Assembly: GCA_913056455.1 (NCBI GenBank)
Contig: CAJXMJ010000001.1
Location: 806,001-870,000 of the forward strand
Direction of reading: 5' to 3'
Length of the DNA: 64,000 bases
Source of the DNA: an uncultured Fodinibius sp.
GTDB lineage: Bacteria; Bacteroidota; Rhodothermia; Balneolales; Balneolaceae
How positions within the stretch are numbered: position 1 is the stretch's first letter; each line of letters opens with the position of its first letter. Shown one piece after another: positions 1-64,000 of the stretch. A model generated the notes under the pieces. That model worked only from the letters and a program-made list of their open reading frames with translations, did not search any database and had not been told where the DNA came from. A program made the translations under genes and the position numbers.

Positions 1-291
1 CCGGATGACTCTGAAGATCGTCCCATGAAGTTAGAGGATACGGGGATTCTACCGGATGACTCCCTGCACGAAAAGATGTGCATGGATCAACTTGAGGAAG
101 CGTTAGAAAAGCTCAGTGATGATTTTCGTGAAGTTGTAGTGCTCAGAGATATCCAGCAGCTTTCTTATGAAGAGATCTCTGAAATTGCAGATCTACCCAT
201 GGGTACTGTAAAGTCTCGTATTAACCGTGGAAGAGCGCAATTACAAGAATTATTAGAAAATTACGTTTATCCGGAAACAATTTCTGCATAA
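1..291 (+). CDS. ECF-type RNA polymerase sigma factor, 5' end cut by the window edge
   Basis: The reading frame is open from base 1, so the true start lies outside the window and only the C-terminal 96 residues are visible. They carry sigma region 4: a helix with LEKLSDDFREVVVLRDIQ followed by the helix-turn-helix YEEISEIADLPMGTVKSRI, which contacts the -35 element in group 4 (ECF) sigma factors. The GTVKSR and RGRAQL wording is typical of SigW/RpoE-like members. Region 2 is not in view. The gene ends just before a strong hairpin terminator and is followed by a small anti-sigma-like ORF. The family is clear; the signal it responds to cannot be told. Confidence 0.9.
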   Translation, partial: PDDSEDRPMKLEDTGILPDDSLHEKMCMDQLEEALEKLSDDFREVVVLRDIQQLSYEEISEIADLPMGTVKSRINRGRAQLQELLENYVYPETISA

Positions 292-300
292 TACAGTAAG

Positions 301-350
301 AGGGTAATAGATAAGGTATTGAACTTGTACAATAATCTATTACCCTTTTT
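301..350 (+). terminator. Rho-independent terminator after the sigma gene
   Basis: A perfect 12-bp inverted repeat (301-312 with 335-346, sequence AGGGTAATAGAT and its complement) encloses a 22-nt loop and runs into five T residues. It begins 9 bases after the sigma stop codon and ends only 3 bases before the ATG at 354. It therefore occupies the ribosome-binding region of the next ORF, so it could act as an attenuator as well as an end point. Confidence 0.75.
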
Positions 351-353
351 ACT

Positions 354-566
354 ATGAAACCCAATGCATTTGACAGTGACAGTATACTCACTGATTTTTT
401 AACAGATTATCTGGATGGCAACCTGAATAGGGCAGAGCAACAGTCATTCGAGGAGTATTTGTCCGAAAATGAAGACGAGAGAGTATTTGCTCGTAAAGCG
501 ATGAAAGGGAAAAAAGCCTTGGCTCGTTTTGCGGATAAAATTAATGTTCCATCAGTAACAGCATAG
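354..566 (+). CDS. Small anti-sigma-factor-like protein
   Basis: This 70-residue acidic-to-basic soluble protein has no signal peptide or membrane segment. The stretch LTDFLTDYLDGNLNRAEQQS resembles the N-terminal helix of zf-HC2-type anti-sigma factors (a conserved 'YLDGEL...E...E.HL' pattern). The Cys/His zinc ligands of that family are absent. Its place directly behind an ECF sigma gene supports a role in controlling that sigma factor, but this is inferred. No Shine-Dalgarno site precedes the ATG because the sigma terminator hairpin fills the leader. It could also be a decayed anti-sigma remnant. Confidence 0.6.
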   Translation: MKPNAFDSDSILTDFLTDYLDGNLNRAEQQSFEEYLSENEDERVFARKAMKGKKALARFADKINVPSVTA

Positions 567-692
567 AATGGAAGTGCACTTCAACAGTGTACATTAATTT
601 TTCTCCAGGGCTTTGTCGTATATCTTTTTCTGGTTGATAATCGAAAATATCTCCATCTCCATCAGGCCTTTAACAATAGCAGCGACTTGCTA

Positions 693-1661
693 TTAATACT
701 GATCAAAGATCTCTTTTAGTTCATCATTGAATGAATCTATATCAACAAGAGTCGGTTCAAATGATCTGCCGGTGAGTTTTTCAAAGAGCTCGGTATACCG
801 CTTATAAACTTTGACCCGAAGTTCATCAGGTAGATCCGGTAGTGTTTGCCCCTCTTTACCCTGGAAGTCGTGATCCATTAACCATTCGCGAAGAAACTCT
901 TTAGAAAGCTGTTTTTGGGGTTCCCCTTTTTCAAGCCGTTCCTTGTATCCATCCGCATAAAAGTATCGCGAAGAATCAGCGGTATGTACTTCATCAATGA
1001 GGGTAACCTTTCCGTTATACAGTCCAAATTCATACTTGGTATCCACGAGGATAAGCCCCTGGTTATTGGCAATTTGTTGTCCCCGTTTAAAAATTTGAAA
1101 GGCTTTCTCTCGGACCTCTTGCCAGATATCCTCATCAACAATATTCTGACCCAAAATTTCTTTCTCTGAAATATCTTCATCGTGACCTTCTTCGGCTTTG
1201 GTTGCCGGAGTAAGTATAGGTTCTTCAAACTTTTGGTTTTCGACCATACCATCGGGTAAAACTACGCCACAAAGCGTCCGCTTGCCCGATTTGTAAACCC
1301 GCGCAGCATGGCCTGTAAGGCAGGCCCGAATAACCACTTCAACGGGAATTGGATCACACTTTTTGGCAACGGTTACATTGGGATGGGGAATATCAATAAC
1401 GTGAGTATTTACAATATCATCTACTTTATCAAAGGCAAAAGCAGCCAGGGAGTTTAAAATCTGTCCCTTATAGGGAATGGCTTGCTTCATGATGTGGTCG
1501 AACGCTGATATACGATCACTTGCTACGATACCAAGTTTTCCATCCCCAAGCTCATATACATCACGCACTTTTCCACGATAAGGATCAGGATAGCCCGAGA
1601 CATTGGTTTGAGTGATACAATTGTTAAGTACGTTGGAATTGATTTCAGAAAAATTAGTCAC
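693..1661 (-). CDS. purC: Phosphoribosylaminoimidazole-succinocarboxamide synthase
   Basis: PurC (SAICAR synthase) joins CAIR and aspartate using ATP in step 8 of de novo purine synthesis, in the cytoplasm. The 322-residue protein is the longer, yeast-like form rather than the roughly 240-residue E. coli form. Visible motifs are GKVRDVYE (30-37, ATP-binding loop), ASDRISAFD (47-55), TPATKAEEGHDEDIS (151-165), LVDTKYEFG (205-213) and LIDEVHTADSSRYF (221-234). All are intact. It is divergent from crtB and stands alone, with no other purine genes near. Start chosen at the ATG that gives the usual N-terminus; no clear Shine-Dalgarno site is seen. Confidence 0.95.
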   Translation of the reverse strand: MTNFSEINSNVLNNCITQTNVSGYPDPYRGKVRDVYELGDGKLGIVASDRISAFDHIMKQAIPYKGQILNSLAAFAFDKVDDIVNTHVIDIPHPNVTVAKKCDPIPVEVVIRACLTGHAARVYKSGKRTLCGVVLPDGMVENQKFEEPILTPATKAEEGHDEDISEKEILGQNIVDEDIWQEVREKAFQIFKRGQQIANNQGLILVDTKYEFGLYNGKVTLIDEVHTADSSRYFYADGYKERLEKGEPQKQLSKEFLREWLMDHDFQGKEGQTLPDLPDELRVKVYKRYTELFEKLTGRSFEPTLVDIDSFNDELKEIFDQY

Positions 1662-1827
1662 GGATGTAATATTTTTTGGTAAAAAGAGATCAGTAGAAAA
1701 TCACAAAAACTTGAGAAGAATAGAAATGTAATTATTAAATCATTTTAATTCTAAGGTATATTAAAATTTGGAGGGAACTATTTTAGGGAGTTATTGCATT
1801 TGGTATTATACCTTTGAAGGTAATATC

Positions 1828-2811
1828 ATGATTATGACCGATCTATTTCGAATACCATATGTGCTTCTTAAGCCTATTTATGAGCGTACTACTTTTCATC
1901 GTTCGGTGATTGAAGAACTGAACGATAAGCGGCTTAAAGAAGCCTATTCAGAGTGTAGGGCGATAACTCGCCATCATGCCAAAACGTTTTACATGGCAAC
2001 ACGTTTTTTACCCAACCATAAGCAGCGGGGCATTTTTGCTATTTATAGCTTATGCCGGTATATCGATGATTTAGTAGATGAAGCTGAGGATCTTTTGGAA
2101 AAGCGTGAGCTTACCAAGGATGATATCCGATTAAAATTAGAATCCTGGAAAAAGAAGCTTCGTGATACCTATGATGGTAAAGATCATGATAATGATATTC
2201 TAATTGCATTTTCTGATGTTCTTCGAAGGTATCATATCCCAATAGAAATGCCCTTTGAGCTTATGGAAGGGGTATGTATGGATCTTTTTAAGAATAGATT
2301 TGAAACGTTTGAAGAGCTATACGACTATTCATTTAAAGTTGCCTCTATAGTGGGACTGATGACCAGTCAGGTTTTTGGGTATCAGTCAAAAGAAGCTTTG
2401 GGCTATGCCGTTGATTTAGGAATAGCAATGCAGTTAACGAATATTTTACGGGATGTTGGAGAGGACCTGCAACGAAATAGAATCTATTTACCTCAAGAAG
2501 ATTTAGCCCGGTTTAATGTTTCTGAAGAAGAACTGTTTAATTATCAGCGGACAGAGAATGTTATGGATCTGTTAGACTTTCAGATTCAACGAACGCGCAG
2601 ATACTATCGCCGTTCTGATGAGGGCATAGGCTTGCTAAGTAGTGACAGCCGTCTTCCTGTTTATTTAGCTCGACAAAACTATGGTCGTATCCTTAATAAA
2701 ATTGAAAAGAACAATTACGACGTTTTTAATAAACGAGCCTATCTGAATGCTACCGAAAAGCTTTCCATTCTCCCAAAGGCATATTATCAGATGAAAAAAA
2801 CGCGCTCCTAA
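1828..2811 (+). CDS. crtB: Phytoene synthase (squalene/phytoene synthase family)
   Basis: The enzyme condenses two geranylgeranyl diphosphates head-to-head to phytoene, the entry to carotenoid synthesis. The aspartate-rich motif YIDDLVDE (about residues 78-85) and the second motif NILRDVGEDLQRNRIYLP (about 207-224) bind the Mg-diphosphates, and TRFLPNHKQRGIFAIYSLCR is the usual lead-in. The frame is open back to a TTG at 1768, but ATG 1828 has GAAGG 7 bases upstream and gives a normal 327-residue protein, so I prefer it. No crtI or other carotenoid gene lies beside it. Squalene synthase-like HpnC/HpnD functions are less likely because no hpn genes accompany it. Confidence 0.88.
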   Translation: MIMTDLFRIPYVLLKPIYERTTFHRSVIEELNDKRLKEAYSECRAITRHHAKTFYMATRFLPNHKQRGIFAIYSLCRYIDDLVDEAEDLLEKRELTKDDIRLKLESWKKKLRDTYDGKDHDNDILIAFSDVLRRYHIPIEMPFELMEGVCMDLFKNRFETFEELYDYSFKVASIVGLMTSQVFGYQSKEALGYAVDLGIAMQLTNILRDVGEDLQRNRIYLPQEDLARFNVSEEELFNYQRTENVMDLLDFQIQRTRRYYRRSDEGIGLLSSDSRLPVYLARQNYGRILNKIEKNNYDVFNKRAYLNATEKLSILPKAYYQMKKTRS

Positions 2812-2910
2812 TCCTTTTTAATAATTGGTGATATCTGCGTTTACACTAATCATTATGAACTGTTATATTCCATTCAAATTTTATTCCCGATCTAATCAAA
2901 ATAGAGACGA

Positions 2911-3621
2911 ATGGAAGCTAAAATCGAGAAATGGCGGAGCCCCAGTTTGGGAAAAGACATGGAGTTGGCTGTTTATGGAACGTCAGGAACTCCGGTAATT
3001 GGGATTCCCACAAGAGGAGCTACTTGCAAGCAATGGGAAAAGTTTGGGATGACAGATTCCATTTCCTACCAGTTGGAAAACGGGTTCAATCAGCTCTTTG
3101 TATTATCATCAATTGATAATGAGGCATTGCTGAATGAAAATGCATCACCCGAACAGCGTATTATACGACAGCAACAGTACGAATCGTATATTGTTGAGGA
3201 GGTTGTGCCTTTTATCAAAGATCAAAATAGCATAAAATTTATAATTATCGCTGGAGTTGATTTTGGCGGATATCATGCCATTACCACCGCACTGAAATAT
3301 CCGGAAGTATTTGGGAAATCCATCGGGATAAGCGGTATTTATGATATTAGGCCTTATATGGATGATTATTATGATGATGATGTTTACTACAACAATCCGA
3401 TGGATTTTGTACCTAATCTGAACAAAAAATCCTTGCTTGATAAAGTTCAGGATATCGATTTCCGATTGGTAAGTTATGAAGCAGATAAGCGTATCGATGA
3501 TGCGGTACGAATGGATAACGTAATGCGGATGAAGTTTTTAGATCACGACCTCGATATTTGGTCTGATGGGGGTGACGAATGGAACTTATGGCCACAAATG
3601 TTAAAAACACACATTATTTAA
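2911..3621 (+). CDS. Esterase-fold (alpha/beta hydrolase) protein, predicted inactive
   Basis: This 236-residue protein follows the layout of the putative esterase (EstD/FrmB-like) family: an N-terminal beta sheet (VIGIPTRGATCKQWE), the elbow region followed by YHAITTALKYPEVFGKSIG, then SGIYDIRPYM. In active relatives the elbow is G-x-S-x-G and the C-terminus has a GHDW-type His. Here the elbow reads GVDFGG with Asp117 in place of Ser, and the C-terminal segment reads GGDEWNLW without the His. Both catalytic positions are therefore changed. No signal peptide is seen. It sits 9 bases before accC and probably shares its transcript. I infer a binding or scaffold role; the ligand is unknown. Confidence 0.7.
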   Translation: MEAKIEKWRSPSLGKDMELAVYGTSGTPVIGIPTRGATCKQWEKFGMTDSISYQLENGFNQLFVLSSIDNEALLNENASPEQRIIRQQQYESYIVEEVVPFIKDQNSIKFIIIAGVDFGGYHAITTALKYPEVFGKSIGISGIYDIRPYMDDYYDDDVYYNNPMDFVPNLNKKSLLDKVQDIDFRLVSYEADKRIDDAVRMDNVMRMKFLDHDLDIWSDGGDEWNLWPQMLKTHII

Positions 3622-3630
3622 ACGATAGTT

Positions 3631-5142
3631 ATGCCAGAGATTAATAAAATATTGGTCGCTAATCGCGGCGAAATTGCTTTACGCGTAATTCGAACATGTA
3701 AGGAGATGGGAAAAGAAACAGTGGCGGTTTATTCTACGCCTGATGCCGATGCTCCACACGTCTTACAAGCTGATGAATCAGTGCATATCGGTCCCGCTTC
3801 TTCTTCCGAAAGTTATTTAGTGATCGATAAAGTAATACAGGCCGCAAAAGATACCGGTGCCGATGCTATTCATCCCGGCTATGGGTTTCTGAGTGAGAAT
3901 GGGGATTTCTCTGAGCGATGTCGAGAAGAAGGGATCATTTTTATTGGGCCAGGAGCAAAGGCAATCCGATTGATGGGGGATAAAACAGAAGCTCGTGAGA
4001 TTATGAGTAAGGCCGATGTCCCTTTTCCACCGGGTACCAAAAAGGAGCTCGAAGATATTGAAGAGGCTGAAAAAATAGCCGATGAAATTGGATATCCGGT
4101 ATTAGTTAAAGCTGCTGCTGGCGGTGGCGGTAAAGGGATGAGAATTGTGAATAATAAGGATGAATTCCGGTCGGGTATCAAAGCAGCCAAGTCAGAGGCT
4201 CGCAACTCCTTTGGAGACGACCGTGTATATATTGAAAAATATTTGGTTGAGCCCCGGCATGTCGAGTTTCAAATTATTGCTGATGAACATGGAAATACGC
4301 TCCATGTGTTTGATCGGGAATGTTCTATTCAACGTCGTCATCAGAAAGTGATTGAGGAAGCACCGTGCTCTATTTTAACGCCCGAATTACGCTCCGAAAT
4401 GGCAGAGGCTGCTATTGCTGCCGCCGAGGCTGTAGATTATGTGGGAGCAGGAACGATTGAGTTTCTGGTCGATGCTGAGCGGAATTTCTATTTTCTTGAG
4501 ATGAACACCCGTTTACAGGTAGAACATCCGGTGACTGAATTGATTACAGGACTGGATTTGGTGAGGCTTCAAATATTAGTGGCCGAAGGAAAAGAGCTGC
4601 CGGTCAAACAGGATGATATTCAGATGAGTGGCCATGCCGTGGAATGTCGCATTTATGCGGAAGATCCACGGGATAACTTTTTGCCAAGTACGGGCACACT
4701 GAGCAAGCACCGTATACCATCAGGAAATGGAGTACGTGTTGATGCCGGGGTCGAGGAAGGACAAAAGGTGACGATCAATTACGATCCTATGATATCCAAG
4801 CTATGTACCTATGGCAATGATCGTAACCACGCTATCAAGCGGATGCTTCGGGCCCTGGATGAATATGAGATTGCCGGCTGTAGGACAACGATTCCATTTT
4901 GTAAATATGTACTTAATCATGAATCGTTTGTGTCTGGCAATTACGATACGCACTTTGTTCCGGATCATTTTAGCAGGGAAAAGATCGATGCTGAGAATAC
5001 GGATAGCCATAAGGTAAAAGCGCTTGCCGCAGCCCTGCTTAAAATGGAAGATAGCGGACAGGAAGAGGAGCAGAAGCTTAAAACCAACTCCCAAAATGGT
5101 TCCTACTCAGAATGGTGGAAACACCGCAGCAAGAAAAAATAA
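3631..5142 (+). CDS. accC: Biotin carboxylase subunit of an acyl-CoA carboxylase
   Basis: It carboxylates the biotin of a carrier protein using ATP and bicarbonate, the first half-reaction of acetyl-CoA or propionyl-CoA carboxylase. Domains run in the normal order: N-terminal IARGE-type start (VANRGEIALRVIRT), ATP-grasp with GGGGKGMR (about 163-170), the FDRECSIQRRHQKVIEEAP core and EMNTRLQVEHPVTE. At 503 residues it is about 50 longer than E. coli AccC; the extra tail is charged and ends in WWKHRSKKK. No biotin carrier or carboxyltransferase gene is adjacent, so acetyl- or propionyl-CoA as final substrate cannot be decided. Its TAA overlaps the ATG of the next gene by one base. Confidence 0.9.
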   Translation: MPEINKILVANRGEIALRVIRTCKEMGKETVAVYSTPDADAPHVLQADESVHIGPASSSESYLVIDKVIQAAKDTGADAIHPGYGFLSENGDFSERCREEGIIFIGPGAKAIRLMGDKTEAREIMSKADVPFPPGTKKELEDIEEAEKIADEIGYPVLVKAAAGGGGKGMRIVNNKDEFRSGIKAAKSEARNSFGDDRVYIEKYLVEPRHVEFQIIADEHGNTLHVFDRECSIQRRHQKVIEEAPCSILTPELRSEMAEAAIAAAEAVDYVGAGTIEFLVDAERNFYFLEMNTRLQVEHPVTELITGLDLVRLQILVAEGKELPVKQDDIQMSGHAVECRIYAEDPRDNFLPSTGTLSKHRIPSGNGVRVDAGVEEGQKVTINYDPMISKLCTYGNDRNHAIKRMLRALDEYEIAGCRTTIPFCKYVLNHESFVSGNYDTHFVPDHFSREKIDAENTDSHKVKALAAALLKMEDSGQEEEQKLKTNSQNGSYSEWWKHRSKKK

Positions 5143-5495
5143 TGAAGTCACTTATTAAGGTTGAAGAGCTGGCGATGTTTCTTTTCGCTGGCTTTTTATT
5201 TTTAAATACAGATTTTGCCTGGTGGTGGTTTCCGGCTTTATTGTTGTTGCCTGATTTAAGTATGGTTGGATATGCGATCGACAATAGAATAGGAGCGTAT
5301 TTGTACAACATTATTCACCATAAAGGGGTGGCTTTGCTGGTGTACGTTATCGGATTCACTATAGAGGTTTTAACTATGGAATTGGCAGGAATTATACTGT
5401 TTGCCCACTCTTCAATGGATCGGCTCTTCGGTTTTGGATTAAAACATGCTGATTCTTTCCAACACACTCATCTCGGACAAATAGGAGAGGAGTAG
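5142..5495 (+). CDS. DUF4260 family integral membrane protein
   Basis: A 117-residue protein with about three to four hydrophobic helices: LAMFLFAGFLFL, WWWFPALLLLPDLSMVGY, VALLVYVIGFTIEV and LAGIILFAHSSMDRLFGFGLK. The pattern KVEELAMF...LLPDLSM.GY..D...GA..YN..HHK...S.MDR..G.GLK is that of DUF4260, a family without known function. The frame extends 10 codons upstream into accC (ATG 5112), but the ATG at 5142 makes the TAATG stop/start overlap and matches the family N-terminus, so I use it. Translation is probably coupled to accC. Confidence 0.8.
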   Translation: MKSLIKVEELAMFLFAGFLFLNTDFAWWWFPALLLLPDLSMVGYAIDNRIGAYLYNIIHHKGVALLVYVIGFTIEVLTMELAGIILFAHSSMDRLFGFGLKHADSFQHTHLGQIGEE

Positions 5496-5613
5496 CCATT
5501 CCTGACCACGTTGATACTTTTTGGGAATCTTTTAGTATTGCTTTTTCTGTTATCCCCAATTCCGCTTAACTTAAGCGAGTTAACACAATCACAGTCAAAA
5601 CAATGCTTACAGC

Positions 5614-6543
5614 GTGAAAAAAGAAGACCAAGAGCTTTTTAATCAGTTAAAAAAACTTGACACGGAGCAGCGGAATCCCAATACAAGGGAAATAGATGTT
5701 GCAGACTCGCTGGAAATAGCTCGTCTCATTAATGCCGAAGACAAGAAAGTTGCTGATCAGGTTGAAAACAAGCTCCCCCAAATTGCCCAGGCTATTGATC
5801 TGGTGAAGAAAGCATTTGATGAGGGCGGACGTTTAATCTATGCGGGGGCCGGTACCAGTGGGCGATTGGGAATACTTGATGCTGCCGAATGTCCACCTAC
5901 CTTTGGATCGGATCCGGAGCAGGTTGTTGGATTGATTGCCGGGGGCAAGGAAGCTGTTTTTGAAGCCCAGGAGGGGGCAGAGGATTTTGAGAAAAATGGC
6001 CGAAAGGCGTTGGAGCGTATAAACCTGCAGCCCGCTGATATTGTTTGTGGATTGGCTGCCAGCGGACGTACGCCGTATGTGCTTGGCGCGCTCAAGGCAG
6101 CACGGGAAAAAGAGTGTAATACTATCTTTGTAACCACTGTTCCGGGCTCTCAGATAACTCTCGATGTAGATGTGTTAATTGATGTTCCCGTAGGCCCCGA
6201 AGTTATTATGGGAAGTACACGTATGAAAAGTGCTACTGCTCAAAAAATGGTGCTGAATATGATTACTACCGGAGCAAATATCCGGAGAGGCAAAGTGTAT
6301 GAAAATGTAATGGTAGATCTACAGCTTTCTAATCAGAAGTTACATGAGCGTTCAAAACGGATTGTCATGATGTTCACCGATTTGAATTATAAGGAAACAG
6401 AAGAACTGTTGCGTTCGGCTGACGGCCATGTTAAAACTGCATTGGTTATGGCATTGGGAGGACTGAATAAAAAGGAGGCGGAAAGAAAATTAGAAGCCAA
6501 CTGCGGTTTTATCCGAAAAGTGCTGGAAGATATAAGAGCCTAA
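5614..6543 (+). CDS. murQ: N-acetylmuramic acid 6-phosphate etherase
   Basis: MurQ cleaves the lactyl ether of MurNAc-6-phosphate to GlcNAc-6-phosphate and D-lactate in peptidoglycan recycling. The SIS fold shows GAGTSGRLGILDAAECPPTFG (78-98, with the catalytic-type Glu), GLAASGRTPYVLGAL for sugar-phosphate binding, and GSTRMKSATAQK. The length (309) is usual and no residue appears lost. The best start is GTG 5614; the ATG at 5603 is out of frame and an in-frame stop excludes any long extension. No MurNAc kinase or PTS gene is adjacent. It is the last clear member of the crtB-accC run. Confidence 0.93.
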   Translation: MKKEDQELFNQLKKLDTEQRNPNTREIDVADSLEIARLINAEDKKVADQVENKLPQIAQAIDLVKKAFDEGGRLIYAGAGTSGRLGILDAAECPPTFGSDPEQVVGLIAGGKEAVFEAQEGAEDFEKNGRKALERINLQPADIVCGLAASGRTPYVLGALKAAREKECNTIFVTTVPGSQITLDVDVLIDVPVGPEVIMGSTRMKSATAQKMVLNMITTGANIRRGKVYENVMVDLQLSNQKLHERSKRIVMMFTDLNYKETEELLRSADGHVKTALVMALGGLNKKEAERKLEANCGFIRKVLEDIRA

Positions 6544-6722
6544 AAAAGATGATTTATACAAATAAAATGTTAAAAAAAATGGTCGAGTCTTTATTACGGT
6601 AAGACTTATTAATAGTATTTGCTGATATTATGAGGTTCCATTGAATGATAAACTGGAGTTTATTCGTTAATACAAAGAACTTCTCTCTCATACTCATAAG
6701 ATAGGTTGGATGCCCATAAATA

Positions 6723-7406
6723 TTGTCAGATCTTAAAAAATATATCGAAGACGGTGAAAATGGATATCGGATTCGTGTTTTAATGGCAATAGCTGTGGTA
6801 GAGTTATTGGCTATTGGAGTCTTTAATCTTTGGCCGGTCAGCGAATCGACTTCAACACGTCAGAAGATTGATTTTTCGGATGATGCGATTGCCCTCGAAG
6901 ATGTTGTGCGAACGGAACAGCAAAGCAGCCCGCCTCCGCCGCCCAAGCCTCAAATTCCCATTCCTGAACCTACAGATGAGGTCATAGAAGAAGATCCCAT
7001 TGAATTGGATGATTTAAATGTCAGTAAATATTCTGATTCTCTTTCTGTTGAAATGATAGGAAGCGAGGGGGATGCGGATAAACCTGTATCAAGTCCTCAG
7101 GTGGCACCACAAGTTATCCATATTGTAGAACCAACGGTTCCCGACGCTGCCAAGAAGGCTGATATTAAAGCCGAAATATGGGTCAATTTTTTAGTAGATG
7201 AGGAAGGAAAAGTTGAAGAGGCCAGTATTACTGAAATTGTGTTGTATGATCAGGAATCGGGAGAAAAAAGAACGGTTGATCGTATAGATTATGGTCTTAC
7301 AGAGGCTACGCTCACGGCCGCGTTGCAGTGGAGATTTCGTCCGGCACGAAATAACGGGCAGCCTGTAAAGGCGTACTCCAGACAAATTTTTACGTTTGGA
7401 TTTTAA
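6723..7406 (+). CDS. TonB-family energy transducer
   Basis: A 227-residue protein with the TonB plan: short cytoplasmic N-terminus, one membrane helix (about 19-36), a Pro/acid-rich periplasmic linker (SPPPPPKPQIPIPEP at 69-83), and a C-terminal TonB domain containing AEIWVNFLVDEEGKVE and ATLTAALQWRFRPARNNGQPV. It would couple the proton-motive force to outer-membrane TonB-dependent receptors. No exbB/exbD is nearby. An in-frame TAA stands two codons before the TTG at 6723, and the ATG at 6710 is out of frame, so translation probably starts at TTG; the alternative ATG (residue 21) would cut into the membrane helix. Confidence 0.85.
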   Translation: MSDLKKYIEDGENGYRIRVLMAIAVVELLAIGVFNLWPVSESTSTRQKIDFSDDAIALEDVVRTEQQSSPPPPPKPQIPIPEPTDEVIEEDPIELDDLNVSKYSDSLSVEMIGSEGDADKPVSSPQVAPQVIHIVEPTVPDAAKKADIKAEIWVNFLVDEEGKVEEASITEIVLYDQESGEKRTVDRIDYGLTEATLTAALQWRFRPARNNGQPVKAYSRQIFTFGF

Positions 7407-7408
7407 CG

Positions 7409-7439
7409 TTGATATCAGATCAAAAATAACCTATATTTG
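7409..7439 (+). promoter_or_regulatory. Bacteroidota-type promoter of tRNA-Ser
   Basis: TTG at 7409-7411 and TATATTTG at 7432-7439 are separated by 20 bases. This fits the -33 TTG / -7 TAnnTTTG form used by the primary sigma factor of Bacteroidota. The tRNA begins 13 bases after the -7 element, where a transcript start would be expected a few bases earlier. Confidence 0.6.
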
Positions 7440-7451
7440 CGACTCTTTATT

Positions 7452-7539
7452 GGAGAGGTGGCCGAGCGGTCGAAGGCGCACGCTTGGAAAGCGTGTGTGC
7501 GTCTAGCGCGTACCGAGGGTTCGAATCCCTCCCTCTCCG
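7452..7539 (+). tRNA. tRNA-Ser (anticodon GGA)
   Basis: The acceptor stem GGAGAGG (7452-7458) pairs with CCTCTCC (7532-7538), followed by discriminator G. The anticodon stem CACGC/GCGTG holds the loop TTGGAAA with anticodon GGA at 7486-7488, reading UCC and UCU. A long variable arm (the region of TGTGCGTCTAGCGCGTA) and the T-arm GAGGGTTCGAATCCCTC identify a class II serine tRNA. The 3' CCA is not encoded. Confidence 0.97.
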
Positions 7540-8000
7540 CATTTTTGCTTTTTATGAACAGTGGAAAGCAAATCCTTTCTATATAAGTGTCAGCTCAACA
7601 GTTTGGGAGAACTGACTTTATTAGGTTGGACTACGCAGCAGGTAGATTTTTGTAAATTCTTAAATTGCTTCGATTATTAGCTCATAGATAGCTATATTTA
7701 TAAAAGGAAAAGAGCCTGCCTTTCATAAAATAATATTTAAGGCTTTTCCAGATAGGACGATAATACTGTTATATCATCGCAGTTTTCTGACTTTTTAATG
7801 TAATCAACCAGATCTTTACAACGGCACAAGTACTGAAATTGCAGTAGAAAGGCTGGGTTAGATTCAGCATTTGTTTATTTTTAGGGTTTACTTCATGGGG
7901 CAAGGTTAAGAATACATCACAACTACCGTTGAAATTGGGATATTTCAATTGGAGTTAGGAAGCATATAAATAAATATCATTTAACAGAAGATTAGGAAAG
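7540..8000. other. Intergenic region after tRNA-Ser, no intact gene
   Basis: About 460 bases with no intact ORF. The only coding-like signal is the broken minus-strand PP2C fragment listed separately (7737-7955). I see no IS ends or tRNA-derived direct repeat, although a tRNA next to decayed sequence is a common place for past integration. No convincing promoter for the lipoprotein gene at 8001 was found. Confidence 0.5.
7737..7955 (-). pseudogene. Remnant of a PP2C/SpoIIE-type protein phosphatase, C-terminal part
   Basis: On the minus strand an open stretch ends in DLVDYIKKSENCDDITVLSS, then YLEKP and a stop at 7739-7737. The DDITVL segment is the hallmark of the last strand of PP2C-family phosphatases (usually D-N/D-x-T-V). 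A second segment farther upstream in another frame reads GSCDVFLTLPHEVNPKNK, which resembles the 'GDxFLLxTDGxxE' strand region with the TDG lost. The two pieces lie in different frames and no start codon joins them, so the gene looks truncated and frameshifted. The assignment rests on short motifs and could be chance. Confidence 0.4.
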
Positions 8001-9704
8001 ATGAAAAAATCGTTTCCCATTGCACTCATTGTGCTATTAGCGTTATCTACTTGGTCCTGCGAACAGCCGGAATCTCCCGATTTCCAGGTAACCAACCAGT
8101 TTGAGATTCCATTAACCATGGAAAAGACGTACCAGTTCCTTGGGGCTGACAATGCTCTTATCGATACGACCAAAGAAGATTTTGAGAATGTTTTTGAAAC
8201 CTCTGAGGATGGGTTAGTGAGGGTTGTTAAAGAACAGGAATTTAATTTTGGTGATCTGAATACTGCAATTCCGGATGTTAGTGTGCCATCCATAGAGATT
8301 GTAAATTTACCGGTTCCTCCAGCTGTAGGATCTCAAACCGTCTCGGAAAATGGAAGTTCGTCTATAGACAATAGCGCTTTTGAATTTCGGGATGCGAACC
8401 ATTTTGTTGGAATGGATGCAGGAGTGTTAAACTTAGCTATTACCAATGGTACTGATGTTTCGATCAATCTGGAAGTTAGTTTTCCTGAAGTTCAAGATCC
8501 CAATGGTTCTTCCTTGGTTATCACAATGGATAATATTTCATCCGGTGAAAGCATTTCGAATGCTGTTAGTTTAGCAGATCATCGTATCTATGCAGGTACG
8601 GATAATGAAATTGATTTTGAGATTACTGTTTCAACGAACAGTTCTTCGGTGCAAGGCGGTGATATTACAACCGAAGTGGGATTTGATAATTTGGGCATCA
8701 GCAGGGCAGAGGGATATATCGTTCCTAAAAATGTGCTGCTTAATGCAGATGCTACCGGGGACAGTGAGCTGGATGTTTTTAACGATAATGAGGCAGAGAT
8801 TACTAATATTGATGGGATTAGTGACATCTCTGATCATATTTCTGATATCACTTTTTCAAACCCCATATTAGGGACGCTCTATAATTCGAATCTGGGCGTG
8901 AATACAACTATTTATGCTGTAATTGCGGGGACCAAATCGAACGGTGATCCCGTTTATCTCTCGGGTGATCAAAATTCGCCGTACCAAGTGACTGCTTCAG
9001 AAATTCCAAATGCACTGACGGTTAACGGAGCGCCGGCAACCGAAGAGCAGGTGATAAAATTTTCGCTCGATGTTGTTGATAATCCAAGTCCCACCCAGGG
9101 AGAAGAAGGAAACAATGAGTTTAATGCCAGCAATGCCAACACCTCGGCATTCTTTAGCAATCTGCCTACTTCCATTCGATTTGTTGGAGTTGCGCGCGTA
9201 AATAATCAGGAAGTAGCAGGGACCATTGTAAACCCGGTTATTTTTGATCCGAAATTAAATGTAGAGCTCCCCTTCAATTTTTCTGCCAATAAGGCCACGT
9301 ATCAAGATACTGTCGATGCCGATTTAAGTGATCTCCCGGAGCCGGATGAAGATCGCAAGCTTTCCGAGGCCACTATTACGATCAATTATACCAATGGATT
9401 GCCGCTTGATTTAACTCTAAATGTAATGATGCTGGATGCAAACGGGAATGTGGTCACTTCGAAAGATGCTATTGCCGTAGATGGAGCATCAACAGATGAT
9501 GATGGTTTTGTCTCTGATGCAGCCCAAAGTGAATATGAGGTAAGCTTTTCTGAGAACGAGATGAGTGATTTGCACCGTACGAGATCTATGGTCATGGATA
9601 TCACTATTAATACGCCACAGCAACAGTCGGTGAGTTTAAGAGAGAACGACGCTGTATCCTTTAAGGTGAAAGTGAGAGCTGGCATAACCTCAACAATTAA
9701 TTAA
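8001..9704 (+). CDS. Large secreted lipoprotein of unknown function
   Basis: A 567-residue protein starting with a lipoprotein signal peptide: a basic MKK, a hydrophobic core and a lipobox-like STWSC with Cys20. The mature part is acidic, rich in Ser, Asn, Asp and Val, and reads as beta-rich (many alternating hydrophobic residues, for example DISDHISDITFSNPILGTLY). No enzymatic motif is visible. It is followed 19 bases later by an outer-membrane barrel gene on the same strand, so the two may form a surface complex or be co-transcribed. I do not recognise the family. The protein probably faces the periplasm or cell surface. Confidence 0.8.
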   Translation: MKKSFPIALIVLLALSTWSCEQPESPDFQVTNQFEIPLTMEKTYQFLGADNALIDTTKEDFENVFETSEDGLVRVVKEQEFNFGDLNTAIPDVSVPSIEIVNLPVPPAVGSQTVSENGSSSIDNSAFEFRDANHFVGMDAGVLNLAITNGTDVSINLEVSFPEVQDPNGSSLVITMDNISSGESISNAVSLADHRIYAGTDNEIDFEITVSTNSSSVQGGDITTEVGFDNLGISRAEGYIVPKNVLLNADATGDSELDVFNDNEAEITNIDGISDISDHISDITFSNPILGTLYNSNLGVNTTIYAVIAGTKSNGDPVYLSGDQNSPYQVTASEIPNALTVNGAPATEEQVIKFSLDVVDNPSPTQGEEGNNEFNASNANTSAFFSNLPTSIRFVGVARVNNQEVAGTIVNPVIFDPKLNVELPFNFSANKATYQDTVDADLSDLPEPDEDRKLSEATITINYTNGLPLDLTLNVMMLDANGNVVTSKDAIAVDGASTDDDGFVSDAAQSEYEVSFSENEMSDLHRTRSMVMDITINTPQQQSVSLRENDAVSFKVKVRAGITSTIN

Positions 9705-9723
9705 AGGGAAAACGATTAATACG

Positions 9724-11214
9724 ATGAATTATTTAAAGCAATTAGCGTCAATTCTCATAGTAACAGTATTGGTTATTGGTTGGGGATCTTCAGTAAAGGC
9801 ACAATCGGGCCATTATTCGGCCAAAAGTTTGGGAATGGGAGGCACCGGTACGGCATATCTGGATACCTATCACGCAAATTTCGTAAATCCTGCGAATCTC
9901 ATGCTCAACGCAGATTCCAAGCCTTCAACTTCAATTGGCTTGTTGGGAGGAATCTCAGCAACGGCAGGAGGACCATTGTTAAACATTTCAGCATATAATA
10001 AACATTTTACTACCGGTGATGTCGTAGGTGTTGAGGCTCTTGACGATTGGTTCGGCTCGGCCATGGATAACAGCAGGGCTATGGGAATGGAAGTTGGGGT
10101 GATACCCATTGCCGGCGCTTGGCGTGGAGAAAAAGTGGCAATAAGTCTGGCTTTTCGCAATAGGGTGCTATTTTCCGGATTTGTTAACAGGGGATTTTCT
10201 GAAGTGTTGCTCTCAGGTATAAGCCAAGAACGATTTTCTGAGCCGGAACCCATAAACTTTAGTAGCAAGGGCGTAGCATTTAGTGAACTTTCGGCCGGAC
10301 TGTCGTTACGGCTGATGGAGCTTCCTTCCCTTCCTGGTATTGGCAAAAATGTAAAAGTGTTTGCGGGTGTTGCACCGAAATATCTCATCCCGCATTACAC
10401 CTCAAGTATTGATTTCAATTCTACCTTACAAGTTACCGACAACGAAGTAATTCATGATTTTTCGTATACGTTCTCATCAGTAGGAGAATTAACTGATCAA
10501 TTTGAGGATTACTATCAAGCTCGACAAGACCCAAACTTTAATGGTGAAATTGGAGATTTTGTGGACCCGGACGGAACAAGCTTTTCGGAAATAAAGGGTT
10601 CAGGTTTTGGGGTTGATGTAGGTGGGACCGTAGAAATGGATTTAGCCGGTCCTCTTAGAGCGGCTTTCTTCTGGATTGAAGGAGAGAAAAAGTTGCGAGT
10701 AGGCCTTTCAGTAACGGATATCGGAAGTATAACGTACGATAATAATGCCGGACAGTATTCGGCGGATGAAACCTTTACCTGGGATGGGATTGATATTGAA
10801 GATGGATTATCTGATAATTTTGCCGATAGCGTGCAGCAAGAGATCTATCAAAATTATGAGCCCTCGGATGATAAAAGTATTACCGAAAAGCTTCCTACGA
10901 AGGTTAACTTTGGAGCACAACTACAAGCGGGTAAGTTGAGTGTTGCTTTTGATTTGCAGAAAGGTCTGTACGAAACAGCAATGAATAGCCCTCGTGTGGC
11001 TTTAGGACTTGGAGCTGAATATAAGCTGTTTAATATTGTACCATTGCGAGCAGGGTACCGAACAGGGGGATTAACCTCATCGAGTATTACCTTTGGGACG
11101 GGTGTTGAATTGCGTAATTTCGAGTTTACGGTGGCCGGTTTAACAGTTCCTAATTCCGAAAACAGAGGCTCTGGTATAGGTGGAGCCTGGAGTGGTCTGG
11201 TAATTCGATTTTAA
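9724..11214 (+). CDS. Outer-membrane beta-barrel protein (DUF5723-like)
   Basis: A 496-residue protein with a classical signal peptide (about 1-26, cleavage after VKAQ). The mature N-terminus SAKSLGMGGTGTAYLDTYHA and NPANLML matches the 'MGMGGTG.A......NPA' start common to FadL/PorV/DUF5723 barrels of Bacteroidota. Amphipathic strands recur through the sequence, and it ends in a strand with terminal Phe (WSGLVIRF), the usual barrel insertion signal. Function is unknown in this family. Co-directional with the lipoprotein upstream (19 bases). The downstream gene is convergent. Confidence 0.8.
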   Translation: MNYLKQLASILIVTVLVIGWGSSVKAQSGHYSAKSLGMGGTGTAYLDTYHANFVNPANLMLNADSKPSTSIGLLGGISATAGGPLLNISAYNKHFTTGDVVGVEALDDWFGSAMDNSRAMGMEVGVIPIAGAWRGEKVAISLAFRNRVLFSGFVNRGFSEVLLSGISQERFSEPEPINFSSKGVAFSELSAGLSLRLMELPSLPGIGKNVKVFAGVAPKYLIPHYTSSIDFNSTLQVTDNEVIHDFSYTFSSVGELTDQFEDYYQARQDPNFNGEIGDFVDPDGTSFSEIKGSGFGVDVGGTVEMDLAGPLRAAFFWIEGEKKLRVGLSVTDIGSITYDNNAGQYSADETFTWDGIDIEDGLSDNFADSVQQEIYQNYEPSDDKSITEKLPTKVNFGAQLQAGKLSVAFDLQKGLYETAMNSPRVALGLGAEYKLFNIVPLRAGYRTGGLTSSSITFGTGVELRNFEFTVAGLTVPNSENRGSGIGGAWSGLVIRF

Positions 11215-11236
11215 GATATACGAGGTTACGAGGTTT

Positions 11237-12328
11237 TTAGTTAAACCTATTGATATCTACTTCCGGATATAGGGGGATATTGTTGATAAGATGATCGGCA
11301 TAATGCTCGGCAAGAAATTTGCCCAAAAGGAGGCCTTTTGATCCAAATCCTGAGAACAGATGAAGGTTGGAATAGGCTGGATGAATGCCTAAAATAGGTT
11401 TGTAATTGGGCGTAGAGGTTCGAACGCCGGCCCATTGGTCAATGACTTTGGAATGACCTTCGAGTTGGGGAAGTGTTCTCCGCAACCGTTTTCTAAGATA
11501 TGATTCTCCTTCCCCATCGGGATTTAGATGCGTAAAATCATGTTCATAAGTGCTGCCCTGTATAAAGGTATCTTCTTCACCTAAATTGGCAATATATCCC
11601 AGGCTCGAAATTGAGTGAGAGAAAGAGAGGGATCCTCTTTTTTTCTTAAATTTGGCCAATTGGCCCTTAATATTTTCGAGAGGTATCCAGTCCCAAAAAG
11701 GAGAGGTTGCAATCGTATGTCCTGTTGCAAAAACCAATTGATTTGCTTTTATGGTGGTCTCCTCGAGTTCAAGAAGCCAATAACCATCTTCTGCAATGGG
11801 ATAGGGGTGTTCTCCGCAAATTATTTTGATTTCCTCATTTTCTAAATAACGGGCATAAGCTTTAATATAAGATCCGATATCCACCGTTAAGCCGATGGGC
11901 AGCCATAGTCCCCCGTCGACACAGTTGATACCCGGATGTATTTCCTGAATCTCTCCCTCGCTTTTCCATTGGCACCAGCCATCTGGCCAAGTGGTATTTT
12001 CGTGTTGCTCTTTCATTTTTTGTGCCATCTTTTCCAACAGGGCGGGACGAAGCAATCCATTATTCCGGTAAAAGCTGGTATTGGAGTGAGACTGAACTTT
12101 TTCCAAATTAGCGCTAATAGCTTCATAGCACTGCTCCGCCTTCCACGTTTTTTTAGCTCTTCGGCCTGTAGCGGGATTCACTAAGCCCCCGGGAGTCCCT
12201 GAAGCACCTGCACCGATGGTTTCCTTTTCAACGATGATGCTACTTAAATCATGTTCGGCTAACGCATCAGCCAGTGAAAGTCCGGCAATTCCGGCTCCGA
12301 GAATGCAATAATCTGTTTGGTGCGGCAT
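11237..12328 (-). CDS. FAD-dependent oxidoreductase, DAO family, MnmC2-like
   Basis: A 363-residue flavoprotein with an N-terminal dinucleotide fold (ILGAGIAGLSLADALA, GxGxxG at 10-15) and an IVEKETIGAGASG segment, the D-amino-acid oxidase (DAO) pattern. The C-terminal half (IKGQLAKF, FIQGSTYEHDF, QWAGVRTSTPNYKPILG, FSGFGSKGLLLGKFLAEH) resembles the FAD domain of MnmC, which removes the carboxymethyl group of cmnm5U34 in tRNA. The MnmC methyltransferase domain is absent. The start is 2 bases after the pncA stop, so it is the third gene of the pncB-pncA unit. A stand-alone MnmC2-like role or a glycine/amine oxidase role are both possible. Confidence 0.75.
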   Translation of the reverse strand: MPHQTDYCILGAGIAGLSLADALAEHDLSSIIVEKETIGAGASGTPGGLVNPATGRRAKKTWKAEQCYEAISANLEKVQSHSNTSFYRNNGLLRPALLEKMAQKMKEQHENTTWPDGWCQWKSEGEIQEIHPGINCVDGGLWLPIGLTVDIGSYIKAYARYLENEEIKIICGEHPYPIAEDGYWLLELEETTIKANQLVFATGHTIATSPFWDWIPLENIKGQLAKFKKKRGSLSFSHSISSLGYIANLGEEDTFIQGSTYEHDFTHLNPDGEGESYLRKRLRRTLPQLEGHSKVIDQWAGVRTSTPNYKPILGIHPAYSNLHLFSGFGSKGLLLGKFLAEHYADHLINNIPLYPEVDINRFN

Positions 12329-12330
12329 GC

Positions 12331-12957
12331 TTAGGTGAGCAATTCTTTTGAAGTAACTTTTTGGGCGCCCTGATCAAGCATTTCATTCCAGGCCTTATCC
12401 ACAGATCCTTCAATATCAATTCCTTTAACGGCATCTTCGACTACATAAACGTTAAATCCTTCTTTGATGCCGTCAACAACAGACCATTTAACACAGAAAT
12501 CGGTTGCCAATCCCACGGCATAGAGTGTATCAATATTACGTTCTCTAAGGTAACCGGTAAGTCCGGTTGTGGTTTCGTCATCATTTTCAAAGAAAGCAGA
12601 GTAGGAGTCGATATCTTTACGAAAACCTTTGCGGATAATTAATTGAGATCGGTTGGTTTTAAGATCGGGATGGAAATTAGCTCCCTGACTGCTTTGCACA
12701 CAGTGGTCGGGCCATAGCACCTGTTTGCCGTATGACATTTCAATCGTTTCAAATGGTTCTTTTCCTTCGTGGGATGAGGCGAAAGAGGAATGTCCTTCGG
12801 GATGCCAGTCCTGGGTCTGGATAACGATATCAAACTGTTCGGAAAGTTTGTTGATAGTTGGAATAATCTGGTCGCCGTTTGGAACTTCAAGCGCTCCGCC
12901 CGGACAGAAATCGTTTTGAACATCAACAATCAAAAGAGCTTTCATAGTACTATTCAT
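12331..12957 (-). CDS. pncA: Nicotinamidase
   Basis: PncA hydrolyses nicotinamide to nicotinate in the NAD salvage pathway. The isochorismatase-fold catalytic triad is visible as Asp12 (VDVQNDF), Lys110 (IIRKGF) and Cys155 (ATDFCVKW), and the metal site as Asp50, His52 (QDWHPEGHSSF) and His85 (WPDHCVQ). Its first ATG overlaps the pncB end by 8 bases; the alternative ATG at 12945 (MKALLIVDVQNDF) would leave a 4-base gap and gives the more usual N-terminus. With pncB upstream, the two enzymes make a complete nicotinamide-to-NaMN route. Confidence 0.95.
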   Translation of the reverse strand: MNSTMKALLIVDVQNDFCPGGALEVPNGDQIIPTINKLSEQFDIVIQTQDWHPEGHSSFASSHEGKEPFETIEMSYGKQVLWPDHCVQSSQGANFHPDLKTNRSQLIIRKGFRKDIDSYSAFFENDDETTTGLTGYLRERNIDTLYAVGLATDFCVKWSVVDGIKEGFNVYVVEDAVKGIDIEGSVDKAWNEMLDQGAQKVTSKELLT

Positions 12958-14392
12958 AACCTTCGTTTTTCATTTTTTGGGTTAGATTGTCGCGTAAATT
13001 CATCAACTTTTTGCTAATTCCCACTTTATAAATGTGAGGATTATCAAAACGTTTATGCTCAGGAATTAATTTAGTTAGTCTTTGCTGCGCATATGAAGCA
13101 CTTTCTTTCGGGGTGGGAATATCGATAGTCAACTCCCCATCTTGCATTACCTTGGTTAGCAAATATTCTGCATTAAAAGTAGTTACCGTTGCGTGTTTGG
13201 CAGGGTAGTAAGGATGGTAAATAGTTTCTACATTTTCTTCATTCTCAAGGACAATTCCATCCCCATAAAAAGTGCCGTCGTCACCGCTGTATCGAATAAC
13301 TTTCTTACGTCCCGGAAGCGTTATTTTCTCAATATTTTCAGATATTTTTAATTTTGGGACATCGTTGACCGTGGCCAGTTTATAGACCCCGTCTAAGGCA
13401 GGACTGTCTTGTCCGGTAACGAGACGTGTGCCAACACCAAAAAGATCAATAGGGGCATCCTGACTTATCAAACTTTTAATAAGCCGTTCGTCAAGTTGAT
13501 TCGATGCTGCAATTTTAACGTATTCCAATCCGGCTTCATCAAGCTGTTTTCGGGACTGTCGGGAGAAATAAGCTAAGTCACCGCTATCTAATCGAATTCC
13601 TTTTAATTTATGTCCTTTTTCCTCCAGCTCCTTAGCTACTTTAATCGCATTGGGTACTCCACTGTTGAGTGTGTCATAGGTGTCGACCAAAAGAATGCAA
13701 TCATCCGGATAATATTCTGCATACTTGCGAAAAGCAGTGAGCTCATCGTCAAAGGATTGTATCCAGGAGTGTGCCATGGTACCACTTGCGGGGATATCAT
13801 CTCTGAAAGAACTGTAAACATTAGAGGTCGCCTCAACGCCGCCAATATAAGCAGCCTTACTTGCTTGAATGCCGCCATATCCCTGGGCTCGTCGCAATCC
13901 AAAATCGAGCACCTTGCGATTACCTGCGGCATATTTCATTCGGGAAGCTTTTGTGGCTATAAGCGACTCAAAATTCAAGATATTCAACAGTAATGTTTCT
14001 AAAATTTGAGACTCGATTATGCTTCCCTCTACGCGGACGATAGGTTCGCGCGGGAAAATGATTTCCCCCTCTTTTGCTGAATAAATATCTACTGTTAGTT
14101 CAAAGTCACGGAGGTAATTAAGAAAATCCTGTCGAAAACCCTGTTCGGCCAGGTATGCTATTTCATCTTCATGAAAGCGAAAGTTTTTTAAGGTTTTAAG
14201 TAGGTCAGCAATACCCGCAAAAATAACATATCCCCCTTCAAAAGGAATATCGCGAAAGAAATAGTCAAAGCTGGCTTTTTCATCTTGTCTGCCTGCTAAA
14301 AAGTATCCCTGAGCCATGGTAAGCTCATAGTAATCGGTATATAGAGCAGGACGTTCAAGCAGTGTTGTATGGTCGGATTTGACTAAAGTCAT
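12950..14392 (-). CDS. pncB: Nicotinate phosphoribosyltransferase
   Basis: It converts nicotinate and PRPP (ATP-stimulated) to nicotinate mononucleotide. The N-terminus ALYTDYYELTMAQGYF, the GGVEATSNVYSSF segment and the phosphoribosyl region IRLDSGDLAYFSRQSRK are typical; LFGVGTRLVTGQDSPALDGVYKL follows. The open frame reaches a TTG at 14425, but that lies in a promoter-like TATCTTTG box. ATG 14392 has AGGA 8 bases upstream and yields a normal 480-residue protein, so I use it. First gene of the pncB-pncA-FAD oxidoreductase unit. Confidence 0.95.
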   Translation of the reverse strand: MTLVKSDHTTLLERPALYTDYYELTMAQGYFLAGRQDEKASFDYFFRDIPFEGGYVIFAGIADLLKTLKNFRFHEDEIAYLAEQGFRQDFLNYLRDFELTVDIYSAKEGEIIFPREPIVRVEGSIIESQILETLLLNILNFESLIATKASRMKYAAGNRKVLDFGLRRAQGYGGIQASKAAYIGGVEATSNVYSSFRDDIPASGTMAHSWIQSFDDELTAFRKYAEYYPDDCILLVDTYDTLNSGVPNAIKVAKELEEKGHKLKGIRLDSGDLAYFSRQSRKQLDEAGLEYVKIAASNQLDERLIKSLISQDAPIDLFGVGTRLVTGQDSPALDGVYKLATVNDVPKLKISENIEKITLPGRKKVIRYSGDDGTFYGDGIVLENEENVETIYHPYYPAKHATVTTFNAEYLLTKVMQDGELTIDIPTPKESASYAQQRLTKLIPEHKRFDNPHIYKVGISKKLMNLRDNLTQKMKNEGYE

Positions 14393-14422
14393 AATATTTT
14401 TCCTGTTATAATTGAAACCAAC

Positions 14423-14430
14423 CAAAGATA
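14423..14430 (-). promoter_or_regulatory. Promoter -7 element before pncB
   Basis: On the minus strand 14430-14423 reads TATCTTTG, an exact match to the Bacteroidota -7 consensus TAnnTTTG. It lies 30 bases before the pncB ATG at 14392. A clear TTG at the -33 position is not present (TTA at about 21 bases spacing). It supports the shorter pncB start. Confidence 0.5.
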
Positions 14431-14607
14431 ACTAATACAATAAAGAAGCTGTAACCATTTTGGTGATTAATTGATTGTCTAAATAAGGTTGACTTAGCTC
14501 GTAACAGAAATACATATTGCCCCTGTTTCTCTGATTGATACATCAAATTCAGGTTTTTGATAGGATAAAAACAGGTATTTTATATCTGCAAAGGCGGTTA
14601 AAATTTG

Positions 14608-14615
14608 TATCTTTG
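14608..14615 (+). promoter_or_regulatory. Promoter -7 element before the Ig-like lipoprotein gene
   Basis: 14608-14615 is TATCTTTG, an exact TAnnTTTG match, 26 bases before the ATG at 14642. No good TTG is found about 19-20 bases upstream. The same octamer occurs on the opposite strand at 14430-14423 before pncB, so this 250-base region seems to hold divergent promoters. Confidence 0.45.
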
Positions 14616-14641
14616 CACCGAAATTTTACTAACGGTGAATA

Positions 14642-16273
14642 ATGATATTTGTGAATTATAATAGCAGTTGGATTATTGCCATACTGGTCTTAGTGGGAGC
14701 AATGCTTGTAAGTTGCGCTACTCCTACATCTCCGACAGGCGGCCCTCCGGATAAAAAGGGGCCCGAAATTATACGTACTGAACCGGAAACCGGAACTACA
14801 AATTTCAGCGGACAAAGTATTACGCTTCATTTTTCTGAGTTTGTAGAACGGTCTTCGCTCAATCAAGCAATTGTCATCGAGCCTGATATCGGTATTTCTT
14901 ATAATATCGACTGGGGACGAAAATCTGCCGAAGTGCAATTCGATAGGCAAATTCCTGATTCGACAACGCTTATTCTTACAGTTGGGACTGATTTGACTGA
15001 TACCAATAACAACGGAATGTCTTCTCCTAAAAAGATTGCCGTTTCTACCGGTTCTGAAATCGACAAGGGAGAAATTGTTGGAAAAATTATTGAGGCAGAA
15101 ACGGGAGAAGGGGAAGAAGGTAAACGTATTCTACTGTATCGTGAACCTTATGATTTGACTAAAAAAGCCGATTACATTGCTTCTACTGATACGTCGGGCC
15201 AATTTAACTTCTCGTACCTTCCACAGGGCAAATTTAAGCTCTTTTGGGTGGATGATCGGAATAGAAATAAAATTTGGGATCCGCGGCAGGAAAGAGCTCA
15301 ACCTTTTAAAAAAGAATTTGTGACATTGGAAAAGGAGGATGAAGATACGCTGGGAACGTTATTTTCTACATCAGTAGATACTACAGAACCGACCTTACAA
15401 GGGGTAGGGTTATTTTCCTCAAACCGTATGCGTATGCGGTTTAGTGAAGATATTGTATTATCTGACAGTGCCGATATAGTCATCACGGATACGCTGGGGA
15501 ACAAATACAGTCCCGCCTGGCCGTTATATATACAACCGAGTGAACCCTATATCTTATTTGCCCACAGCGGAGATACGCTTTCTCCGGAAGCGAGTTATAG
15601 TGTTAATACAACGGGTATTTTTGACGGATCTGAAAACCCTGTCGCTGATTATACAGGGTCTTTTACAGGTTCTGCACAAGAAGATACCACGCAACAAAGA
15701 ATCATAAAGAGAAATACTGTGTCGGGGTATTATCCCGGGGAGTCATTTGAAATCACGTATGCCAAACCCATTAATGAGCCTACAATTACGGACTCACTTA
15801 AAGTTGTGGAGGGAGATTCTCTTATCGATTCGTGGTCCAATGTTGATATTGAGCAAAATGTATTGCGTATAAATCCCGGTGAACAGTGGAAAGACGGGGT
15901 AGAGTACGAGGTGAGAGTTTGGGATCCTGCTGTCGAGGATTATCGCAAGTTTGATCCGCAAATCTGGCATTCGCCCCAGATGGGAGCATTGAATGTTATG
16001 ATGGAAGATTCGACCCTGAAAAACGTACGATTGCGCATTGAAAATGAGGAATCAGGTTTCGAAAGGGATACATTATTTACAGACCAGGTTGAAATCGATA
16101 ATTTACCGACGCTTAGTTATAAGGTAACGGTGTATCACGATAGAAATACCAACGGCCGTTGGGATTACGGGCAGATAGATCCTTATGTACAGCCCGAACC
16201 TTACTATATTAGAAAACAGGTTCCGGTTGAAAAAGGACTCACCGGAGATCTTACCATTGAATTTCCTAATTAG
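14642..16273 (+). CDS. Ig-like (Big_5/SbsA-type) domain lipoprotein
   Basis: A 543-residue protein with a lipoprotein signal peptide (hydrophobic core IIAILVLVGAMLVSC, lipobox LVSC) and a flexible SPTGGPPDKKGP start. The first mature domain (EIIRTEPETGTTNF, ITLHFSEFVERSS, VGTDLTDTNNNGMS) matches the bacterial Ig-like Big_5 fold, with calcium-like Asp/Asn loops. Later parts (FNFSYLPQGKFKLFWVDDRN, YHDRNTNGRWDYG) resemble carboxypeptidase-regulatory-like modules. Such lipoproteins are frequent in Bacteroidota and of unknown function, probably surface or periplasmic. It is followed 27 bases later by mprF. Confidence 0.8.
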   Translation: MIFVNYNSSWIIAILVLVGAMLVSCATPTSPTGGPPDKKGPEIIRTEPETGTTNFSGQSITLHFSEFVERSSLNQAIVIEPDIGISYNIDWGRKSAEVQFDRQIPDSTTLILTVGTDLTDTNNNGMSSPKKIAVSTGSEIDKGEIVGKIIEAETGEGEEGKRILLYREPYDLTKKADYIASTDTSGQFNFSYLPQGKFKLFWVDDRNRNKIWDPRQERAQPFKKEFVTLEKEDEDTLGTLFSTSVDTTEPTLQGVGLFSSNRMRMRFSEDIVLSDSADIVITDTLGNKYSPAWPLYIQPSEPYILFAHSGDTLSPEASYSVNTTGIFDGSENPVADYTGSFTGSAQEDTTQQRIIKRNTVSGYYPGESFEITYAKPINEPTITDSLKVVEGDSLIDSWSNVDIEQNVLRINPGEQWKDGVEYEVRVWDPAVEDYRKFDPQIWHSPQMGALNVMMEDSTLKNVRLRIENEESGFERDTLFTDQVEIDNLPTLSYKVTVYHDRNTNGRWDYGQIDPYVQPEPYYIRKQVPVEKGLTGDLTIEFPN

Positions 16274-16300
16274 ATCAGAACTTGTAGTCTCTAATTTTTG

Positions 16301-18853
16301 ATGAAGAAGAAGCTTAAAAAATTAACGCCATTCATAAGCATCATTTTCTTTGCTTTTGCGTTGTGGTTCCTTGATCAGGAATTGCAGCAGTATGAGATGT
16401 CGGAAGTGATGACACAACTGGCCGATATCCCCAATCAGTATATTCTGTTTTCACTGTTACTGTCGTTTTTAAGCTATCTCTTATTAACGGGATATGATGC
16501 TCTGGGCGTCCGGTATATTGGGGAAGACCTTGAGGCAGGAAAAATCATTCGTGCAGGATATGTAGGGTATGCCTTCAGTCATAATATTGGGTTAGCTTTA
16601 ATAACCGGTGGTTCTATAAGATATCGTATCTACTCGGTCTGGGGATTTACAGGCATGCAGGTTACACAGATTGTAGCTTTTAGTGCATTTACGCTCTGGA
16701 TTGGTTTTTGTGCAGTCGGCGGACTTGCCTTACTGTTTGCAACGCCCAACTTGCCTAATAATGTAACGGTCCCATTTGTCTCACTGCGGGTGCTCGGGAT
16801 CATTCTGTTGGTGATGGTTGCAGGATATATTATTGCAAGTGCAAGAATCAAAGATGAAATTTCGTTCAAGCGATGGACATTTCGGTTTCCTGACCTGAAA
16901 CTTTCGCTTCAACAGGTATTTATAGCATCTATAGACTGGCTCTTGATGGCGTCAGTGCTGTTTGTATTGTTGCCTGATGTGGGTATTAATTTCTTCAGTT
17001 TTGTCGGTATTTTTATGCTGGCCCAGATTGCAGGACTATTTAGTCAAGTGCCCGGCGGTCTTGGAGTATTTGAATCTGTAATGCTGATATATCTGGGTAA
17101 CTTTATTCCGGGTTCTCAAGTGTTAGGGATTTTAGTCGTCTACCGTATTATTTATTATATAATCCCACTTTTGGGGGCATTAATTGTATTGGGATATCAG
17201 GAGTATATCGTCAACCGACGCAAAGTTAAAGTATTACAGCGCAAAGCTGCTAATTGGGTTCCACGTGTTGTTCCCCAGGTTATGAGTTTTTCTGTGTTCA
17301 TCGGCGGATCTATTCTTCTTTTTTCTGGTGCTGTTCCCTCAGAAGTGCCTCGCATGGAATGGTTGCAGCACTTTATACCACTGCCGGTTATCGAAATGTC
17401 GCACTTTTTTGCCAGCTTGGTGGGGGCTGCGTTGCTGGTATTAGCCAGCGGACTACAGCGAAGAAGTGATGGGGCCTATCACTTAACGGTAGGGCTTCTT
17501 GTTTTCGGTATTTTGTTTTCGTTACTGAAGGGGGCCGACTATGAAGAGGCTTTGATCCTATCCGTGATGCTTGTTGCGCTTATACCATGCCGTGGTGAAT
17601 TTCACCGCAAAACATCATTGATGAATCAGTTCTTTTCCGCTCGCTGGTTTACCTTAATCTTGATGGTATTAGCCAGCGCGATTTGGCTTGGTATGTTTTC
17701 TTATGGACACGTAGAATATCAGAAAGAGCTCTGGTGGCAGTTTTCTTTGATGGGAGATGCCCCCCGATATATGCGGGCAATGGTTGCGGTATTGGGCTTT
17801 GCTGTTATTATGGGTCTTTTAAAATTAATTCGTCCAAAGCATAAAGAAACTAAGGAACCCGGAGAGACGGAACTTCTTTTTGCAAAAGATATATGCAGCA
17901 GGTCACCAAACTCACTTTCTAACTTGGTATTGTTAGGCGATAAAGAGTTAATGCTGAATGATTCCAACTCTTCATTTATAATGTTTGCCAGAGAAGGACA
18001 AAACTGGGTTACCTTTGGTGATCCTGTTGGCCCTGCCGATGAAGCAGAGGAGCTAATTTGGGAGTTTTATGATGAATGTTCGAATCAGGGGTATAGTCCC
18101 ATATTTTACCAGGCAGGAGAAAGGTATTTAGAACAGTATGTTGATTTAGGACTTACTCTTTACAAGTTGGGAGAACAAGCCCGTATTGGATTGACCGGTT
18201 TTGATCCGGAAAAATCCATTCACAACAAAGTTTGGTCGGGCTATCAAGAGCTGGAACAGGATGATTACAACTTTGAAGTGATTCCACAACAGTCGGTATC
18301 ATCTTATTTGCCGGAATTGAAGGCTATTTCAGATGCCAGCCTTAGGACAAGGAATAAAAAAGAGCGGGGCTTTTCCGTTGGCTATTTTGACAAGGGGTAT
18401 TTAAGTCAGTTTCCGATTGCTGTTGTTACAAAGGGTGAGAATATCTTAGCATTTGCCAACATTTTGTATGGGGCTGACAAATATGAGCTGACTACTGATT
18501 TACTGCGTTACCGACCCGAGTCACCGGCGGGAATTATTGATTATATGTTGATTCATACGATGCTGTGGGGAAGGGAAAAGAAATTTGAATGGTTCAATCT
18601 TGGAATGGCACCGCTTTCAGGAATGGATGAACATGACTTTTCTCCCGGATGGAATAAACTGGCAGATTTTGTGTACACCTATGGTGAAAACATCTATGGC
18701 TTTAAAAAAGTCAGGAGATATAAGAGTCAATTTAACCCAACCTGGGAGCCCAAATTTTTAGTGGGTCCGGGAGGATGGTCGATGCCACGAGCACTGTCAA
18801 ATCTCACGAATATTGTTTCCGGGGGATTTGATAGTATTATGACCGATAAGTAA
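16301..18853 (+). CDS. mprF: Phosphatidylglycerol lysyltransferase/flippase, MprF-like
   Basis: An 850-residue membrane enzyme. The N-terminal part (to about residue 500) holds many membrane helices of the flippase (UPF0104-type) domain, with ITGGSIRYRIYSVWGF and SQVPGGLGVFESVMLIYLGN as typical loops. The C-terminal 330 residues form the DUF2156 GNAT-like aminoacyl-transferase domain (FGDPVGPADEAEELIWEF, RNKKERGFSVGYFD, PAGIIDYMLI, FNLGMAPLSG). Members transfer Lys or Ala from tRNA to phosphatidylglycerol and flip the product, lowering sensitivity to cationic peptides; the amino acid used here cannot be read from sequence. The ORF also opens at TTG 16298; ATG 16301 is preferred. Confidence 0.9.
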   Translation: MKKKLKKLTPFISIIFFAFALWFLDQELQQYEMSEVMTQLADIPNQYILFSLLLSFLSYLLLTGYDALGVRYIGEDLEAGKIIRAGYVGYAFSHNIGLALITGGSIRYRIYSVWGFTGMQVTQIVAFSAFTLWIGFCAVGGLALLFATPNLPNNVTVPFVSLRVLGIILLVMVAGYIIASARIKDEISFKRWTFRFPDLKLSLQQVFIASIDWLLMASVLFVLLPDVGINFFSFVGIFMLAQIAGLFSQVPGGLGVFESVMLIYLGNFIPGSQVLGILVVYRIIYYIIPLLGALIVLGYQEYIVNRRKVKVLQRKAANWVPRVVPQVMSFSVFIGGSILLFSGAVPSEVPRMEWLQHFIPLPVIEMSHFFASLVGAALLVLASGLQRRSDGAYHLTVGLLVFGILFSLLKGADYEEALILSVMLVALIPCRGEFHRKTSLMNQFFSARWFTLILMVLASAIWLGMFSYGHVEYQKELWWQFSLMGDAPRYMRAMVAVLGFAVIMGLLKLIRPKHKETKEPGETELLFAKDICSRSPNSLSNLVLLGDKELMLNDSNSSFIMFAREGQNWVTFGDPVGPADEAEELIWEFYDECSNQGYSPIFYQAGERYLEQYVDLGLTLYKLGEQARIGLTGFDPEKSIHNKVWSGYQELEQDDYNFEVIPQQSVSSYLPELKAISDASLRTRNKKERGFSVGYFDKGYLSQFPIAVVTKGENILAFANILYGADKYELTTDLLRYRPESPAGIIDYMLIHTMLWGREKKFEWFNLGMAPLSGMDEHDFSPGWNKLADFVYTYGENIYGFKKVRRYKSQFNPTWEPKFLVGPGGWSMPRALSNLTNIVSGGFDSIMTDK

Positions 18854-18944
18854 ACTGCTCTTTTGAGTGGGTAGTAAATAAAAAATGTCCCTCAAATTTC
18901 TTACCTTCCGGTCTAATACATCCAACAGAAAATGAGAAGATATT

Positions 18945-21900
18945 ATGTCTGAAGATACCGTGACCTCTGATCAAGCAACTAATACTGCTGCAAAGGAACA
19001 TTCAGAAACAAAAAACAGTGGTCAGCCGGAAGTATATAAGGCTGAGCATAACATCCGTTTTGTAACGGCCGCCAGTCTATTTGATGGTCATGATGCAAGC
19101 ATCAATATCATGCGTCGTATTTTACAGAGCAGCGGGGCAGAGGTAATCCATCTCGGGCATAACCGTTCTGTGCAGGAAATAGTTGATTGTGCTATACAGG
19201 AAGATGTACAGGGTATTGCTGTCAGCTCGTACCAGGGCGGGCATATGGAGTATTTTAAATACATGGTGGAACTTCTCGAAGAACGTGGTGCCTCACACAT
19301 TAATGTATTTGGTGGAGGTGGTGGTGTAATAGTGGATGAAGAGATTGAAGAGCTTCACGAGGCAGGAGTAGAGCGAATATTTTCTGTTGAAGATGGTAGC
19401 GAAATGGGTCTTCAAGGCATGATTAATTACATGCTTAAACAATGTGATTTTGATACAGCAGAAATTGAAGAGGTCAATGCGCAGGATATTACCAAAAGAG
19501 ATACTATAACCATTGCTCGTTGTATCTCGGCGTTGGAAAACAAGCATGACAATATCATTAGTTTTAAAGATAATGAGCTTTTTGATGGAAAAGGGAATAT
19601 GATCCCTGCCCAGAAAAATGGTAATCCCATCCCGCTAATAGGTATCACCGGAACCGGTGGAGCAGGCAAGAGTTCGCTTACCGATGAACTTATCAGAAGA
19701 TTTCTAACGGAGTTTGAAGAGATTGATATTGCAGTTATATCTATTGATCCCTCAAAAATACGAACCGGTGGAGCTTTGCTGGGCGATCGCATTCGCATGA
19801 ACAGCCTCGATACGGAACGTGTGTACATGCGCAGCCTTGCTACCCGTGCCAGCAATAGAACTACCAGCGAAGCTATTAAGGGAACAATTGAGATATGTAA
19901 AACAGCGGGTTTTGATCTGGTGATTGTAGAAACCAGTGGAATTGGTCAGAGCGACACCGAAATTGTTAATATTTCAGATATTCCGCTGTATGTGATGACC
20001 AGTGAATATGGGGCGGCGACTCAGCTTGAAAAGATTAACATGCTGGACCTGGCTGAGCTGGTAGTGCTTAACAAGTTCGAAAAGAAAGGTTCTCTTGATG
20101 CCTTGCGTGATGTTCGCAAGCAGATGAAACGAAACAGGGGGGCTTGGAATCTTGATCCCAAAGCAATGCCGGTATATCCAACTATAGCGGCCCAGTTCAA
20201 TGATGAGGGTGTGAATCGATTGTTTAAGGCTATTGTTGATAAAGTGAATGATTATTATAGCATCAGTTGGGATACGGAACTGTATACCAATCCTGATCCT
20301 GCCGAAGACATTCAGGCACAGTCTATCATACCCGGTAAGCGTCAGCGGTATTTATCTGATATTTCTGATACTATCCGTGATTACCACAGTTGGGCTGAAC
20401 AGCAGGTCGATATTGCCAGTAAACTTGAAAATGTAACCGGTACCATCGAACAGATCGATCGTTGGGATCCTGACGAAAAAGATGATTTGAAGGTTAAGTT
20501 AAAAACGATGCGCGAGCACTGGCTCAGTAAGCTGGACGCACGTTGTAAAAAGATTCTTGAGCAGTGGGACGATCTCTACGAAGAGTATCAGCAGGATTAT
20601 GTGGAAGTGCAGGTTCGTGATAAGACCTTCAAAAATAAAATGTATCGCGAGTCTCTCAGCGGATTGGAAATTCCACGAGTAGCCCTTCCTAAAACGAAGC
20701 ATAAAGGAGAACAGCTCAAGTTTGCTCTCAAAGAGAATTTGCCGGGCTATTATCCTTTTACAGCCGGTGTCTTTGAATTTAAGCGTGAGGGCGAAGATCC
20801 TACGCGGATGTTTGCTGGTGAAGGTACGCCTGAGCGGACGAACAAACGCTTCCATTATCTGAGTGAGGGTATGCCGGCAGCCCGTTTATCAACAGCTTTT
20901 GACTCCGTCACACTGTATGGTGAAGACCCGGATCACCGGCCCGATATTTATGGCAAAGTCGGAAATTCAGGCGTTAGTATATGTACGCTTGATGATATGA
21001 AGAAGTTGTATTCCGGATTTGAACTTACCTCTCCTAAAACGTCGGTTTCGATGACGATTAATGGTCCGGCACCGATGATTCTTGCGATGTTTATGAATAC
21101 AGCTATTGACCAGGAGGTAGAGCGCTACCTAAAAGAGAATAACAAGTGGGAAGAGGCACAGCAAAAAATTAAAGATTACTTTGAAAAGCGTGATGTCGAA
21201 GCGCCGGAATACAATAATGAACTGCCCGATACCAACGATGGCTTTGGACTGGGTCTGCTGGGCATAACCGGTGATAAGTTGATTGATGATGAGACGTATG
21301 AGGAAATAAAAGAAGAGGCACTTTCAGTGGTTCGCGGAACCGTTCAGGCGGATATTCTAAAGGAAGATCAGGCACAGAATACCTGCATTTTCTCTACGGA
21401 ATTTGCCTTAAAAATGATGGGGGATATTCAGCAGTATTTCACAGATCATGAGGTGCGAAATTACTATTCAGTATCTATTTCCGGTTATCATATTGCCGAG
21501 GCGGGGGCTAATCCTATTACCCAGGCGGCATTTACACTGGCGAATGGATTTACCTACGTGGAGTATTATTTATCTCGCGGGATGGATATCGATGAGTTCG
21601 CTCATAACCTGTCGTTTTTCTTCAGTAATGGACTTGATCCTGAATATGCAGTGATAGGACGTGTAGCCCGTCGTATCTGGGCGGTGGCAATGCGGGAGAA
21701 ATATGATGCAAACGAACGGTCGCAGAAGCTAAAATATCACATCCAAACGAGCGGACGTTCGCTACATGCCCAGGAAATTCAATTTAATGATATTCGCACT
21801 ACTTTACAGGCACTGATGGCGATTTATGATAACTGTAACTCACTACATACCAATGCTTATGATGAGGCAATTACCACTCCTACCGAAGAGTCTGTACGTC

Positions 21901-22439
21901 GTGCACTGGCTATTCAGCTGATTATCAATAAAGAGATGGGGCCTGCTAAAAATGAAAATATTAATCAGGGTTCCTACTTTATCGAAGAGTTAACTGACTT
22001 GGTAGAAGAGGCTATACTCTCTGAATTTGATCGTCTTACTGAGCGAGGCGGTGTGCTTGGTGCAATGGAGAATATGTATCAGCGAGGTAAGATTCAGGAT
22101 GAGAGCCTTCATTATGAGGCCAAAAAACACAGCGGGGAGAAGCCCATCATTGGAGTTAACACCTTTCAGAAAGAAGACAGTGAAGGTGAGGAAGAAGAAA
22201 AAGAGGTTGACCTTATACGATCGACCAAAGAAGAAAAAGAGCAGCAGATACAAAGCCTTGAATCCTTTTGGGAGCGTAATGATGATGAAGCAGAAGAAGC
22301 AATCGAACGTCTAAAAGAAGTGGCTCGCAACAAAGGTAATATCTTTGAAGAGCTGATGGAGACGGTCAAGGTAGCTTCTCTGGGGCAAATTTCTCAGGCT
22401 CTTTACGAAGTGGGAGGACAGTACCGCCGTAATATGTAA
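18945..22439 (+). CDS. icmF: Fused isobutyryl-CoA mutase
   Basis: A 1164-residue adenosylcobalamin enzyme that interconverts isobutyryl-CoA and n-butyryl-CoA. Domain order is that of IcmF: N-terminal B12-binding domain ([17 protein letters not shown], with the base-off His; [12 protein letters not shown]), a MeaB-like G-protein chaperone (P-loop [43 protein letters not shown]), a linker, and the mutase barrel ([34 protein letters not shown]). The Phe in AGVFEF occupies the place of the substrate Tyr of methylmalonyl-CoA mutase and supports the isobutyryl form. The acidic stretch near residues 1080-1100 ([13 protein letters not shown]) is longer than usual. It stands alone between mprF and an esterase gene. 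Confidence 0.92.
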
Positions 22440-22464
22440 TTATTTGCAAAATTGATTGCTTAAA

Positions 22465-23241
22465 ATGAAGAAAGTCTTAGTTACTGTAGGATTCCTATTT
22501 CTATTTTTTGGTATTGTAGAAGCCCAGATTACTGATTTTGAGCCGAAAATATATACTGACAGTACTGGAGAAGAATTACAATACCGAATGTTAAAGCCTG
22601 CAGAATACGATAGCACTAAAAACTATCCACTCGTTGTATTTTTGCATGGTGCCGCCGAACGAGGAGACGACAACTATAGTCAACTAAAGTGGGGTATTTC
22701 TCATTTTGCGGAACCTAAATTTAGAGAGCAATACCCTGCTTTTGTTATTGCTCCTCAAATGAAGGAGGGAGAGGTTTGGTCCAAACTTATTACAACACGT
22801 GATACAACTTCTTTTACAGCTTCCATGGGTAAAAACCCAACGCCCCCAATGCGTTTAACGATTGAGTTGTTGGAACAACTCCAAGACAACTACTCTATTG
22901 ATTCCAACCGTCTGTATGTAACAGGAATTTCAATGGGCGGATTTGGCACCTTTGATATCATTCAGCGCTATCCCAATAAATTTGCTGCTGCGGTGCCAAT
23001 TTGCGGCGGAGGGGATTTGACTCGTGCTTTTATGCTTGCTGATATGCCAATTTGGGCATTTCATGGGACAAAAGACCAAATAGTAGAGCCTGAATTTTCT
23101 CGCTCAATAATTGAGGCTATTCGACTGGCGGGAGGGTCACCCGGCTATACCGAATACCCGGATGAAGGCCACGAGGGAGCGTGGGTGCAAGCGTACCGAA
23201 ATCCGCATTTGTATGAGTGGATGTTTAGTAAAGAACTATAA
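22465..23241 (+). CDS. Secreted alpha/beta hydrolase (esterase / prolyl-oligopeptidase-like)
   Basis: A 258-residue protein with a signal peptide (MKKVLVTVGFLFLFFGIVEAQ). The hydrolase fold shows PLVVFLHGAAERGDD (oxyanion region), the nucleophile elbow GISMGG, an acid in GTKDQIVEPE and the His in DEGHEGAW, so the triad Ser-Asp-His is complete. The type is that of extracellular feruloyl/acetyl esterase-like peptidases (LpqC or S9-like). Its substrate is not evident. ATG 22465 is preferred over an upstream TTG at 22456. A bidirectional terminator follows. Confidence 0.82.
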   Translation: MKKVLVTVGFLFLFFGIVEAQITDFEPKIYTDSTGEELQYRMLKPAEYDSTKNYPLVVFLHGAAERGDDNYSQLKWGISHFAEPKFREQYPAFVIAPQMKEGEVWSKLITTRDTTSFTASMGKNPTPPMRLTIELLEQLQDNYSIDSNRLYVTGISMGGFGTFDIIQRYPNKFAAAVPICGGGDLTRAFMLADMPIWAFHGTKDQIVEPEFSRSIIEAIRLAGGSPGYTEYPDEGHEGAWVQAYRNPHLYEWMFSKEL

Positions 23242-23274
23242 ATCGATGGACGAAGTAGTTTAATAAAGTAAATT

Positions 23275-23312
23275 AAAAAGCCCAACTGGAGATATCAGTT
23301 GGGGCTTTTTAA
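23275..23312. terminator. Bidirectional rho-independent terminator
   Basis: AAAAAGCCCAACTG (from about 23275) pairs with CAGTTGGGGCTTTTT (23296-23310) around a 7-base loop. It is flanked by A-rich sequence on the left and T's on the right, so it can serve both the esterase gene (plus strand) and the TPR gene that converges from the right. Confidence 0.85.
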
Positions 23313-23332
23313 AAAAACTATTGTAATCTGTC

Positions 23333-24022
23333 TTACTTTTCAGCTGTAGCCAGCAAACCTAATAGTTGTTCTGCTTCCGTAGCTTGATTACTGTTATCAT
23401 ATTCTTCGATGATCTTCTTAGCATACTGTTGAGCTTTTTCAGTGTTGCTTGCATCATGAAAAGCATTAGCGGCTTCCAAATAATTATAAGGTGTTGTAGA
23501 ATCATTAACGTCCCATTCTGCTGCTTTTACATACAGTTCGGCTGCTTCTGTATGATTTCCAAGTTCTGTGTGGATAACAGCGTGAAAAGAGAGGGGACCT
23601 ACGCCCATAATTCCTTCAGGGATCTCATAATTTTCAATATATGTTAAAGCTTCTTCATTATTACCGATCTTAAATGAGCTTATCGCTGCATAGTAACGGG
23701 CAAGGTTAGCAGCATCAGTCATACCGTAATTATTGATAATCTGTTTAAATCCTACTGTAAAATCAGCGTCAGATCCCGTCAAGGCTTCTTGGTAGTTGCC
23801 CTGTAGGTAAGCCTGTGAAGCTTGTCCCATAAGTTCTTGCGCTTCACTTTCTTGGGCCTCGGCGTAATAATAATATCCTACTGATCCGCCAATAAGAATA
23901 ATTACGGCTATTGCTGCCCCTATGACAGTGTTTTTGTTATTGTCATAAAAACTCTGGGCCTTTGAAAAAGTTTCAAGGAGTACGTCTTGCTCTAATTCTT
24001 CTTTTACTTGTTTCTTACTCAT
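23333..24022 (-). CDS. Membrane-anchored TPR protein (YfgM-like)
   Basis: A 229-residue protein with a cytoplasmic charged N-terminus, one membrane helix (about 33-54, TVIGAAIAVIILIGGSVGYYYY) and a periplasmic tail with tetratricopeptide-like repeats (AQELMGQASQAYLQGNYQEA, ARYYAAISSFKIGNNEEALTYI, AELYVKAAEW). The layout resembles YfgM/TPR_21 ancillary proteins that work with the SecYEG-PpiD chaperones, but the sequence match is only of type. Last gene of the minus-strand run that includes lolD and ymdB; a 69-base gap separates it from lolD. Confidence 0.78.
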   Translation of the reverse strand: MSKKQVKEELEQDVLLETFSKAQSFYDNNKNTVIGAAIAVIILIGGSVGYYYYAEAQESEAQELMGQASQAYLQGNYQEALTGSDADFTVGFKQIINNYGMTDAANLARYYAAISSFKIGNNEEALTYIENYEIPEGIMGVGPLSFHAVIHTELGNHTEAAELYVKAAEWDVNDSTTPYNYLEAANAFHDASNTEKAQQYAKKIIEEYDNSNQATEAEQLLGLLATAEK

Positions 24023-24091
24023 GGTTTAAACTTGTTGTCGGTTGATTTCAGGAGTAGCTGAAAATATGATTGTTTTCTTTGATAGTAAAAT

Positions 24092-24775
24092 TTAAAGCGT
24101 CTGTAACTTTCCTTTAGAAAGTTGATAGATCGTATCAGACCTGTTTGCAATTTCTTTTTCGTGGGTAATGAGGAGAATACTGACTTCCTCAATTTCCCGG
24201 AGATTAAAAAGATAGTCTAAAATTACTGAGGTATTATCTTCATCAAGGTTACCGGTTGGCTCATCCGCAAGTATCAAATCAGGACTATTCATTAGTGCTC
24301 GGGCCATTGCCACACGTTGTTGCTCGCCACCAGAGAGCTGCGTAGGACGATGTTCGGTCCGATCGGGGATACCGAACTCCTTTAATAGGTAGTTGGCCCT
24401 TTGGCCGGCCTTTTCAGGTGTTTGTCCCCGGATGAGAGCAGGCATCATGATATTTTCAAGGGCGGTAAACTCAGGTAACAGGTGATGAAATTGAAATACA
24501 AATCCCAATTTATTATTTCTGAAGCTTGCCAGTGATTCACGATTCATGTCATAAATAGACTTGTTTTGCCAGAGCACCGTTCCTTCATTGGGCTTATCAA
24601 GTCCGCCAAGAATATGAAGTAAAGTGCTTTTACCACTGCCGCTTACGCCAATCACCGTAGAGATAGATCCTTTCTCAATACTTATTGAGGTATCATCCAG
24701 CACGGTTAATGTACCATTACCGGACTCTGTTTTATATTGCTTGGTAATATTTTTTCCTTCTAATATTATCGACAT
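24092..24775 (-). CDS. lolD: ABC transporter ATPase, LolD/MacB type
   Basis: A 227-residue ATPase with Walker [10 protein letters not shown] (43-51), Q-loop [17 protein letters not shown], signature [15 protein letters not shown], Walker [14 protein letters not shown] and a switch His in LLITHEKE. The [19 protein letters not shown] and GNLDE wording is that of the LolD subunit that powers lipoprotein release from the inner membrane (LolCDE), though FtsE/MacB-type exporters are close. No permease gene (lolC/E) is adjacent. The gap to ymdB upstream is 9 bases. Confidence 0.85.
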
Positions 24776-24784
24776 TGGAAAATA

Positions 24785-25606
24785 CTACTCTTCGAGGTTG
24801 CTTCTGTTAAATCCGGGATAAACAATAGGTTCAATGTATTCACATTTGGCCGTATTGGTATCTACTTTGGCAAGAATAGCGCAAAGGTGGTTATTGCCGT
24901 TGGCTAATCGATAGCGATGGGGGGTAGCCAATTTAAAGCGATTCATAGATACATTTTTATCCATGCCCAATACCGAGTCAAAAGAGCCGGTCATTCCTAC
25001 ATCACTAATATAACCGGTTCCTTTTGGAAATATTCGCGCATCGTTGGTGGGAACATGAGTATGTGTGCCTACCATTATCGAAATATCGCCATCAAGGTGC
25101 CATGCCAAGGCCAGCTTTTCGGCAGTAGCTTCAGCATGGAAGTCTACAAAAACGATATCGGTTTCTTCATTCATGCGCTCAATAACCCAATCTGCTGTAT
25201 TAAACGGACAGTCGATGTCCGGCATAAAGGTTCGACCCTGTAGATTAAGTACGCCAATCTTATGATCGAAATTGGGAATGTCGTACACCCCGAATCCGTA
25301 ACCGGGATTACCTTTGGGATAATTCATAGGACGTAAAATATTTCCGTCCTCTTTCATGTAATCAAAAACTTTCCACTTGGCGAATGAGTGATTACCGCCT
25401 GTGATGACGTGCACTCCCAGATCGTACAAACGTTTTATGATGGATCGGTTTATCCCTTTTCCTTCATGTGAATTTTCGCCATTGGCAATAACAAAGTCAG
25501 CATCATATTTGTCAATAAAACCGGGTAGTACTGTTTCGAGCAAGCTCAAGCCCGGCTCACCAACAATATCACCAACAAAAAGTATATTAATCAGATCTTT
25601 AGACAT
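24785..25606 (-). CDS. ymdB: YmdB-family metallophosphoesterase
   Basis: A 273-residue calcineurin-like phosphoesterase of the TIGR00282 group. Metal ligands appear as GDIVGEPG (Asp13), ANGENSHEGKGI, ITGGNHSF, VDFHAEATAE and VGTHTHVPTNDARIFP. B. subtilis YmdB hydrolyses 2',3'-cyclic nucleotides and affects biofilm and motility gene expression. In many FCB genomes and Firmicutes ymdB sits beside rny; here rny is absent between zapA and ymdB. Likely co-transcribed with zapA and lolD. Confidence 0.88.
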   Translation of the reverse strand: MSKDLINILFVGDIVGEPGLSLLETVLPGFIDKYDADFVIANGENSHEGKGINRSIIKRLYDLGVHVITGGNHSFAKWKVFDYMKEDGNILRPMNYPKGNPGYGFGVYDIPNFDHKIGVLNLQGRTFMPDIDCPFNTADWVIERMNEETDIVFVDFHAEATAEKLALAWHLDGDISIMVGTHTHVPTNDARIFPKGTGYISDVGMTGSFDSVLGMDKNVSMNRFKLATPHRYRLANGNNHLCAILAKVDTNTAKCEYIEPIVYPGFNRSNLEE

Positions 25607-25694
25607 GCTGTTGATTATTAAAACAGAAATAGCTTCTAAAATGAAGCTGTAAAAGTAAGGAAAATAATGGCCTTATCAGAATTGAATCGAGAGG

Positions 25695-25988
25695 CTATTG
25701 CCGTATTTCCTCAATGAATTCTTCAAGAGACTCATTTACTGTTTTAAGCGTTTTATCTTCTTGCTGGTTGAGTTCACGGTTTCGTTTACGTTCTTCGAAT
25801 AACTCTTCAGCAATGCTGAGGGCGGCTAGGGTCATAATGGTAGTATCGGGCTGCTTATTGAGCTCCTTTTTATATTGACGAAACTTATCGTCAACGTATC
25901 CTGCAATGCGTTTCATGGCCTCCTCTTCGGATTCCTCAACTTTAAGCGGATACTGTTTACCAAGTATGGTTATCTTTATTGATTTCAT
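25695..25988 (-). CDS. zapA: Cell division protein ZapA
   Basis: A 97-residue protein with the ZapA pattern: an N-terminal small domain (IKITILGKQYPLKVEESEEE, then RIAGYVDDKFRQYKK and TTIMTLAALSIAEELFEERK) followed by a charged coiled coil. ZapA binds FtsZ and bundles the Z-ring filaments. The ATG overlaps the stop of the upstream coiled-coil gene by ATGA, so the two are translated together. Confidence 0.88.
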   Translation of the reverse strand: MKSIKITILGKQYPLKVEESEEEAMKRIAGYVDDKFRQYKKELNKQPDTTIMTLAALSIAEELFEERKRNRELNQQEDKTLKTVNESLEEFIEEIRQ

Positions 25989-26242
25989 TGATTGTCCTCC
26001 AGATGGTTATCAATTTTTGATATTAAGCCCAATACCTGGTGCCGAAGGGAAAGCCGCTCAGATTCTGAAATAGCAGAATATATATCAGTTTGTCCATCCT
26101 GAATTTCTTTTAATTTCGAACGCAGATCATTGTTTTCTTTTTTGAGTTCTTTGATTTCATCGTTCAGAGATTGAATCTCCTCACGAATCTCATCAAGCAA
26201 CTCGTGGAACTGCTCCTGATATGGACTTTCGTTTGAAATCAC
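25985..26242 (-). CDS. Small coiled-coil protein, possible ZapB-like division factor
   Basis: An 85-residue protein made almost entirely of heptads (EIREEIQSLNDEIKELKKEN and the following LRSKLKEIQ), with a short non-coil C-terminus. Start is GTG 26242, 9 bases after the pheT stop. Its TGA overlaps the zapA ATG. The size, coiled-coil nature and coupling to zapA suggest a ZapB-like partner of the division ring, but sequence alone cannot prove homology. Confidence 0.72.
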   Translation of the reverse strand: MISNESPYQEQFHELLDEIREEIQSLNDEIKELKKENNDLRSKLKEIQDGQTDIYSAISESERLSLRHQVLGLISKIDNHLEDNQ

Positions 26243-26251
26243 TATTCGGAA

Positions 26252-28660
26252 TTATTGTCGAAGTTTTGCTGAATACTGCTTTTCAAGAACCTTAAGAACT
26301 TTATTAATTATAGGTTCTACATCCTTGATAGTCAATGTCTTTTCTTTATCAAGGAAAGAAAGTCTGAATGCAATACTTTTTTTGTTGTCTCCGAGTGATT
26401 CTCCCTCAAAAACATCAAAAACATTCAGTTCTTTGAGCGAATCGCCGGCTGTGTCTTCAATGGTTTTTAGAAGGTCGCCCGCTTTGATATGAGAGTCAAC
26501 AACTACTCCAAAATCAAAATCAAAAGCAGGAAATTTGGAAACCGATTCGTATTCCTGGGAACCTATCTGCTCACGCACTTCTTGAAATTTTGTAAGCGAA
26601 AATTCTGCGGCAAAAGCAGGGAGTTCAATATCGTAATTTTCTCTTAGCTCTCGGGGAATCTTGAAGATTCGTCCTATTTCTTCCTCTTCAAAGGTGTATA
26701 GCAGCCTGTTTTGGTCATCAGCCTGTTGGGTTAGGGCATCCGATAGGTCAAACTTTTGTAAGAAATTCTCTACCGGGGCCTTGAGGTCAAAAACATCATA
26801 GTGTTCCGGATCGGTTTTCCAGTGCTCTATGGTTTTAAATCCAGCCAGACCGAACAGAATATTGGTATGTTCTTTAATGTTTTGATGATAAGTGCCCTCC
26901 TCAGCTTTTTCAAAAACATTTCCCATTTCAAAGAATCGCACCTGCTTAGCCTTACGATTGAAGTTATAAGCTACCGATGTCAAAAATCCGTAGAGCAGGG
27001 AAGGACGCAGAGTTGTCATATCTGTAGATATCGGGTTAAGGGTATGAATCATGTCATCCAAATCACCCAGCAATTTAGCATCCTCTTCAGGCATTAGGGA
27101 GTTCGAGTAAATTTCCCGGAACTGCATCCCCTTGGCAGTTTCTTTAGCTTTGCTTAATAATTTTTCCCAGTCAGTTAGTGGCTCGGGCGACGTAAATTTG
27201 CCGTGTTTGGGCGTGGGGATGTTGTTATAATCAAACAAGCGTCCGACCTCTTCAATTAGGTCTACTTCGCGTTCCAGATCGGGGCGGAATGTAGGAATGG
27301 AATAGGTAAGGGTATCTTCATTCTTATCGATGAGTTCAAGCTCCAGTCCCTGTAGAATATTTGCAATTTTGTCAGCGCTGAAATCGGTGCCCAGCAAACG
27401 ATTGACGTATGATTTTCTGAGTGTAAGTTCTTTGGATTCTGTTTTTGTGGGATGCTTGTCCGTGCAAGCTTCTACAATGGTGCCTCCTGCAATCTCGGTC
27501 ATGAGCTTAGCCGCTCGTTCAGCTGCAATACGCTGTAACTGAGGATCTATGCCCCGTTCAAAGCGATAGGAGGCATCGGATTGTAACATCTGCTCCTTGG
27601 CTGTTTTCCGGATCGTTGTGGGATCAAAATAAGCGCTTTCAATCAACACATTTTGTGTTTGGTTGCTTACCTCAGAATCAACACCGCCCATCACACCGGC
27701 AATGGCAACGGGTTCTTTTCCATCACAAATAAAAAGAGTTCCAGCAGAACACGTTCGTTTTACATGATCAAGTGTTTCAAATTCGATTTCTTCATCAAAA
27801 TCTTTAACGATGATTTCATTGCCTTTGATGGTATCGGCATCGAAACCGTGGAGGGGTTGTCCCAATTCAAACATCACATAATTTGTGATATCTACAATAT
27901 TGTTTACAGGACGAACCCCAATAGCTTTAAGGCGATCTTGCAGCCAATTGGGAGATTCTTCAACGGTTACATCTTTTACCAACTTCCCAACATAACGATG
28001 ACATTTTTCTGGAGATTCTATTGTTATGTCAATCTCATCGAGGGGCTCGACTTCTTCAAAATCAGTATTAAAGGGTTTCTTTAGATCCAGGTTTAGTGCT
28101 GCTGCCAAATCTCTTGCAACTCCCACATGGCAGGTGGCATCGGGTCGATTGGGAGTAAGTTCTATATCGATAATAAAATCCTGATACAAGTCGATTGCTT
28201 CGCTCAGCGGAGTTCCGGGTTTTAAACCGTTATCGAGGACCATAATACCACTGTGGTCATCGCCAAGTCCAAGCTCATCTTCTGCACAGATCATACCATT
28301 GGACTTCTCGCCACGCAGTTTTGCTTTGCGGATGGTGAACGGTTCACCATTTTCCGTTTCAATCGGCAGGGTGGTACCAACAGTGGCTACCGGTACTTTC
28401 TGACCGACCGCTACATTGTCTGCCCCACAGATGATCTGTTGCTGATTAGGGCCAATGTCAACCTGACAAATATGAAGACGATCAGCGTTTGGGTGATCGC
28501 TGACATTTAATACTTCACCGACGACCACTCCCTCAAGGTTACTGCCATATTGCGATACTTCTTCTACCTCTAAGCCAATAAGCGTAAGCTTTTCGGTCGT
28601 TTCTTCTGGTGAGAGGTTTAAATCAATTAATTCTTTTAGCCAGTTGTAAGAAATCTTCAT
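26252..28660 (-). CDS. pheT: Phenylalanyl-tRNA synthetase beta subunit
   Basis: The 802-residue beta subunit of the alpha2-beta2 enzyme. The N-terminal tRNA-binding (OB/EMAP) domain is seen in VGEVLNVSDHPNADRLHICQ, then B3/B4 editing domain (NRPDATCHVGVARDLAA, NNIVDITNYVMFELGQPLHG), B5 (GKFTSPEPLTDWEK region after DLIEEVGRLFDYNNIP), the catalytic-like core and the C-terminal anticodon-binding FDX domain (VSKFPAFDFDFGVVVD). Length and order are normal. It follows pheS, but the intergenic gap holds a palindromic repeat rather than tight coupling. Confidence 0.97.
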   Translation of the reverse strand: MKISYNWLKELIDLNLSPEETTEKLTLIGLEVEEVSQYGSNLEGVVVGEVLNVSDHPNADRLHICQVDIGPNQQQIICGADNVAVGQKVPVATVGTTLPIETENGEPFTIRKAKLRGEKSNGMICAEDELGLGDDHSGIMVLDNGLKPGTPLSEAIDLYQDFIIDIELTPNRPDATCHVGVARDLAAALNLDLKKPFNTDFEEVEPLDEIDITIESPEKCHRYVGKLVKDVTVEESPNWLQDRLKAIGVRPVNNIVDITNYVMFELGQPLHGFDADTIKGNEIIVKDFDEEIEFETLDHVKRTCSAGTLFICDGKEPVAIAGVMGGVDSEVSNQTQNVLIESAYFDPTTIRKTAKEQMLQSDASYRFERGIDPQLQRIAAERAAKLMTEIAGGTIVEACTDKHPTKTESKELTLRKSYVNRLLGTDFSADKIANILQGLELELIDKNEDTLTYSIPTFRPDLEREVDLIEEVGRLFDYNNIPTPKHGKFTSPEPLTDWEKLLSKAKETAKGMQFREIYSNSLMPEEDAKLLGDLDDMIHTLNPISTDMTTLRPSLLYGFLTSVAYNFNRKAKQVRFFEMGNVFEKAEEGTYHQNIKEHTNILFGLAGFKTIEHWKTDPEHYDVFDLKAPVENFLQKFDLSDALTQQADDQNRLLYTFEEEEIGRIFKIPRELRENYDIELPAFAAEFSLTKFQEVREQIGSQEYESVSKFPAFDFDFGVVVDSHIKAGDLLKTIEDTAGDSLKELNVFDVFEGESLGDNKKSIAFRLSFLDKEKTLTIKDVEPIINKVLKVLEKQYSAKLRQ

Positions 28661-28683
28661 TTAGCTATAAATAATTTGACGAA

Positions 28684-28749
28684 TGTCATATCGAGCGGTA
28701 ATGAGATATCTTTCTGTTGGATAAGATCTCTTCTTGCCTCGAGATGACA
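28684..28749. repeat. Intergenic palindromic repeat of REP type
   Basis: TGTCATATCGAG (28684-28695) and CTCGAGATGACA (28738-28749) are near-perfect inverted ends, and inner segments GAGATATCTT and AAGATCTCTT also pair. The TGTCAT-TCGA ... TCGA-ATGACA form with AGATCTCTT inside is familiar from dispersed intergenic palindromes of Bacteroidota genomes. It lies in the pheS-pheT gap and would fold into a long hairpin in the mRNA. Only one copy is present in this window. Confidence 0.6.
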
Positions 28750-28765
28750 ACTGTGTTGTATTTAT

Positions 28766-29776
28766 TTAATGAAATTGTTCTAAAAATCGAACGTCGTTAT
28801 TGTAAAAGATGCGGATATCATCAATTTGATGGCGAAGCATGGCAATACGTTCAACGCCCATGCCCCAGGCGAACCCGGTATACTCCTCCGGATCAATATC
28901 TACGGCTTTTAACACGTTGGGATCAACCATTCCCGATCCCAGAATTTCCAGCCATTTTCCATCGTCGTTTGGGTCGTTCGTTTCCCACCAGATATCCATT
29001 TCGAGACTGGGTTCTGTAAAAGGGAAATACCCCGGACGTAGTCGATATTTAACATCAGAGCCGAACATCAGTTTAGCAAAACTGATAAGGGTTTCCTTGA
29101 GCTCGGCGATGCTTACATCCGTATCGATATAGAGTGCTTCTACTTGGTGAAATAGAAAATATGATTTGGGCGATACGGCCTCATTGCGATATACACGTCC
29201 CGGCATGATTGCACGGATGGGGGGATCCTGTTCTTGCATTAGACGAATCTGAACAGGAGAGGTATGTGTACGTAAGACTAAATCTTGATCGTTTTCATTC
29301 TTTTCAATAAAAAAGGTGTCCTGTTCATCACGTGCAGGGTGATTGGGAGGAAAATTCAGCGCCGTAAAGTTATGAAAATCGTCCTCAATTTCCGGTCCGT
29401 CGGCAATAGAAAATCCGAGACGATAGAAAATATTCTTCATCTCTTCCATCGTCTGAGTAAGGGGATGATAAGATCCTGACGAATAGGGCGGAGCTGGAAG
29501 AGTAATATCGTCCGTTGCTTTTAGGTCGGCTGCCTCGTTACGCTCTAATCTTTTCTCTGCTTCTTCAAAAGTTTGTTCAGCAAGATTTTTTACCTCATTC
29601 ATTGCGCGACCAACTTCGGCCTTTTTTTCATTAGGCACTTCGCTCATTCGCGAAAACATTGACTGCACCTTCCCATTTCTGGATAAAAACTCCAGGCGGA
29701 ACGATTCAAGATCTTCCTCACTCGTTATGCTATAGTTAGTAACTTCTTGTTTCAGTTGTTTTATATCGTCGAGCAT
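28766..29776 (-). CDS. pheS: Phenylalanyl-tRNA synthetase alpha subunit
   Basis: The 336-residue catalytic subunit. It has the N-terminal coiled-coil tRNA-binding arm, class II motif 1 (HPLTQTMEEMKNIFYRLGFS), motif 2 (VYRNEAVSPKSYFLFHQVEALYID) and motif 3 (YTGFAWGMGVERIAMLRHQIDDI), plus the phenylalanine pocket FPFTEPSLEMDIWW. All key motifs are intact. It follows rplT on the same strand but has a terminator and an extra hairpin in between, so it may have its own control region. Confidence 0.97.
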   Translation of the reverse strand: MLDDIKQLKQEVTNYSITSEEDLESFRLEFLSRNGKVQSMFSRMSEVPNEKKAEVGRAMNEVKNLAEQTFEEAEKRLERNEAADLKATDDITLPAPPYSSGSYHPLTQTMEEMKNIFYRLGFSIADGPEIEDDFHNFTALNFPPNHPARDEQDTFFIEKNENDQDLVLRTHTSPVQIRLMQEQDPPIRAIMPGRVYRNEAVSPKSYFLFHQVEALYIDTDVSIAELKETLISFAKLMFGSDVKYRLRPGYFPFTEPSLEMDIWWETNDPNDDGKWLEILGSGMVDPNVLKAVDIDPEEYTGFAWGMGVERIAMLRHQIDDIRIFYNNDVRFLEQFH

Positions 29777-29815
29777 AAAATTGTCTGTGAAAAATGATTT
29801 CAGCTATATATGAAA

Positions 29816-29862
29816 TACGCAATACGCTTTACGCCAAAAAAGGGCGTATGACGTATTGCGTA
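29816..29862. repeat. Long imperfect hairpin in the pheST leader
   Basis: TACGCAATACG (29816-29826) pairs with CGTATTGCGTA (29852-29862), and inside it TACGCC (29830-29835) pairs with GGCGTA (29843-29848). There is a 3/3 internal loop and a short loop of A and G. The sequence lies between the rplT terminator and the pheS start, so it is in the untranslated leader of pheST. No T-tract follows. It may be a dispersed palindrome or a regulatory structure. Confidence 0.55.
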
Positions 29863-29908
29863 ATAGTAAGTGGAATCTATTTAATTCGGAGGAACCCATC
29901 AATAGAAA

Positions 29909-29957
29909 TAAAAAAACCGATCCTCCCGAAGATACGAGGGGACCGGTTTTTAAAATC
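29909..29957 (-). terminator. Rho-independent terminator after rplT
   Basis: On the minus strand AAAAACCGGTCC is followed, after CCTCGTATCTTCGG, by GAGGATCGGTTTTTTT. The stem pairs AACCG and TCC with GGA and CGGTT and runs into seven U's. It begins about 12 bases after the rplT stop. Confidence 0.78.
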
Positions 29958-29968
29958 ATTACACGCTA

Positions 29969-30316
29969 TCAGCTTTGAGCTTCTTCTACAATAGCGGTGA
30001 ATGTCTCCGGATCATTGACGGCAAGATCAGCCAAGACCTTGCGATTGATCTGAATATCTTTTTGTCCTAAGGCTCCCATCAGTCGCGAGTAGGTCGTACC
30101 ATTTTGACGGGCAGCAGCATTAATGCGTGTGATCCAGAGCTTTCTGAATTCACGTTTGCGAACTTTACGATCACGATACTGATACAGCATCCCTTTTTCG
30201 ACCGTATTTTTCGCAAACTTATAAACATTCTTTCGCTTGCCCCAGTAACCTTTCGCCTGTTTTAAAATCTTGCGGCGACGGCGACGGGAAGCCACCTTAT
30301 TTCTTGATCGTGGCAT
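29969..30316 (-). CDS. rplT: 50S ribosomal protein L20
   Basis: A 115-residue basic protein. The N-terminus [20 protein letters not shown] and [20 protein letters not shown] are characteristic of L20, an early assembly protein that binds 23S r[23 protein letters not shown] follows. In other bacteria L20 also represses its own operon by binding the leader. Here it follows rpmI by 34 bases, and the infC-rpmI gap holds a terminator-like hairpin. Confidence 0.98.
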
Positions 30317-30350
30317 TTTGTCTAATGTTTAAGAGTTAATATTTGTGTAA

Positions 30351-30548
30351 TTAGCTGTAAGGAAGCATTTGCTCGACATCTTTTTTCTGGGTTTCATCAA
30401 CCTCAGTAACTTTGCCGAGTTTGCGCTTCTTTCTACTTGTTTTCTTCGTGAGGATATGAGCCTTTCCGGCTTTTTTGCGCATATACTTACCGGAACCGGT
30501 TTTCTTAAAGCGCTTTTTAGCCCCACTATGTGATTTCATTTTTGGCAT
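30351..30548 (-). CDS. rpmI: 50S ribosomal protein L35
   Basis: A 65-residue basic protein beginning [18 protein letters not shown], the standard L35 N-terminus, with [18 protein letters not shown] in the middle. The frame extends 17 codons upstream to 30599, but the conserved start is the ATG at 30548. It lies between infC and rplT as in most bacteria. Confidence 0.97.
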
Positions 30549-30688
30549 AACGAAATACCTTTTAATATTTCTTGGAATTATGGCTTGGAAGATAAGCAAT
30601 TGCGGGTACAGATTAAACTCTTAATCAAAAGTTATTCTCAAAATAATTTCATCATTGAAACTTTTATTTAATCTATTTCCAGAGATAT

Positions 30689-30723
30689 TAAAAAACCCTG
30701 CTGAAGATGTTCCTCAACAGGGT
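30689..30723 (-). terminator. Terminator or attenuator between infC and rpmI
   Basis: On the minus strand ACCCTGTTGA and TCAGCAGGGT form a 10-bp stem (one G-U pair) around a short loop and run into TTTTTT. It lies about 60 bases after the infC stop and about 140 bases before rpmI. It would separate thrS-infC from rpmI-rplT unless read through, and it is well placed for regulation of the ribosomal-protein pair. Confidence 0.72.
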
Positions 30724-30780
30724 GATACTAAGAATAATATCTGAATATAATTTTCGGCAGCGCAGATAAAGAGAGGCTAC

Positions 30781-31341
30781 CTATGAACCGCCTTTGCCGG
30801 TAGGTGCCAACATCATAATCATTCGGCGACCTTCCATGTTTGGCTTGGATTCAATTTCACTGACATCATCCAACTCTTCAGCCAAATCGTGAAGCAATTC
30901 TTCTCCTTTCTCGGTGTAGAGCATGTCACGGCCACGGAATTGTACCGTAGCTTTAACTTTGTCTCCACCTTCCAGAAATTCCCGGGCATGACGAGTTTTG
31001 AATTCCAAATCATGATCGTCGGTATTGGGCCGGAAACGAAGCTCTTTAACCTGAACGGTATGCTGCTTCTTTTTAGCTTCTTTTTCTTTCTTTTTCTTCT
31101 TGTACATGTATTTACCGAAATCCAGCACCTTGCAAACCGGTGGTTTGGCATTAGGAGCTACCTCGACGAGATCCATGCCATACGATTCTGCAATTTCTAA
31201 TGCGCGATCGATGGGTACAATCTCGTGTTCCTTTTCCACATCTTCAGGGTGAACCACCCTTACTTTTGATGCACGGATTTCTTCATTAGCATTGGGACGA
31301 TCATCATTGCCCCGTGGTCGTCGTCTTCTAGTCTTTGCGAT
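30781..31341 (-). CDS. infC: Translation initiation factor IF-3, probably starting at an AUC codon
   Basis: IF-3 binds the 30S subunit and checks start codons. The core (LEIAESYGMDLVEVAPNAKP, VCKVLDFGKYMYKKKKKEKE, TVQVKELRFRPNTDDHDLEF, KPNMEGRRMIMMLAPTGKG) is intact. The first conventional start in frame is a GTG at 31257, which would remove 28 residues. The frame stays open upstream through EEIRASKVRVVHPED, which matches the normal IF-3 N-terminal domain, to ATC at 31341-31339, just after an in-frame TAA. AGAGGT stands 5 bases before this ATC. Translation from ATC gives 186 residues beginning (M)AKTRRRRPRG, as expected for the family. AUU/AUC starts are known for infC and serve autoregulation. 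Confidence 0.9.
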   Translation of the reverse strand: MAKTRRRRPRGNDDRPNANEEIRASKVRVVHPEDVEKEHEIVPIDRALEIAESYGMDLVEVAPNAKPPVCKVLDFGKYMYKKKKKEKEAKKKQHTVQVKELRFRPNTDDHDLEFKTRHAREFLEGGDKVKATVQFRGRDMLYTEKGEELLHDLAEELDDVSEIESKPNMEGRRMIMMLAPTGKGGS

Positions 31342-31382
31342 AAGTTACCTCTTGTTTTTATTAAAATTAATCAAATTAAAAC

Positions 31383-33329
31383 CTAATGGTTCGGAACCTC
31401 TTTGTTATCAATCTCAGTAGTGAGATTAGAAAGAAATTCAGAAAAATCAAAAGTTCCGATGTCACCTTCTTTATGGCGTCGAACCGATACAGTTCCATCG
31501 GATTCTTCATCACCACCTACTATTAACATATATGGTATCTTGCTCGTTTCAGCATCTCGAATTTTTCCACCTATGGGTTCACTTCGAGTGTCTACCTCAA
31601 CCCGTACATCTTCTTCTTTTAGCTTGGATGCACATTTGAAGGCATACTCATTAAAATCGTCAGAAACGGGTATAATTTGAACCTGCTTTGGAGCAAGCCA
31701 AACAGGGAAATCGCCTGCAAAATGTTCAATTAAGATGCTGGTAAACCGCTCCATAGAGCCAAAAGGTGCACGGTGAATAATCACCGGACGGTGTTTGTTG
31801 TTATCAGATCCCACATAGGTTAAGTCAAAACGCTCGGGCATTACATAATCTACCTGTATAGTGCCCAGTTGCCATTTTCGGCCAATAGCGTCACGGATAA
31901 TGAAATCAATTTTTGGACCGTAGAAACTTGCTTCACCACGGGCAACCTTGTAGTCTAGATCCATCTCGTCGGCCACTTCTTTAATTTCGCGTTCAGCCCG
32001 ATCCCAAAATTCTTCGGCACCGCCGTATTTATCCTCATTGTCATCGCGGTAAGAAAGCCGTATATCCACGGGCATTTCAAAAGTGCCGAACACAAGTTCT
32101 GTCAATTCAATGACGTTAATGATTTCATCTTTGAGCTGGTCATGCGTACAATAGATATGAGCATCATCCTGAGTAAAACCACGCACACGTGAGAGGCCGT
32201 TTAATTCCCCGGATTGTTCATAGCGATATACACTTCCGAACTCAGCAAGCCGCATCGGAAGATCACGATAGCTGCGTAGTTCGTTCGAGTATATGCGGTG
32301 ATGGTGCGGACAGTTCATTGGTTTAAGTAGATAGCCTTCACCATCTTCTCCCATTTCAATAGGATTGTACTGTGATTCGCGGTAATAGGGAAAGTGGCCC
32401 GAAGTTCGATATAATTTCAGGTTTCCAATATGCGGAGTAATGACTTCCTGATACCCTCGCTTTTTCTGTTCCTCCCTTAAAAAAGCTTCAAGTGTACGAC
32501 GCAATACAGTGCCGTTGGGCAACCAGACTGGTAATCCCTGTCCAACCATGGGATCGATCATATAAATACCCAGTTCTTTGCCAAGCTTTTTGTGGTCCCG
32601 TTTCTTGGCTTCCTCAACTTGTTCGATATACTGGTTGAGGAGTTTCTGCTTGGGAAAGGAAATGCCATAAATTCGCGTGAGCTGTTCATTGTTTTCATCT
32701 CCCCGCCAGTATGCTCCGGCCAGACTGGTTAGTTTTACCGCTTTGATACGACCGGTATCCGGTATATGAGGTCCCCGGCACAGATCAGTAAAATCTCCTT
32801 GCTTATAAAAAGTAATATTGTCGTCTTCGAGATCTTTGATGAGCTCAATCTTGTATTCATTGCCCACATCTTTGTAAAAGTCGAGCGCATCTTCTTTGGA
32901 GACCGGTTTGCGCGTGAACTCGTTTTTCTCACGGGCCAGCTCAATCATTTTATTTTCTATCTTTTCGAGATCGTCTTCGCCGACCGTTTGATCTCCAAAG
33001 TCGATATCATAGTAAAAACCATTTTCAACGGGCGGTCCGATAGCAAATTTCGCATTTGGATACAGTTCCTGAATAGCTTCGGCCAAAACATGTGCAGAAG
33101 AGTGCCAGAATGTATATTTACCGTCCTCACTGTCCCAGGTATTAATCGTAATGGTGCCATCACGATTAATTGGTCGATTTAAATCCATGATTTCATCATC
33201 AAGGGTAATACTCAGGGCTTCGCGAGCCAATCCCTTAGAAATTGATTCAGCAACTTCTCGTCCGGTGGTGCCTTTAGGAAACTGTTTCTCGCTTCCGTCT
33301 GGAAATGTAATGGTAATCTGTTCAGCCAT
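31383..33329 (-). CDS. thrS: Threonyl-tRNA synthetase
   Basis: A 648-residue class II synthetase. Domains: N-terminal TGS (ITFPDGSEKQFPKGTTGREV), the editing domain with HSSAHVLAEA (HxxxH) and the CRGPHIPDTGRI segment, motif 2 (FGSVYRYEQSGELNGLSRVR), the zinc site with MNCPHH, and the C-terminal anticodon-binding domain (QVQIIPVSDDFNEYAFKCA). It lies 41 bases before infC, the classic thrS-infC-rpmI-rplT order. No T-box or other leader structure was recognised upstream. Confidence 0.98.
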   Translation of the reverse strand: MAEQITITFPDGSEKQFPKGTTGREVAESISKGLAREALSITLDDEIMDLNRPINRDGTITINTWDSEDGKYTFWHSSAHVLAEAIQELYPNAKFAIGPPVENGFYYDIDFGDQTVGEDDLEKIENKMIELAREKNEFTRKPVSKEDALDFYKDVGNEYKIELIKDLEDDNITFYKQGDFTDLCRGPHIPDTGRIKAVKLTSLAGAYWRGDENNEQLTRIYGISFPKQKLLNQYIEQVEEAKKRDHKKLGKELGIYMIDPMVGQGLPVWLPNGTVLRRTLEAFLREEQKKRGYQEVITPHIGNLKLYRTSGHFPYYRESQYNPIEMGEDGEGYLLKPMNCPHHHRIYSNELRSYRDLPMRLAEFGSVYRYEQSGELNGLSRVRGFTQDDAHIYCTHDQLKDEIINVIELTELVFGTFEMPVDIRLSYRDDNEDKYGGAEEFWDRAEREIKEVADEMDLDYKVARGEASFYGPKIDFIIRDAIGRKWQLGTIQVDYVMPERFDLTYVGSDNNKHRPVIIHRAPFGSMERFTSILIEHFAGDFPVWLAPKQVQIIPVSDDFNEYAFKCASKLKEEDVRVEVDTRSEPIGGKIRDAETSKIPYMLIVGGDEESDGTVSVRRHKEGDIGTFDFSEFLSNLTTEIDNKEVPNH

Positions 33330-33536
33330 TAAGAGATAAATATACGTTTAAAAGATGTTCGTACTTTTTGTTAAAGCCTCTAAAGATATAAAAATTACAA
33401 AACAGGCACAGGTACATTTCTGCTTAATTGTAAATAAGAAATTATGGTTTTATTTATTGCTATAGAATTATAGATTATCGACGATAATATCTACGGTACG
33501 GATGGTACAGATTAAAACAAGGACATAACAACAGAG

Positions 33537-36008
33537 ATGGAAAGTGATACCCCCTCATTTTTTGATGATCAACCTATATTTATTCTTGATCATAAATCAT
33601 TAGCAATTTTAGACGTCAATAGGGCAGCAGTTGAGTGTTACGGTTATTCCCGTGATGAATTTCTTGCGATGGATGTCTATGATCTGGGAGAAAAGAAAAA
33701 ACGAGTTAAGCTAATTGACGGGTTGCCGGATGAAAATAGAAGTGTGGATAAGGTTTGGATTCAACAGACCAAAGGAGGGGAAACAATATATATTCAATTC
33801 ACATACCACACATTTTATCACAAGGGAAAGCCTGCAAAGATAGCTATTGCTCATGATGTTAGTGAGTTAGTGCAAAAGAACGAAGTTCGACGTACTGCAT
33901 TTCCAAAATTTGTAACTCATGAATCGAATTTTCCGCTGGCAAGGATAGAATGGGATGGCAACCATAAAATTAAAGACTGGTCCGAACAGGCCGAAGAACT
34001 TTTCGGATGGCGGGAAGATGAGGTTATCGGGTGGGATAACTTTGTAGATGAATTAATTACTGATGATGAAATTGATCAGGCAAAAGATAATTTACAGGAA
34101 GCTATTGCCAATCATAAAACCCATTATTCAGTAGAGGGAAAAGCGATAACTAAAAGCGGTAATACGATCTTCTGTGAATGGCATAACTCCTTGATATATA
34201 ATGAGAATGGAGATCTTCACTCGGTACATTCCCTTGTTTCGGATGTTACAGAACGTAAAGAGTCGCAAGATTTATTCCGGAAATTATCTGAGAAATCACT
34301 GGTGGGAGTATTTCTTGTACAGGATGGTAAATTTAAGTATGTGAATCCGAGATTTGCAGAAATTTTTGGATATGAACAGCAAGAAATTATAGAAGAATTT
34401 CATCCTCAAGATCTTGCTCATCCGGATGATCGGGGTCTGATCATTTCTAACATGAAGGATCGTCTTAATGGGAATCCCGAGGCCGAAGAGGAGTATGAGA
34501 TAAAGGGAATTACCAAAGGTGGGCGCGTTATTGATGCAAGCCTATATGGGTCCAAGACGATGTATCAGGGTAAACCTGCTATTGTAGGTACGCTGGTGGA
34601 TATTTCTAAGAATAAAGAGATTTTTCGGAAGTATCGATCAAGCGTAGAGACATTTCAAAACCTTTTTGACTCTATTAGTGATGCCGTGTATATCCAAGAT
34701 AGCAATGGTCATTTTTTGGAGGTCAACAGTGGTGCGGTAGAGATGTACGGGTACGATCAATCCTATTTTATCGGCAAAAAACCACAAGCGCTGGCTGCCC
34801 CCGGTAAGGTTGACATGGATAATATGAAAACCTTTATCCAAAAGGCTCTTGATGGCAATACCCAAAGTTTTGAATGGTGGGGCAAGCGAAAGAACGGAGA
34901 AGTGTTCCCGCAGGAGGTCGTTATGAGCAAGGGGAGTTATTTTGGGGACGATGCCGTCATAACTATTGCTCGCGATATCAGTGAACGATATAAAGCCGAA
35001 GAAGAGCTGCGCAAAAACGAAGAAATGTTCCGTCAACTATTTCAAAATTCGCCTATTTCTATTGCGCTTTTGGATAAGCGGCAGGAGATCAGGCAGGTAA
35101 ATGCTGCGTTTAGTGAAACATTTGGCTATGACACGGAAGAGGTTAAGGGGCTCAATATTGATCAGCTGATTGTTCCCGAGCACGAGAAAAAAGAAGCTCA
35201 TGAAATTTCAAATACCATTTTTGAGGGGAAACCGGCTTTCCACTCGGGTAAAAGATTGCGAAAAGATGGAGGTTATGTTGACGTACTCATTTACGGCGTA
35301 CCGGTAACTGTAAATGAAAAGACAGTCGCTATTTTTGGTATTTATGTAGATATAAGCGAGCGTAAACAGGCCGAAGAGAAGATTAAAAAATCGCTGAAAG
35401 AAAAAGAAGTACTTTTAGCGGAAATCCATCATCGGGTAAAAAATAATTTGGCTGTTATTACCGGTTTGTTGGAGTTACAGGTATATAATACTAGCTCGGA
35501 AGAAGCTATTGATGTTCTTACAAATAGCCAGATGCGAGTGAATTCAATCGCCTTGATTCATGAAAAACTATACCAAAATAAAAACTTGTCGGAAATTTGT
35601 TTTGAGCAATACCTTAAGGATTTGACTGATGCCATTTTGGCTTCGATGGGGAGCTCACAAACCGATATTGATATTTCCATGAATATTGATCCGGTTAGTC
35701 TTACAGTAAATCAGGCAATACCGTGTGGGCTCATTTTAAATGAGATTATTACCAATGCATTTAAGCACGCATACCCAGAAAAAGAGAAAGGTAACATAAC
35801 AATCAACCTAAACAGAAGGGGAGATGATATCTATCTTTATGTTGTTGATGATGGGATCGGTATTCCGGATGAGATTGACCTTGAGAATCCGAAGTCACTG
35901 GGCATTAAATTGATCCATACGCTTTCCAGGCAGTTAAATGCCGAGGCTGAATTCAGTAATCAAAATCCCGGAACAAAATTCGCTTTACAGTTCACGCTGG
36001 AGCATTAA
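33537..36008 (+). CDS. Multi-PAS sensor histidine kinase, HisKA_2 type
   Basis: An 823-residue soluble kinase without membrane segments. I count five PAS domains (about residues 10-115, 130-245, 255-365, 375-490 and 500-615), each with the NPRFAEIFGYEQQE-like core, several followed by PAC motifs (VDISERKQAEE). Then come the HisKA_2 H-box EIHHRVKNNLAVITGLLELQ (about 630-650) and an HATPase domain (ILNEIITNAFKHAYPEK, DDGIGIPDE, SLGIKLIHTLSRQL). No response regulator gene is adjacent, so it is an orphan kinase. The sensed ligand is unknown, and none of the PAS domains shows a clear haem or flavin motif. Confidence 0.88.
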   Translation: MESDTPSFFDDQPIFILDHKSLAILDVNRAAVECYGYSRDEFLAMDVYDLGEKKKRVKLIDGLPDENRSVDKVWIQQTKGGETIYIQFTYHTFYHKGKPAKIAIAHDVSELVQKNEVRRTAFPKFVTHESNFPLARIEWDGNHKIKDWSEQAEELFGWREDEVIGWDNFVDELITDDEIDQAKDNLQEAIANHKTHYSVEGKAITKSGNTIFCEWHNSLIYNENGDLHSVHSLVSDVTERKESQDLFRKLSEKSLVGVFLVQDGKFKYVNPRFAEIFGYEQQEIIEEFHPQDLAHPDDRGLIISNMKDRLNGNPEAEEEYEIKGITKGGRVIDASLYGSKTMYQGKPAIVGTLVDISKNKEIFRKYRSSVETFQNLFDSISDAVYIQDSNGHFLEVNSGAVEMYGYDQSYFIGKKPQALAAPGKVDMDNMKTFIQKALDGNTQSFEWWGKRKNGEVFPQEVVMSKGSYFGDDAVITIARDISERYKAEEELRKNEEMFRQLFQNSPISIALLDKRQEIRQVNAAFSETFGYDTEEVKGLNIDQLIVPEHEKKEAHEISNTIFEGKPAFHSGKRLRKDGGYVDVLIYGVPVTVNEKTVAIFGIYVDISERKQAEEKIKKSLKEKEVLLAEIHHRVKNNLAVITGLLELQVYNTSSEEAIDVLTNSQMRVNSIALIHEKLYQNKNLSEICFEQYLKDLTDAILASMGSSQTDIDISMNIDPVSLTVNQAIPCGLILNEIITNAFKHAYPEKEKGNITINLNRRGDDIYLYVVDDGIGIPDEIDLENPKSLGIKLIHTLSRQLNAEAEFSNQNPGTKFALQFTLEH

Positions 36009-36017
36009 ACAGTGGTG

Positions 36018-36043
36018 AATCGCCGGAACGAAGTCCGGCGATT
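36018..36043. terminator. GC-rich hairpin between convergent genes
   Basis: AATCGCCGGA (36018-36027) and TCCGGCGATT (36034-36043) form a perfect 10-bp stem with a 6-base loop. It stands 10 bases after the kinase stop and 14 bases before the stop of the convergent UPF0182 gene. The U-tract is weak (ATATTATGTTTC), so efficiency is uncertain, but the position is that of a bidirectional terminator. Confidence 0.6.
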
Positions 36044-36056
36044 ATATTATGTTTCT

Positions 36057-38765
36057 TTACTGGTTAATTTGATTTTCAATTTCTTTCATTTTCCTTCCAA
36101 ATTCCTCCCAGTTCCCGTCTTGAAGTGCTTCTTGGGCCTCATTCCACAGAGTTTGCAACTGTGAGTAATCTTGAGTGACATCGCTTGCCGGTTGTTGGGG
36201 TAGTGCCGTGGTGGTATCAATTTCTGCAGTCGCAACTCGTTCGTCTCGTTTGCCATAAAGTGCTTCAATGGATTGCCAAAGTGTTGGTTGCATGGCGATT
36301 TTTTCGCCGGTAGTAGCAATTACACGCTGTAACTGGGGAATGTCAACTCCCTCAGCAATGAGAAAGACCGGCTCTACGTAGATGAAGGAGTCCTCGATTG
36401 GGATGACCATCAGGTTGCCACGAATAACACGCGAACCGCGCTGATCCCAAAGTGCCAGCTGACGTGAGATTTCGGTATCTTGATCGATTCGAGCCTCAAT
36501 TTGGGCCGGCCCCAGAATAAGTCGGTCTTTAGGTAGTTGATAGACCGATACTTCTCCATAATTGGGGTAATCTGAATTTGCAGCCATCCATCCGATCATA
36601 TTGTCACGGTTGTTTGGTGTAAGCGGACTAATCAATAAATACTGCAGTTCTTTCTGGTCCGGTAGTTTTGTCAATACATAATAGGGTTCCATTTTTATGG
36701 ATTGACCACCATACTTTTCATTTGGACGGGTCCACAGGTCTTCATTGTTGTAGAATACCTGGGGATCAGTCATATGATACTTATTGTACTTATCCAATTG
36801 AACCTTAAAGTAATAGATGGGATATCGAACATGCTGTTTTAGAGTGCCCGGCATATTGTCAACGGGTTGAAACATGTTGGGGAAAATATCCTCATACATA
36901 TTTAGAATGGGATCATTTTTGTCTGAGACATAAAAATCTACCGATCCATTATAGGCATCGACAACAACTTTGACCGAATTCCGGATATAATTAAATGAGT
37001 TGTTAAAAGGTTCGGAATAGGGGAAGTTGGCCGAGGTCGTATAAGCGTCCTGTATCCAGTATAACTTTCCTTCATCCAAAACCATATAGGGATCATCTTC
37101 CATCCGCAGAAAAGGGGCTATTTTTTTGACTCGATCTTGAATACGTTTCCAGAAAATAATTTTGCTGTCATCCTTGATATAATCAGTCAACAGAATGTTG
37201 ATATCCCCGAAGTTCCACGCAAAAAGTAAGCGCGAAAAGATATTGCCAATAGGTACACCGCTGCTTCCTTGATAATTGGTATAGACGTTTTGGTCTCCCT
37301 GGGGATAGTCGAGCTCCCGTATGTTAGTATTAACAATCTTATAATCGTCGTTGTGTTCCCCGTAATAAATGGCCGGTTGATCAACCTCCAGCCCTATATC
37401 ACTTACCGGTGGAATATCTTTGATGGCAAGACGGGGATCCCCCTGGGAACCCTCTTGTGCAACAGGACTCATGACCAAACCATATCCATGTGTGTATTGC
37501 AACCGTCGGTTCACCCAGGTGTCTGATCCTTCAGGCATCTCCTCGGAAAGCTCACGTGCGGCTACCATCATTTGTAGGTATCCTTCATTAGTGTGGTAGC
37601 GATCGACATCTACATTGTAAAACTGATAATAAAGCCTAATTTCCTGTAGCTGGCGATAGGTTTGTATTAAGAGCCGTGGATCCCATAGCCGAATGTTTTC
37701 AATAGTCTCTTCATTACGTTCGATTGTGGGCCAGCCCATCTCCTCAGATGGTTGTGCGCTGTAAGGTTGTGTTTCCATTTTATCGAGCGCGTAGGCCTTT
37801 CGGGTTTGCTCGATACTGTGTTCGATATAGGGTTCTTCAAGTTGCAGCTCACTGGGTTGTACTACAAATTGCTGCACCATACCCGGTAATAATCCATTAC
37901 CTATTACGCCAATCAAAATGGTGGCGGCACCGGCGTAGATAATCCATTTAAAGCGATCCTTATAAAGCTGAAAGAATGAGAATAATCCCATCAGGAAGGT
38001 GAGTCCGCAGAGCAGCCAAATAACCGGCAATTGCACATTGATATCCACATAGCTGGCACCAAATACTGCTCCCGTAGAATTATAGAGCAGGTTATACCGC
38101 TCAAGATAATATCCCCACGAAAGCAACAGAAACCAGATGCCTATATTAATAAAAATATGCTTTTTGACATCTTTGCTTGCGCTCAAATTACGTATGGATT
38201 GGAGGGAAAGGGCACCCGAATAAATATATAGGATGATTATTCCCACCGTGATAAAAAAGACCAGTGAGGTTAAGCTGTTTTGGATAAGCTCTAAAAAAGG
38301 CAGGCGGAATATATAAAAGCCAATATCATGACCAAAAATAGGGTCAACCTGACCAAACATCTCACTCCAATGAAATCGAAAATAGGTGTCCCACCGCATA
38401 AAAAATGCCAAGGAAAAGAAAACACTTATTGCTGCTCCGGCACCGTAAAAAACAGTTTTTATTTTTTTAGAATCTATCTCATGAAGTTTAAGCTGAGCCA
38501 ACGGTGATTGCCCAAAATGCATCGTGCTAAACTTCTTGCCCAGCTTACCCATATTCGGAAGTACGTAAAGCATGGCCAATACCAGCGATGAGATAAGCAG
38601 GAGGGCCTGTGTAATTTTGATGGTCCAAAACACCTGGTCATACCCCAGATTATCCAACCACATCCATTCTATAATCCAATCCGAAAATACCCCGATCAGT
38701 ACTACTACAAGTAGAATGGGAATAAGAAATCGAAATAATTTTGATGATCCTATCGACTTATCCAT
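36057..38765 (-). CDS. UPF0182 family membrane protein
   Basis: A 902-residue protein. The first third has about seven membrane helices (LIPILLVVVLIGVFSDWIIE, ALLLISSLVLAMLYVLP, VFFSLAFFMRW, LTSLVFFITVGIIILYIYSG and later ones). The rest is a large extracytoplasmic domain with the family patterns WPTIERNEETIENIRLWDPR, YTHGYGLVMSPV, IYYGEHNDDYKIVNT and FPYSEPFNNSFNYIRNSVKV. It ends in a Gln/Glu-rich coiled tail. UPF0182 is widespread in Actinobacteria, Cyanobacteria and others and has no established function. It stands alone between the kinase and the SatD pair. Confidence 0.9.
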   Translation of the reverse strand: MDKSIGSSKLFRFLIPILLVVVLIGVFSDWIIEWMWLDNLGYDQVFWTIKITQALLLISSLVLAMLYVLPNMGKLGKKFSTMHFGQSPLAQLKLHEIDSKKIKTVFYGAGAAISVFFSLAFFMRWDTYFRFHWSEMFGQVDPIFGHDIGFYIFRLPFLELIQNSLTSLVFFITVGIIILYIYSGALSLQSIRNLSASKDVKKHIFINIGIWFLLLSWGYYLERYNLLYNSTGAVFGASYVDINVQLPVIWLLCGLTFLMGLFSFFQLYKDRFKWIIYAGAATILIGVIGNGLLPGMVQQFVVQPSELQLEEPYIEHSIEQTRKAYALDKMETQPYSAQPSEEMGWPTIERNEETIENIRLWDPRLLIQTYRQLQEIRLYYQFYNVDVDRYHTNEGYLQMMVAARELSEEMPEGSDTWVNRRLQYTHGYGLVMSPVAQEGSQGDPRLAIKDIPPVSDIGLEVDQPAIYYGEHNDDYKIVNTNIRELDYPQGDQNVYTNYQGSSGVPIGNIFSRLLFAWNFGDINILLTDYIKDDSKIIFWKRIQDRVKKIAPFLRMEDDPYMVLDEGKLYWIQDAYTTSANFPYSEPFNNSFNYIRNSVKVVVDAYNGSVDFYVSDKNDPILNMYEDIFPNMFQPVDNMPGTLKQHVRYPIYYFKVQLDKYNKYHMTDPQVFYNNEDLWTRPNEKYGGQSIKMEPYYVLTKLPDQKELQYLLISPLTPNNRDNMIGWMAANSDYPNYGEVSVYQLPKDRLILGPAQIEARIDQDTEISRQLALWDQRGSRVIRGNLMVIPIEDSFIYVEPVFLIAEGVDIPQLQRVIATTGEKIAMQPTLWQSIEALYGKRDERVATAEIDTTTALPQQPASDVTQDYSQLQTLWNEAQEALQDGNWEEFGRKMKEIENQINQ

Positions 38766-38985
38766 GTTATATCTGTTAATCTCTGGTTTGATTTGCCACC
38801 GGTTATTTTAGCAGACATAAAATAGCAACCATTTTGAACAAATAAGAATTTCGTTGATAATTAAAATGATCGGCCCTCCATCTCTTTTAACCAAAGCGGG
38901 CTAAAATACCTTTATTAAACTGATATGGTTAAATTTTGATATTTTAAACCTTTATGGTTATATATAGAGAAAAGAGGAGGATTAT

Positions 38986-39627
38986 ATGGAAAAGCTACTG
39001 GTGTTAATTGGTGATATTGAAGATTCCCAATCAGTTGGAAGTAGGGATAGGGAGAGCTTGCAAGAGGTACTATCGGATGAGTTGCAAATGCTCAATACAG
39101 AATACGATAGAGGTATTATATCTCCTTATACTATTACACTCGGGGATGAATTTCAGGCAGTTTTTGACCGGGCGGATAACATTTTTGTGCAGATGTTAAA
39201 AGTAATGTCTGCTATCCACCCGATAGGTATACGGTTTTCATTGGCTGTGGGGCACATAGATACGTCTATCAATACTGAGCAAGCTATTGGGATGGATGGA
39301 CCGGCGTTCCACCGAGCTCGACGCGGAGTAGAGCTACTCAAAGAAAATGAGTTTATGTTTAATATTGGGTTTGAGGATGCTTCACCGGAGCTGAAAGTTA
39401 TAAATAATAGCTTACAGCTTTTGTCAGGACGAATAAGAGGGTGGAACAAGAGGCGTTTAATTATTCTCCACATGATGAAGGAAGGATACGACTATAAGGA
39501 AATATCAGAGGCCCTTGAAATATCAAAACCGGCTTTTTATAAAAATAAAGAGGCTGGTATGCTGGATGTTGTGGGTGAATTAAGTGATAATATTACGGAT
39601 GTAATTAATCAAAAGTTAAAAAAATGA
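38986..39627 (+). CDS. SatD family protein, possible cyclase-fold sensor with HTH tail
   Basis: A 213-residue protein. The N-terminal domain has VLIGDIEDSQ (Asp10), YTITLGDEFQAVF (Asp54), IRFSLAVGHIDT and AIGMDGPAFHRARRGVELL (101-118). This is the SatD-family signature. The order and spacing also recall class III nucleotidyl cyclases ('DI..FT', 'GD..MA.F', 'R.GI..G.V..G', 'G..VN.AAR'), but this second comparison is my inference. The C-terminus (about 158-200; LIILHMMKEGYDYKEISEAL, then EISKPAFYKNKEAG) is a helix-turn-helix. A very good AGGAGG lies 5 bases before the ATG. Its TGA overlaps the next gene by ATGA. It may be a soluble sensor or regulator acting with the membrane protein. Confidence 0.82.
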   Translation: MEKLLVLIGDIEDSQSVGSRDRESLQEVLSDELQMLNTEYDRGIISPYTITLGDEFQAVFDRADNIFVQMLKVMSAIHPIGIRFSLAVGHIDTSINTEQAIGMDGPAFHRARRGVELLKENEFMFNIGFEDASPELKVINNSLQLLSGRIRGWNKRRLIILHMMKEGYDYKEISEALEISKPAFYKNKEAGMLDVVGELSDNITDVINQKLKK

Positions 39628-40367
39628 ACTACGCTATATTTTTAGGTATTCTTAATTTGATCCTGCTGTCCAGGCTTTGTCTAATTTCCCGAGACGAGGG
39701 AGTTAATCAATCGGATATGTGGGGGGTGACGATTGTCCCGCTTCTGAGTTTGCCGTTTTTAGCGATTAGCATGAGCTGGATATTACTCGCTTTCTATTTG
39801 GTTAGCTACCCGGTATTGATGTGGATGCTTGAGAAGCAGAAAACAAGGTTAAACCGGAACCGAATATTGCTGCTGCTGTTGCATACAATTATAGTAGCTT
39901 TGTTATGCAGTCCCATTTTTGAACTATCAACGAGTGAATTTGCAACGAATCTTTTAGCTGGGATTGACAGGGTGTTTCTACCCGGTGTAATTATAACGGG
40001 TGGGGTAGTAAGTGTTATTCATCTATTTGTCTTTGGTTTACTGATGGTACTTAATGAAGCCAATATCATATTGCGTTATATACTAAAGTTGGTGGGATTA
40101 AAAACATTAGGTAAAACAAAAGAAGTTGATCAGCAGGAATACAATACGGGACGAATCATAGGATTACTCGAACGTATTTTTGTATTTCTATTTGTGATCT
40201 TAAATCAATTTGCGGCAATAGGTTTTGTTTTAGCTGCCAAAGGTGTTACACGATTTAAAGATTTTGAAAGTCGTACCTTTGCTGAATATGTATTGATTGG
40301 AACACTGCTTTCGGCTCTTTTGGCTATGGGAGTTGCCTTTCTGGTAAAAACAGTTCTGCATTTGTAA
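39624..40367 (+). CDS. Integral membrane protein coupled to SatD
   Basis: A 247-residue protein with about six to seven hydrophobic helices (YAIFLGILNLILLSRL, WGVTIVPLLSLPFLAISMSW, ILLAFYLVSYPVLMW, ILLLLLHTIIVALLC, VIHLFVFGLLMVL). The C-terminal part (GRIIGLLERIFVFLFVILNQ, FAAIGFVLAAKGVTRF, FAEYVLIGTLLSALLAM) matches the C-terminal region of DUF3307 proteins, which commonly sit beside satD. The N-terminal half is not the typical DUF3307 sequence. It starts by ATGA overlap with satD, so the two products are almost certainly made together. Function unknown. Confidence 0.75.
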   Translation: MNYAIFLGILNLILLSRLCLISRDEGVNQSDMWGVTIVPLLSLPFLAISMSWILLAFYLVSYPVLMWMLEKQKTRLNRNRILLLLLHTIIVALLCSPIFELSTSEFATNLLAGIDRVFLPGVIITGGVVSVIHLFVFGLLMVLNEANIILRYILKLVGLKTLGKTKEVDQQEYNTGRIIGLLERIFVFLFVILNQFAAIGFVLAAKGVTRFKDFESRTFAEYVLIGTLLSALLAMGVAFLVKTVLHL

Positions 40368-40697
40368 GTAGGGCAGAGAGGGATGCTGTTTATTGCAGAT
40401 CAAATGAGCTTAAAAGCTGACCAGTAAGTGATGCGCTTAATGGAAATGAAGAACCGATATTCCTTTTAAAGTGTTCTTAAAAGTCTTATTTCCGGAAAAT
40501 TACATAAGTGATTGAAAATACTTCGCTTAGAAATAAGTTTTAGAAAGAACAGGGTATGTAACTTTTTATTAAGTCATTAGACTTAAACTACTGTATGATA
40601 ACATTTTATGTAATATAACCTATAGTATTTCTATATACGGTAAAATCATTTGCTATTAGTTATCAATAGAGATGTAATAGCAGTTTCTGTTATCGCA
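40368..40697. other. Intergenic region without recognisable features
   Basis: 330 AT-rich bases after the SatD-partner gene and before the small minus-strand membrane-protein gene. I found no ORF above about 25 codons that looks coding, no terminator with a good T-tract, and no promoter match. The region may hold regulatory RNA, but nothing in the sequence proves it. Confidence 0.4.
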
Positions 40698-40844
40698 TTA
40701 GGAGCGTAATTGTGCCAATAATCCTACGAAGAAGATCCCGAAAATGAGGGCAACGATCCCTTCTACAGTCATCAGGTGAAGAGCGATAAATTCGAGAGCT
40801 TTTCCAAGGTAAGCTTCCAGTAGATTTAGCCATTTGTCAATCAT
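40698..40844 (-). CDS. 48-residue membrane microprotein
   Basis: Reading the minus strand from ATG 40844 gives MIDKWLNLLEAYLGKALEFI, then an ALHLMTVEGIVALIF and GIFFVGLLAQLRS tail ending at TAA 40700-40698. The first half is an amphipathic helix (W5, L6, L8, L9 with charged residues between) and the second half a single membrane span (about 29-44) closed by a basic end. Base and codon use agree with neighbours. In-frame stops lie just upstream, so ATG 40844 is the only start. Its size and topology suggest a membrane-bound regulator or holin-like/phage-shock-like peptide, but I do not recognise a family. No Shine-Dalgarno site is clear. Confidence 0.5.
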   Translation of the reverse strand: MIDKWLNLLEAYLGKALEFIALHLMTVEGIVALIFGIFFVGLLAQLRS

Positions 40845-40961
40845 AGCTGCAGGGTCAATTTGGGGTTTAGTACCTGCTTATAGATCAATCGCTATAAAAT
40901 GTTCCCATTTTCAAAAAAATGAGTGCTATTTACCATTTTAAAGGTAATGGGTTTTACAGTG

Positions 40962-41804
40962 TCAGTCCTCCAAGTAAATACCATCGTCTTCAATACGGAT
41001 GATGTCTTCTTTATAGAGTCTCCCGATTGCTTTCTTAAAGGTTTTTTTACTCATCTCCAGACGATTGTGAATTTCCTTTGGATCACTTTTGTCATGAAGA
41101 TCTAAATATCCGCCGACCTGTTGGAGGCGATTTAAAATAAAATCAGCATTGGGACCCACCTTTTTATATCCTATGGGCCGGAGAGTAACATCGATCTTAT
41201 TATCTTCTCTGATCTGTTTGATGTAGCCTGTTGTTTGCTCTCCGGTATATACATCATGATAAAATTCATTGTGATAGACGAGCCCTTCATGCGTTTCGTT
41301 AATTACGACTTTGTAGCCCAAGTCTGTTTTATCCCATATCCAAAGATCTACCTCGTCTCCTTCGTCAATAGTAATATTTTCGTTATCCAAAAACTTGTCA
41401 AGTTTGGCACTGGCTGCCAGTCGATCAGTTTTCTCATCCAAATACATATACACCAAATACGATTGACCTTCGATCATACTTCCAACTTGTTCCCGATGTG
41501 GTACAAAGAGGTCTTTATCCAATCCCCAGTCGAGATATGCCCCGTGAAAGTTTGCATCTTTGACTTCAAGAAAAGCTAAGCTGTTGAGTGTAATCTTTGG
41601 TTCTTGCATGGTGGCTGTAACACGCTCTTCACCATCCTTATAGATAAATACACGGACATTTTCCCCCTCCTGTAAATCGCGAAAGGCCAGTTTGTTGGGA
41701 AGTAGTACTTCTTCATCACCGCGTGTGGAGGTATTCTGAAGAAAATAGCCGTATTCTGTTATACGCGCGACATTGAGTGTTTGGTAGGTACCGAGATTGA
41801 ACAT
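40962..41804 (-). CDS. cvfB: CvfB-like S1 RNA-binding protein
   Basis: A 280-residue protein with the CvfB plan of several S1/OB-type beta domains: an N-terminal LGTYQTLNVARITEYGYFLQ, LPNKLAFRDLQEGENVRVFI, then GAYLDWGLDKDLFVPHREQ (S1 core) and a C-terminal winged-helix (HDKSDPKEIHNRLEMSKKTF). S. aureus CvfB binds RNA and affects virulence gene expression; E. coli relatives are conserved too. The open frame reaches 41858, but ATG 41804 (MFNLGTYQTLNVAR) is the conserved start. It is a single gene between the microprotein and the YdjM-like gene. Confidence 0.85.
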   Translation of the reverse strand: MFNLGTYQTLNVARITEYGYFLQNTSTRGDEEVLLPNKLAFRDLQEGENVRVFIYKDGEERVTATMQEPKITLNSLAFLEVKDANFHGAYLDWGLDKDLFVPHREQVGSMIEGQSYLVYMYLDEKTDRLAASAKLDKFLDNENITIDEGDEVDLWIWDKTDLGYKVVINETHEGLVYHNEFYHDVYTGEQTTGYIKQIREDNKIDVTLRPIGYKKVGPNADFILNRLQQVGGYLDLHDKSDPKEIHNRLEMSKKTFKKAIGRLYKEDIIRIEDDGIYLED

Positions 41805-41887
41805 GAAAATCGTTGAAATGATAGATAAAAAATGAATGCGGTAAGATAAGGGCCTCAAGATTGATTCCCCAACATAAATTCTTATAA

Positions 41888-42883
41888 CTACTGGCGTAGT
41901 AGCATGTCAAGATATGTATTTCTGACAGCGGGTGTTGCGTCACGAAAAGTCTTAAAGGGCAGGTGTTTGTGGGGTTTAGTTGTATCTACCTTGATGCCCC
42001 ACAATGGACTCATAGCGGTAGGAAGCATGGCATAACGTCCATCACCGATTACGTTACTTTTATCGGGATGTTCGATCAAATAGCCCTCAGAAAGGTTGTC
42101 AAAACGCTTAATATCGTTATAAAGAGTAGTTCCATTAAGCTGTTCATACTTTTGTTGCCAATTAAGTAGTGGGGCTGCTTCGCCTTGATACACTTTTGGA
42201 TCATTAAACAAACTGAGATGAACCCCATTTGCATAAAGAGTGTCTTGTGCTTCGTACCGGATACTCCATAGCAGTTGGTTTCCAAGGGTTGGTTTCACCA
42301 CTAATTTTTTCATCTGATGATTTTGTTTCTGGGCAATGATTTTGGCTACAGATGTACCCCGGTGCTGCTGTATCACCGCAAAAGATAGATATAGTACAAT
42401 CCATCCCCATGCAAACCAGCATATTTTAGGGTTCTTTTTGTAAAGCGCTAAAATAACAATGACCAAAATAACGAGCGAAAAAAGAGGGTCAAAAACCGAA
42501 ATAAGATCCCATGAAAAACGACTTTCTGAGAATGGCCAAAATAGCTTTGTTCCGTAGCTGGTAAATGTATCCGTGATACCTGCTGTAGCATATCCTAAAA
42601 AGCTGAGCCCGTATATTTTTCTGAATGACATCTTATTGCGAAAGAAATACCAGAGAAGGCCACTGGCAATGAGTGCTCCGACAGGTATAAAAATAAAGGA
42701 ATGGGAAAACTGGCGGTGAAGCTCAATATTGAGCAGGGGATCAGCTGAATCAAAAATAAAAACATCCAGATCAGCAAGCATGGCTGATACTATACCGATT
42801 ATAGCGGCGGGTCGAAGTTGTTCATTTGATACAAAAGATTGGGATGTAGAGGCGCCAATAAGTCCGTGGGTAACGGGATCCAT
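41888..42883 (-). CDS. YdjM-like membrane-bound metal-dependent hydrolase
   Basis: A 331-residue protein starting MDPVTHGLIGASTSQSF, with ADLDVFIFDS and HRQFSHSFIFIPVGAL, the metal-binding Asp/His pattern of the YdjM (DUF457) family. About four membrane helices (FIPVGALIASGLLWYFF, SLVILVIVILALY, CWFAWGWIVLYLSFAVI) follow. The C-terminal 150 residues are a soluble domain with no motif I know. Members are annotated as inner-membrane hydrolases; no substrate is established. It precedes cvfB by 83 bases on the same strand. Confidence 0.8.
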   Translation of the reverse strand: MDPVTHGLIGASTSQSFVSNEQLRPAAIIGIVSAMLADLDVFIFDSADPLLNIELHRQFSHSFIFIPVGALIASGLLWYFFRNKMSFRKIYGLSFLGYATAGITDTFTSYGTKLFWPFSESRFSWDLISVFDPLFSLVILVIVILALYKKNPKICWFAWGWIVLYLSFAVIQQHRGTSVAKIIAQKQNHQMKKLVVKPTLGNQLLWSIRYEAQDTLYANGVHLSLFNDPKVYQGEAAPLLNWQQKYEQLNGTTLYNDIKRFDNLSEGYLIEHPDKSNVIGDGRYAMLPTAMSPLWGIKVDTTKPHKHLPFKTFRDATPAVRNTYLDMLLRQ

Positions 42884-42953
42884 TCGTTCGATCTGTGATT
42901 AAATTTATGACGCCCAATATACCAAATTACGGATAGCTGATGAAGCGTAATCC

Positions 42954-43301
42954 TTACTCTTCTTCTGAGCTGTTATTTACAAACAGAATGGTAACTAATA
43001 AAATAGAGTCACGTATTGCTCGAATGGAATGGGGTTGATTACGGCTAAGATACAACCAATCGCCACTGGTTAACACATGTTGTTCGCCCTCAACGCCAAA
43101 TTCAGCTTTACCCTCTAAACATTGCACAGAAATCTGTCCGTCAACACTGTGTTCGGTGATATCTTTTTCCTTGGGAATTACCATCCTAATGACTTCCATA
43201 TCTTGCGTTTTCATCAACGCGAGTGTGGCGTCTTCGGGCAAATCACTGGGTGGGGTATAAAGATTTACAACTTCAGCGGGATTTATTTTGCGTTGAGCCA
43301 T
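42954..43301 (-). CDS. Small cupin-domain protein
   Basis: A 115-residue single-domain cupin. The segment EHSVDGQISVQCLEGKAEFG corresponds to cupin motif 1 (G-x5-H-x-H-x3-E-x6-G, but only one His is kept) and SGDWLYLSRNQPHSI to motif 2. With two of the four usual ligands visible, metal binding is doubtful. Cupins of this size often bind small ligands or protect against toxic compounds. It stands alone, with the YdjM-like gene 70 bases downstream on the same strand. Confidence 0.78.
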   Translation of the reverse strand: MAQRKINPAEVVNLYTPPSDLPEDATLALMKTQDMEVIRMVIPKEKDITEHSVDGQISVQCLEGKAEFGVEGEQHVLTSGDWLYLSRNQPHSIRAIRDSILLVTILFVNNSSEEE

Positions 43302-43377
43302 GGTTGAGTAAATTTCTTTGAGGGTCTGTTAACGCAAGTAATGTAACATGCAGAAAGAAAACTGCAAAGGGCAGAGG

Positions 43378-43890
43378 CTAATTAAGATCGATTTCAAAAA
43401 GTTTGTTTGGACCATCAAATCCTGACAGAGTAACAAGCTTTTTGAATTGGAATCCAAGTTTACGAAGTACTCGTATTGAGCTGTCATTGTCTGGATGGGT
43501 AATAGCGGCAACGTGAGCCAATTTTAGTTCTTCCCGGCTATAGTTGAGTACTGCATCCCCGGCTTCTGTTGCATACCCTTGGCCCCAGTACTTTTCGAGA
43601 AATGCATAGCCAAGGTCGGGTATATCAAGGACCTCTCGTTTTTTTAATCCACAGATACCAATTGAGGAGTCCGATATCGTTTCTTTTACCAGGTAAAGAC
43701 CATAACCGTTATTCTCATAACTTGCTATGGGACCATCTCTCAAATACTGCAGTGCGCCTTTTTGCTTCCGAACACCTTTATCGCCAATGTACTTGTGGAA
43801 CGACGGCTCGTTTAGCAAACCCAAAATAAATGAGGCGTCGCTTGGGGCAAGCTGTTGGAGTGTTAAGCGGTTCGTTTTTAGGATATCCAT
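43378..43890 (-). CDS. GNAT-family N-acetyltransferase (RimJ/RimL type)
   Basis: A 170-residue protein of the Acetyltransf_3 group. MDILKTNRLTLQQLAPSDAS is the usual start, and GYAFLEKYWGQGYATEAGDA, with the acetyl-CoA loop (Q/R-x-x-G-x-A) GQGYATEA, then VLRKLGFQFKK are the characteristic motifs. Relatives acetylate ribosomal proteins or small amines; the substrate here is unknown. The stop lies 77 bases before the cupin start on the same strand. Confidence 0.88.
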   Translation of the reverse strand: MDILKTNRLTLQQLAPSDASFILGLLNEPSFHKYIGDKGVRKQKGALQYLRDGPIASYENNGYGLYLVKETISDSSIGICGLKKREVLDIPDLGYAFLEKYWGQGYATEAGDAVLNYSREELKLAHVAAITHPDNDSSIRVLRKLGFQFKKLVTLSGFDGPNKLFEIDLN

Positions 43891-43898
43891 GCTAATGC

Positions 43899-44828
43899 CT
43901 ACATATTACACTGTATTTTGAGGGCTGATATATCTTCTTGAGTAAGCTGAAGGTTTGCCATGTTTTGTTCGGCCATCATGTTATGCATGATCGATTTCGG
44001 ATTATCTACGTGGCCTAATCCCAGTGCGTGTCCGACTTCATGAGCCAACACTGTTTTGAGCTGAGCACGATTGCCATACTGGTAAATATTGATAGCCTGA
44101 TTGTCTCCACGCTTAACATACCGTCCCTGATCAAACCTCCTGGATTTGCTAAACCGCCTGTTGTACTCTTCAATCAAGTTGTTCTGCTCTTTAATAAGGC
44201 TATTTAGTTGTTCTGTTTTGGTATTGGTTCGTTCTCGCAGCGTTGACAGGTTTTGCTTCTTCCGTTTTAAGGAGGTCTCAAGTTCACTTATTTCTTGTTC
44301 CAGTGTTTTAAACTTGGCAACGATAGTTGAGGTCGCTTCTCTTCCGTCCCATTCTTTAGCCAGTTTATTATAGGTTGATATCTTACTGTTATATTTATCC
44401 AGCGTTTGGCGAACCTCTTTTTCTGCCTTTTTATATCGTTCAGATAGCCGTTCATATTGACGTTCCTTAACAGAAACTTGTTGTTCTTTTGCTGTAATAC
44501 GATTAGAAAACTGCTGTTCAGCATCAGTTCGTTTTTGTTCCTCACTGTATATCAGGTTTAGAGCTACTTTGCCATTTGGGGATAATTCTATCAGGTCTTT
44601 ATTGACGGTCGATTCCCACAATTGCTCAACCTCCTCCATGATTTTTCTCAGTTCTCTCTGAGTGATATTAAAACGGGAATCGATATCTCCCAGTCGGTAG
44701 GTAAGAGGTTTGTTACATGGGGAGGCTGTGTTTTGGGCAGAGTGATTAAACGGCAATACGTCACCAAATATCAGCCATCCCGAAAAAAGGAAAAGAATAA
44801 ATATAGCTGAATATAACTTAGAGTTCAT
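43899..44828 (-). CDS. Secreted matrixin-type metalloprotease with coiled coil
   Basis: A 309-residue protein with an N-terminal signal or anchor helix (AIFILFLFSGWLIFG). The middle (about 85-225) is a long charged coiled coil (EEQKRTDAEQQFSNRITAKE, KYNSKISTYNKLAKEWDG, RTNTKTEQLNSLIKEQNNL). The zinc-binding motif HEVGHALGLGH (His263, His267, His273) and a later Met in the SIMHNM turn place it in the metzincin/matrixin group. The catalytic Glu264 is present. The coiled coil in front of the protease is unusual for bacterial matrixins. It is secreted or membrane-tethered, with unknown substrates. Confidence 0.8.
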   Translation of the reverse strand: MNSKLYSAIFILFLFSGWLIFGDVLPFNHSAQNTASPCNKPLTYRLGDIDSRFNITQRELRKIMEEVEQLWESTVNKDLIELSPNGKVALNLIYSEEQKRTDAEQQFSNRITAKEQQVSVKERQYERLSERYKKAEKEVRQTLDKYNSKISTYNKLAKEWDGREATSTIVAKFKTLEQEISELETSLKRKKQNLSTLRERTNTKTEQLNSLIKEQNNLIEEYNRRFSKSRRFDQGRYVKRGDNQAINIYQYGNRAQLKTVLAHEVGHALGLGHVDNPKSIMHNMMAEQNMANLQLTQEDISALKIQCNM

Positions 44829-44943
44829 AGGGTATAACTATTGATCAAAAGTTAAAATAAATCTACGCTAAAGAGCTGAAAGACCAAAAAACAGATCACC
44901 CTACTTACAAAAGTATCCCCCAATTTTGGAATGGATATTGAAA

Positions 44944-45702
44944 TTACAGCCGGGCCTGTTTGGCAAGGTCCAACACAGCCTGTGTATATAAACTGCTTGG
45001 ATTATATCGTAGAACGGCCGTCTCAATATCTCCTGTTCGTTCCTTAAAATATGCCAGGTAATTGGCGACTGACATGATATTATTCTTCATATCAAAGATA
45101 TCTTCTCCCACAAACCATTTATTAAGGGAATATGGAATAAACTGGGCAAATGCCATAGCGCCGGCATAGCTCGATTTTAATTCAAAAACATCGATGTCAT
45201 TTCGCTTGGTAAATTCCAACAGCTCAGAAATTTGGGCTTTAGCAAAGTCTTGGCGATATCCATTGGCATACATCGAGACATATGCATTAAAAGGATTGTG
45301 TGACCCAATATTTTTTCCGTAATCGGATTCTATACCAATTATAGCAGCAATAACTGATGAGGGAATGCCATATTTCTCCTCAGCTTGTTTTAGCTGATCG
45401 GAATAGTTCTCCATGAAGGGATCGAGTTGACGGGCTTTGTCCTCAAAATTTAGTACTCTTTTGTACGAATCCAGGCTGTGTGACTTACGCTCTGCGGATT
45501 TAGTAAATCGATCGACAATATCTTCATAAATTTCAAACCGGGGATCATTCAATAGAGATTCAATCTCAAAGCCTTTCTCCTCAAGATATGAGATAAGGGA
45601 AGAGAGGTTGTTATCATCCGGAGTCTCACTTGCCATAGCCGGTATGGAAAATGACAGGAGTAAAAGATAAACCAATGAGGCTTTGAGTCGTCTGAACATC
45701 AT
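44944..45702 (-). CDS. Lytic murein transglycosylase, MltB-like
   Basis: A 252-residue protein with a signal peptide (VYLLLLSFSIPAMAS). The SLT_2 domain shows EEKYGIPSSVIAAIIGIESD (catalytic Glu125), YGKNIGSHNPFNAYVSMYAN, SYAGAMAFAQFIPYSLNKWF and ANYLAYFKERTGD. These enzymes cleave the glycan strand to 1,6-anhydro-MurNAc products, which murQ-type recycling uses later. The signal peptide lacks a lipobox Cys, so it is probably periplasmic and soluble rather than a lipoprotein. It stands alone. Confidence 0.88.
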   Translation of the reverse strand: MMFRRLKASLVYLLLLSFSIPAMASETPDDNNLSSLISYLEEKGFEIESLLNDPRFEIYEDIVDRFTKSAERKSHSLDSYKRVLNFEDKARQLDPFMENYSDQLKQAEEKYGIPSSVIAAIIGIESDYGKNIGSHNPFNAYVSMYANGYRQDFAKAQISELLEFTKRNDIDVFELKSSYAGAMAFAQFIPYSLNKWFVGEDIFDMKNNIMSVANYLAYFKERTGDIETAVLRYNPSSLYTQAVLDLAKQARL

Positions 45703-45806
45703 AATAATCCCTTTTTGTTTTAATAGCCGCGTCTATATGTAATTATAAAAATTTTGCACCCAAATGGAAGTCTTTTTTGTAGAAAATTACATCGCAAGTA
45801 ATGAAG

Positions 45807-46466
45807 CTATCCGGCTTTTTGCTGATCCTCAATTCTTGCATTCCAGGATTGTTTCAGTGCCTTTAGAAAAACTTCTGTTTCACGGGCTCCGGATACGGCA
45901 AATTTTCGATCGAAAAGGAAAAAGGGCACTCCTGTTATGTTGATATTTTGGGCCAGTTGGATATCGTGATTAACTGCATTTGCATATTTATCACTTTCTA
46001 AGATGCTTTTCGCCTCTGTAGGATCGATTCCGACAGCTTCAGCTAGGTCTATGAGCGTCTGGAGATCAGCAATATTTTCTCCGTCAGTGAAATACGCTTT
46101 AAAAAGGGCTTCCTCCATTTCATTGGCTTTGCCGCGGTCTTTGGAAAACTGGACCAATCGGTGTGCATCATATGAATTTGCTACCACAGCCTGATTCATG
46201 TTGTATTCCAAGCCTTCTTCAGCTGCCATATCAGTTACTCTTTGATTCATCTGCTGTGCCTGCTTGACGGACCAGCCTTTGGCCTTAGCAAGATATTCGT
46301 TGATATTGGCATCGGGCTCGGTTTCCATATCCGGGTTGAGCTGAAAGCTACGCCACGTTACTTTTATTTGATTGTTATATTCAAAATCATCCAAGGCATT
46401 TTCGAAGCGCCGCTTTCCGATATAGCAAAAGGGGCACATGACGTCAGACCAAATTTCCACTTCCAT
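45807..46466 (-). CDS. DsbA-family oxidoreductase, FrnE-like
   Basis: A 219-residue thioredoxin-fold protein with CPFC (Cys11-Cys14) in VEIWSDVMCPFCYIGKRRFE and a cis-Pro loop in INITGVPFFLFDRKF. FrnE-type DsbA proteins are cytoplasmic (no signal peptide here), so a role in disulfide exchange under oxidative or heavy-metal stress is more likely than periplasmic folding. Nearby osmC and zinc-ribbon genes give no operon evidence, since each has a gap. Confidence 0.9.
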   Translation of the reverse strand: MEVEIWSDVMCPFCYIGKRRFENALDDFEYNNQIKVTWRSFQLNPDMETEPDANINEYLAKAKGWSVKQAQQMNQRVTDMAAEEGLEYNMNQAVVANSYDAHRLVQFSKDRGKANEMEEALFKAYFTDGENIADLQTLIDLAEAVGIDPTEAKSILESDKYANAVNHDIQLAQNINITGVPFFLFDRKFAVSGARETEVFLKALKQSWNARIEDQQKAG

Positions 46467-46595
46467 AAAGATGATATATTACTATTAAAATTACGTTGTC
46501 ATTAAAATAAGGAAAATGCTGCCAAAACCATTCAGGTATCAGGTACACTTTCATAGACTCCAATGGGGCAGAAGTAGTTAAAGGTCTTTCATAAA

Positions 46596-46805
46596 TTAAT
46601 TACCAAGGAAGTCCAGTACGTTATGCAAAGTACTGGTATCTGTTTTATACAGTTCAGTGTAATGACATTTTAAGCAGGTTACGGTTGTGAACTTTTGGGT
46701 TTGAACGTTGAAAAATTTCGAGAAAAATCCTCCTGTACCAGACACTTGACCGGTTTCGAATTTTGTGTTTTGACATTTGGGACACTGCCAGTGCTGATGT
46801 TCCAT
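46596..46805 (-). CDS. Zinc-ribbon protein
   Basis: A 69-residue protein with two Cys pairs: CPKC near residue 8 and CLKC near residue 44. Between them stands GTGGFFSKFFNVQTQKFTTV, the wording of a small family of nucleic-acid-binding zinc-ribbon proteins (COG3478-like). It is cytoplasmic. Function is unknown. It is a single gene with 67 bases to osmC. Confidence 0.85.
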   Translation of the reverse strand: MEHQHWQCPKCQNTKFETGQVSGTGGFFSKFFNVQTQKFTTVTCLKCHYTELYKTDTSTLHNVLDFLGN

Positions 46806-46872
46806 ATCTTTTTTTACTTAAAAATAAATTTGATTGACCTAAGGATGTTAGTACGGACTAAAGATTCAAAGT

Positions 46873-47355
46873 TTATCTTGCAGGTTTTTTACTCATTGAT
46901 GATTCTATCTCCACATTGGTTTTTACGGAATTAGAAATAAAGCATTTTTTGTCTGCGTGTTCATGAATGTTATGATGTTCTTCAGTACTTGGAGCATCCC
47001 CATTTTTATAAATAACATGCGGGAAGAGGGTGACCTGAGTGATCGCTTGTTTGCCATGCTCATCCTCCGATAGGATGCCTGTTGCTTTATCTATGTACTG
47101 CTCAACAACAAAACCGGCTTTGGCCACGATAGATAAAAACCATAGCATATGGCAACTTGAAAGCGATGCTACAAAAGCCTCCTCCGGATCAACCGCTGAG
47201 GGATCAGATAAAGGTGTAGGTACAATATTGGGCGAAGCAGAAGCACGAATGGTTTGTCCGCTATCAAACTTCCACTGGTGGACCCGTTTATATTTACTAT
47301 CGATGAATGGTTGGCTATCCCGAGACCAGCTGATGGTTGCTATATATTTAGCCAT
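46873..47355 (-). CDS. OsmC-family protein
   Basis: A 160-residue protein with DPEEAFVASLSSCHMLWFLS, containing the reactive Cys of the OsmC/Ohr family, and a second Cys in DKKCFISNSVKTNVEI. OsmC/Ohr proteins reduce organic hydroperoxides; the YhfA-like subgroup has unclear activity. The His and Glu spacing of Ohr is not fully visible, so OsmC-like is as far as I go. It is a single gene. Confidence 0.85.
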   Translation of the reverse strand: MAKYIATISWSRDSQPFIDSKYKRVHQWKFDSGQTIRASASPNIVPTPLSDPSAVDPEEAFVASLSSCHMLWFLSIVAKAGFVVEQYIDKATGILSEDEHGKQAITQVTLFPHVIYKNGDAPSTEEHHNIHEHADKKCFISNSVKTNVEIESSMSKKPAR

Positions 47356-47597
47356 GAATATTACAAATAAATTCAGGGGTAGTTCCTAACAGGTAATAAT
47401 AATTTGATATACTGTTGGAACAAAATACCATTTGTCGGTATTCTTTCTGTTCAATGATAGTAATGGATTAGGGTGCCAGTGCGTTGTCAGTTATCTTCCT
47501 TATCTTACCTATACTGGAATATGGGTATCAGAACTGTGATATTAAGAATATTCCAAGAGTATCATCCAATTTCTAAATCCCCATTACCAAAAGTTTC

Positions 47598-48983
47598 ATG
47601 GAATTTATTTCTATCCTATATATCCTTCTCGGTCTGATTCTCGGTTATGCTATTGCTCATTTCAAGAATAAAAGCAGTCAGGCATTGAGCAAGGAAGAAG
47701 CAGATGCACTTGAGAAAGAGCGGGAGCAGGCGATGCAGACTATATCGCGCCTTGAAGAACGCAACGAACGACTTGATGCCGAGGTGTCGGAAGCCAAAAA
47801 TAATTATCACAAAGAACAGAACCGGGCCAATGAAGCAGAAAAAGAGAATGTTCGTCTCAAATCAGTAAATGATAATTTGAAGGAACGCCTCGATGAGCAA
47901 AAGGAGGAGATGAAGAATCTACAGGAGCGGTTTAAGGATGAATTTGAAAATCTGGCAAACAAAATTCTAGAGGAGAAATCCAAGAAGTTTACTGAGCAGA
48001 ATAAAGAGAAGCTGGACCAGCTTTTAAAGCCGCTTGGCGAAAAAATGGAGGAGTTTAAGAAGAAAGTAGAGGAGACTCACAAAGAGGATATTGAAGGGCG
48101 CAGCTCGCTTAAGCAGCATCTTGAGCATCTAAAAGAGATGAACCAGCAGATGGCGCAGGAGGCTAAGGATTTAACACGCGCCCTGAAGGGGGATTCCAAA
48201 ACACAGGGAAGCTGGGGGGAGGTGATTCTGCAACGCATTCTTGAGAAGTCAGGGTTATCGAAAGGCAGGGAGTACGAAATACAAGAAAATCATCGCAGTG
48301 AAGACGGACGTAACTTGTATCCCGATGTAGTGGTTTATCTACCGGATGAAAAAAGGTTAGTAATAGATTCGAAAGTTTCGCTTAAGGCTTATGAAAAATT
48401 CAGCTCTGCTGAAGATGAGTCTGAGCGTGAGCAGGCGTTAAAACAGCATGTGAGTTCACTTCGTAGCCATGTGAAGGGACTCAGTAGTAAAAATTACGAG
48501 CAGTTGTACGGTGGCAAAAGCCCTGATTTTGTACTGATGTTTGTTCCTATTGAGTCAGCATTTGGGGTTGCGCTTCAGCAGGATTCCAGTCTCTACTATG
48601 ATGCCTTCGATAAAAATATAGTGATAGTAAGTCCCTCTACGCTGCTGGCAACGCTGGCTACTATCGACAGCGTATGGAAGCAGGAATATCAGAATAAAAA
48701 TGCACAGAAAATTGCTGAGCGTGGAGGAAAGTTATATGATAAGTTTGTGCTCTTTGTAGAAAGCCTCGAAGAGATTGGCATGCGTATTCGTCAGTCGCAG
48801 GAAAGCTATGATCAGGCAATGAATAGGCTTAAAACGGGGCGGGGCGATTTGATCGGACAAGCTGACAAGCTTCGTAAGTTAGGTGCAAATAATAGTAAAA
48901 AACTTTCCAGTAACATGCTTGACCAAGAAGAAGCTTCTGATGCTATCGAAGATGGGGCAGAAGAAAAAGAATCCGATAAATAA
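47598..48983 (+). CDS. rmuC: DNA recombination protein RmuC
   Basis: A 461-residue protein: N-terminal membrane helix (FISILYILLGLILGYAIAHF), a long coiled coil (about 25-150, LEERNERLDAEVSEAKNNYH), then the PD-(D/E)xK-like nuclease domain (GSWGEVILQRILEKSGLSKG, YPDVVVYLPDEKRLVIDSKV, LKAYEKF, SPDFVLMFVPIESAFGVAL). RmuC limits inversion of short repeats in E. coli. No SOS box was looked for or seen. Its 3' end precedes a small exported-protein gene by 36 bases. Confidence 0.93.
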   Translation: MEFISILYILLGLILGYAIAHFKNKSSQALSKEEADALEKEREQAMQTISRLEERNERLDAEVSEAKNNYHKEQNRANEAEKENVRLKSVNDNLKERLDEQKEEMKNLQERFKDEFENLANKILEEKSKKFTEQNKEKLDQLLKPLGEKMEEFKKKVEETHKEDIEGRSSLKQHLEHLKEMNQQMAQEAKDLTRALKGDSKTQGSWGEVILQRILEKSGLSKGREYEIQENHRSEDGRNLYPDVVVYLPDEKRLVIDSKVSLKAYEKFSSAEDESEREQALKQHVSSLRSHVKGLSSKNYEQLYGGKSPDFVLMFVPIESAFGVALQQDSSLYYDAFDKNIVIVSPSTLLATLATIDSVWKQEYQNKNAQKIAERGGKLYDKFVLFVESLEEIGMRIRQSQESYDQAMNRLKTGRGDLIGQADKLRKLGANNSKKLSSNMLDQEEASDAIEDGAEEKESDK

Positions 48984-49019
48984 TTTTCTTTTTACGATAA
49001 GCTTTTCATATTTCGCCTT

Positions 49020-49607
49020 ATGCAAAAACCAGTTCTTCTTTTCTGCTTGTTATTTGTACTCTCTGCACCTGTATTTGCTCAGAGCGAAGTAAGCATAAAT
49101 CGGCCATATGGAGATCAGGAAAAAACCGTATCCAAAGCCCGCAATATTGCTTTAACAAATACGGTTGTTCCTATTGGGGCAGGAATAACAGCAGTTGCAC
49201 TTTTTGATAATAATACTATCCAGAAAACGGGGGCTTATCTTGCGCTGTATGGAATTGTGGCTGGTGCATCAACAGGGAATTTTTATGCTGAAGATTATCC
49301 TCGCGGTGTTATTGGGATGGGAGCCAGGGCGGCAGGAACGATCGTAATGATGAATGCGACACGTGAGGTTTTTGGTCAACGTTTCTCCAATGCTTTGAAT
49401 GTAGATGATAAAAGTGTATCCCTCACCGATACGAAAATGTTAATTGGGGAAGGGCTTATTTTAGCCGGATTTATTTATAATATTATCAGCTTGAATGCTT
49501 CGGTTGAGGAGTATAATTCCGGCGGGAGAAACTTTTCAGTCAATATAACTCCGGCAGTTGTAAATGATGAAGTTGCCCCGGTACTTACTGCAAGCCTTCG
49601 GTTTTAG
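49020..49607 (+). CDS. Exported hydrophobic protein, unknown
   Basis: A 195-residue protein with a cleavable signal peptide (MQKPVLLFCLLFVLSAPVFA). The mature part has two or three Gly/Ala-rich hydrophobic stretches (NTVVPIGAGITAVALF, KTGAYLALYGIVAGASTG, MLIGEGLILAGFIYNIISL) and ends in SLRF, compatible with an outer-membrane or lipid-associated protein. No known motif was recognised. It is co-directional with rmuC and convergent with the next gene (6-base gap). Confidence 0.7.
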   Translation: MQKPVLLFCLLFVLSAPVFAQSEVSINRPYGDQEKTVSKARNIALTNTVVPIGAGITAVALFDNNTIQKTGAYLALYGIVAGASTGNFYAEDYPRGVIGMGARAAGTIVMMNATREVFGQRFSNALNVDDKSVSLTDTKMLIGEGLILAGFIYNIISLNASVEEYNSGGRNFSVNITPAVVNDEVAPVLTASLRF

Positions 49608-49613
49608 AATAGA

Positions 49614-50519
49614 TCATTTTTCAGAAGGTTCATACTCTAATGGTTTTACAAGAGAAGCAAGGGTGTTGCCATCGTGATTAGATATTGCGGCATACCATAT
49701 GTTATTCCATTTCCAAGAAACAACATGCTTTCCATTTACATTGCGGATATGAAAGTCGCGTGATTTTGTACAGGCTTTTACTGCCTCTTTGTTGCGTACC
49801 AGCTGACCAAATTGTTTCATCTTGTCGATATTAAAAGCAAATATATAAATAAACTGATCTTCAGCTGGGACATAATATTCCAGCATGGGGGCTTTAAAAT
49901 CAGGGACAAATTCTTCATAGACTACCCCTTTAAATTTTGCCTTATCCAATTCCGGGATGGTCATTGACAGGTCATAATTTTGTGCCAACGCAATTTCGGC
50001 TGAACCCAGGCTGGCTGTAGAGATGGTAGGAGGAACAAGCTTGCCATCATGTTTTATGAAATGCTGGTAGGCATACTCCTCAATATTATATGTAGGGTTT
50101 TTAACGGTCGAGCTTCCGTAGTTCAAAAAACCCCATGCAGAAATTGTAATCAAGACGATAGCAGCAGCGGTATAGTACCACCACTTTGATTGTTCAGTAG
50201 AGGTAGAAGTGTCGGGTTTTTGCTGCTGACTGACTGTGTTTTTACTTGGAATGTCATAGATAGGAGGGGTATCTGAGGCAGAGGCATCGGAAGAACAATA
50301 AGCTGACAGAAAAACTTTTAATGAGTCAGGAGCTTTTGCACACGGACACCGATCACTCATAAGAGCTTTAATCCGCTTCATTGATTCATATTCATTTTTC
50401 AGATCCTGGTCATGTGCAACATATGCCAAAAATGCATCTCGCTCTTCAGCACTGACTTCATTGTCAACTACCGGTGTTAAAAGATCTCGTGCTTCCGATT
50501 TTGTTAGTTTACGACCCAT
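49614..50519 (-). CDS. Anti-sigma-like membrane protein without a partner sigma gene
   Basis: A 301-residue protein. The N-terminus (KSEARDLLTPVVDNEVSAEE) resembles anti-sigma zinc-finger-like domains ('..L..Y.DGE....E...F..H'); Cys residues follow in RCPCAKAPD and SAYC. One membrane helix (about 113-130, WYYTAAAIVLITISAWGF) and a long periplasmic domain complete it. This is the layout of RsiW/ChrR-type anti-sigma factors. No sigma gene is next to it, so its target would be encoded elsewhere, or the protein has another function. Confidence 0.65.
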   Translation of the reverse strand: MGRKLTKSEARDLLTPVVDNEVSAEERDAFLAYVAHDQDLKNEYESMKRIKALMSDRCPCAKAPDSLKVFLSAYCSSDASASDTPPIYDIPSKNTVSQQQKPDTSTSTEQSKWWYYTAAAIVLITISAWGFLNYGSSTVKNPTYNIEEYAYQHFIKHDGKLVPPTISTASLGSAEIALAQNYDLSMTIPELDKAKFKGVVYEEFVPDFKAPMLEYYVPAEDQFIYIFAFNIDKMKQFGQLVRNKEAVKACTKSRDFHIRNVNGKHVVSWKWNNIWYAAISNHDGNTLASLVKPLEYEPSEK

Positions 50520-50651
50520 AACTTTTTGTACTCATCTGGCAGATACCTAATAGAATTGCTGACTAATCTACTTTACCAACATAGTCAACATATATTGTGT
50601 TCCAATTCTGATCCATTTTTTACCCCTAAAAGTAAAAGAATAAAAAGCGAT

Positions 50652-51530
50652 CTATTTACTCATCAACAAATAGAATCCCTTCAATATTGGAAGTTCTGTT
50701 CCGGTTTTTTGTTGCAGGTCAGCCGCCATGCTTTTATGGTCAATTTGTTTGTTGATGATAAACTCATTGTTTGAGAGCAATTTTCGAAATTCATTGATGT
50801 TATTGTTGAGCTTCAGTTCTTCTCCTACTGTTTTAACCCCCGTTTTAAATGACCATCGGTGATGTAGCGGAAGCTCATCCAGTGCAAAGTGTGTGGTAAC
50901 AAGAGCGGGACTGTTTGAAAAATATTGCCGAATTTGACTTAATATGCTTGCAACGTGATTGACAGACAGATAATCGAAAAATCCCTCGGCAATGATGATT
51001 GTTTTTCTATCCGCATAGATATTAGAATTGGGTCCAAAAGGTAGTAGTTGTTGTTTTTCCCTCAGGTGAGAACTAATAATATCGGGATGTCTGCTGTCCG
51101 GGTAATTTGCGGTTAAAAAATTTTCCTTGTGTTTTGCCATCAAGGGTACGTCAAGCTCAAAGCAAGAAAATCCTTTTTGAGAATAATGAAATGCCAGATC
51201 ATCAAAACCTGCTCCGAGAACTACTATTTGTTCGTATCCATCATCTGTTAACTCTTTTACAAGTTGACGAATATAGTATTTACGTGCGATGATATGGAGC
51301 AGATCACCCGGTAAAAGCAGCTCTTCCGACCAGATATATAACTTTCGGACCCAACTATATTTAAGCCAGTAATGATAGTAGTTCAAAGGAAATGGTAAGC
51401 GCTGAACGACTCGGTCATAAAAACTAATCACCGAATCCTCAAAAAGGGATTGAAATGAGGGGAGACGGGTTAATCCATAAAATTTAATAGCGATAAAAGC
51501 GGCCGTTTTACTTAGTTGATTGGGTTTCAT
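50652..51530 (-). CDS. Class I methyltransferase of the LCM (leucine carboxyl methyltransferase) family
   Basis: A 292-residue protein. The SAM pocket is in EQIVVLGAGFDDLAFHYSQK and FSCFELDVP, typical of the LCM/YktD group, followed by the FGPNSNIYADRKTIIIAEGF segment. The open frame goes to 51563, but ATG 51530 is 2 bases after the rluA stop (TAG-CT-ATG), a coupled start. Many bacterial LCM proteins act on small molecules or polyketide-like substrates; the target here is unknown. Coupling to a pseudouridine synthase is odd for this family. Confidence 0.82.
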   Translation of the reverse strand: MKPNQLSKTAAFIAIKFYGLTRLPSFQSLFEDSVISFYDRVVQRLPFPLNYYHYWLKYSWVRKLYIWSEELLLPGDLLHIIARKYYIRQLVKELTDDGYEQIVVLGAGFDDLAFHYSQKGFSCFELDVPLMAKHKENFLTANYPDSRHPDIISSHLREKQQLLPFGPNSNIYADRKTIIIAEGFFDYLSVNHVASILSQIRQYFSNSPALVTTHFALDELPLHHRWSFKTGVKTVGEELKLNNNINEFRKLLSNNEFIINKQIDHKSMAADLQQKTGTELPILKGFYLLMSK

Positions 51531-51532
51531 AG

Positions 51533-52225
51533 CTATTGATGTGCAATGGAAAATTGGCTCCATGGATATTCATTCGACGGAGCCAGTTCAAAATGTAAGT
51601 GCTGATTTGTGTTTGGATGTTTGAAAACAAGTTCAACAGCCCGCAGTGCCATTGTACGACCATCGGGTTGATTTTGACCGTATTTATAATCACCCCAAAT
51701 AGGATATCCCTCATGGGCCAACTGCACTCGAATTTGATGGGGACGACCGGTTTGCAAATGCACTGAAAGCAAATGTAGATCATCTGATTCTTCCAATTTT
51801 GCAAAAGAAAGTTCCGCTCGTTTCCCTTTTTGTTGGTTGCCGGTTACAACTTCAACAACGTTGGCATCTCTATCTTTTTGAAGGTCATGTGTCAGCACTC
51901 CATTGCGAGGGGGAGCACCCATGGTTATTGCCCAATATGTTTTTTGCACCGTGCGGTTGCGAATCTGTTTTGATAAGTTGGCTGCTGCATTACGGCTTTT
52001 TGCCAAGAGCATTAGACCACCTACCGGACGGTCGAGGCGATGGATGAGTCCCAAGTAAGGATTATTGTTTTGTGATCGGCTGAGATATTGTTTGCACAGT
52101 GTCAATACATCCATATCGCCGGTATGATCTTCTTGGGAGAGTAAGCCGGCAGGTTTATCGATCAGAAGTAAGTGCTCATCTTCGTAAATGATGGAAATAT
52201 TGGGATCGGTTTGGGTTTGTTTCAT
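51533..52225 (-). CDS. RluA-family pseudouridine synthase
   Basis: A 230-residue enzyme with the catalytic motif GLIHRLDRPVGGLMLLAKS (Asp65) and the HQIRVQLAHEGYPIWGDYKY C-terminal strand pattern. It isomerises uridine in rRNA or tRNA; the exact site is not readable from the sequence. There is no S4 domain, so it is closer to the small RluA/YqcB/RluC-lacking-S4 type. Its stop is 2 bases before the LCM methyltransferase start. Confidence 0.9.
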   Translation of the reverse strand: MKQTQTDPNISIIYEDEHLLLIDKPAGLLSQEDHTGDMDVLTLCKQYLSRSQNNNPYLGLIHRLDRPVGGLMLLAKSRNAAANLSKQIRNRTVQKTYWAITMGAPPRNGVLTHDLQKDRDANVVEVVTGNQQKGKRAELSFAKLEESDDLHLLSVHLQTGRPHQIRVQLAHEGYPIWGDYKYGQNQPDGRTMALRAVELVFKHPNTNQHLHFELAPSNEYPWSQFSIAHQ

Positions 52226-52414
52226 GATGGGAATTATATCTATCTAAAGCTTTTTATTGCCATTCAAAACTAATGATTTTTAAAACAGCATCGAAGTCGC
52301 AGTTAGAGGATAAAATATCTTCAGCGAAGAAGTAATGGGTTTCCAATCAAGCATCAGTATCAGTAAGTTTACGGGTGTCTTTTGATCTGTAAAATTTGAA
52401 AAATTCTTTAGAGA

Positions 52415-54280
52415 ATGAGTGATAATGCCAGTACCGAGGTCGATGTTCGGGAGAAAGTAAGCAATCTCCCTCTTTCACCCGGGGTGTACATGTTTAAGGA
52501 TAAAAATGATCGCCTGTTATATATAGGTAAGGCAAAGAGGCTCCGTAACCGAGTGCGTTCCTATTTTCAGGATTCGAGTGATCATGATGGGCGTATACGT
52601 GTTATGATACGTAAAATTGATGATCTGGAAGTTATTGTTACTGATTCTGAGGCTGAAGCCCTTATTCTCGAAAATAACCTTATTAAAAAGCATCACCCCC
52701 GGTATAATATTTTATATCGGGACGATAAATCGTATCCGTACATCTGCGTGACTAACGATGAACGGCCGCGTGTTTATCCCACCCGCACAGTGATTAATGA
52801 TGGAAGTAAATATTATGGACCTTACGACAGCGTAACTCACATGAAGCGGATGCTCGATACCATCAGAAAGGCGTTTGATTTATGTACCTGTGCAGTGTCC
52901 CGCAAAAATATAGACCGAACTAAAGGACCTCCCAAGTGGCATTCCTGTTTCGATGATTATCTGGAAAGCTGTTCCGGTGATTGGGATCTGGAAAAATACC
53001 AGGCAACCGTTGATAAGGTGGAACGGATGCTCAATGGTCGAACAGATGCCTTGATTCGTGACCTCAAAGAAGAGATGTCTATTGCATCTGATGCACTGGA
53101 ATTTGAACAGGCTGCTCAAATTCGTGATAGTCTTGAAGCTGTCAAAAAATACAGCAAAAAGATGAAGATGGTGGCCGACAAAAAGGTAGATCGCGATCTG
53201 TTTGCTGTAAAAGTGGATGAGGAGATCAACGAGGCCTGCGGTGTGTTGTTTAAAGTTAGAGAAGGCAAATTAATCAGTAAATTCCATCGCTTCCTAAAAA
53301 ATATAAAGCATCTTGAAAAAGGAGAGATGCTCCAGTCTTTTATTGAGGATTATTATACCGGTCAGCATGCAGGGGGCATTCCCGATGAAGTTTATGTAAG
53401 TGATGAATTGGTCAATGAGGAACCATTGGCCCAATATCTTTGGGAGGAGCGTGGTAAGAAAGTGCGTATTCATCGCCCTCAACGCGGAGAAAAAGCCAAA
53501 ATGATTCGCATGGCACTCTCAAATGCGAAATATCTGTTGGGAGAACGGAAGCTTGAGAAAGAGAAGGCAGCCAAAAAACGTATTCCTCATTCTGTAAAAG
53601 AGTTAAAAGAGCAATTAAATTTACAGCGATTGCCGAGACGTATTGAATGTTTTGACAACTCCAATTTGCAAGGTAGTGATCCGGTAGCTTCGCTGGTTTG
53701 TTTTGTGGATGCGCGTCCCAAGAAAAGTGAATACAAGCGATTTAATATAAAAACCGTGGAAGGACCCGATGACTTTGCATCCATGAAAGAAGTGTTAAGT
53801 CGTCGCTACAAACGGGTAATGGACGAAAAGCAGCAAATTCCTGATTTAATAGTTGTAGACGGGGGTAAGGGTCAGCTTAGCAGTGCCGTTGAGGCGTTAA
53901 AAGAAATTGATTTTTACGGTGAATGTGAGATTATCGGTTTAGCCAAACGACTTGAAGAAGTGTTTGTGCCCGGGAAATCAAATGCCATTATGATTCCCAA
54001 AAAGTCATCAGCTCTGAAATTATTACAAAAAGTGAGGGATGAGGCGCATCGGTTTGCCGTATCCTTTCACCGTAATAAACGTTCGAAACGAACAATAAAG
54101 ACAGAGCTTACCCAGATAAGTGGAATTGGCAAAAAAACGGCGCAGCAGCTCCTTAAGGAGTTTGGATCGGTAAAGTCTGTACAAAATGCTGCACTTGAGG
54201 ATCTGCAGGAAGAAATAGGAGAAAAAACAGGTCAGAAAGTGTATCAGTATTTTCATAGTTCATCTGCGGAAGAGGAGTGA
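52415..54280 (+). CDS. uvrC: Excinuclease ABC subunit C
   Basis: The 621-residue nuclease of nucleotide excision repair. It has the GIY-YIG domain (PLSPGVYMFKDKNDRLLYIG at about 18-37), the UVR motif (EFEQAAQIRDSLEAVKKY), the RNase-H-like domain (RIECFDNSNLQGSDPVASLV, LIVVDGGKGQLSSA) and the C-terminal helix-hairpin-helix pair (QISGIGKKTAQQLLKEFGSV). All domains are complete. It is divergent from rluA. No uvrA or uvrB is in the window. Confidence 0.97.
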   Translation: MSDNASTEVDVREKVSNLPLSPGVYMFKDKNDRLLYIGKAKRLRNRVRSYFQDSSDHDGRIRVMIRKIDDLEVIVTDSEAEALILENNLIKKHHPRYNILYRDDKSYPYICVTNDERPRVYPTRTVINDGSKYYGPYDSVTHMKRMLDTIRKAFDLCTCAVSRKNIDRTKGPPKWHSCFDDYLESCSGDWDLEKYQATVDKVERMLNGRTDALIRDLKEEMSIASDALEFEQAAQIRDSLEAVKKYSKKMKMVADKKVDRDLFAVKVDEEINEACGVLFKVREGKLISKFHRFLKNIKHLEKGEMLQSFIEDYYTGQHAGGIPDEVYVSDELVNEEPLAQYLWEERGKKVRIHRPQRGEKAKMIRMALSNAKYLLGERKLEKEKAAKKRIPHSVKELKEQLNLQRLPRRIECFDNSNLQGSDPVASLVCFVDARPKKSEYKRFNIKTVEGPDDFASMKEVLSRRYKRVMDEKQQIPDLIVVDGGKGQLSSAVEALKEIDFYGECEIIGLAKRLEEVFVPGKSNAIMIPKKSSALKLLQKVRDEAHRFAVSFHRNKRSKRTIKTELTQISGIGKKTAQQLLKEFGSVKSVQNAALEDLQEEIGEKTGQKVYQYFHSSSAEEE

Positions 54281-54710
54281 GTGTAAGGGATTTTATCTTT
54301 GTAGTAATGACTGATCTAAATTGATTCCCTGGTGTAAAAAGGCCCAGAATTGTTTTCTTGGCCTATTATCCCACAGATTATTGTAAATGGGAGATTATTT
54401 TCATTTACTAATGCGTTCTGTCATGAATATAGGTTTCGGCATAAATATTGCAGCCAACATTGTTGTAACATTAACATGTGATGGAAAGTCGGTTGATCTT
54501 CATTTACAATACTCATAAGCGATGTTGAAAAATGATCTTAACCGATATGGAACATTCTGTTTGTGAAGTTCGTAAGTACATCACACGATGGTAATGAACT
54601 CTTTGCAAATAAAATTTTGTTCTGATTACAGGTGAAGGTCAAAATGCAAGCAGTGATACATATTGCTTGCACAGATGACTAATTTTTCTTAAATCAGGCG
54701 TGAGGTTATT
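54281..54710. other. Intergenic region before the ECF sigma gene
   Basis: 430 AT-rich bases. I found no coding ORF and no clear promoter. Two structures can be seen: AGGCC...GGCCT (about 54340-54363) with no good T-tract, and the inverted repeat TGCAAGCA/TGCTTGCA (54645-54671) listed separately. The length is unusual for this compact window, so regulatory elements for the sigma operon are likely. Confidence 0.45.
54645..54671. promoter_or_regulatory. Inverted repeat upstream of the ECF sigma gene
   Basis: TGCAAGCA (54645-54652) is followed by an 11-base spacer and its perfect complement TGCTTGCA (54664-54671). It ends 39 bases before the sigma ATG. It may be an operator for a dimeric regulator or a 5'-UTR hairpin; the sequence does not distinguish the two. 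Confidence 0.4.
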
Positions 54711-55358
54711 ATGAAACTTGAGCAATCAAACCACATAAGTAAAAAGTATCAGCAGCTGGATGATAAGGATTTGGTTCGTTTTTACCGTCAAAATGGTGAC
54801 GAGCAAGCATTCAGCGAATTAATGAATCGTCATCAGACGAAGATATATTCTTATATCTACAGTATGGTAAAAGATGGCGGAAAAGCTGATGATATTTTCC
54901 AGGAGACTTTTACGAAAGTCATCACCAAAATGGATGATACGTATAATGAACAGGGTAAATGGATTGCCTGGGTGATGCGTATTGCTCATAATGCAACAAT
55001 CGATTATTTAAGAAAACAAAAACGGTTTGTGGACGTTAGTTCTAACTACGACAAGGAATCAAACACTGATTTCTATGATCGTTTGCCTGATGAAGATCTT
55101 ATCAGCGCACAGGAACAGCTCGAAAAAGATGAGGCAAAAAGTAGCTTAATGCGTCATATTGACGAGCTTCCTGAGGAACAACGTCAAGTAGTTATGTTGC
55201 GACATTATTATGAAATGCCGTTTAAAGAAATTGCAGAACTTACTGATGTTTCCATTAACACCGCACTGGGACGTATGCGGTATGCGCTAATAAATCTTCG
55301 AAAACTTTTTGATAAAGAAAAAGAACAAGAAGAAAATAGTTATGCGGAACGAGGATAA
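54711..55358 (+). CDS. ECF RNA polymerase sigma factor
   Basis: A 215-residue group 4 sigma factor. Region 2 (about 24-95) has EQAFSELMNRHQTKIYSYIY, DDIFQETFTKVITKM and WIAWVMRIAHNATIDYLRKQ; region 4 (about 140-195) has LPEEQRQVVMLRHYYEMPFK and EIAELTDVSINTALGRMRYA. It is followed by an anti-sigma-like gene that overlaps its end. The target regulon is not evident, but a DegQ-type protease and an LPP20-like lipoprotein downstream suggest envelope stress. Confidence 0.93.
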   Translation: MKLEQSNHISKKYQQLDDKDLVRFYRQNGDEQAFSELMNRHQTKIYSYIYSMVKDGGKADDIFQETFTKVITKMDDTYNEQGKWIAWVMRIAHNATIDYLRKQKRFVDVSSNYDKESNTDFYDRLPDEDLISAQEQLEKDEAKSSLMRHIDELPEEQRQVVMLRHYYEMPFKEIAELTDVSINTALGRMRYALINLRKLFDKEKEQEENSYAERG

Positions 55359-56022
55359 TAATGATTGTATTCGGTATCTGATGAAGGAGATGGATCCTTC
55401 TGAAGAACTGCTCATGGAACGGGCGATGATGGAAGATGAGGATCTGCTTATTGAAGTGGAAAGCATGCGGCAGACCCTCAAAAAGCTCGATCAACTGCCT
55501 GAGGTTGAGCCCCCATCACATGTTACCAGTGCCATTAAGGAGAAAGCCGCTGAACAAGCAGAGGAGAATCGTAAACATAATCAGACCCTGAAACCTGCTT
55601 ATAAATATGCGGTGGCTGCAACATTGGCACTGACTATTTCAGCAGGCGGGGCTTGGTTTTTCATTGATAGCGAGAAGACAAATCCGACACAACAGCAAGC
55701 AGCTACGGCTTCTGTATCATCTCCTTCTGCTTCCCAAACACAGGATGTAAGTCAGGTGAGTACTGGTAATACGGGATCAGGTTCTACACAATTTGCCGGC
55801 AGTAATGTACCAAGCCAACCGGAAACACATCCTGAGGGGAGTGATATCGAGCCGTGGATTGATCGCGAAAATGTTCTTCGTTTTGAGGATCAATTCTCCA
55901 ATCAACAAGAGCAGTTTCAGACTATTCTGCAGAGATCTACGGAAAGGCTTCAGCTCATTCAAGAACCTACTATTCAAAATAATAGGGTTAAATCTATTCA
56001 ACTTACGGGATCGGGCAATTAA
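55342..56022 (+). CDS. Anti-sigma-like single-pass membrane protein
   Basis: A 226-residue protein starting inside the sigma gene (17-base overlap). A cytoplasmic region (IRYLMKEMDPSEELLMERAM; no Cys/His zinc ligands) precedes one membrane helix (YAVAATLALTISAGGAWFF) and a Ser/Gln/Thr-rich periplasmic tail. This layout and the overlap with an ECF gene make it the likely anti-sigma factor. The Gln-rich C-terminus (SNQQEQFQTILQRSTERLQL) may bind a partner. The frame also opens at ATG 55309, 33 bases upstream, but ATG 55342 is the more natural start. Confidence 0.72.
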   Translation: MRNEDNNDCIRYLMKEMDPSEELLMERAMMEDEDLLIEVESMRQTLKKLDQLPEVEPPSHVTSAIKEKAAEQAEENRKHNQTLKPAYKYAVAATLALTISAGGAWFFIDSEKTNPTQQQAATASVSSPSASQTQDVSQVSTGNTGSGSTQFAGSNVPSQPETHPEGSDIEPWIDRENVLRFEDQFSNQQEQFQTILQRSTERLQLIQEPTIQNNRVKSIQLTGSGN

Positions 56023-56092
56023 GTACTGTTTTTTCACTTCCAAAGCTTCTATACTTCTCTATCTGATCGATTATGATATAAATGGATAGAGG

Positions 56093-56830
56093 ATGATTAC
56101 CCATACAGAAGCAATAATTTTCAAATCCGTTGATTACCAAGAGTCCAGTAAGATTGTTACGGCTTTTACTCTTGAGCATGGCAAAATTGCCTTGATGGTT
56201 CGAGGCGTTAAAAAGCCGAAAAGTAAGTTTTCCGGGCTGATAGAGATTGGCAATATTCTTGATGTCGTTTATTATTACAAATCTTCTCGGTCGGTACAGA
56301 TTTTATCAGAGGCTAGCTATTCTATAAAGAATAAGAACCTGCGATCTGACTTTGAAAAGATGGCCACCATGACTTCGGCTATCGAGCTTATTAGTCAGCT
56401 TCTGCACGATGATGAGATTAATGAGCCGCTCTTTATCTTTACAAAAAAGATGCTTATCTGGCTGAATTCTGCTGAAGTGCATCCCCCAATGCTTTTTCCG
56501 TATATTCAAATTCGCTTGGCAGAGTTGACAGGTATCGGATTGCAGTTGGATGCGAATAATGGAAACGACCAAACGAACTATTTGAACCTGGAATCCGGTT
56601 TAGTTACAGACAAGCAGGTTTCATCACATTCATATAAGTTAACGCCTAATCAGTTCACTTATATTGGAATAGCACTGCTGGCAAAGAGTTCTACATTATT
56701 TAATATAAACTTTGGGACCGGTGAATTGCGACAGCTGATAGAGCATCTGGATCGGTATTTAAAATATCACGTCGAAGGTCTCAAGGCCCGAAAGTCAGAT
56801 GCTATCTTTGAACAAATATTGCAGGAGTAG
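56093..56830 (+). CDS. recO: DNA repair protein RecO
   Basis: A 245-residue protein with an N-terminal OB fold (ITHTEAIIFKSVDYQESSKI, ALMVRGVKKPKSKFSGLIE, VVYYYKSSRSVQILSEAS) and a helical C-terminal part. RecO loads RecA on SSB-coated single strands with RecR. The usual zinc site is not visible. It lies 71 bases after the anti-sigma gene and 2 bases before the protease gene, so it may be in one transcript with them. Confidence 0.93.
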   Translation: MITHTEAIIFKSVDYQESSKIVTAFTLEHGKIALMVRGVKKPKSKFSGLIEIGNILDVVYYYKSSRSVQILSEASYSIKNKNLRSDFEKMATMTSAIELISQLLHDDEINEPLFIFTKKMLIWLNSAEVHPPMLFPYIQIRLAELTGIGLQLDANNGNDQTNYLNLESGLVTDKQVSSHSYKLTPNQFTYIGIALLAKSSTLFNINFGTGELRQLIEHLDRYLKYHVEGLKARKSDAIFEQILQE

Positions 56831-56832
56831 TT

Positions 56833-58377
56833 ATGAGATTCAATAATCGATACCTCGGCGGCATTCTTCTCATCCTTATTGGCATTATTGCTGGGACCTT
56901 ATTCGCTTTCTACAGCTTTTTTGATCCTGTTGATGACCGGGCTAATGTTGATGTTACGGAAATTAAGCACAGTTCTGAACCTTTATTCACCAGCGACCAG
57001 CTCGAAAAGCTTGATGCCCGATTCCTCTTTGAGCGCGTGGCGGAGCGCGTAACTCCTATGGTAGTTTATATCGAAACAACGGTTCCGTTTTCACGAAGTG
57101 ATGTTCCTGACGATGAATTTCATGATGAGGATAGCTTTTGGGGGGATATGCTGCCTAAACGGGCTCGAACTGTTGGCTCAGGTATTCTGATAAGTAGTGA
57201 TGGTTATATTCTTACAAATAATCATGTTATTGATGGAGCTGTAGATAATGAGATAGAGGTTGTACTTAATGATAAGCGAACATTTAAAGGACGTATTGTC
57301 GGACAGGACCCCACTACCGATTTGGCCGTTCTTAAAATTAATGCCCGTGGATTGCCGGCCATTACAATTGGTAATTCGGACAAGGTGAACGTGGGAGAGT
57401 GGGTTCTTGCCATTGGGAATCCTTTTCGGCTTCGATCAACGGTTACGGCAGGCATTGTAAGTGCTCTGAGTAGAGATGTACAGATTATCGATGATCAGAT
57501 GCGAGTTGAGAGTTTTATCCAAACGGATGCCGCTATTAATAAGGGCAACAGCGGTGGCGCACTGGTCAATACCAGTGGAGAGCTTATTGGAGTGAATACA
57601 GCCATTGCATCGCAAAGTGGAAGTTACCAGGGATATGGCTTTGCAGTACCTTCTAACCTGGCATCAAAAGTTGCCGAAGATATTATTGAGCATGGGCACG
57701 TGCGACGAGCACTGCTTGGGGTGACAATTGTTAGTGTTGATGCCAGCATGGCCGAGCAGTTAAATATGGATCGTATTCGGGGAGTATATATATCTGGAGT
57801 GTCACCGGGTAGCGCGGCAGACAAGCATGGTCTGCGTGCGGATGATGTAATTTTAAGTGTAAATGGTGAAAAGGTTAACGAGTCTAATCAGCTTCAGCAA
57901 AAGATAGCAGTGTTGAATCCCGGAGATATTGTGGAGCTTAAAATTTACCGGAAGGGAAAAGAACTAAAAAAGCAGGTAGTACTGGGAATGTTAGAACGGG
58001 AGCAAGAAGAACTTGCAGAGGGGCTGCAGGATCGCAGAGAATCCCTTGAACAACAGCAACAAGAAGAGAGCATGAAGGACAAAGAGGGAATAAGGGACGT
58101 TGAGTTTGCCGGCTTTGACTTGGGATTTCGTGTAATGGCTATTCAGGATTCTGATTCTAAAGAAATTCAGTTGATGGTTATAGATGTGGTAGATGGATCG
58201 GATGCTGATAGCATGGGATTAGAAGAAGGAGATCAGGTATTAAAAGTTAATGGCTATAAAGTTGAAGATCTGCAATCTTTGAAGCATTTTATAGCGCAAA
58301 ATTCTGGGTCTGCAGAAGATATTTCTTTTGAAGTAAAGACTCAGGATGGAAATAGAAAAACCATTCAATCCAAATAG
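56833..58377 (+). CDS. degQ: HtrA/DegQ-type periplasmic serine protease
   Basis: A 514-residue protein with an uncleaved N-terminal membrane anchor (about 9-30), a trypsin-like domain with His131 (ILTNNHVIDGA), Asp163 (DPTTDLAVLKI) and Ser240 (AAINKGNSGGALVN), then two PDZ domains (VYISGVSPGSAADKHGLRAD and VVDGSDADSMGLEEGDQVLK). It degrades misfolded envelope proteins. Between the PDZ domains lies a Gln/Glu-rich linker (QEELAEGLQDRRESLEQQQQ). The name degQ is used for the type; the organism's ortholog could be called degP or degS. It ends inside the N-terminal part of the downstream frame. Confidence 0.9.
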   Translation: MRFNNRYLGGILLILIGIIAGTLFAFYSFFDPVDDRANVDVTEIKHSSEPLFTSDQLEKLDARFLFERVAERVTPMVVYIETTVPFSRSDVPDDEFHDEDSFWGDMLPKRARTVGSGILISSDGYILTNNHVIDGAVDNEIEVVLNDKRTFKGRIVGQDPTTDLAVLKINARGLPAITIGNSDKVNVGEWVLAIGNPFRLRSTVTAGIVSALSRDVQIIDDQMRVESFIQTDAAINKGNSGGALVNTSGELIGVNTAIASQSGSYQGYGFAVPSNLASKVAEDIIEHGHVRRALLGVTIVSVDASMAEQLNMDRIRGVYISGVSPGSAADKHGLRADDVILSVNGEKVNESNQLQQKIAVLNPGDIVELKIYRKGKELKKQVVLGMLEREQEELAEGLQDRRESLEQQQQEESMKDKEGIRDVEFAGFDLGFRVMAIQDSDSKEIQLMVIDVVDGSDADSMGLEEGDQVLKVNGYKVEDLQSLKHFIAQNSGSAEDISFEVKTQDGNRKTIQSK

Positions 58378-58393
58378 TTTAGGTGTTAATTTA

Positions 58394-58948
58394 ATGCAAC
58401 GTATTATTTTGTCAATAACGATGTTGGGCTTCATAGGATTATTTTCGATTTCTTGTTCCGGCTCGACAGAAATGACTCAGCAACAAGATAGTAGTCAAAA
58501 AGAGGTTTCCAATTATCCGTCATGGTATCCCCAGCAGGAATTTGTGTCTCAAGAGAGTCAACTTTTTGCCTATGCAACGGCTATTGACAGCGATTCAGCG
58601 GCTTCTATTGATAAAGCAAAGTCTTGGGCTATAGAACAACTAAAATCTTCGGTATCTGATAAACTTGAGGAAATACGCTCTGAGGCCCTTGTAGAATATG
58701 GAAGTGAATCAGGATTGGATGAAGCACGATTCCTAATGGCATTGCGAAAGGCAAATAATGCTGTGGATCCCCTTGTTGAAGCGGGCAATACAGAAACAAA
58801 AAGTGTGGAGGGTTATGAGAGTGTCCGTGGTTTTGCGGAAGTTAGTGTTCCCAAGGATGAACTTATTGATCGTATAGGAAAACGCTTGGGAGGATACGAA
58901 AAGGCCTGGAATGCGATGAAAGAGGCAAAAGCGTTTAGTGAGTTTTAA
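58394..58948 (+). CDS. LPP20-family lipoprotein
   Basis: A 184-residue lipoprotein: signal peptide with lipobox ISC (LFSISCSGSTEM), then the LPP20 domain with NYPSWYPQQEFVSQESQLFA and GFAEVSVPKDELIDRIGKRL. The N-terminal open frame begins at 58346 but ATG 58394 (MQRIILSI) gives the proper signal peptide. LPP20 proteins (H. pylori antigen) have unknown function. It is the last gene of the sigma-recO-degQ run and is followed by a terminator. Confidence 0.85.
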   Translation: MQRIILSITMLGFIGLFSISCSGSTEMTQQQDSSQKEVSNYPSWYPQQEFVSQESQLFAYATAIDSDSAASIDKAKSWAIEQLKSSVSDKLEEIRSEALVEYGSESGLDEARFLMALRKANNAVDPLVEAGNTETKSVEGYESVRGFAEVSVPKDELIDRIGKRLGGYEKAWNAMKEAKAFSEF

Positions 58949-58975
58949 ATAACCAATAAAAGTTATATAAATAAG

Positions 58976-59017
58976 AAAGCCCGCAAAGTTTATTCAACTA
59001 TGCGGGCTTTTGTTTTT
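58976..59017. terminator. Bidirectional rho-independent terminator
   Basis: AAAGCCCGCA (58976-58985) pairs with TGCGGGCTTT (59001-59010) around a 15-base loop and runs into TGTTTTT. The left side is A-rich (AATAAGAAAGC), so it can also end icd transcription from the right. Confidence 0.85.
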
Positions 59018-59037
59018 GAAGGACTGGTACTACATAT

Positions 59038-60285
59038 CTACATATTTGAGATGATCTCTTCACCAAATTCTGAGCATTTCAGGAGTGTGGCATCGTCCAT
59101 GAGACGTTCAAAATCGTAGGTGACGCGTTTCTTCATGATCGATCCTTCAATACCTTTCTCGATAAGATCAGCTGCTTCGCTCCATCCCATATATCGCAGC
59201 ATGATGACACCAGAAAGAATTAATGAACCGGGGTTCACTTTATCTTGTCCCGTATATTTAGGCGCTGTTCCATGTGTAGCTTCAAATACTGCTAATCCGG
59301 TGTTATAATTGATATTTGCTCCGGGTGCGATACCGATGCCGCCTACACAGGCTGCCAGCGCATCAGATACATAATCACCATTCAGGTTCATGGTAGCTAT
59401 AACATCGTATTCGTCGGGACGTGTAAGAATTTGTTGTAAAAATGCATCAGCAATGACGTCCTTAATGACAATGCCGTTGGGCAGCTTGCACCAGGGACCT
59501 TCGCCGATCACTTCGGCGTCATATTCTTCACGAGCAACCTCGTATCCCCAATCCTTGAAGCTCCCTTCCGTAAACTTCATAATATTTCCTTTGTGGACGA
59601 GCGTGACGTTATCGCGTCCCTCAGAGATGGCGTAGTCAATTGCAGAACGAACAAGTCGTTTGGTACCTTCCTCAGATATCGGCTTTATACCCAAAGAAGT
59701 GGTATCGGGAAAACGGATCTGATCAACTCCCATTTCATTTATCAAAAAGTCTTTCAGCTTTTTGTTTTCAGGCGTTCCGGTCTGATATTCAATTCCGGCA
59801 TAAATGTCCTCTGTGTTTTCACGGAAAATAACCATATCCGTTTTTTCGGGATGTTTAACCGGACTCGGAGTTCCTTTGTAATACTTTACCGGACGCACGC
59901 AGGCAAAGAGATCTTTTTTCTGACGAATTGCTACATTCAGTGAGCGAATACCACCGCCAACAGGAGTTGTTAATGGTCCTTTGATAGCAATTTTATAATC
60001 TTCAATTGCTTGTAGCGTATCCTCCGGAAGCCACTCACCCTCACCGTAAAAATCAACGGCTTTTTCACCGGCATAAATTTCAAACCATTCAATTTTCTTT
60101 TCTCCGTTATAGGCCTTCTCAACGGCGCTATCCAACACATTACGCATTGTTGGGGTTATATCAATACCAATACCGTCACCCTGTATAAAAGGGATAACTG
60201 GGTTGTCAGGGACAACGAGTGAGCCATCGTCTTTTACTTCAACTTTCGTACCAGATTCGGGAGGTGTTATCTTCTCGTAACTCAT
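59038..60285 (-). CDS. icd: NADP-dependent isocitrate dehydrogenase
   Basis: A 415-residue enzyme of the TCA cycle converting isocitrate to 2-oxoglutarate. It has [20 protein letters not shown], the substrate/phosphorylation loop [17 protein letters not shown] (with the regulatory-type Ser), [45 protein letters not shown] and [20 protein letters not shown]. The residues after this ([14 protein letters not shown]) are of the NADP type. No aceK gene is adjacent. Start at ATG 60285. Confidence 0.96.
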
Positions 60286-60383
60286 GAATTATGGAATAAT
60301 TTTCGGATTAAATTTGGGATCGAAGTATAGTAAAAAATATGATCATCTGCATGCTGTGAGCCATCTCGGGGAGAGGATAAAAA

Positions 60384-60414
60384 TTGAACGAAATTCTCAT
60401 TATATTAAGTTTTG
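60384..60414 (+). promoter_or_regulatory. Promoter-like site before the small basic gene
   Basis: TTG at 60384-60386 is followed after 19 bases by TAAGTTTTG at 60406-60414, one base longer than the Bacteroidota -7 form TAnnTTTG. It lies 33 bases before the ATG at 60448. The extra base makes the match weaker than at tRNA-Ser. Confidence 0.35.
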
Positions 60415-60447
60415 CGAATGTAAAGTCAGTAAATAATGGAGGCTGTT

Positions 60448-60648
60448 ATGATAAGAGGCATGTTTGGTTACCGGCCTAAGAATAAGAAGTTTAAGTATAA
60501 GTACCGGTATTACAATCCTGATAAGGAGATGAGTCGTCGGGAGAGAATAAAAATTCGTCGTACCCATAAAAAATATCACCAGGGACGGTCGGTCATGCTA
60601 TATGCGCTTGGGTTAGCACTGGTAATTTATATTATGTATTTGCTGTGA
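60448..60648 (+). CDS. Tail-anchored basic microprotein
   Basis: A 66-residue protein. The N-terminus (MIRGMFGYRPKNKKFKYKYR, then YYNPDKEMSRRERIKIRRTH) is strongly basic, and the C-terminus is a hydrophobic helix (YALGLALVIYIMYLL). The frame opens 4 codons earlier at 60436, but GGAGG stands 5 bases before ATG 60448. The FGYRPKNKKFKYKYRYYNPDK wording is reminiscent of a small conserved protein of Bacteroidota found near mutL; I cannot confirm this without a search. It may bind nucleic acid or ribosomes at the membrane. Confidence 0.72.
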   Translation: MIRGMFGYRPKNKKFKYKYRYYNPDKEMSRRERIKIRRTHKKYHQGRSVMLYALGLALVIYIMYLL

Positions 60649-60739
60649 TCCCATATTTGATCGGTTAAATTTCTTACATCCAGAGTCAGAATTTTGTATC
60701 ATCCCGCCAATCCAAATTCAATAAAAGACGTATAGACAT

Positions 60740-62584
60740 TTGAGCCAGGAAACGGAATCCGAACAATCCATTATACGTGAACTTCCGCCCGAAATTTCCA
60801 ATAAGATTGCTGCCGGTGAGGTCATCCAGCGACCGAGCTCTGTGGTCAAGGAGTTATTGGATAATGCCATTGATGCCGGTGCTGACCATCTGAAGATAGT
60901 CATTCAAAATGCCGGACGTACGCTTATACAAGTGGTTGATAACGGTAGCGGTATGGGAAAAGAGGATGTTCGGCTATGTTTTGAGCAACATGCAACATCC
61001 AAAATTCAGGACGTTGACGACCTGTTTAGGGTCCGAACACTGGGCTTTCGGGGTGAGGCTATGGCTTCTATTGCATCTGTATCGCAGGTAACGCTTAAAA
61101 CCAAACGTCCCGGTGATGAAATGGGATGGAAATATGAAATTTGGGGAGGGGAGGAAAAATCATTTGAGCCTGCAGCCGTTGAGAATGGGACTTCGGTTGC
61201 CGTTCGAAACCTATTTTATAACGTTCGGGCACGGCGACAATTTTTAAAAACTGATGCTACCGAATTTCGTCATATCCTGAAAACGGTTCAACAGGCAGCT
61301 CTTGCTAATCCAGATCTGGGATTTGAGCTGATTGCCGATACTGATACTATTTACGATCTGCCGAAAGAGCAAAATATAAAAGAACGTATTACCGATATGT
61401 TCGGTAAGAGCTATAAGGCTAGCCTGATTCATTTCAGGGAGGAAACCAGCTACCTGTCGGTTCACGGAGTATTGGCCGATCCTAAGCTGACGAAACGAAG
61501 TCGGGGTGAGCAGTTTATCTTCGTGAACGGACGACCGATACAACACCGCTATCTTACGCATGTTATTCTCAACATTTATGATGCATGGACCGGTGAAAAG
61601 GACTATCCATTTTATGCGATTTTCTTGGATATTGATCCCAAGCAGGTAGATGTAAATGTACATCCCGCCAAAGAAGAGGTTAAATTTGAAGATGAGCGGA
61701 GTGTAATTAAATTGACCAAGTCGGTTGTAAAAAAAGCCTTGCACGAAGAATTTATGGTTCCCGATGTTTCTGAGGGAGAGGGTGATAGATTTTCTTCCCC
61801 GAAAGGTTTTTCTTCTGATTTTAATTTTGGCGGAGCAAAGAATACTCAGCAAAACAGTGGGGAGAAGAAGCCTGTAAAATTCCCGTCGCGTATTAACTTT
61901 GATCGTCCGCAATCACAGAGGAGCGATCAGAGTAATTTTTCGAAGCAATTGTATGATTTTGATCAGGCTGAAAAGAAAGAGCAGGATGAAACAGAACAGG
62001 GTAGCCGCCCTCAACGCATGCGTGATCGAGGCTTTTGGCAACTGCACGATCGCTATATTTTAACCCAGACTCGATCAGGGCTGTGTATGATTGATCAGCA
62101 TGCAGCCCATAAGCGTATTATATTTGAGAAGGCATTGAGTGCTACAGAGGCCGCAATACCAAGTACTCAGCAACTGCTTTTTGCTCAGACTATGGATTTT
62201 TCAGCGTCGGAGTTTTCACTTCTTGAAGAGTTGCACCCGATCATTCAGCGTATGGGCTTCAACATTCAATTAATGAGCGGTAATACAGCTATGATCAGTG
62301 GGGTGCCGGCTGATATTGATGTAGGAGATGAACAATCGGTCTTAAAGTCTATGCTGCAGCAGTATCGCGAGCTCGACGGAAGATTTGAGTTTGATGAGCG
62401 CCGAAAACTGGCTATTGCCTTTGCATCAAAGACAGCCATCCCCAAAGGAAAAAAACTAACCGATATGGAGATGGAAAACCTACTTGATCAGCTGTTTGCG
62501 TGTGATGAACCGTACAAAGATCCTTTGAATAAACCGACCTTGGATTATATTCCGCTCGAGGATATTGAGGGGCGCTTTCGATAA
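60740..62584 (+). CDS. mutL: DNA mismatch repair protein MutL
   Basis: A 614-residue GHL ATPase that links MutS to downstream repair. N-terminal motifs are intact (NKIAAGEVIQRPSSVVKELL, DNAIDAGA, VVDNGSGMG, LGFRGEAMASIAS, VNVHPAKEEVKF). In the C-terminal dimer domain the endonuclease motif is degenerate: DQHAAHKRIIFE has Lys where Glu is expected, ASKTAI replaces ACxxAI, and DPLNKPT replaces CPHGRPT. It therefore looks like a non-nicking MutL. The only in-frame start is TTG 60740 (a stop lies 5 codons before it). It follows the microprotein gene and precedes the glycosyltransferase. Confidence 0.9.
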   Translation: MSQETESEQSIIRELPPEISNKIAAGEVIQRPSSVVKELLDNAIDAGADHLKIVIQNAGRTLIQVVDNGSGMGKEDVRLCFEQHATSKIQDVDDLFRVRTLGFRGEAMASIASVSQVTLKTKRPGDEMGWKYEIWGGEEKSFEPAAVENGTSVAVRNLFYNVRARRQFLKTDATEFRHILKTVQQAALANPDLGFELIADTDTIYDLPKEQNIKERITDMFGKSYKASLIHFREETSYLSVHGVLADPKLTKRSRGEQFIFVNGRPIQHRYLTHVILNIYDAWTGEKDYPFYAIFLDIDPKQVDVNVHPAKEEVKFEDERSVIKLTKSVVKKALHEEFMVPDVSEGEGDRFSSPKGFSSDFNFGGAKNTQQNSGEKKPVKFPSRINFDRPQSQRSDQSNFSKQLYDFDQAEKKEQDETEQGSRPQRMRDRGFWQLHDRYILTQTRSGLCMIDQHAAHKRIIFEKALSATEAAIPSTQQLLFAQTMDFSASEFSLLEELHPIIQRMGFNIQLMSGNTAMISGVPADIDVGDEQSVLKSMLQQYRELDGRFEFDERRKLAIAFASKTAIPKGKKLTDMEMENLLDQLFACDEPYKDPLNKPTLDYIPLEDIEGRFR

Positions 62585-62647
62585 ATAACTAATTGCTAAC
62601 AGATGGAGTCCATTTTTAAAATGACTTCCATCCTTACTAATTATAGC

Positions 62648-63781
62648 ATGAACATTCTGGCCGTTGAACCGTTCTTTAGTGGTTCGCACAAAGCTTTTTT
62701 AAAGGGACTGAAGAAATATTCCCGGCACAATATCATCCCAATCAACCTCAGTTATAAGGGGCGAAAGTGGCGAATGCACGGTAATTCGGTGGTGTTGGCG
62801 GGAATGACTCAGGAGGTTGAAGAAGAAATTGATCTGCTGTTGGTCAGCAGCATGACAAACCTTCCGGCATTTCTATCTCTGACCAATCCTCGTTTTGCTG
62901 AGACCCCTAAAGTGATGTACATGCATGAGAATCAGTTTACTCAGCCCATGCCGGAGGGAGAAGAGCGCGATCAAACATACTGCTACCTCAACTATTTAAG
63001 CATGCTTTCAGCGGATCGACTCATTTTTTCGTCTGAATTTCACCGCAATGACTTTTTGAAAGCATTACCCGCATTTTTGGAGAACTATCCCGATGATAAA
63101 TATTATTATCCGGTTGATAAGATTGCGGATAAGAGTATAGTGCTATATCCCGGACTCGATTTAAAACGCTTTGATGCCCAAATTGATCAACGCAATGAAA
63201 ACGAGAATCCGGTAATCGTTTGGAATCAGCGCTGGCAGTTTGATCGAAATCCCGCCATGTTTTTTCGGGTGCTCAATCGCTTAAATGATATTGATCTTAC
63301 TTTCGATCTCATTCTGGCGGGCGATACACAGCATGAAAAGCCTGAAGAATTTGAAAAAGCCTGGGAGCGTTACGGTCGGCATATTACGCATTTTGGCTAT
63401 GTCGAAGATCGTGAAAACTACAGCCGATTACTCCACAGCGGTGATATCGTTGTTTCAACGGCCACTTACGAATTCTTCTGCGTAGCGATTATGGAAGCGA
63501 TTTACTGTGGCTGTCACCCATTGGTACCCAATCGGCTCCATTACCCGGAACTGATTCCCGAGAGCCTGCACAAACCGTTGTTGCATGCTCCTGTTTTATA
63601 TGATACCGAAGACGATCTTTTCCACTATCTCAAAGATCTGTTGACCGAAGAATCAAAACCACTTCCGAAATCCTCCCTCCAAAATATTAACGAGCACCTC
63701 GACTGGTCAAAGCGTATCGACACCTTCGATGCGATGTTTGAGGAGTGCCTGGATCTGGATATTTCTTCAGCTTTATCCTGA
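62648..63781 (+). CDS. tRNA-queuosine mannosyltransferase-like glycosyltransferase (QTMAN/GTDC1 family)
   Basis: A 377-residue GT-B glycosyltransferase. The N-terminus MNILAVEPFFSGSHKAFLKG, then SYKGRKWRMHGNSV, MYMHENQFTQPMPE, and the C-terminal NQRWQFDRNPAMFF, STATYEFFCVAIMEAIYCGC, PLVPNRLHYPEL are those of DUF3524/GTDC1. The animal enzyme transfers mannose to queuosine of tRNA-Asp. The frame opens at ATG 62603, but ATG 62648 is the conserved start. No other queuosine gene is near, so the bacterial substrate is unproven. Confidence 0.85.
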   Translation: MNILAVEPFFSGSHKAFLKGLKKYSRHNIIPINLSYKGRKWRMHGNSVVLAGMTQEVEEEIDLLLVSSMTNLPAFLSLTNPRFAETPKVMYMHENQFTQPMPEGEERDQTYCYLNYLSMLSADRLIFSSEFHRNDFLKALPAFLENYPDDKYYYPVDKIADKSIVLYPGLDLKRFDAQIDQRNENENPVIVWNQRWQFDRNPAMFFRVLNRLNDIDLTFDLILAGDTQHEKPEEFEKAWERYGRHITHFGYVEDRENYSRLLHSGDIVVSTATYEFFCVAIMEAIYCGCHPLVPNRLHYPELIPESLHKPLLHAPVLYDTEDDLFHYLKDLLTEESKPLPKSSLQNINEHLDWSKRIDTFDAMFEECLDLDISSALS

Positions 63782-63845
63782 CTTTGATCTATTTTACTGG
63801 CTACTTCTACTGTGTTTGTAGTTAGATTATGTTTCTTATAGATTT

Positions 63846-63884
63846 TAATGCTTTATCTTTACTCTCAATAGAGATAAAGCATTA
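63846..63884. terminator. Hairpin after the glycosyltransferase gene
   Basis: TAATGCTTTATCT (63846-63858) and AGATAAAGCATTA (63872-63884) form a perfect 13-bp stem with a 13-base loop, 65 bases after the stop codon. No T-tract follows, so it may be a terminator of limited strength or a mRNA stabiliser. The remaining 116 bases to the window end contain no proven gene. Confidence 0.5.
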
Positions 63885-64000
63885 AGTATTCGAATAATTT
63901 ATGTGATTCTACTAATATTACATGACTATTCATCCAGAAATGCTAAAGATGAGCTACTATGTGTATCAAGAGAATATCATTCGTTATTTGGCTTAGTTCA

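Follow-up and report, generated by a model that had tools for sequence, protein, structure and literature searches.

Tandem palindromes spaced about 28-29 bp apart precede the satD operons of all three classes of the SatD family, a previously undescribed feature of these operons. We consider it reasonably probable that SatD is a one-component self-regulator, consisting of a palm domain and a helix-turn-helix (HTH) tail, which acts on its own operator array and sets the amount of the membrane protein encoded by the next gene. The computed results from which this reading starts are a predicted fold, a conserved metal-type site, a near-constant membrane partner and palindrome arrays tied to satD.

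In the window (the whole stretch of 64,000 nucleotides that was analysed), satD occupies positions 38986..39627 of the forward strand and encodes a protein of 213 aa, with the palm at residues ~1-150, the C-terminal HTH at ~153-190 and a final helix. The partner gene (39624..40367, same strand, 247 aa) overlaps satD through ATGA, that is, the two genes are translationally coupled; direct reading of the sequence located these coordinates, the coupling and the motifs quoted in an earlier note on this DNA at the places claimed there. Of 69 non-redundant loci counted, 29 show this 4-base overlap between the stop of satD and the start of the partner gene. The window SatD belongs to the SatD family (PF16264; E 1.9e-30, residues 5-191, 106.5 bits vs a gathering score of 29) and has a single match in the 3.28 Mb genome of the window, and for the window partner, no Pfam or NCBIfam family scored above the cut-off. 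A collection scan yielded 520 candidate stretches, of which 467 were confirmed as SatD relatives; among the best 80 of the 467, which were retained, the nearest named relatives of the window SatD come from Aliifodinibius and Fodinibius, with at most 83% identity. PF16264 is present in 55 of the 97 genomes sampled from the order and in 66 of the 296 sampled from the phylum. The name SatD derives from the sat operon of S. mutans. In this name, sat stands for secretion and acid tolerance, according to the part of PMC10326533 that cites the S. mutans work. In a search of a CC-licensed library, no paper was found in which SatD is given the fold of a cyclase or a site on DNA.

The membrane gene is found downstream of satD, on the same strand and ending within 1.6 kb, in 117 of the 121 uncut representatives (4 of the 125 SatD clusters, cut by a contig end, were left out of this count), so that the co-occurrence of the two genes, which the earlier note had proposed to check, is near-constant. 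These 117 loci comprise three partner classes: the class A SatDs, including that of the window, have a long partner of 211-271 residues (alignment A4; 83 loci), those of class B a partner of ~106-115 residues, which is little more than the core described below (11 loci), and those of class C a DUF3307 protein (22 loci); in the one remaining locus, on a haloarchaeal plasmid, a class A SatD is accompanied by a partner of the DUF3307 type. The reverse search gave the same association: the DUF3307 profile produced 32 matches in 97 genomes, and among the best 12 of the 32, SatD of class C was encoded just upstream in all 12. Two of these 12 cases are in genomes, G053 and G087 (loci L168 and L170), where the SatD beside the DUF3307 protein was missed by the Pfam SatD model and found with the class C profile. 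For the four partner-less loci (L060, L088, L095 and L102), no partner was detected elsewhere in the genome at E <= 0.001, in a search for which the window genome (G000) and the genome of L033 served as positive controls.

The structure predicted for the window partner, with a pLDDT of 93.1, contains ten helices, nine of them of at least 12 residues, and a simple hydropathy count gives 8 hydrophobic segments. The description of this protein in the earlier note as a membrane protein of six to seven helices thus stands as to its membrane-like nature, and the number of helices is somewhat larger. Comparison of the partner model with the PDB gave no usable match, the lowest E being 1.2 in Foldseek and the highest Z 5.9 in VIA. 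The proposed kinship with DUF3307 was recovered for the C-terminal part, and not as a Pfam match: the window partner has no row for Pfam DUF3307 (PF11750) at E <= 1, and no PF11750 match was obtained in G000, but positions ~128-246 of the long-partner profile match the C-terminal ~110 residues of DUF3307-containing proteins (best E 2.7e-29, median 1.6e-26, n=14, E-values that refer to the small sets compared). Most of the region in common is not covered by the Pfam DUF3307 model. The short-partner profile reached, on the same small-set scale, about 1e-9 to 1e-10 at best against either of the other classes. To judge by these profiles, a C-terminal core is common to all three partner classes; in the window partner it comprises residues ~128-246, of which the short partners share a part. 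A jumbo-phage ORF resembles a DUF3307 protein, as reported in the relevant part of PMC8504454, which counts against a purely cellular family.

Clustering of the neighbours in 80 loci recovered the partner in 70 and the next cluster in only 8. In the window, the gene that adjoins satD in divergent orientation (36057-38765, reverse strand) encodes a membrane-like protein of 902 residues, which we take to be UPF0182-like; a gene resembling it, the likeness being judged by eye, recurs in 6 of the 80 loci. SatD is present in 8 plasmid records. On the Agrobacterium plasmid pAt (L178), satD and a gene for the partner core lie near genes annotated as antitoxin, nucleotidyltransferase-HEPN and HipA-domain protein. 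A defence or phage origin of the SatD pair was considered and rejected: neither SatD nor the partner has a PADLOC match, no SatD relatives were found in 50,697 phage records and none were confirmed in viral contigs, and the PHROGs matches were weak, those of SatD falling nearly all within the HTH part.

Upstream of satD in the window, the forward strand contains two palindromic operator-like copies, AACTGATATGGTT (38918..38930) and, 29 bp after it, AACCTTTATGGTT (38947..38959). A degenerate third copy (38889..38901, forward strand), identified by eye and unscored, sits 29 bp before the 38918 copy, with an intact left half, AACC, and two mismatches in the right half. The palindrome of class A can be written as AACY-N5-RGTT and occurs in up to five copies upstream of satD. 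Among the 77 non-redundant class A loci (near-identical loci were dropped), 66 have at least one site and 49 at least two within 200 bp upstream; in the other 11, no strict site was found within this distance. Altogether there are 147 sites in these 77 loci, vs a mean of 1.0 (maximum 6) in 200 shuffles, and the site density is 9.5 per kb upstream of satD vs 0.05 elsewhere in the same loci. Successive sites are 27-29 bp apart in 73 of 81 cases (28 bp in 30, 29 bp in 42 and 27 bp in 1); six of the other eight spacings are 55-58 bp, about double, and the last two are 48 and 77 bp.

The motif was first noticed in the window's own group of 15 loci. When this group is left out, 52 of the remaining 62 loci have a site and 35 have at least two, with 108 sites vs 0.83 (maximum 4) in shuffles, and 50 of 56 spacings fall at 27-29 bp. 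In 58 family genomes, a scan for the tandem pattern that was blind to satD matched 18 places, spread over 17 of the genomes. Of these places, 13 immediately precede satD, 2 are at contig ends and 3 lie elsewhere (in G037, in G044 and a second one in G080); a reversed control pattern had matches in 6 of the 58 genomes. The same scan of 145 genomes from another order, that of G351, matched 7, 4 of them at satD. Because the reversed control matched 18 of these genomes (counted by eye), more than the 7 of the real pattern, it is the place of the matches in this set, and not their number, that constitutes evidence. Single AACY-N5-RGTT sites show no excess over chance in the window (6 vs 4.25 expected); the signal is carried by the tandem arrangement together with the place. 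Of the 4 loci that lack a partner, 3 have sites, and 2 of these have at least two, so that the partner may be dispensable for regulation.

In one genome, G080, a second satD-type tandem pair (L197:3033-3074, corresponding to G080:C2:800632-800673) lies 53 bases before a gene for a membrane-like protein of 202 residues. This protein has an HEAGH motif and is presumably M50-like, and the site pair is possibly a second target in that genome. In Fodinibius halophilus (L035), the open reading frame of the partner is reduced to 122 residues (L035:6938-7303) and no site is found within 250 bp upstream of satD, so that this satD copy looks to be decaying. An RNA structure at the arrays was considered and rejected: the two half-sites vary without significant association (C/G 85, T/G 31, C/A 18, T/A 13; Fisher p 0.12), and no Rfam family reaches the cut-off, the one row obtained being far below it, on the other strand and within the partner gene.

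Strict AACY-N5-RGTT sites are absent from the 28 class B and C loci searched for them. In their stead, class B operons are preceded by tandem palindromes of the TTTCA/TGAAA or TGCA types, and class C operons by tandem TATCG/CGATA, ATTAC/GTAAT, ATAGT/ACTAT, TATAG/CTATA and other palindromes. When exact 5-base arms were demanded, such arrays were detected in 34 of 77 loci of class A, 1 of 11 of class B and 14 of 22 of class C, at distances of 27-29 bp only, over a background of 0.02-0.05 per set in resamples; the 11 class B and 22 class C loci each belong to a different cluster at 90% identity. A looser search, which tolerated one mismatch and extended over distances of 18-45 bp, gave 10 of 11 for class B and 18 of 22 for class C, vs means of ~1.1 and ~1.2 (maximum 3), in a test that was devised after the sequences had been viewed, with controls given equal looseness; the distances were 28-29 bp in 11 of 11 cases in class B and 19 of 21 in class C. 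That the pitch is shared and the sequences differ suggests a common binding protein whose geometry sets the spacing.

SatD, the HTH of which differs among classes A, B and C, would be the obvious candidate for this binding protein. The HTH tail described in the earlier note is present in the AlphaFold2 model as predicted helices at residues 155-165, 170-177 and 181-190, with weak profile matches (Pfam best E 0.0015, below the cut-off; PDB profiles best E 0.012). The control of transcription suggested there gains support from the tandem operator-like sites in front of satD, to which, we infer, SatD binds.

The placement of the sites bears on the direction of this control. A possible promoter, TTGATA-N17-TATATA (38936..38964, forward strand; 9 of 12 matches), is weak and is not listed by a stricter promoter scan; its spacer contains the second operator-like copy, all but the last base. 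In 63 loci, a site occurs together with a promoter-like pair; in 35 of them (a fraction of 0.56), the -35/-10 spacer harbours a site, vs a control mean of 0.30 and a maximum of 0.46 in 200 controls. In 17 of 66 loci, the last site begins 16-19 bases upstream of the start codon. Repression would be the simplest reading of these positions.

The AlphaFold2 model of the window SatD, built from an alignment of 80 rows (A3), has a mean pLDDT of 96.5 and a pTM of 0.92. The palm is modelled with strands at residues 4-11, 44-50, 55-60, 82-89 and 125-128 and helices at 19-39, 66-77, 106-121 and 134-150, followed by three helices arranged as an HTH and by the last helix. Foldseek comparison of this model with the PDB gave 1186 matches at E <= 10, 50 of them at E <= 0.001; class III cyclases head the list (5mbg, E 1e-5), and besides cyclases, the best 50 of the 1186 comprise GGDEF domains, a GTP cyclohydrolase III and a Csm complex. 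In the VIA comparison, GTP cyclohydrolase III (2qv6) ranked best (Z 12.5, 2.5 A over 114 residues), with one half of its 252-residue chain aligned and the SatD HTH outside the aligned part; other matches include guanylate cyclase (Z 11.6, 3.7 A over 136), DgcZ (Z 11.2, 2.9 A over 123), Cmr2 (Z 11.2, 7.2 A over 167) and the mCpol OptS (Z 10.9, 2.5 A over 107). Because VIA ranks 2 to 50 span only Z 11.6-10.6, we place SatD in the palm superfamily rather than in one of its branches. The predicted palm thus matches those of class III cyclases, GGDEF domains, GTP cyclohydrolase III, Cas10 and mCpol, and the cyclase-like fold anticipated in the earlier note holds in the predicted structure, which is related to the cyclase and GGDEF palms.

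This kinship is not visible from sequence profiles alone. A sequence search of the PDB with single proteins and with the SatD profile retrieved no cyclase, the profile giving nine weak rows, mostly HTH proteins, and hhalign of SatD against 26 class III cyclase domains gave a probability of 1.6% with the 80-row alignment and 20% with a 30-row one. The DUF2652 cyclase-like proteins offer a precedent of an unannotated family recognised as cyclase-like (PMC4886424, in the portion that concerns them); DUF2652 is a different family from SatD, and the main text of that paper makes no mention of SatD.

The metal-type site itself is conserved almost without exception. Asp10 (codon 39013..39015, forward strand), the first metal-type aspartate, in strand 1, is Asp in 123 of 124 representatives, and Asp54 (39145..39147, forward strand), the second, in the LGDEFQ motif between strands 2 and 3, is Asp in 124 of 124, as the earlier note had required of SatD homologues; these representatives are the 125 SatD clusters at 90% identity minus the fragment L032. 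The sole gap at Asp10, in L088, stems from the chosen start codon, and another alignment shows Asp there. Ser14 and Gly53 are kept in 124 of 124. Because one of the patterns with which 80 loci were retrieved included LGDEF, the 47 representatives that came from other searches, and were not picked by the motif scan, were checked separately; D10, S14, G53 and D54 are present in 47 of 47. The two aspartates are in register with those of class III cyclases in the hhalign alignment, with a D10-D54 spacing of 36-46 residues in SatD vs 44 in all 26 cyclases compared. To go by this conservation, a putative metal-nucleotide site in SatD is well supported.

The claim that SatD also matches the base-binding pattern of class III nucleotidyl cyclases goes too far. 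SatD shares with these enzymes (PF00211) the fold and the two metal-type aspartates in register, but the profile probabilities are low (the 1.6% and 20% given above), the window SatD has no PF00211 match at E <= 1 in the Pfam search, and the position of the cyclase transition-state Asn is taken by His109 in the window (H in 60, Y in 29 and A in 2 of 91 class A proteins). Arg112, kept in 90 of 91 proteins of class A and 11 of 11 of class B, is Gly in 22 of 22 of class C, and hhalign aligns R113, not R112, with the cyclase transition-state Arg, so that this residue is either one position off or lost. Furthermore, SatD, unlike class III cyclases, has an HTH tail and no sensor domain in its chain. 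The window SatD has no PF00990 match at E <= 1 either, and its motif is LGDEF, not GG[DE]EF. Because the third active-site region varies between the classes, a class III catalytic mechanism is not well supported for SatD. The window genome itself has six PF00211 matches and no GGDEF match in a profile search; it would thus encode class III cyclases and, as far as this profile shows, no c-di-GMP synthase.

Under the reading that we favour, the palm of SatD would bind a nucleotide and metal ions via Asp10 and Asp54, and SatD dimers would bind, probably cooperatively, the palindromic operators that line up at intervals of 28-29 bp ahead of satD, an occupancy that probably represses the satD promoter. 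The state of the palm, with the nucleotide bound, converted or released, would set operator occupancy and hence the amount of the partner; contact with the co-made membrane protein perhaps also sets occupancy. A rival proposal is that the palm is a second-messenger enzyme making a (cyclic) nucleotide that gates the partner, with the HTH only setting the dose. The predicted fold match to mCpol, Cas10, GGDEF domains and cyclases, the strictly kept aspartates and the near-constant membrane partner would all suit such an enzyme, and Panoptes is a comparable pair, in which a palm protein (mCpol, OptS) controls a membrane effector, 2TM-beta, by means of a nucleotide (PMC12657230, in the part describing this system). 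SatD resembles mCpol in being a small palm protein whose gene adjoins that of a membrane protein; unlike Panoptes, the SatD pair has an HTH and a palindrome array, no PADLOC match and no conserved defence neighbours, the partner being the only widely conserved neighbour. The absence of SatD from the phage records, with none confirmed in viral contigs, and the class-dependent third active-site region (R112 replaced by G in class C) also weigh against the enzyme, which we regard as unlikely.

Somewhat doubtful, but less so, is a mechanism in which the palm is a dead or structural dimerization domain and SatD stays sequestered at the membrane by the partner, to be freed by a membrane signal, by analogy with LytTR regulatory systems (LRS). 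In these systems (HdrRM and BrsRM), a regulator and a membrane inhibitor are combined with repeats at their own promoter in a positive loop, as set out in the part of PMC6193735 drawn on here, and they are the nearest working analogue of the satD pair: the regulator gene comes first and the membrane protein gene second, the repeats lie at the own promoter, and the systems occur in many phyla. This likeness of a regulator and a multi-pass membrane protein in an operon with promoter repeats argues for sequestration, as do the short partners of ~106-115 aa, with little beyond the core. The regulator and the operator nevertheless differ, as presumably does the partner. SatD combines a palm with an HTH and gives no LytTR row in Pfam at E <= 1. 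The LRS operators, in the same part of PMC6193735, consist of direct repeats, most of them spaced by 12 bp, that lie some 10 bp ahead of the -35 element, whereas the satD sites are palindromes with a pitch of 28-29 bp, some near the satD start codon and many within the promoter as predicted. Moreover, practically every SatD examined retains the two metal-type aspartates, which would not be expected of a dead domain, and in 4 genomes with satD the partner gene was not found. The low scores of the SatD HTH would, for their part, fit a different regulator binding the arrays, or a role of the arrays as RNA hairpins. We find this very improbable, given that the palindrome sequence shifts with the SatD class while the pitch stays constant, that 13 of the 18 tandem-pattern places in family genomes are at satD, and that the half-sites, unlike a base-paired stem, show no significant association and no Rfam family reaches the cut-off.

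By its predicted fold, SatD would represent a new branch of the cyclase/GGDEF/Cas10 palm superfamily, fused to a likely DNA-binding tail. More tentatively, as a possibility that we hold with some reserve, SatD systems may constitute a distinct and widespread module of bacteria and some archaea, in which a nucleotide-gated palm-HTH protein, held in a fixed register of 28-29 bp on the operators of its own promoter, converts the state of a nucleotide (or messenger) into the dosage of a dedicated membrane effector, for which no fold match was found in the PDB; the pitch, and not the DNA sequence, would then be what evolution kept across the three classes. SatD and DUF3307, scarcely described families found in many phyla, would gain a joint, testable role, with the exact operator supplied as a starting point, and a pitch retained as the operators diverge in sequence would clearly exemplify selection on oligomer geometry.
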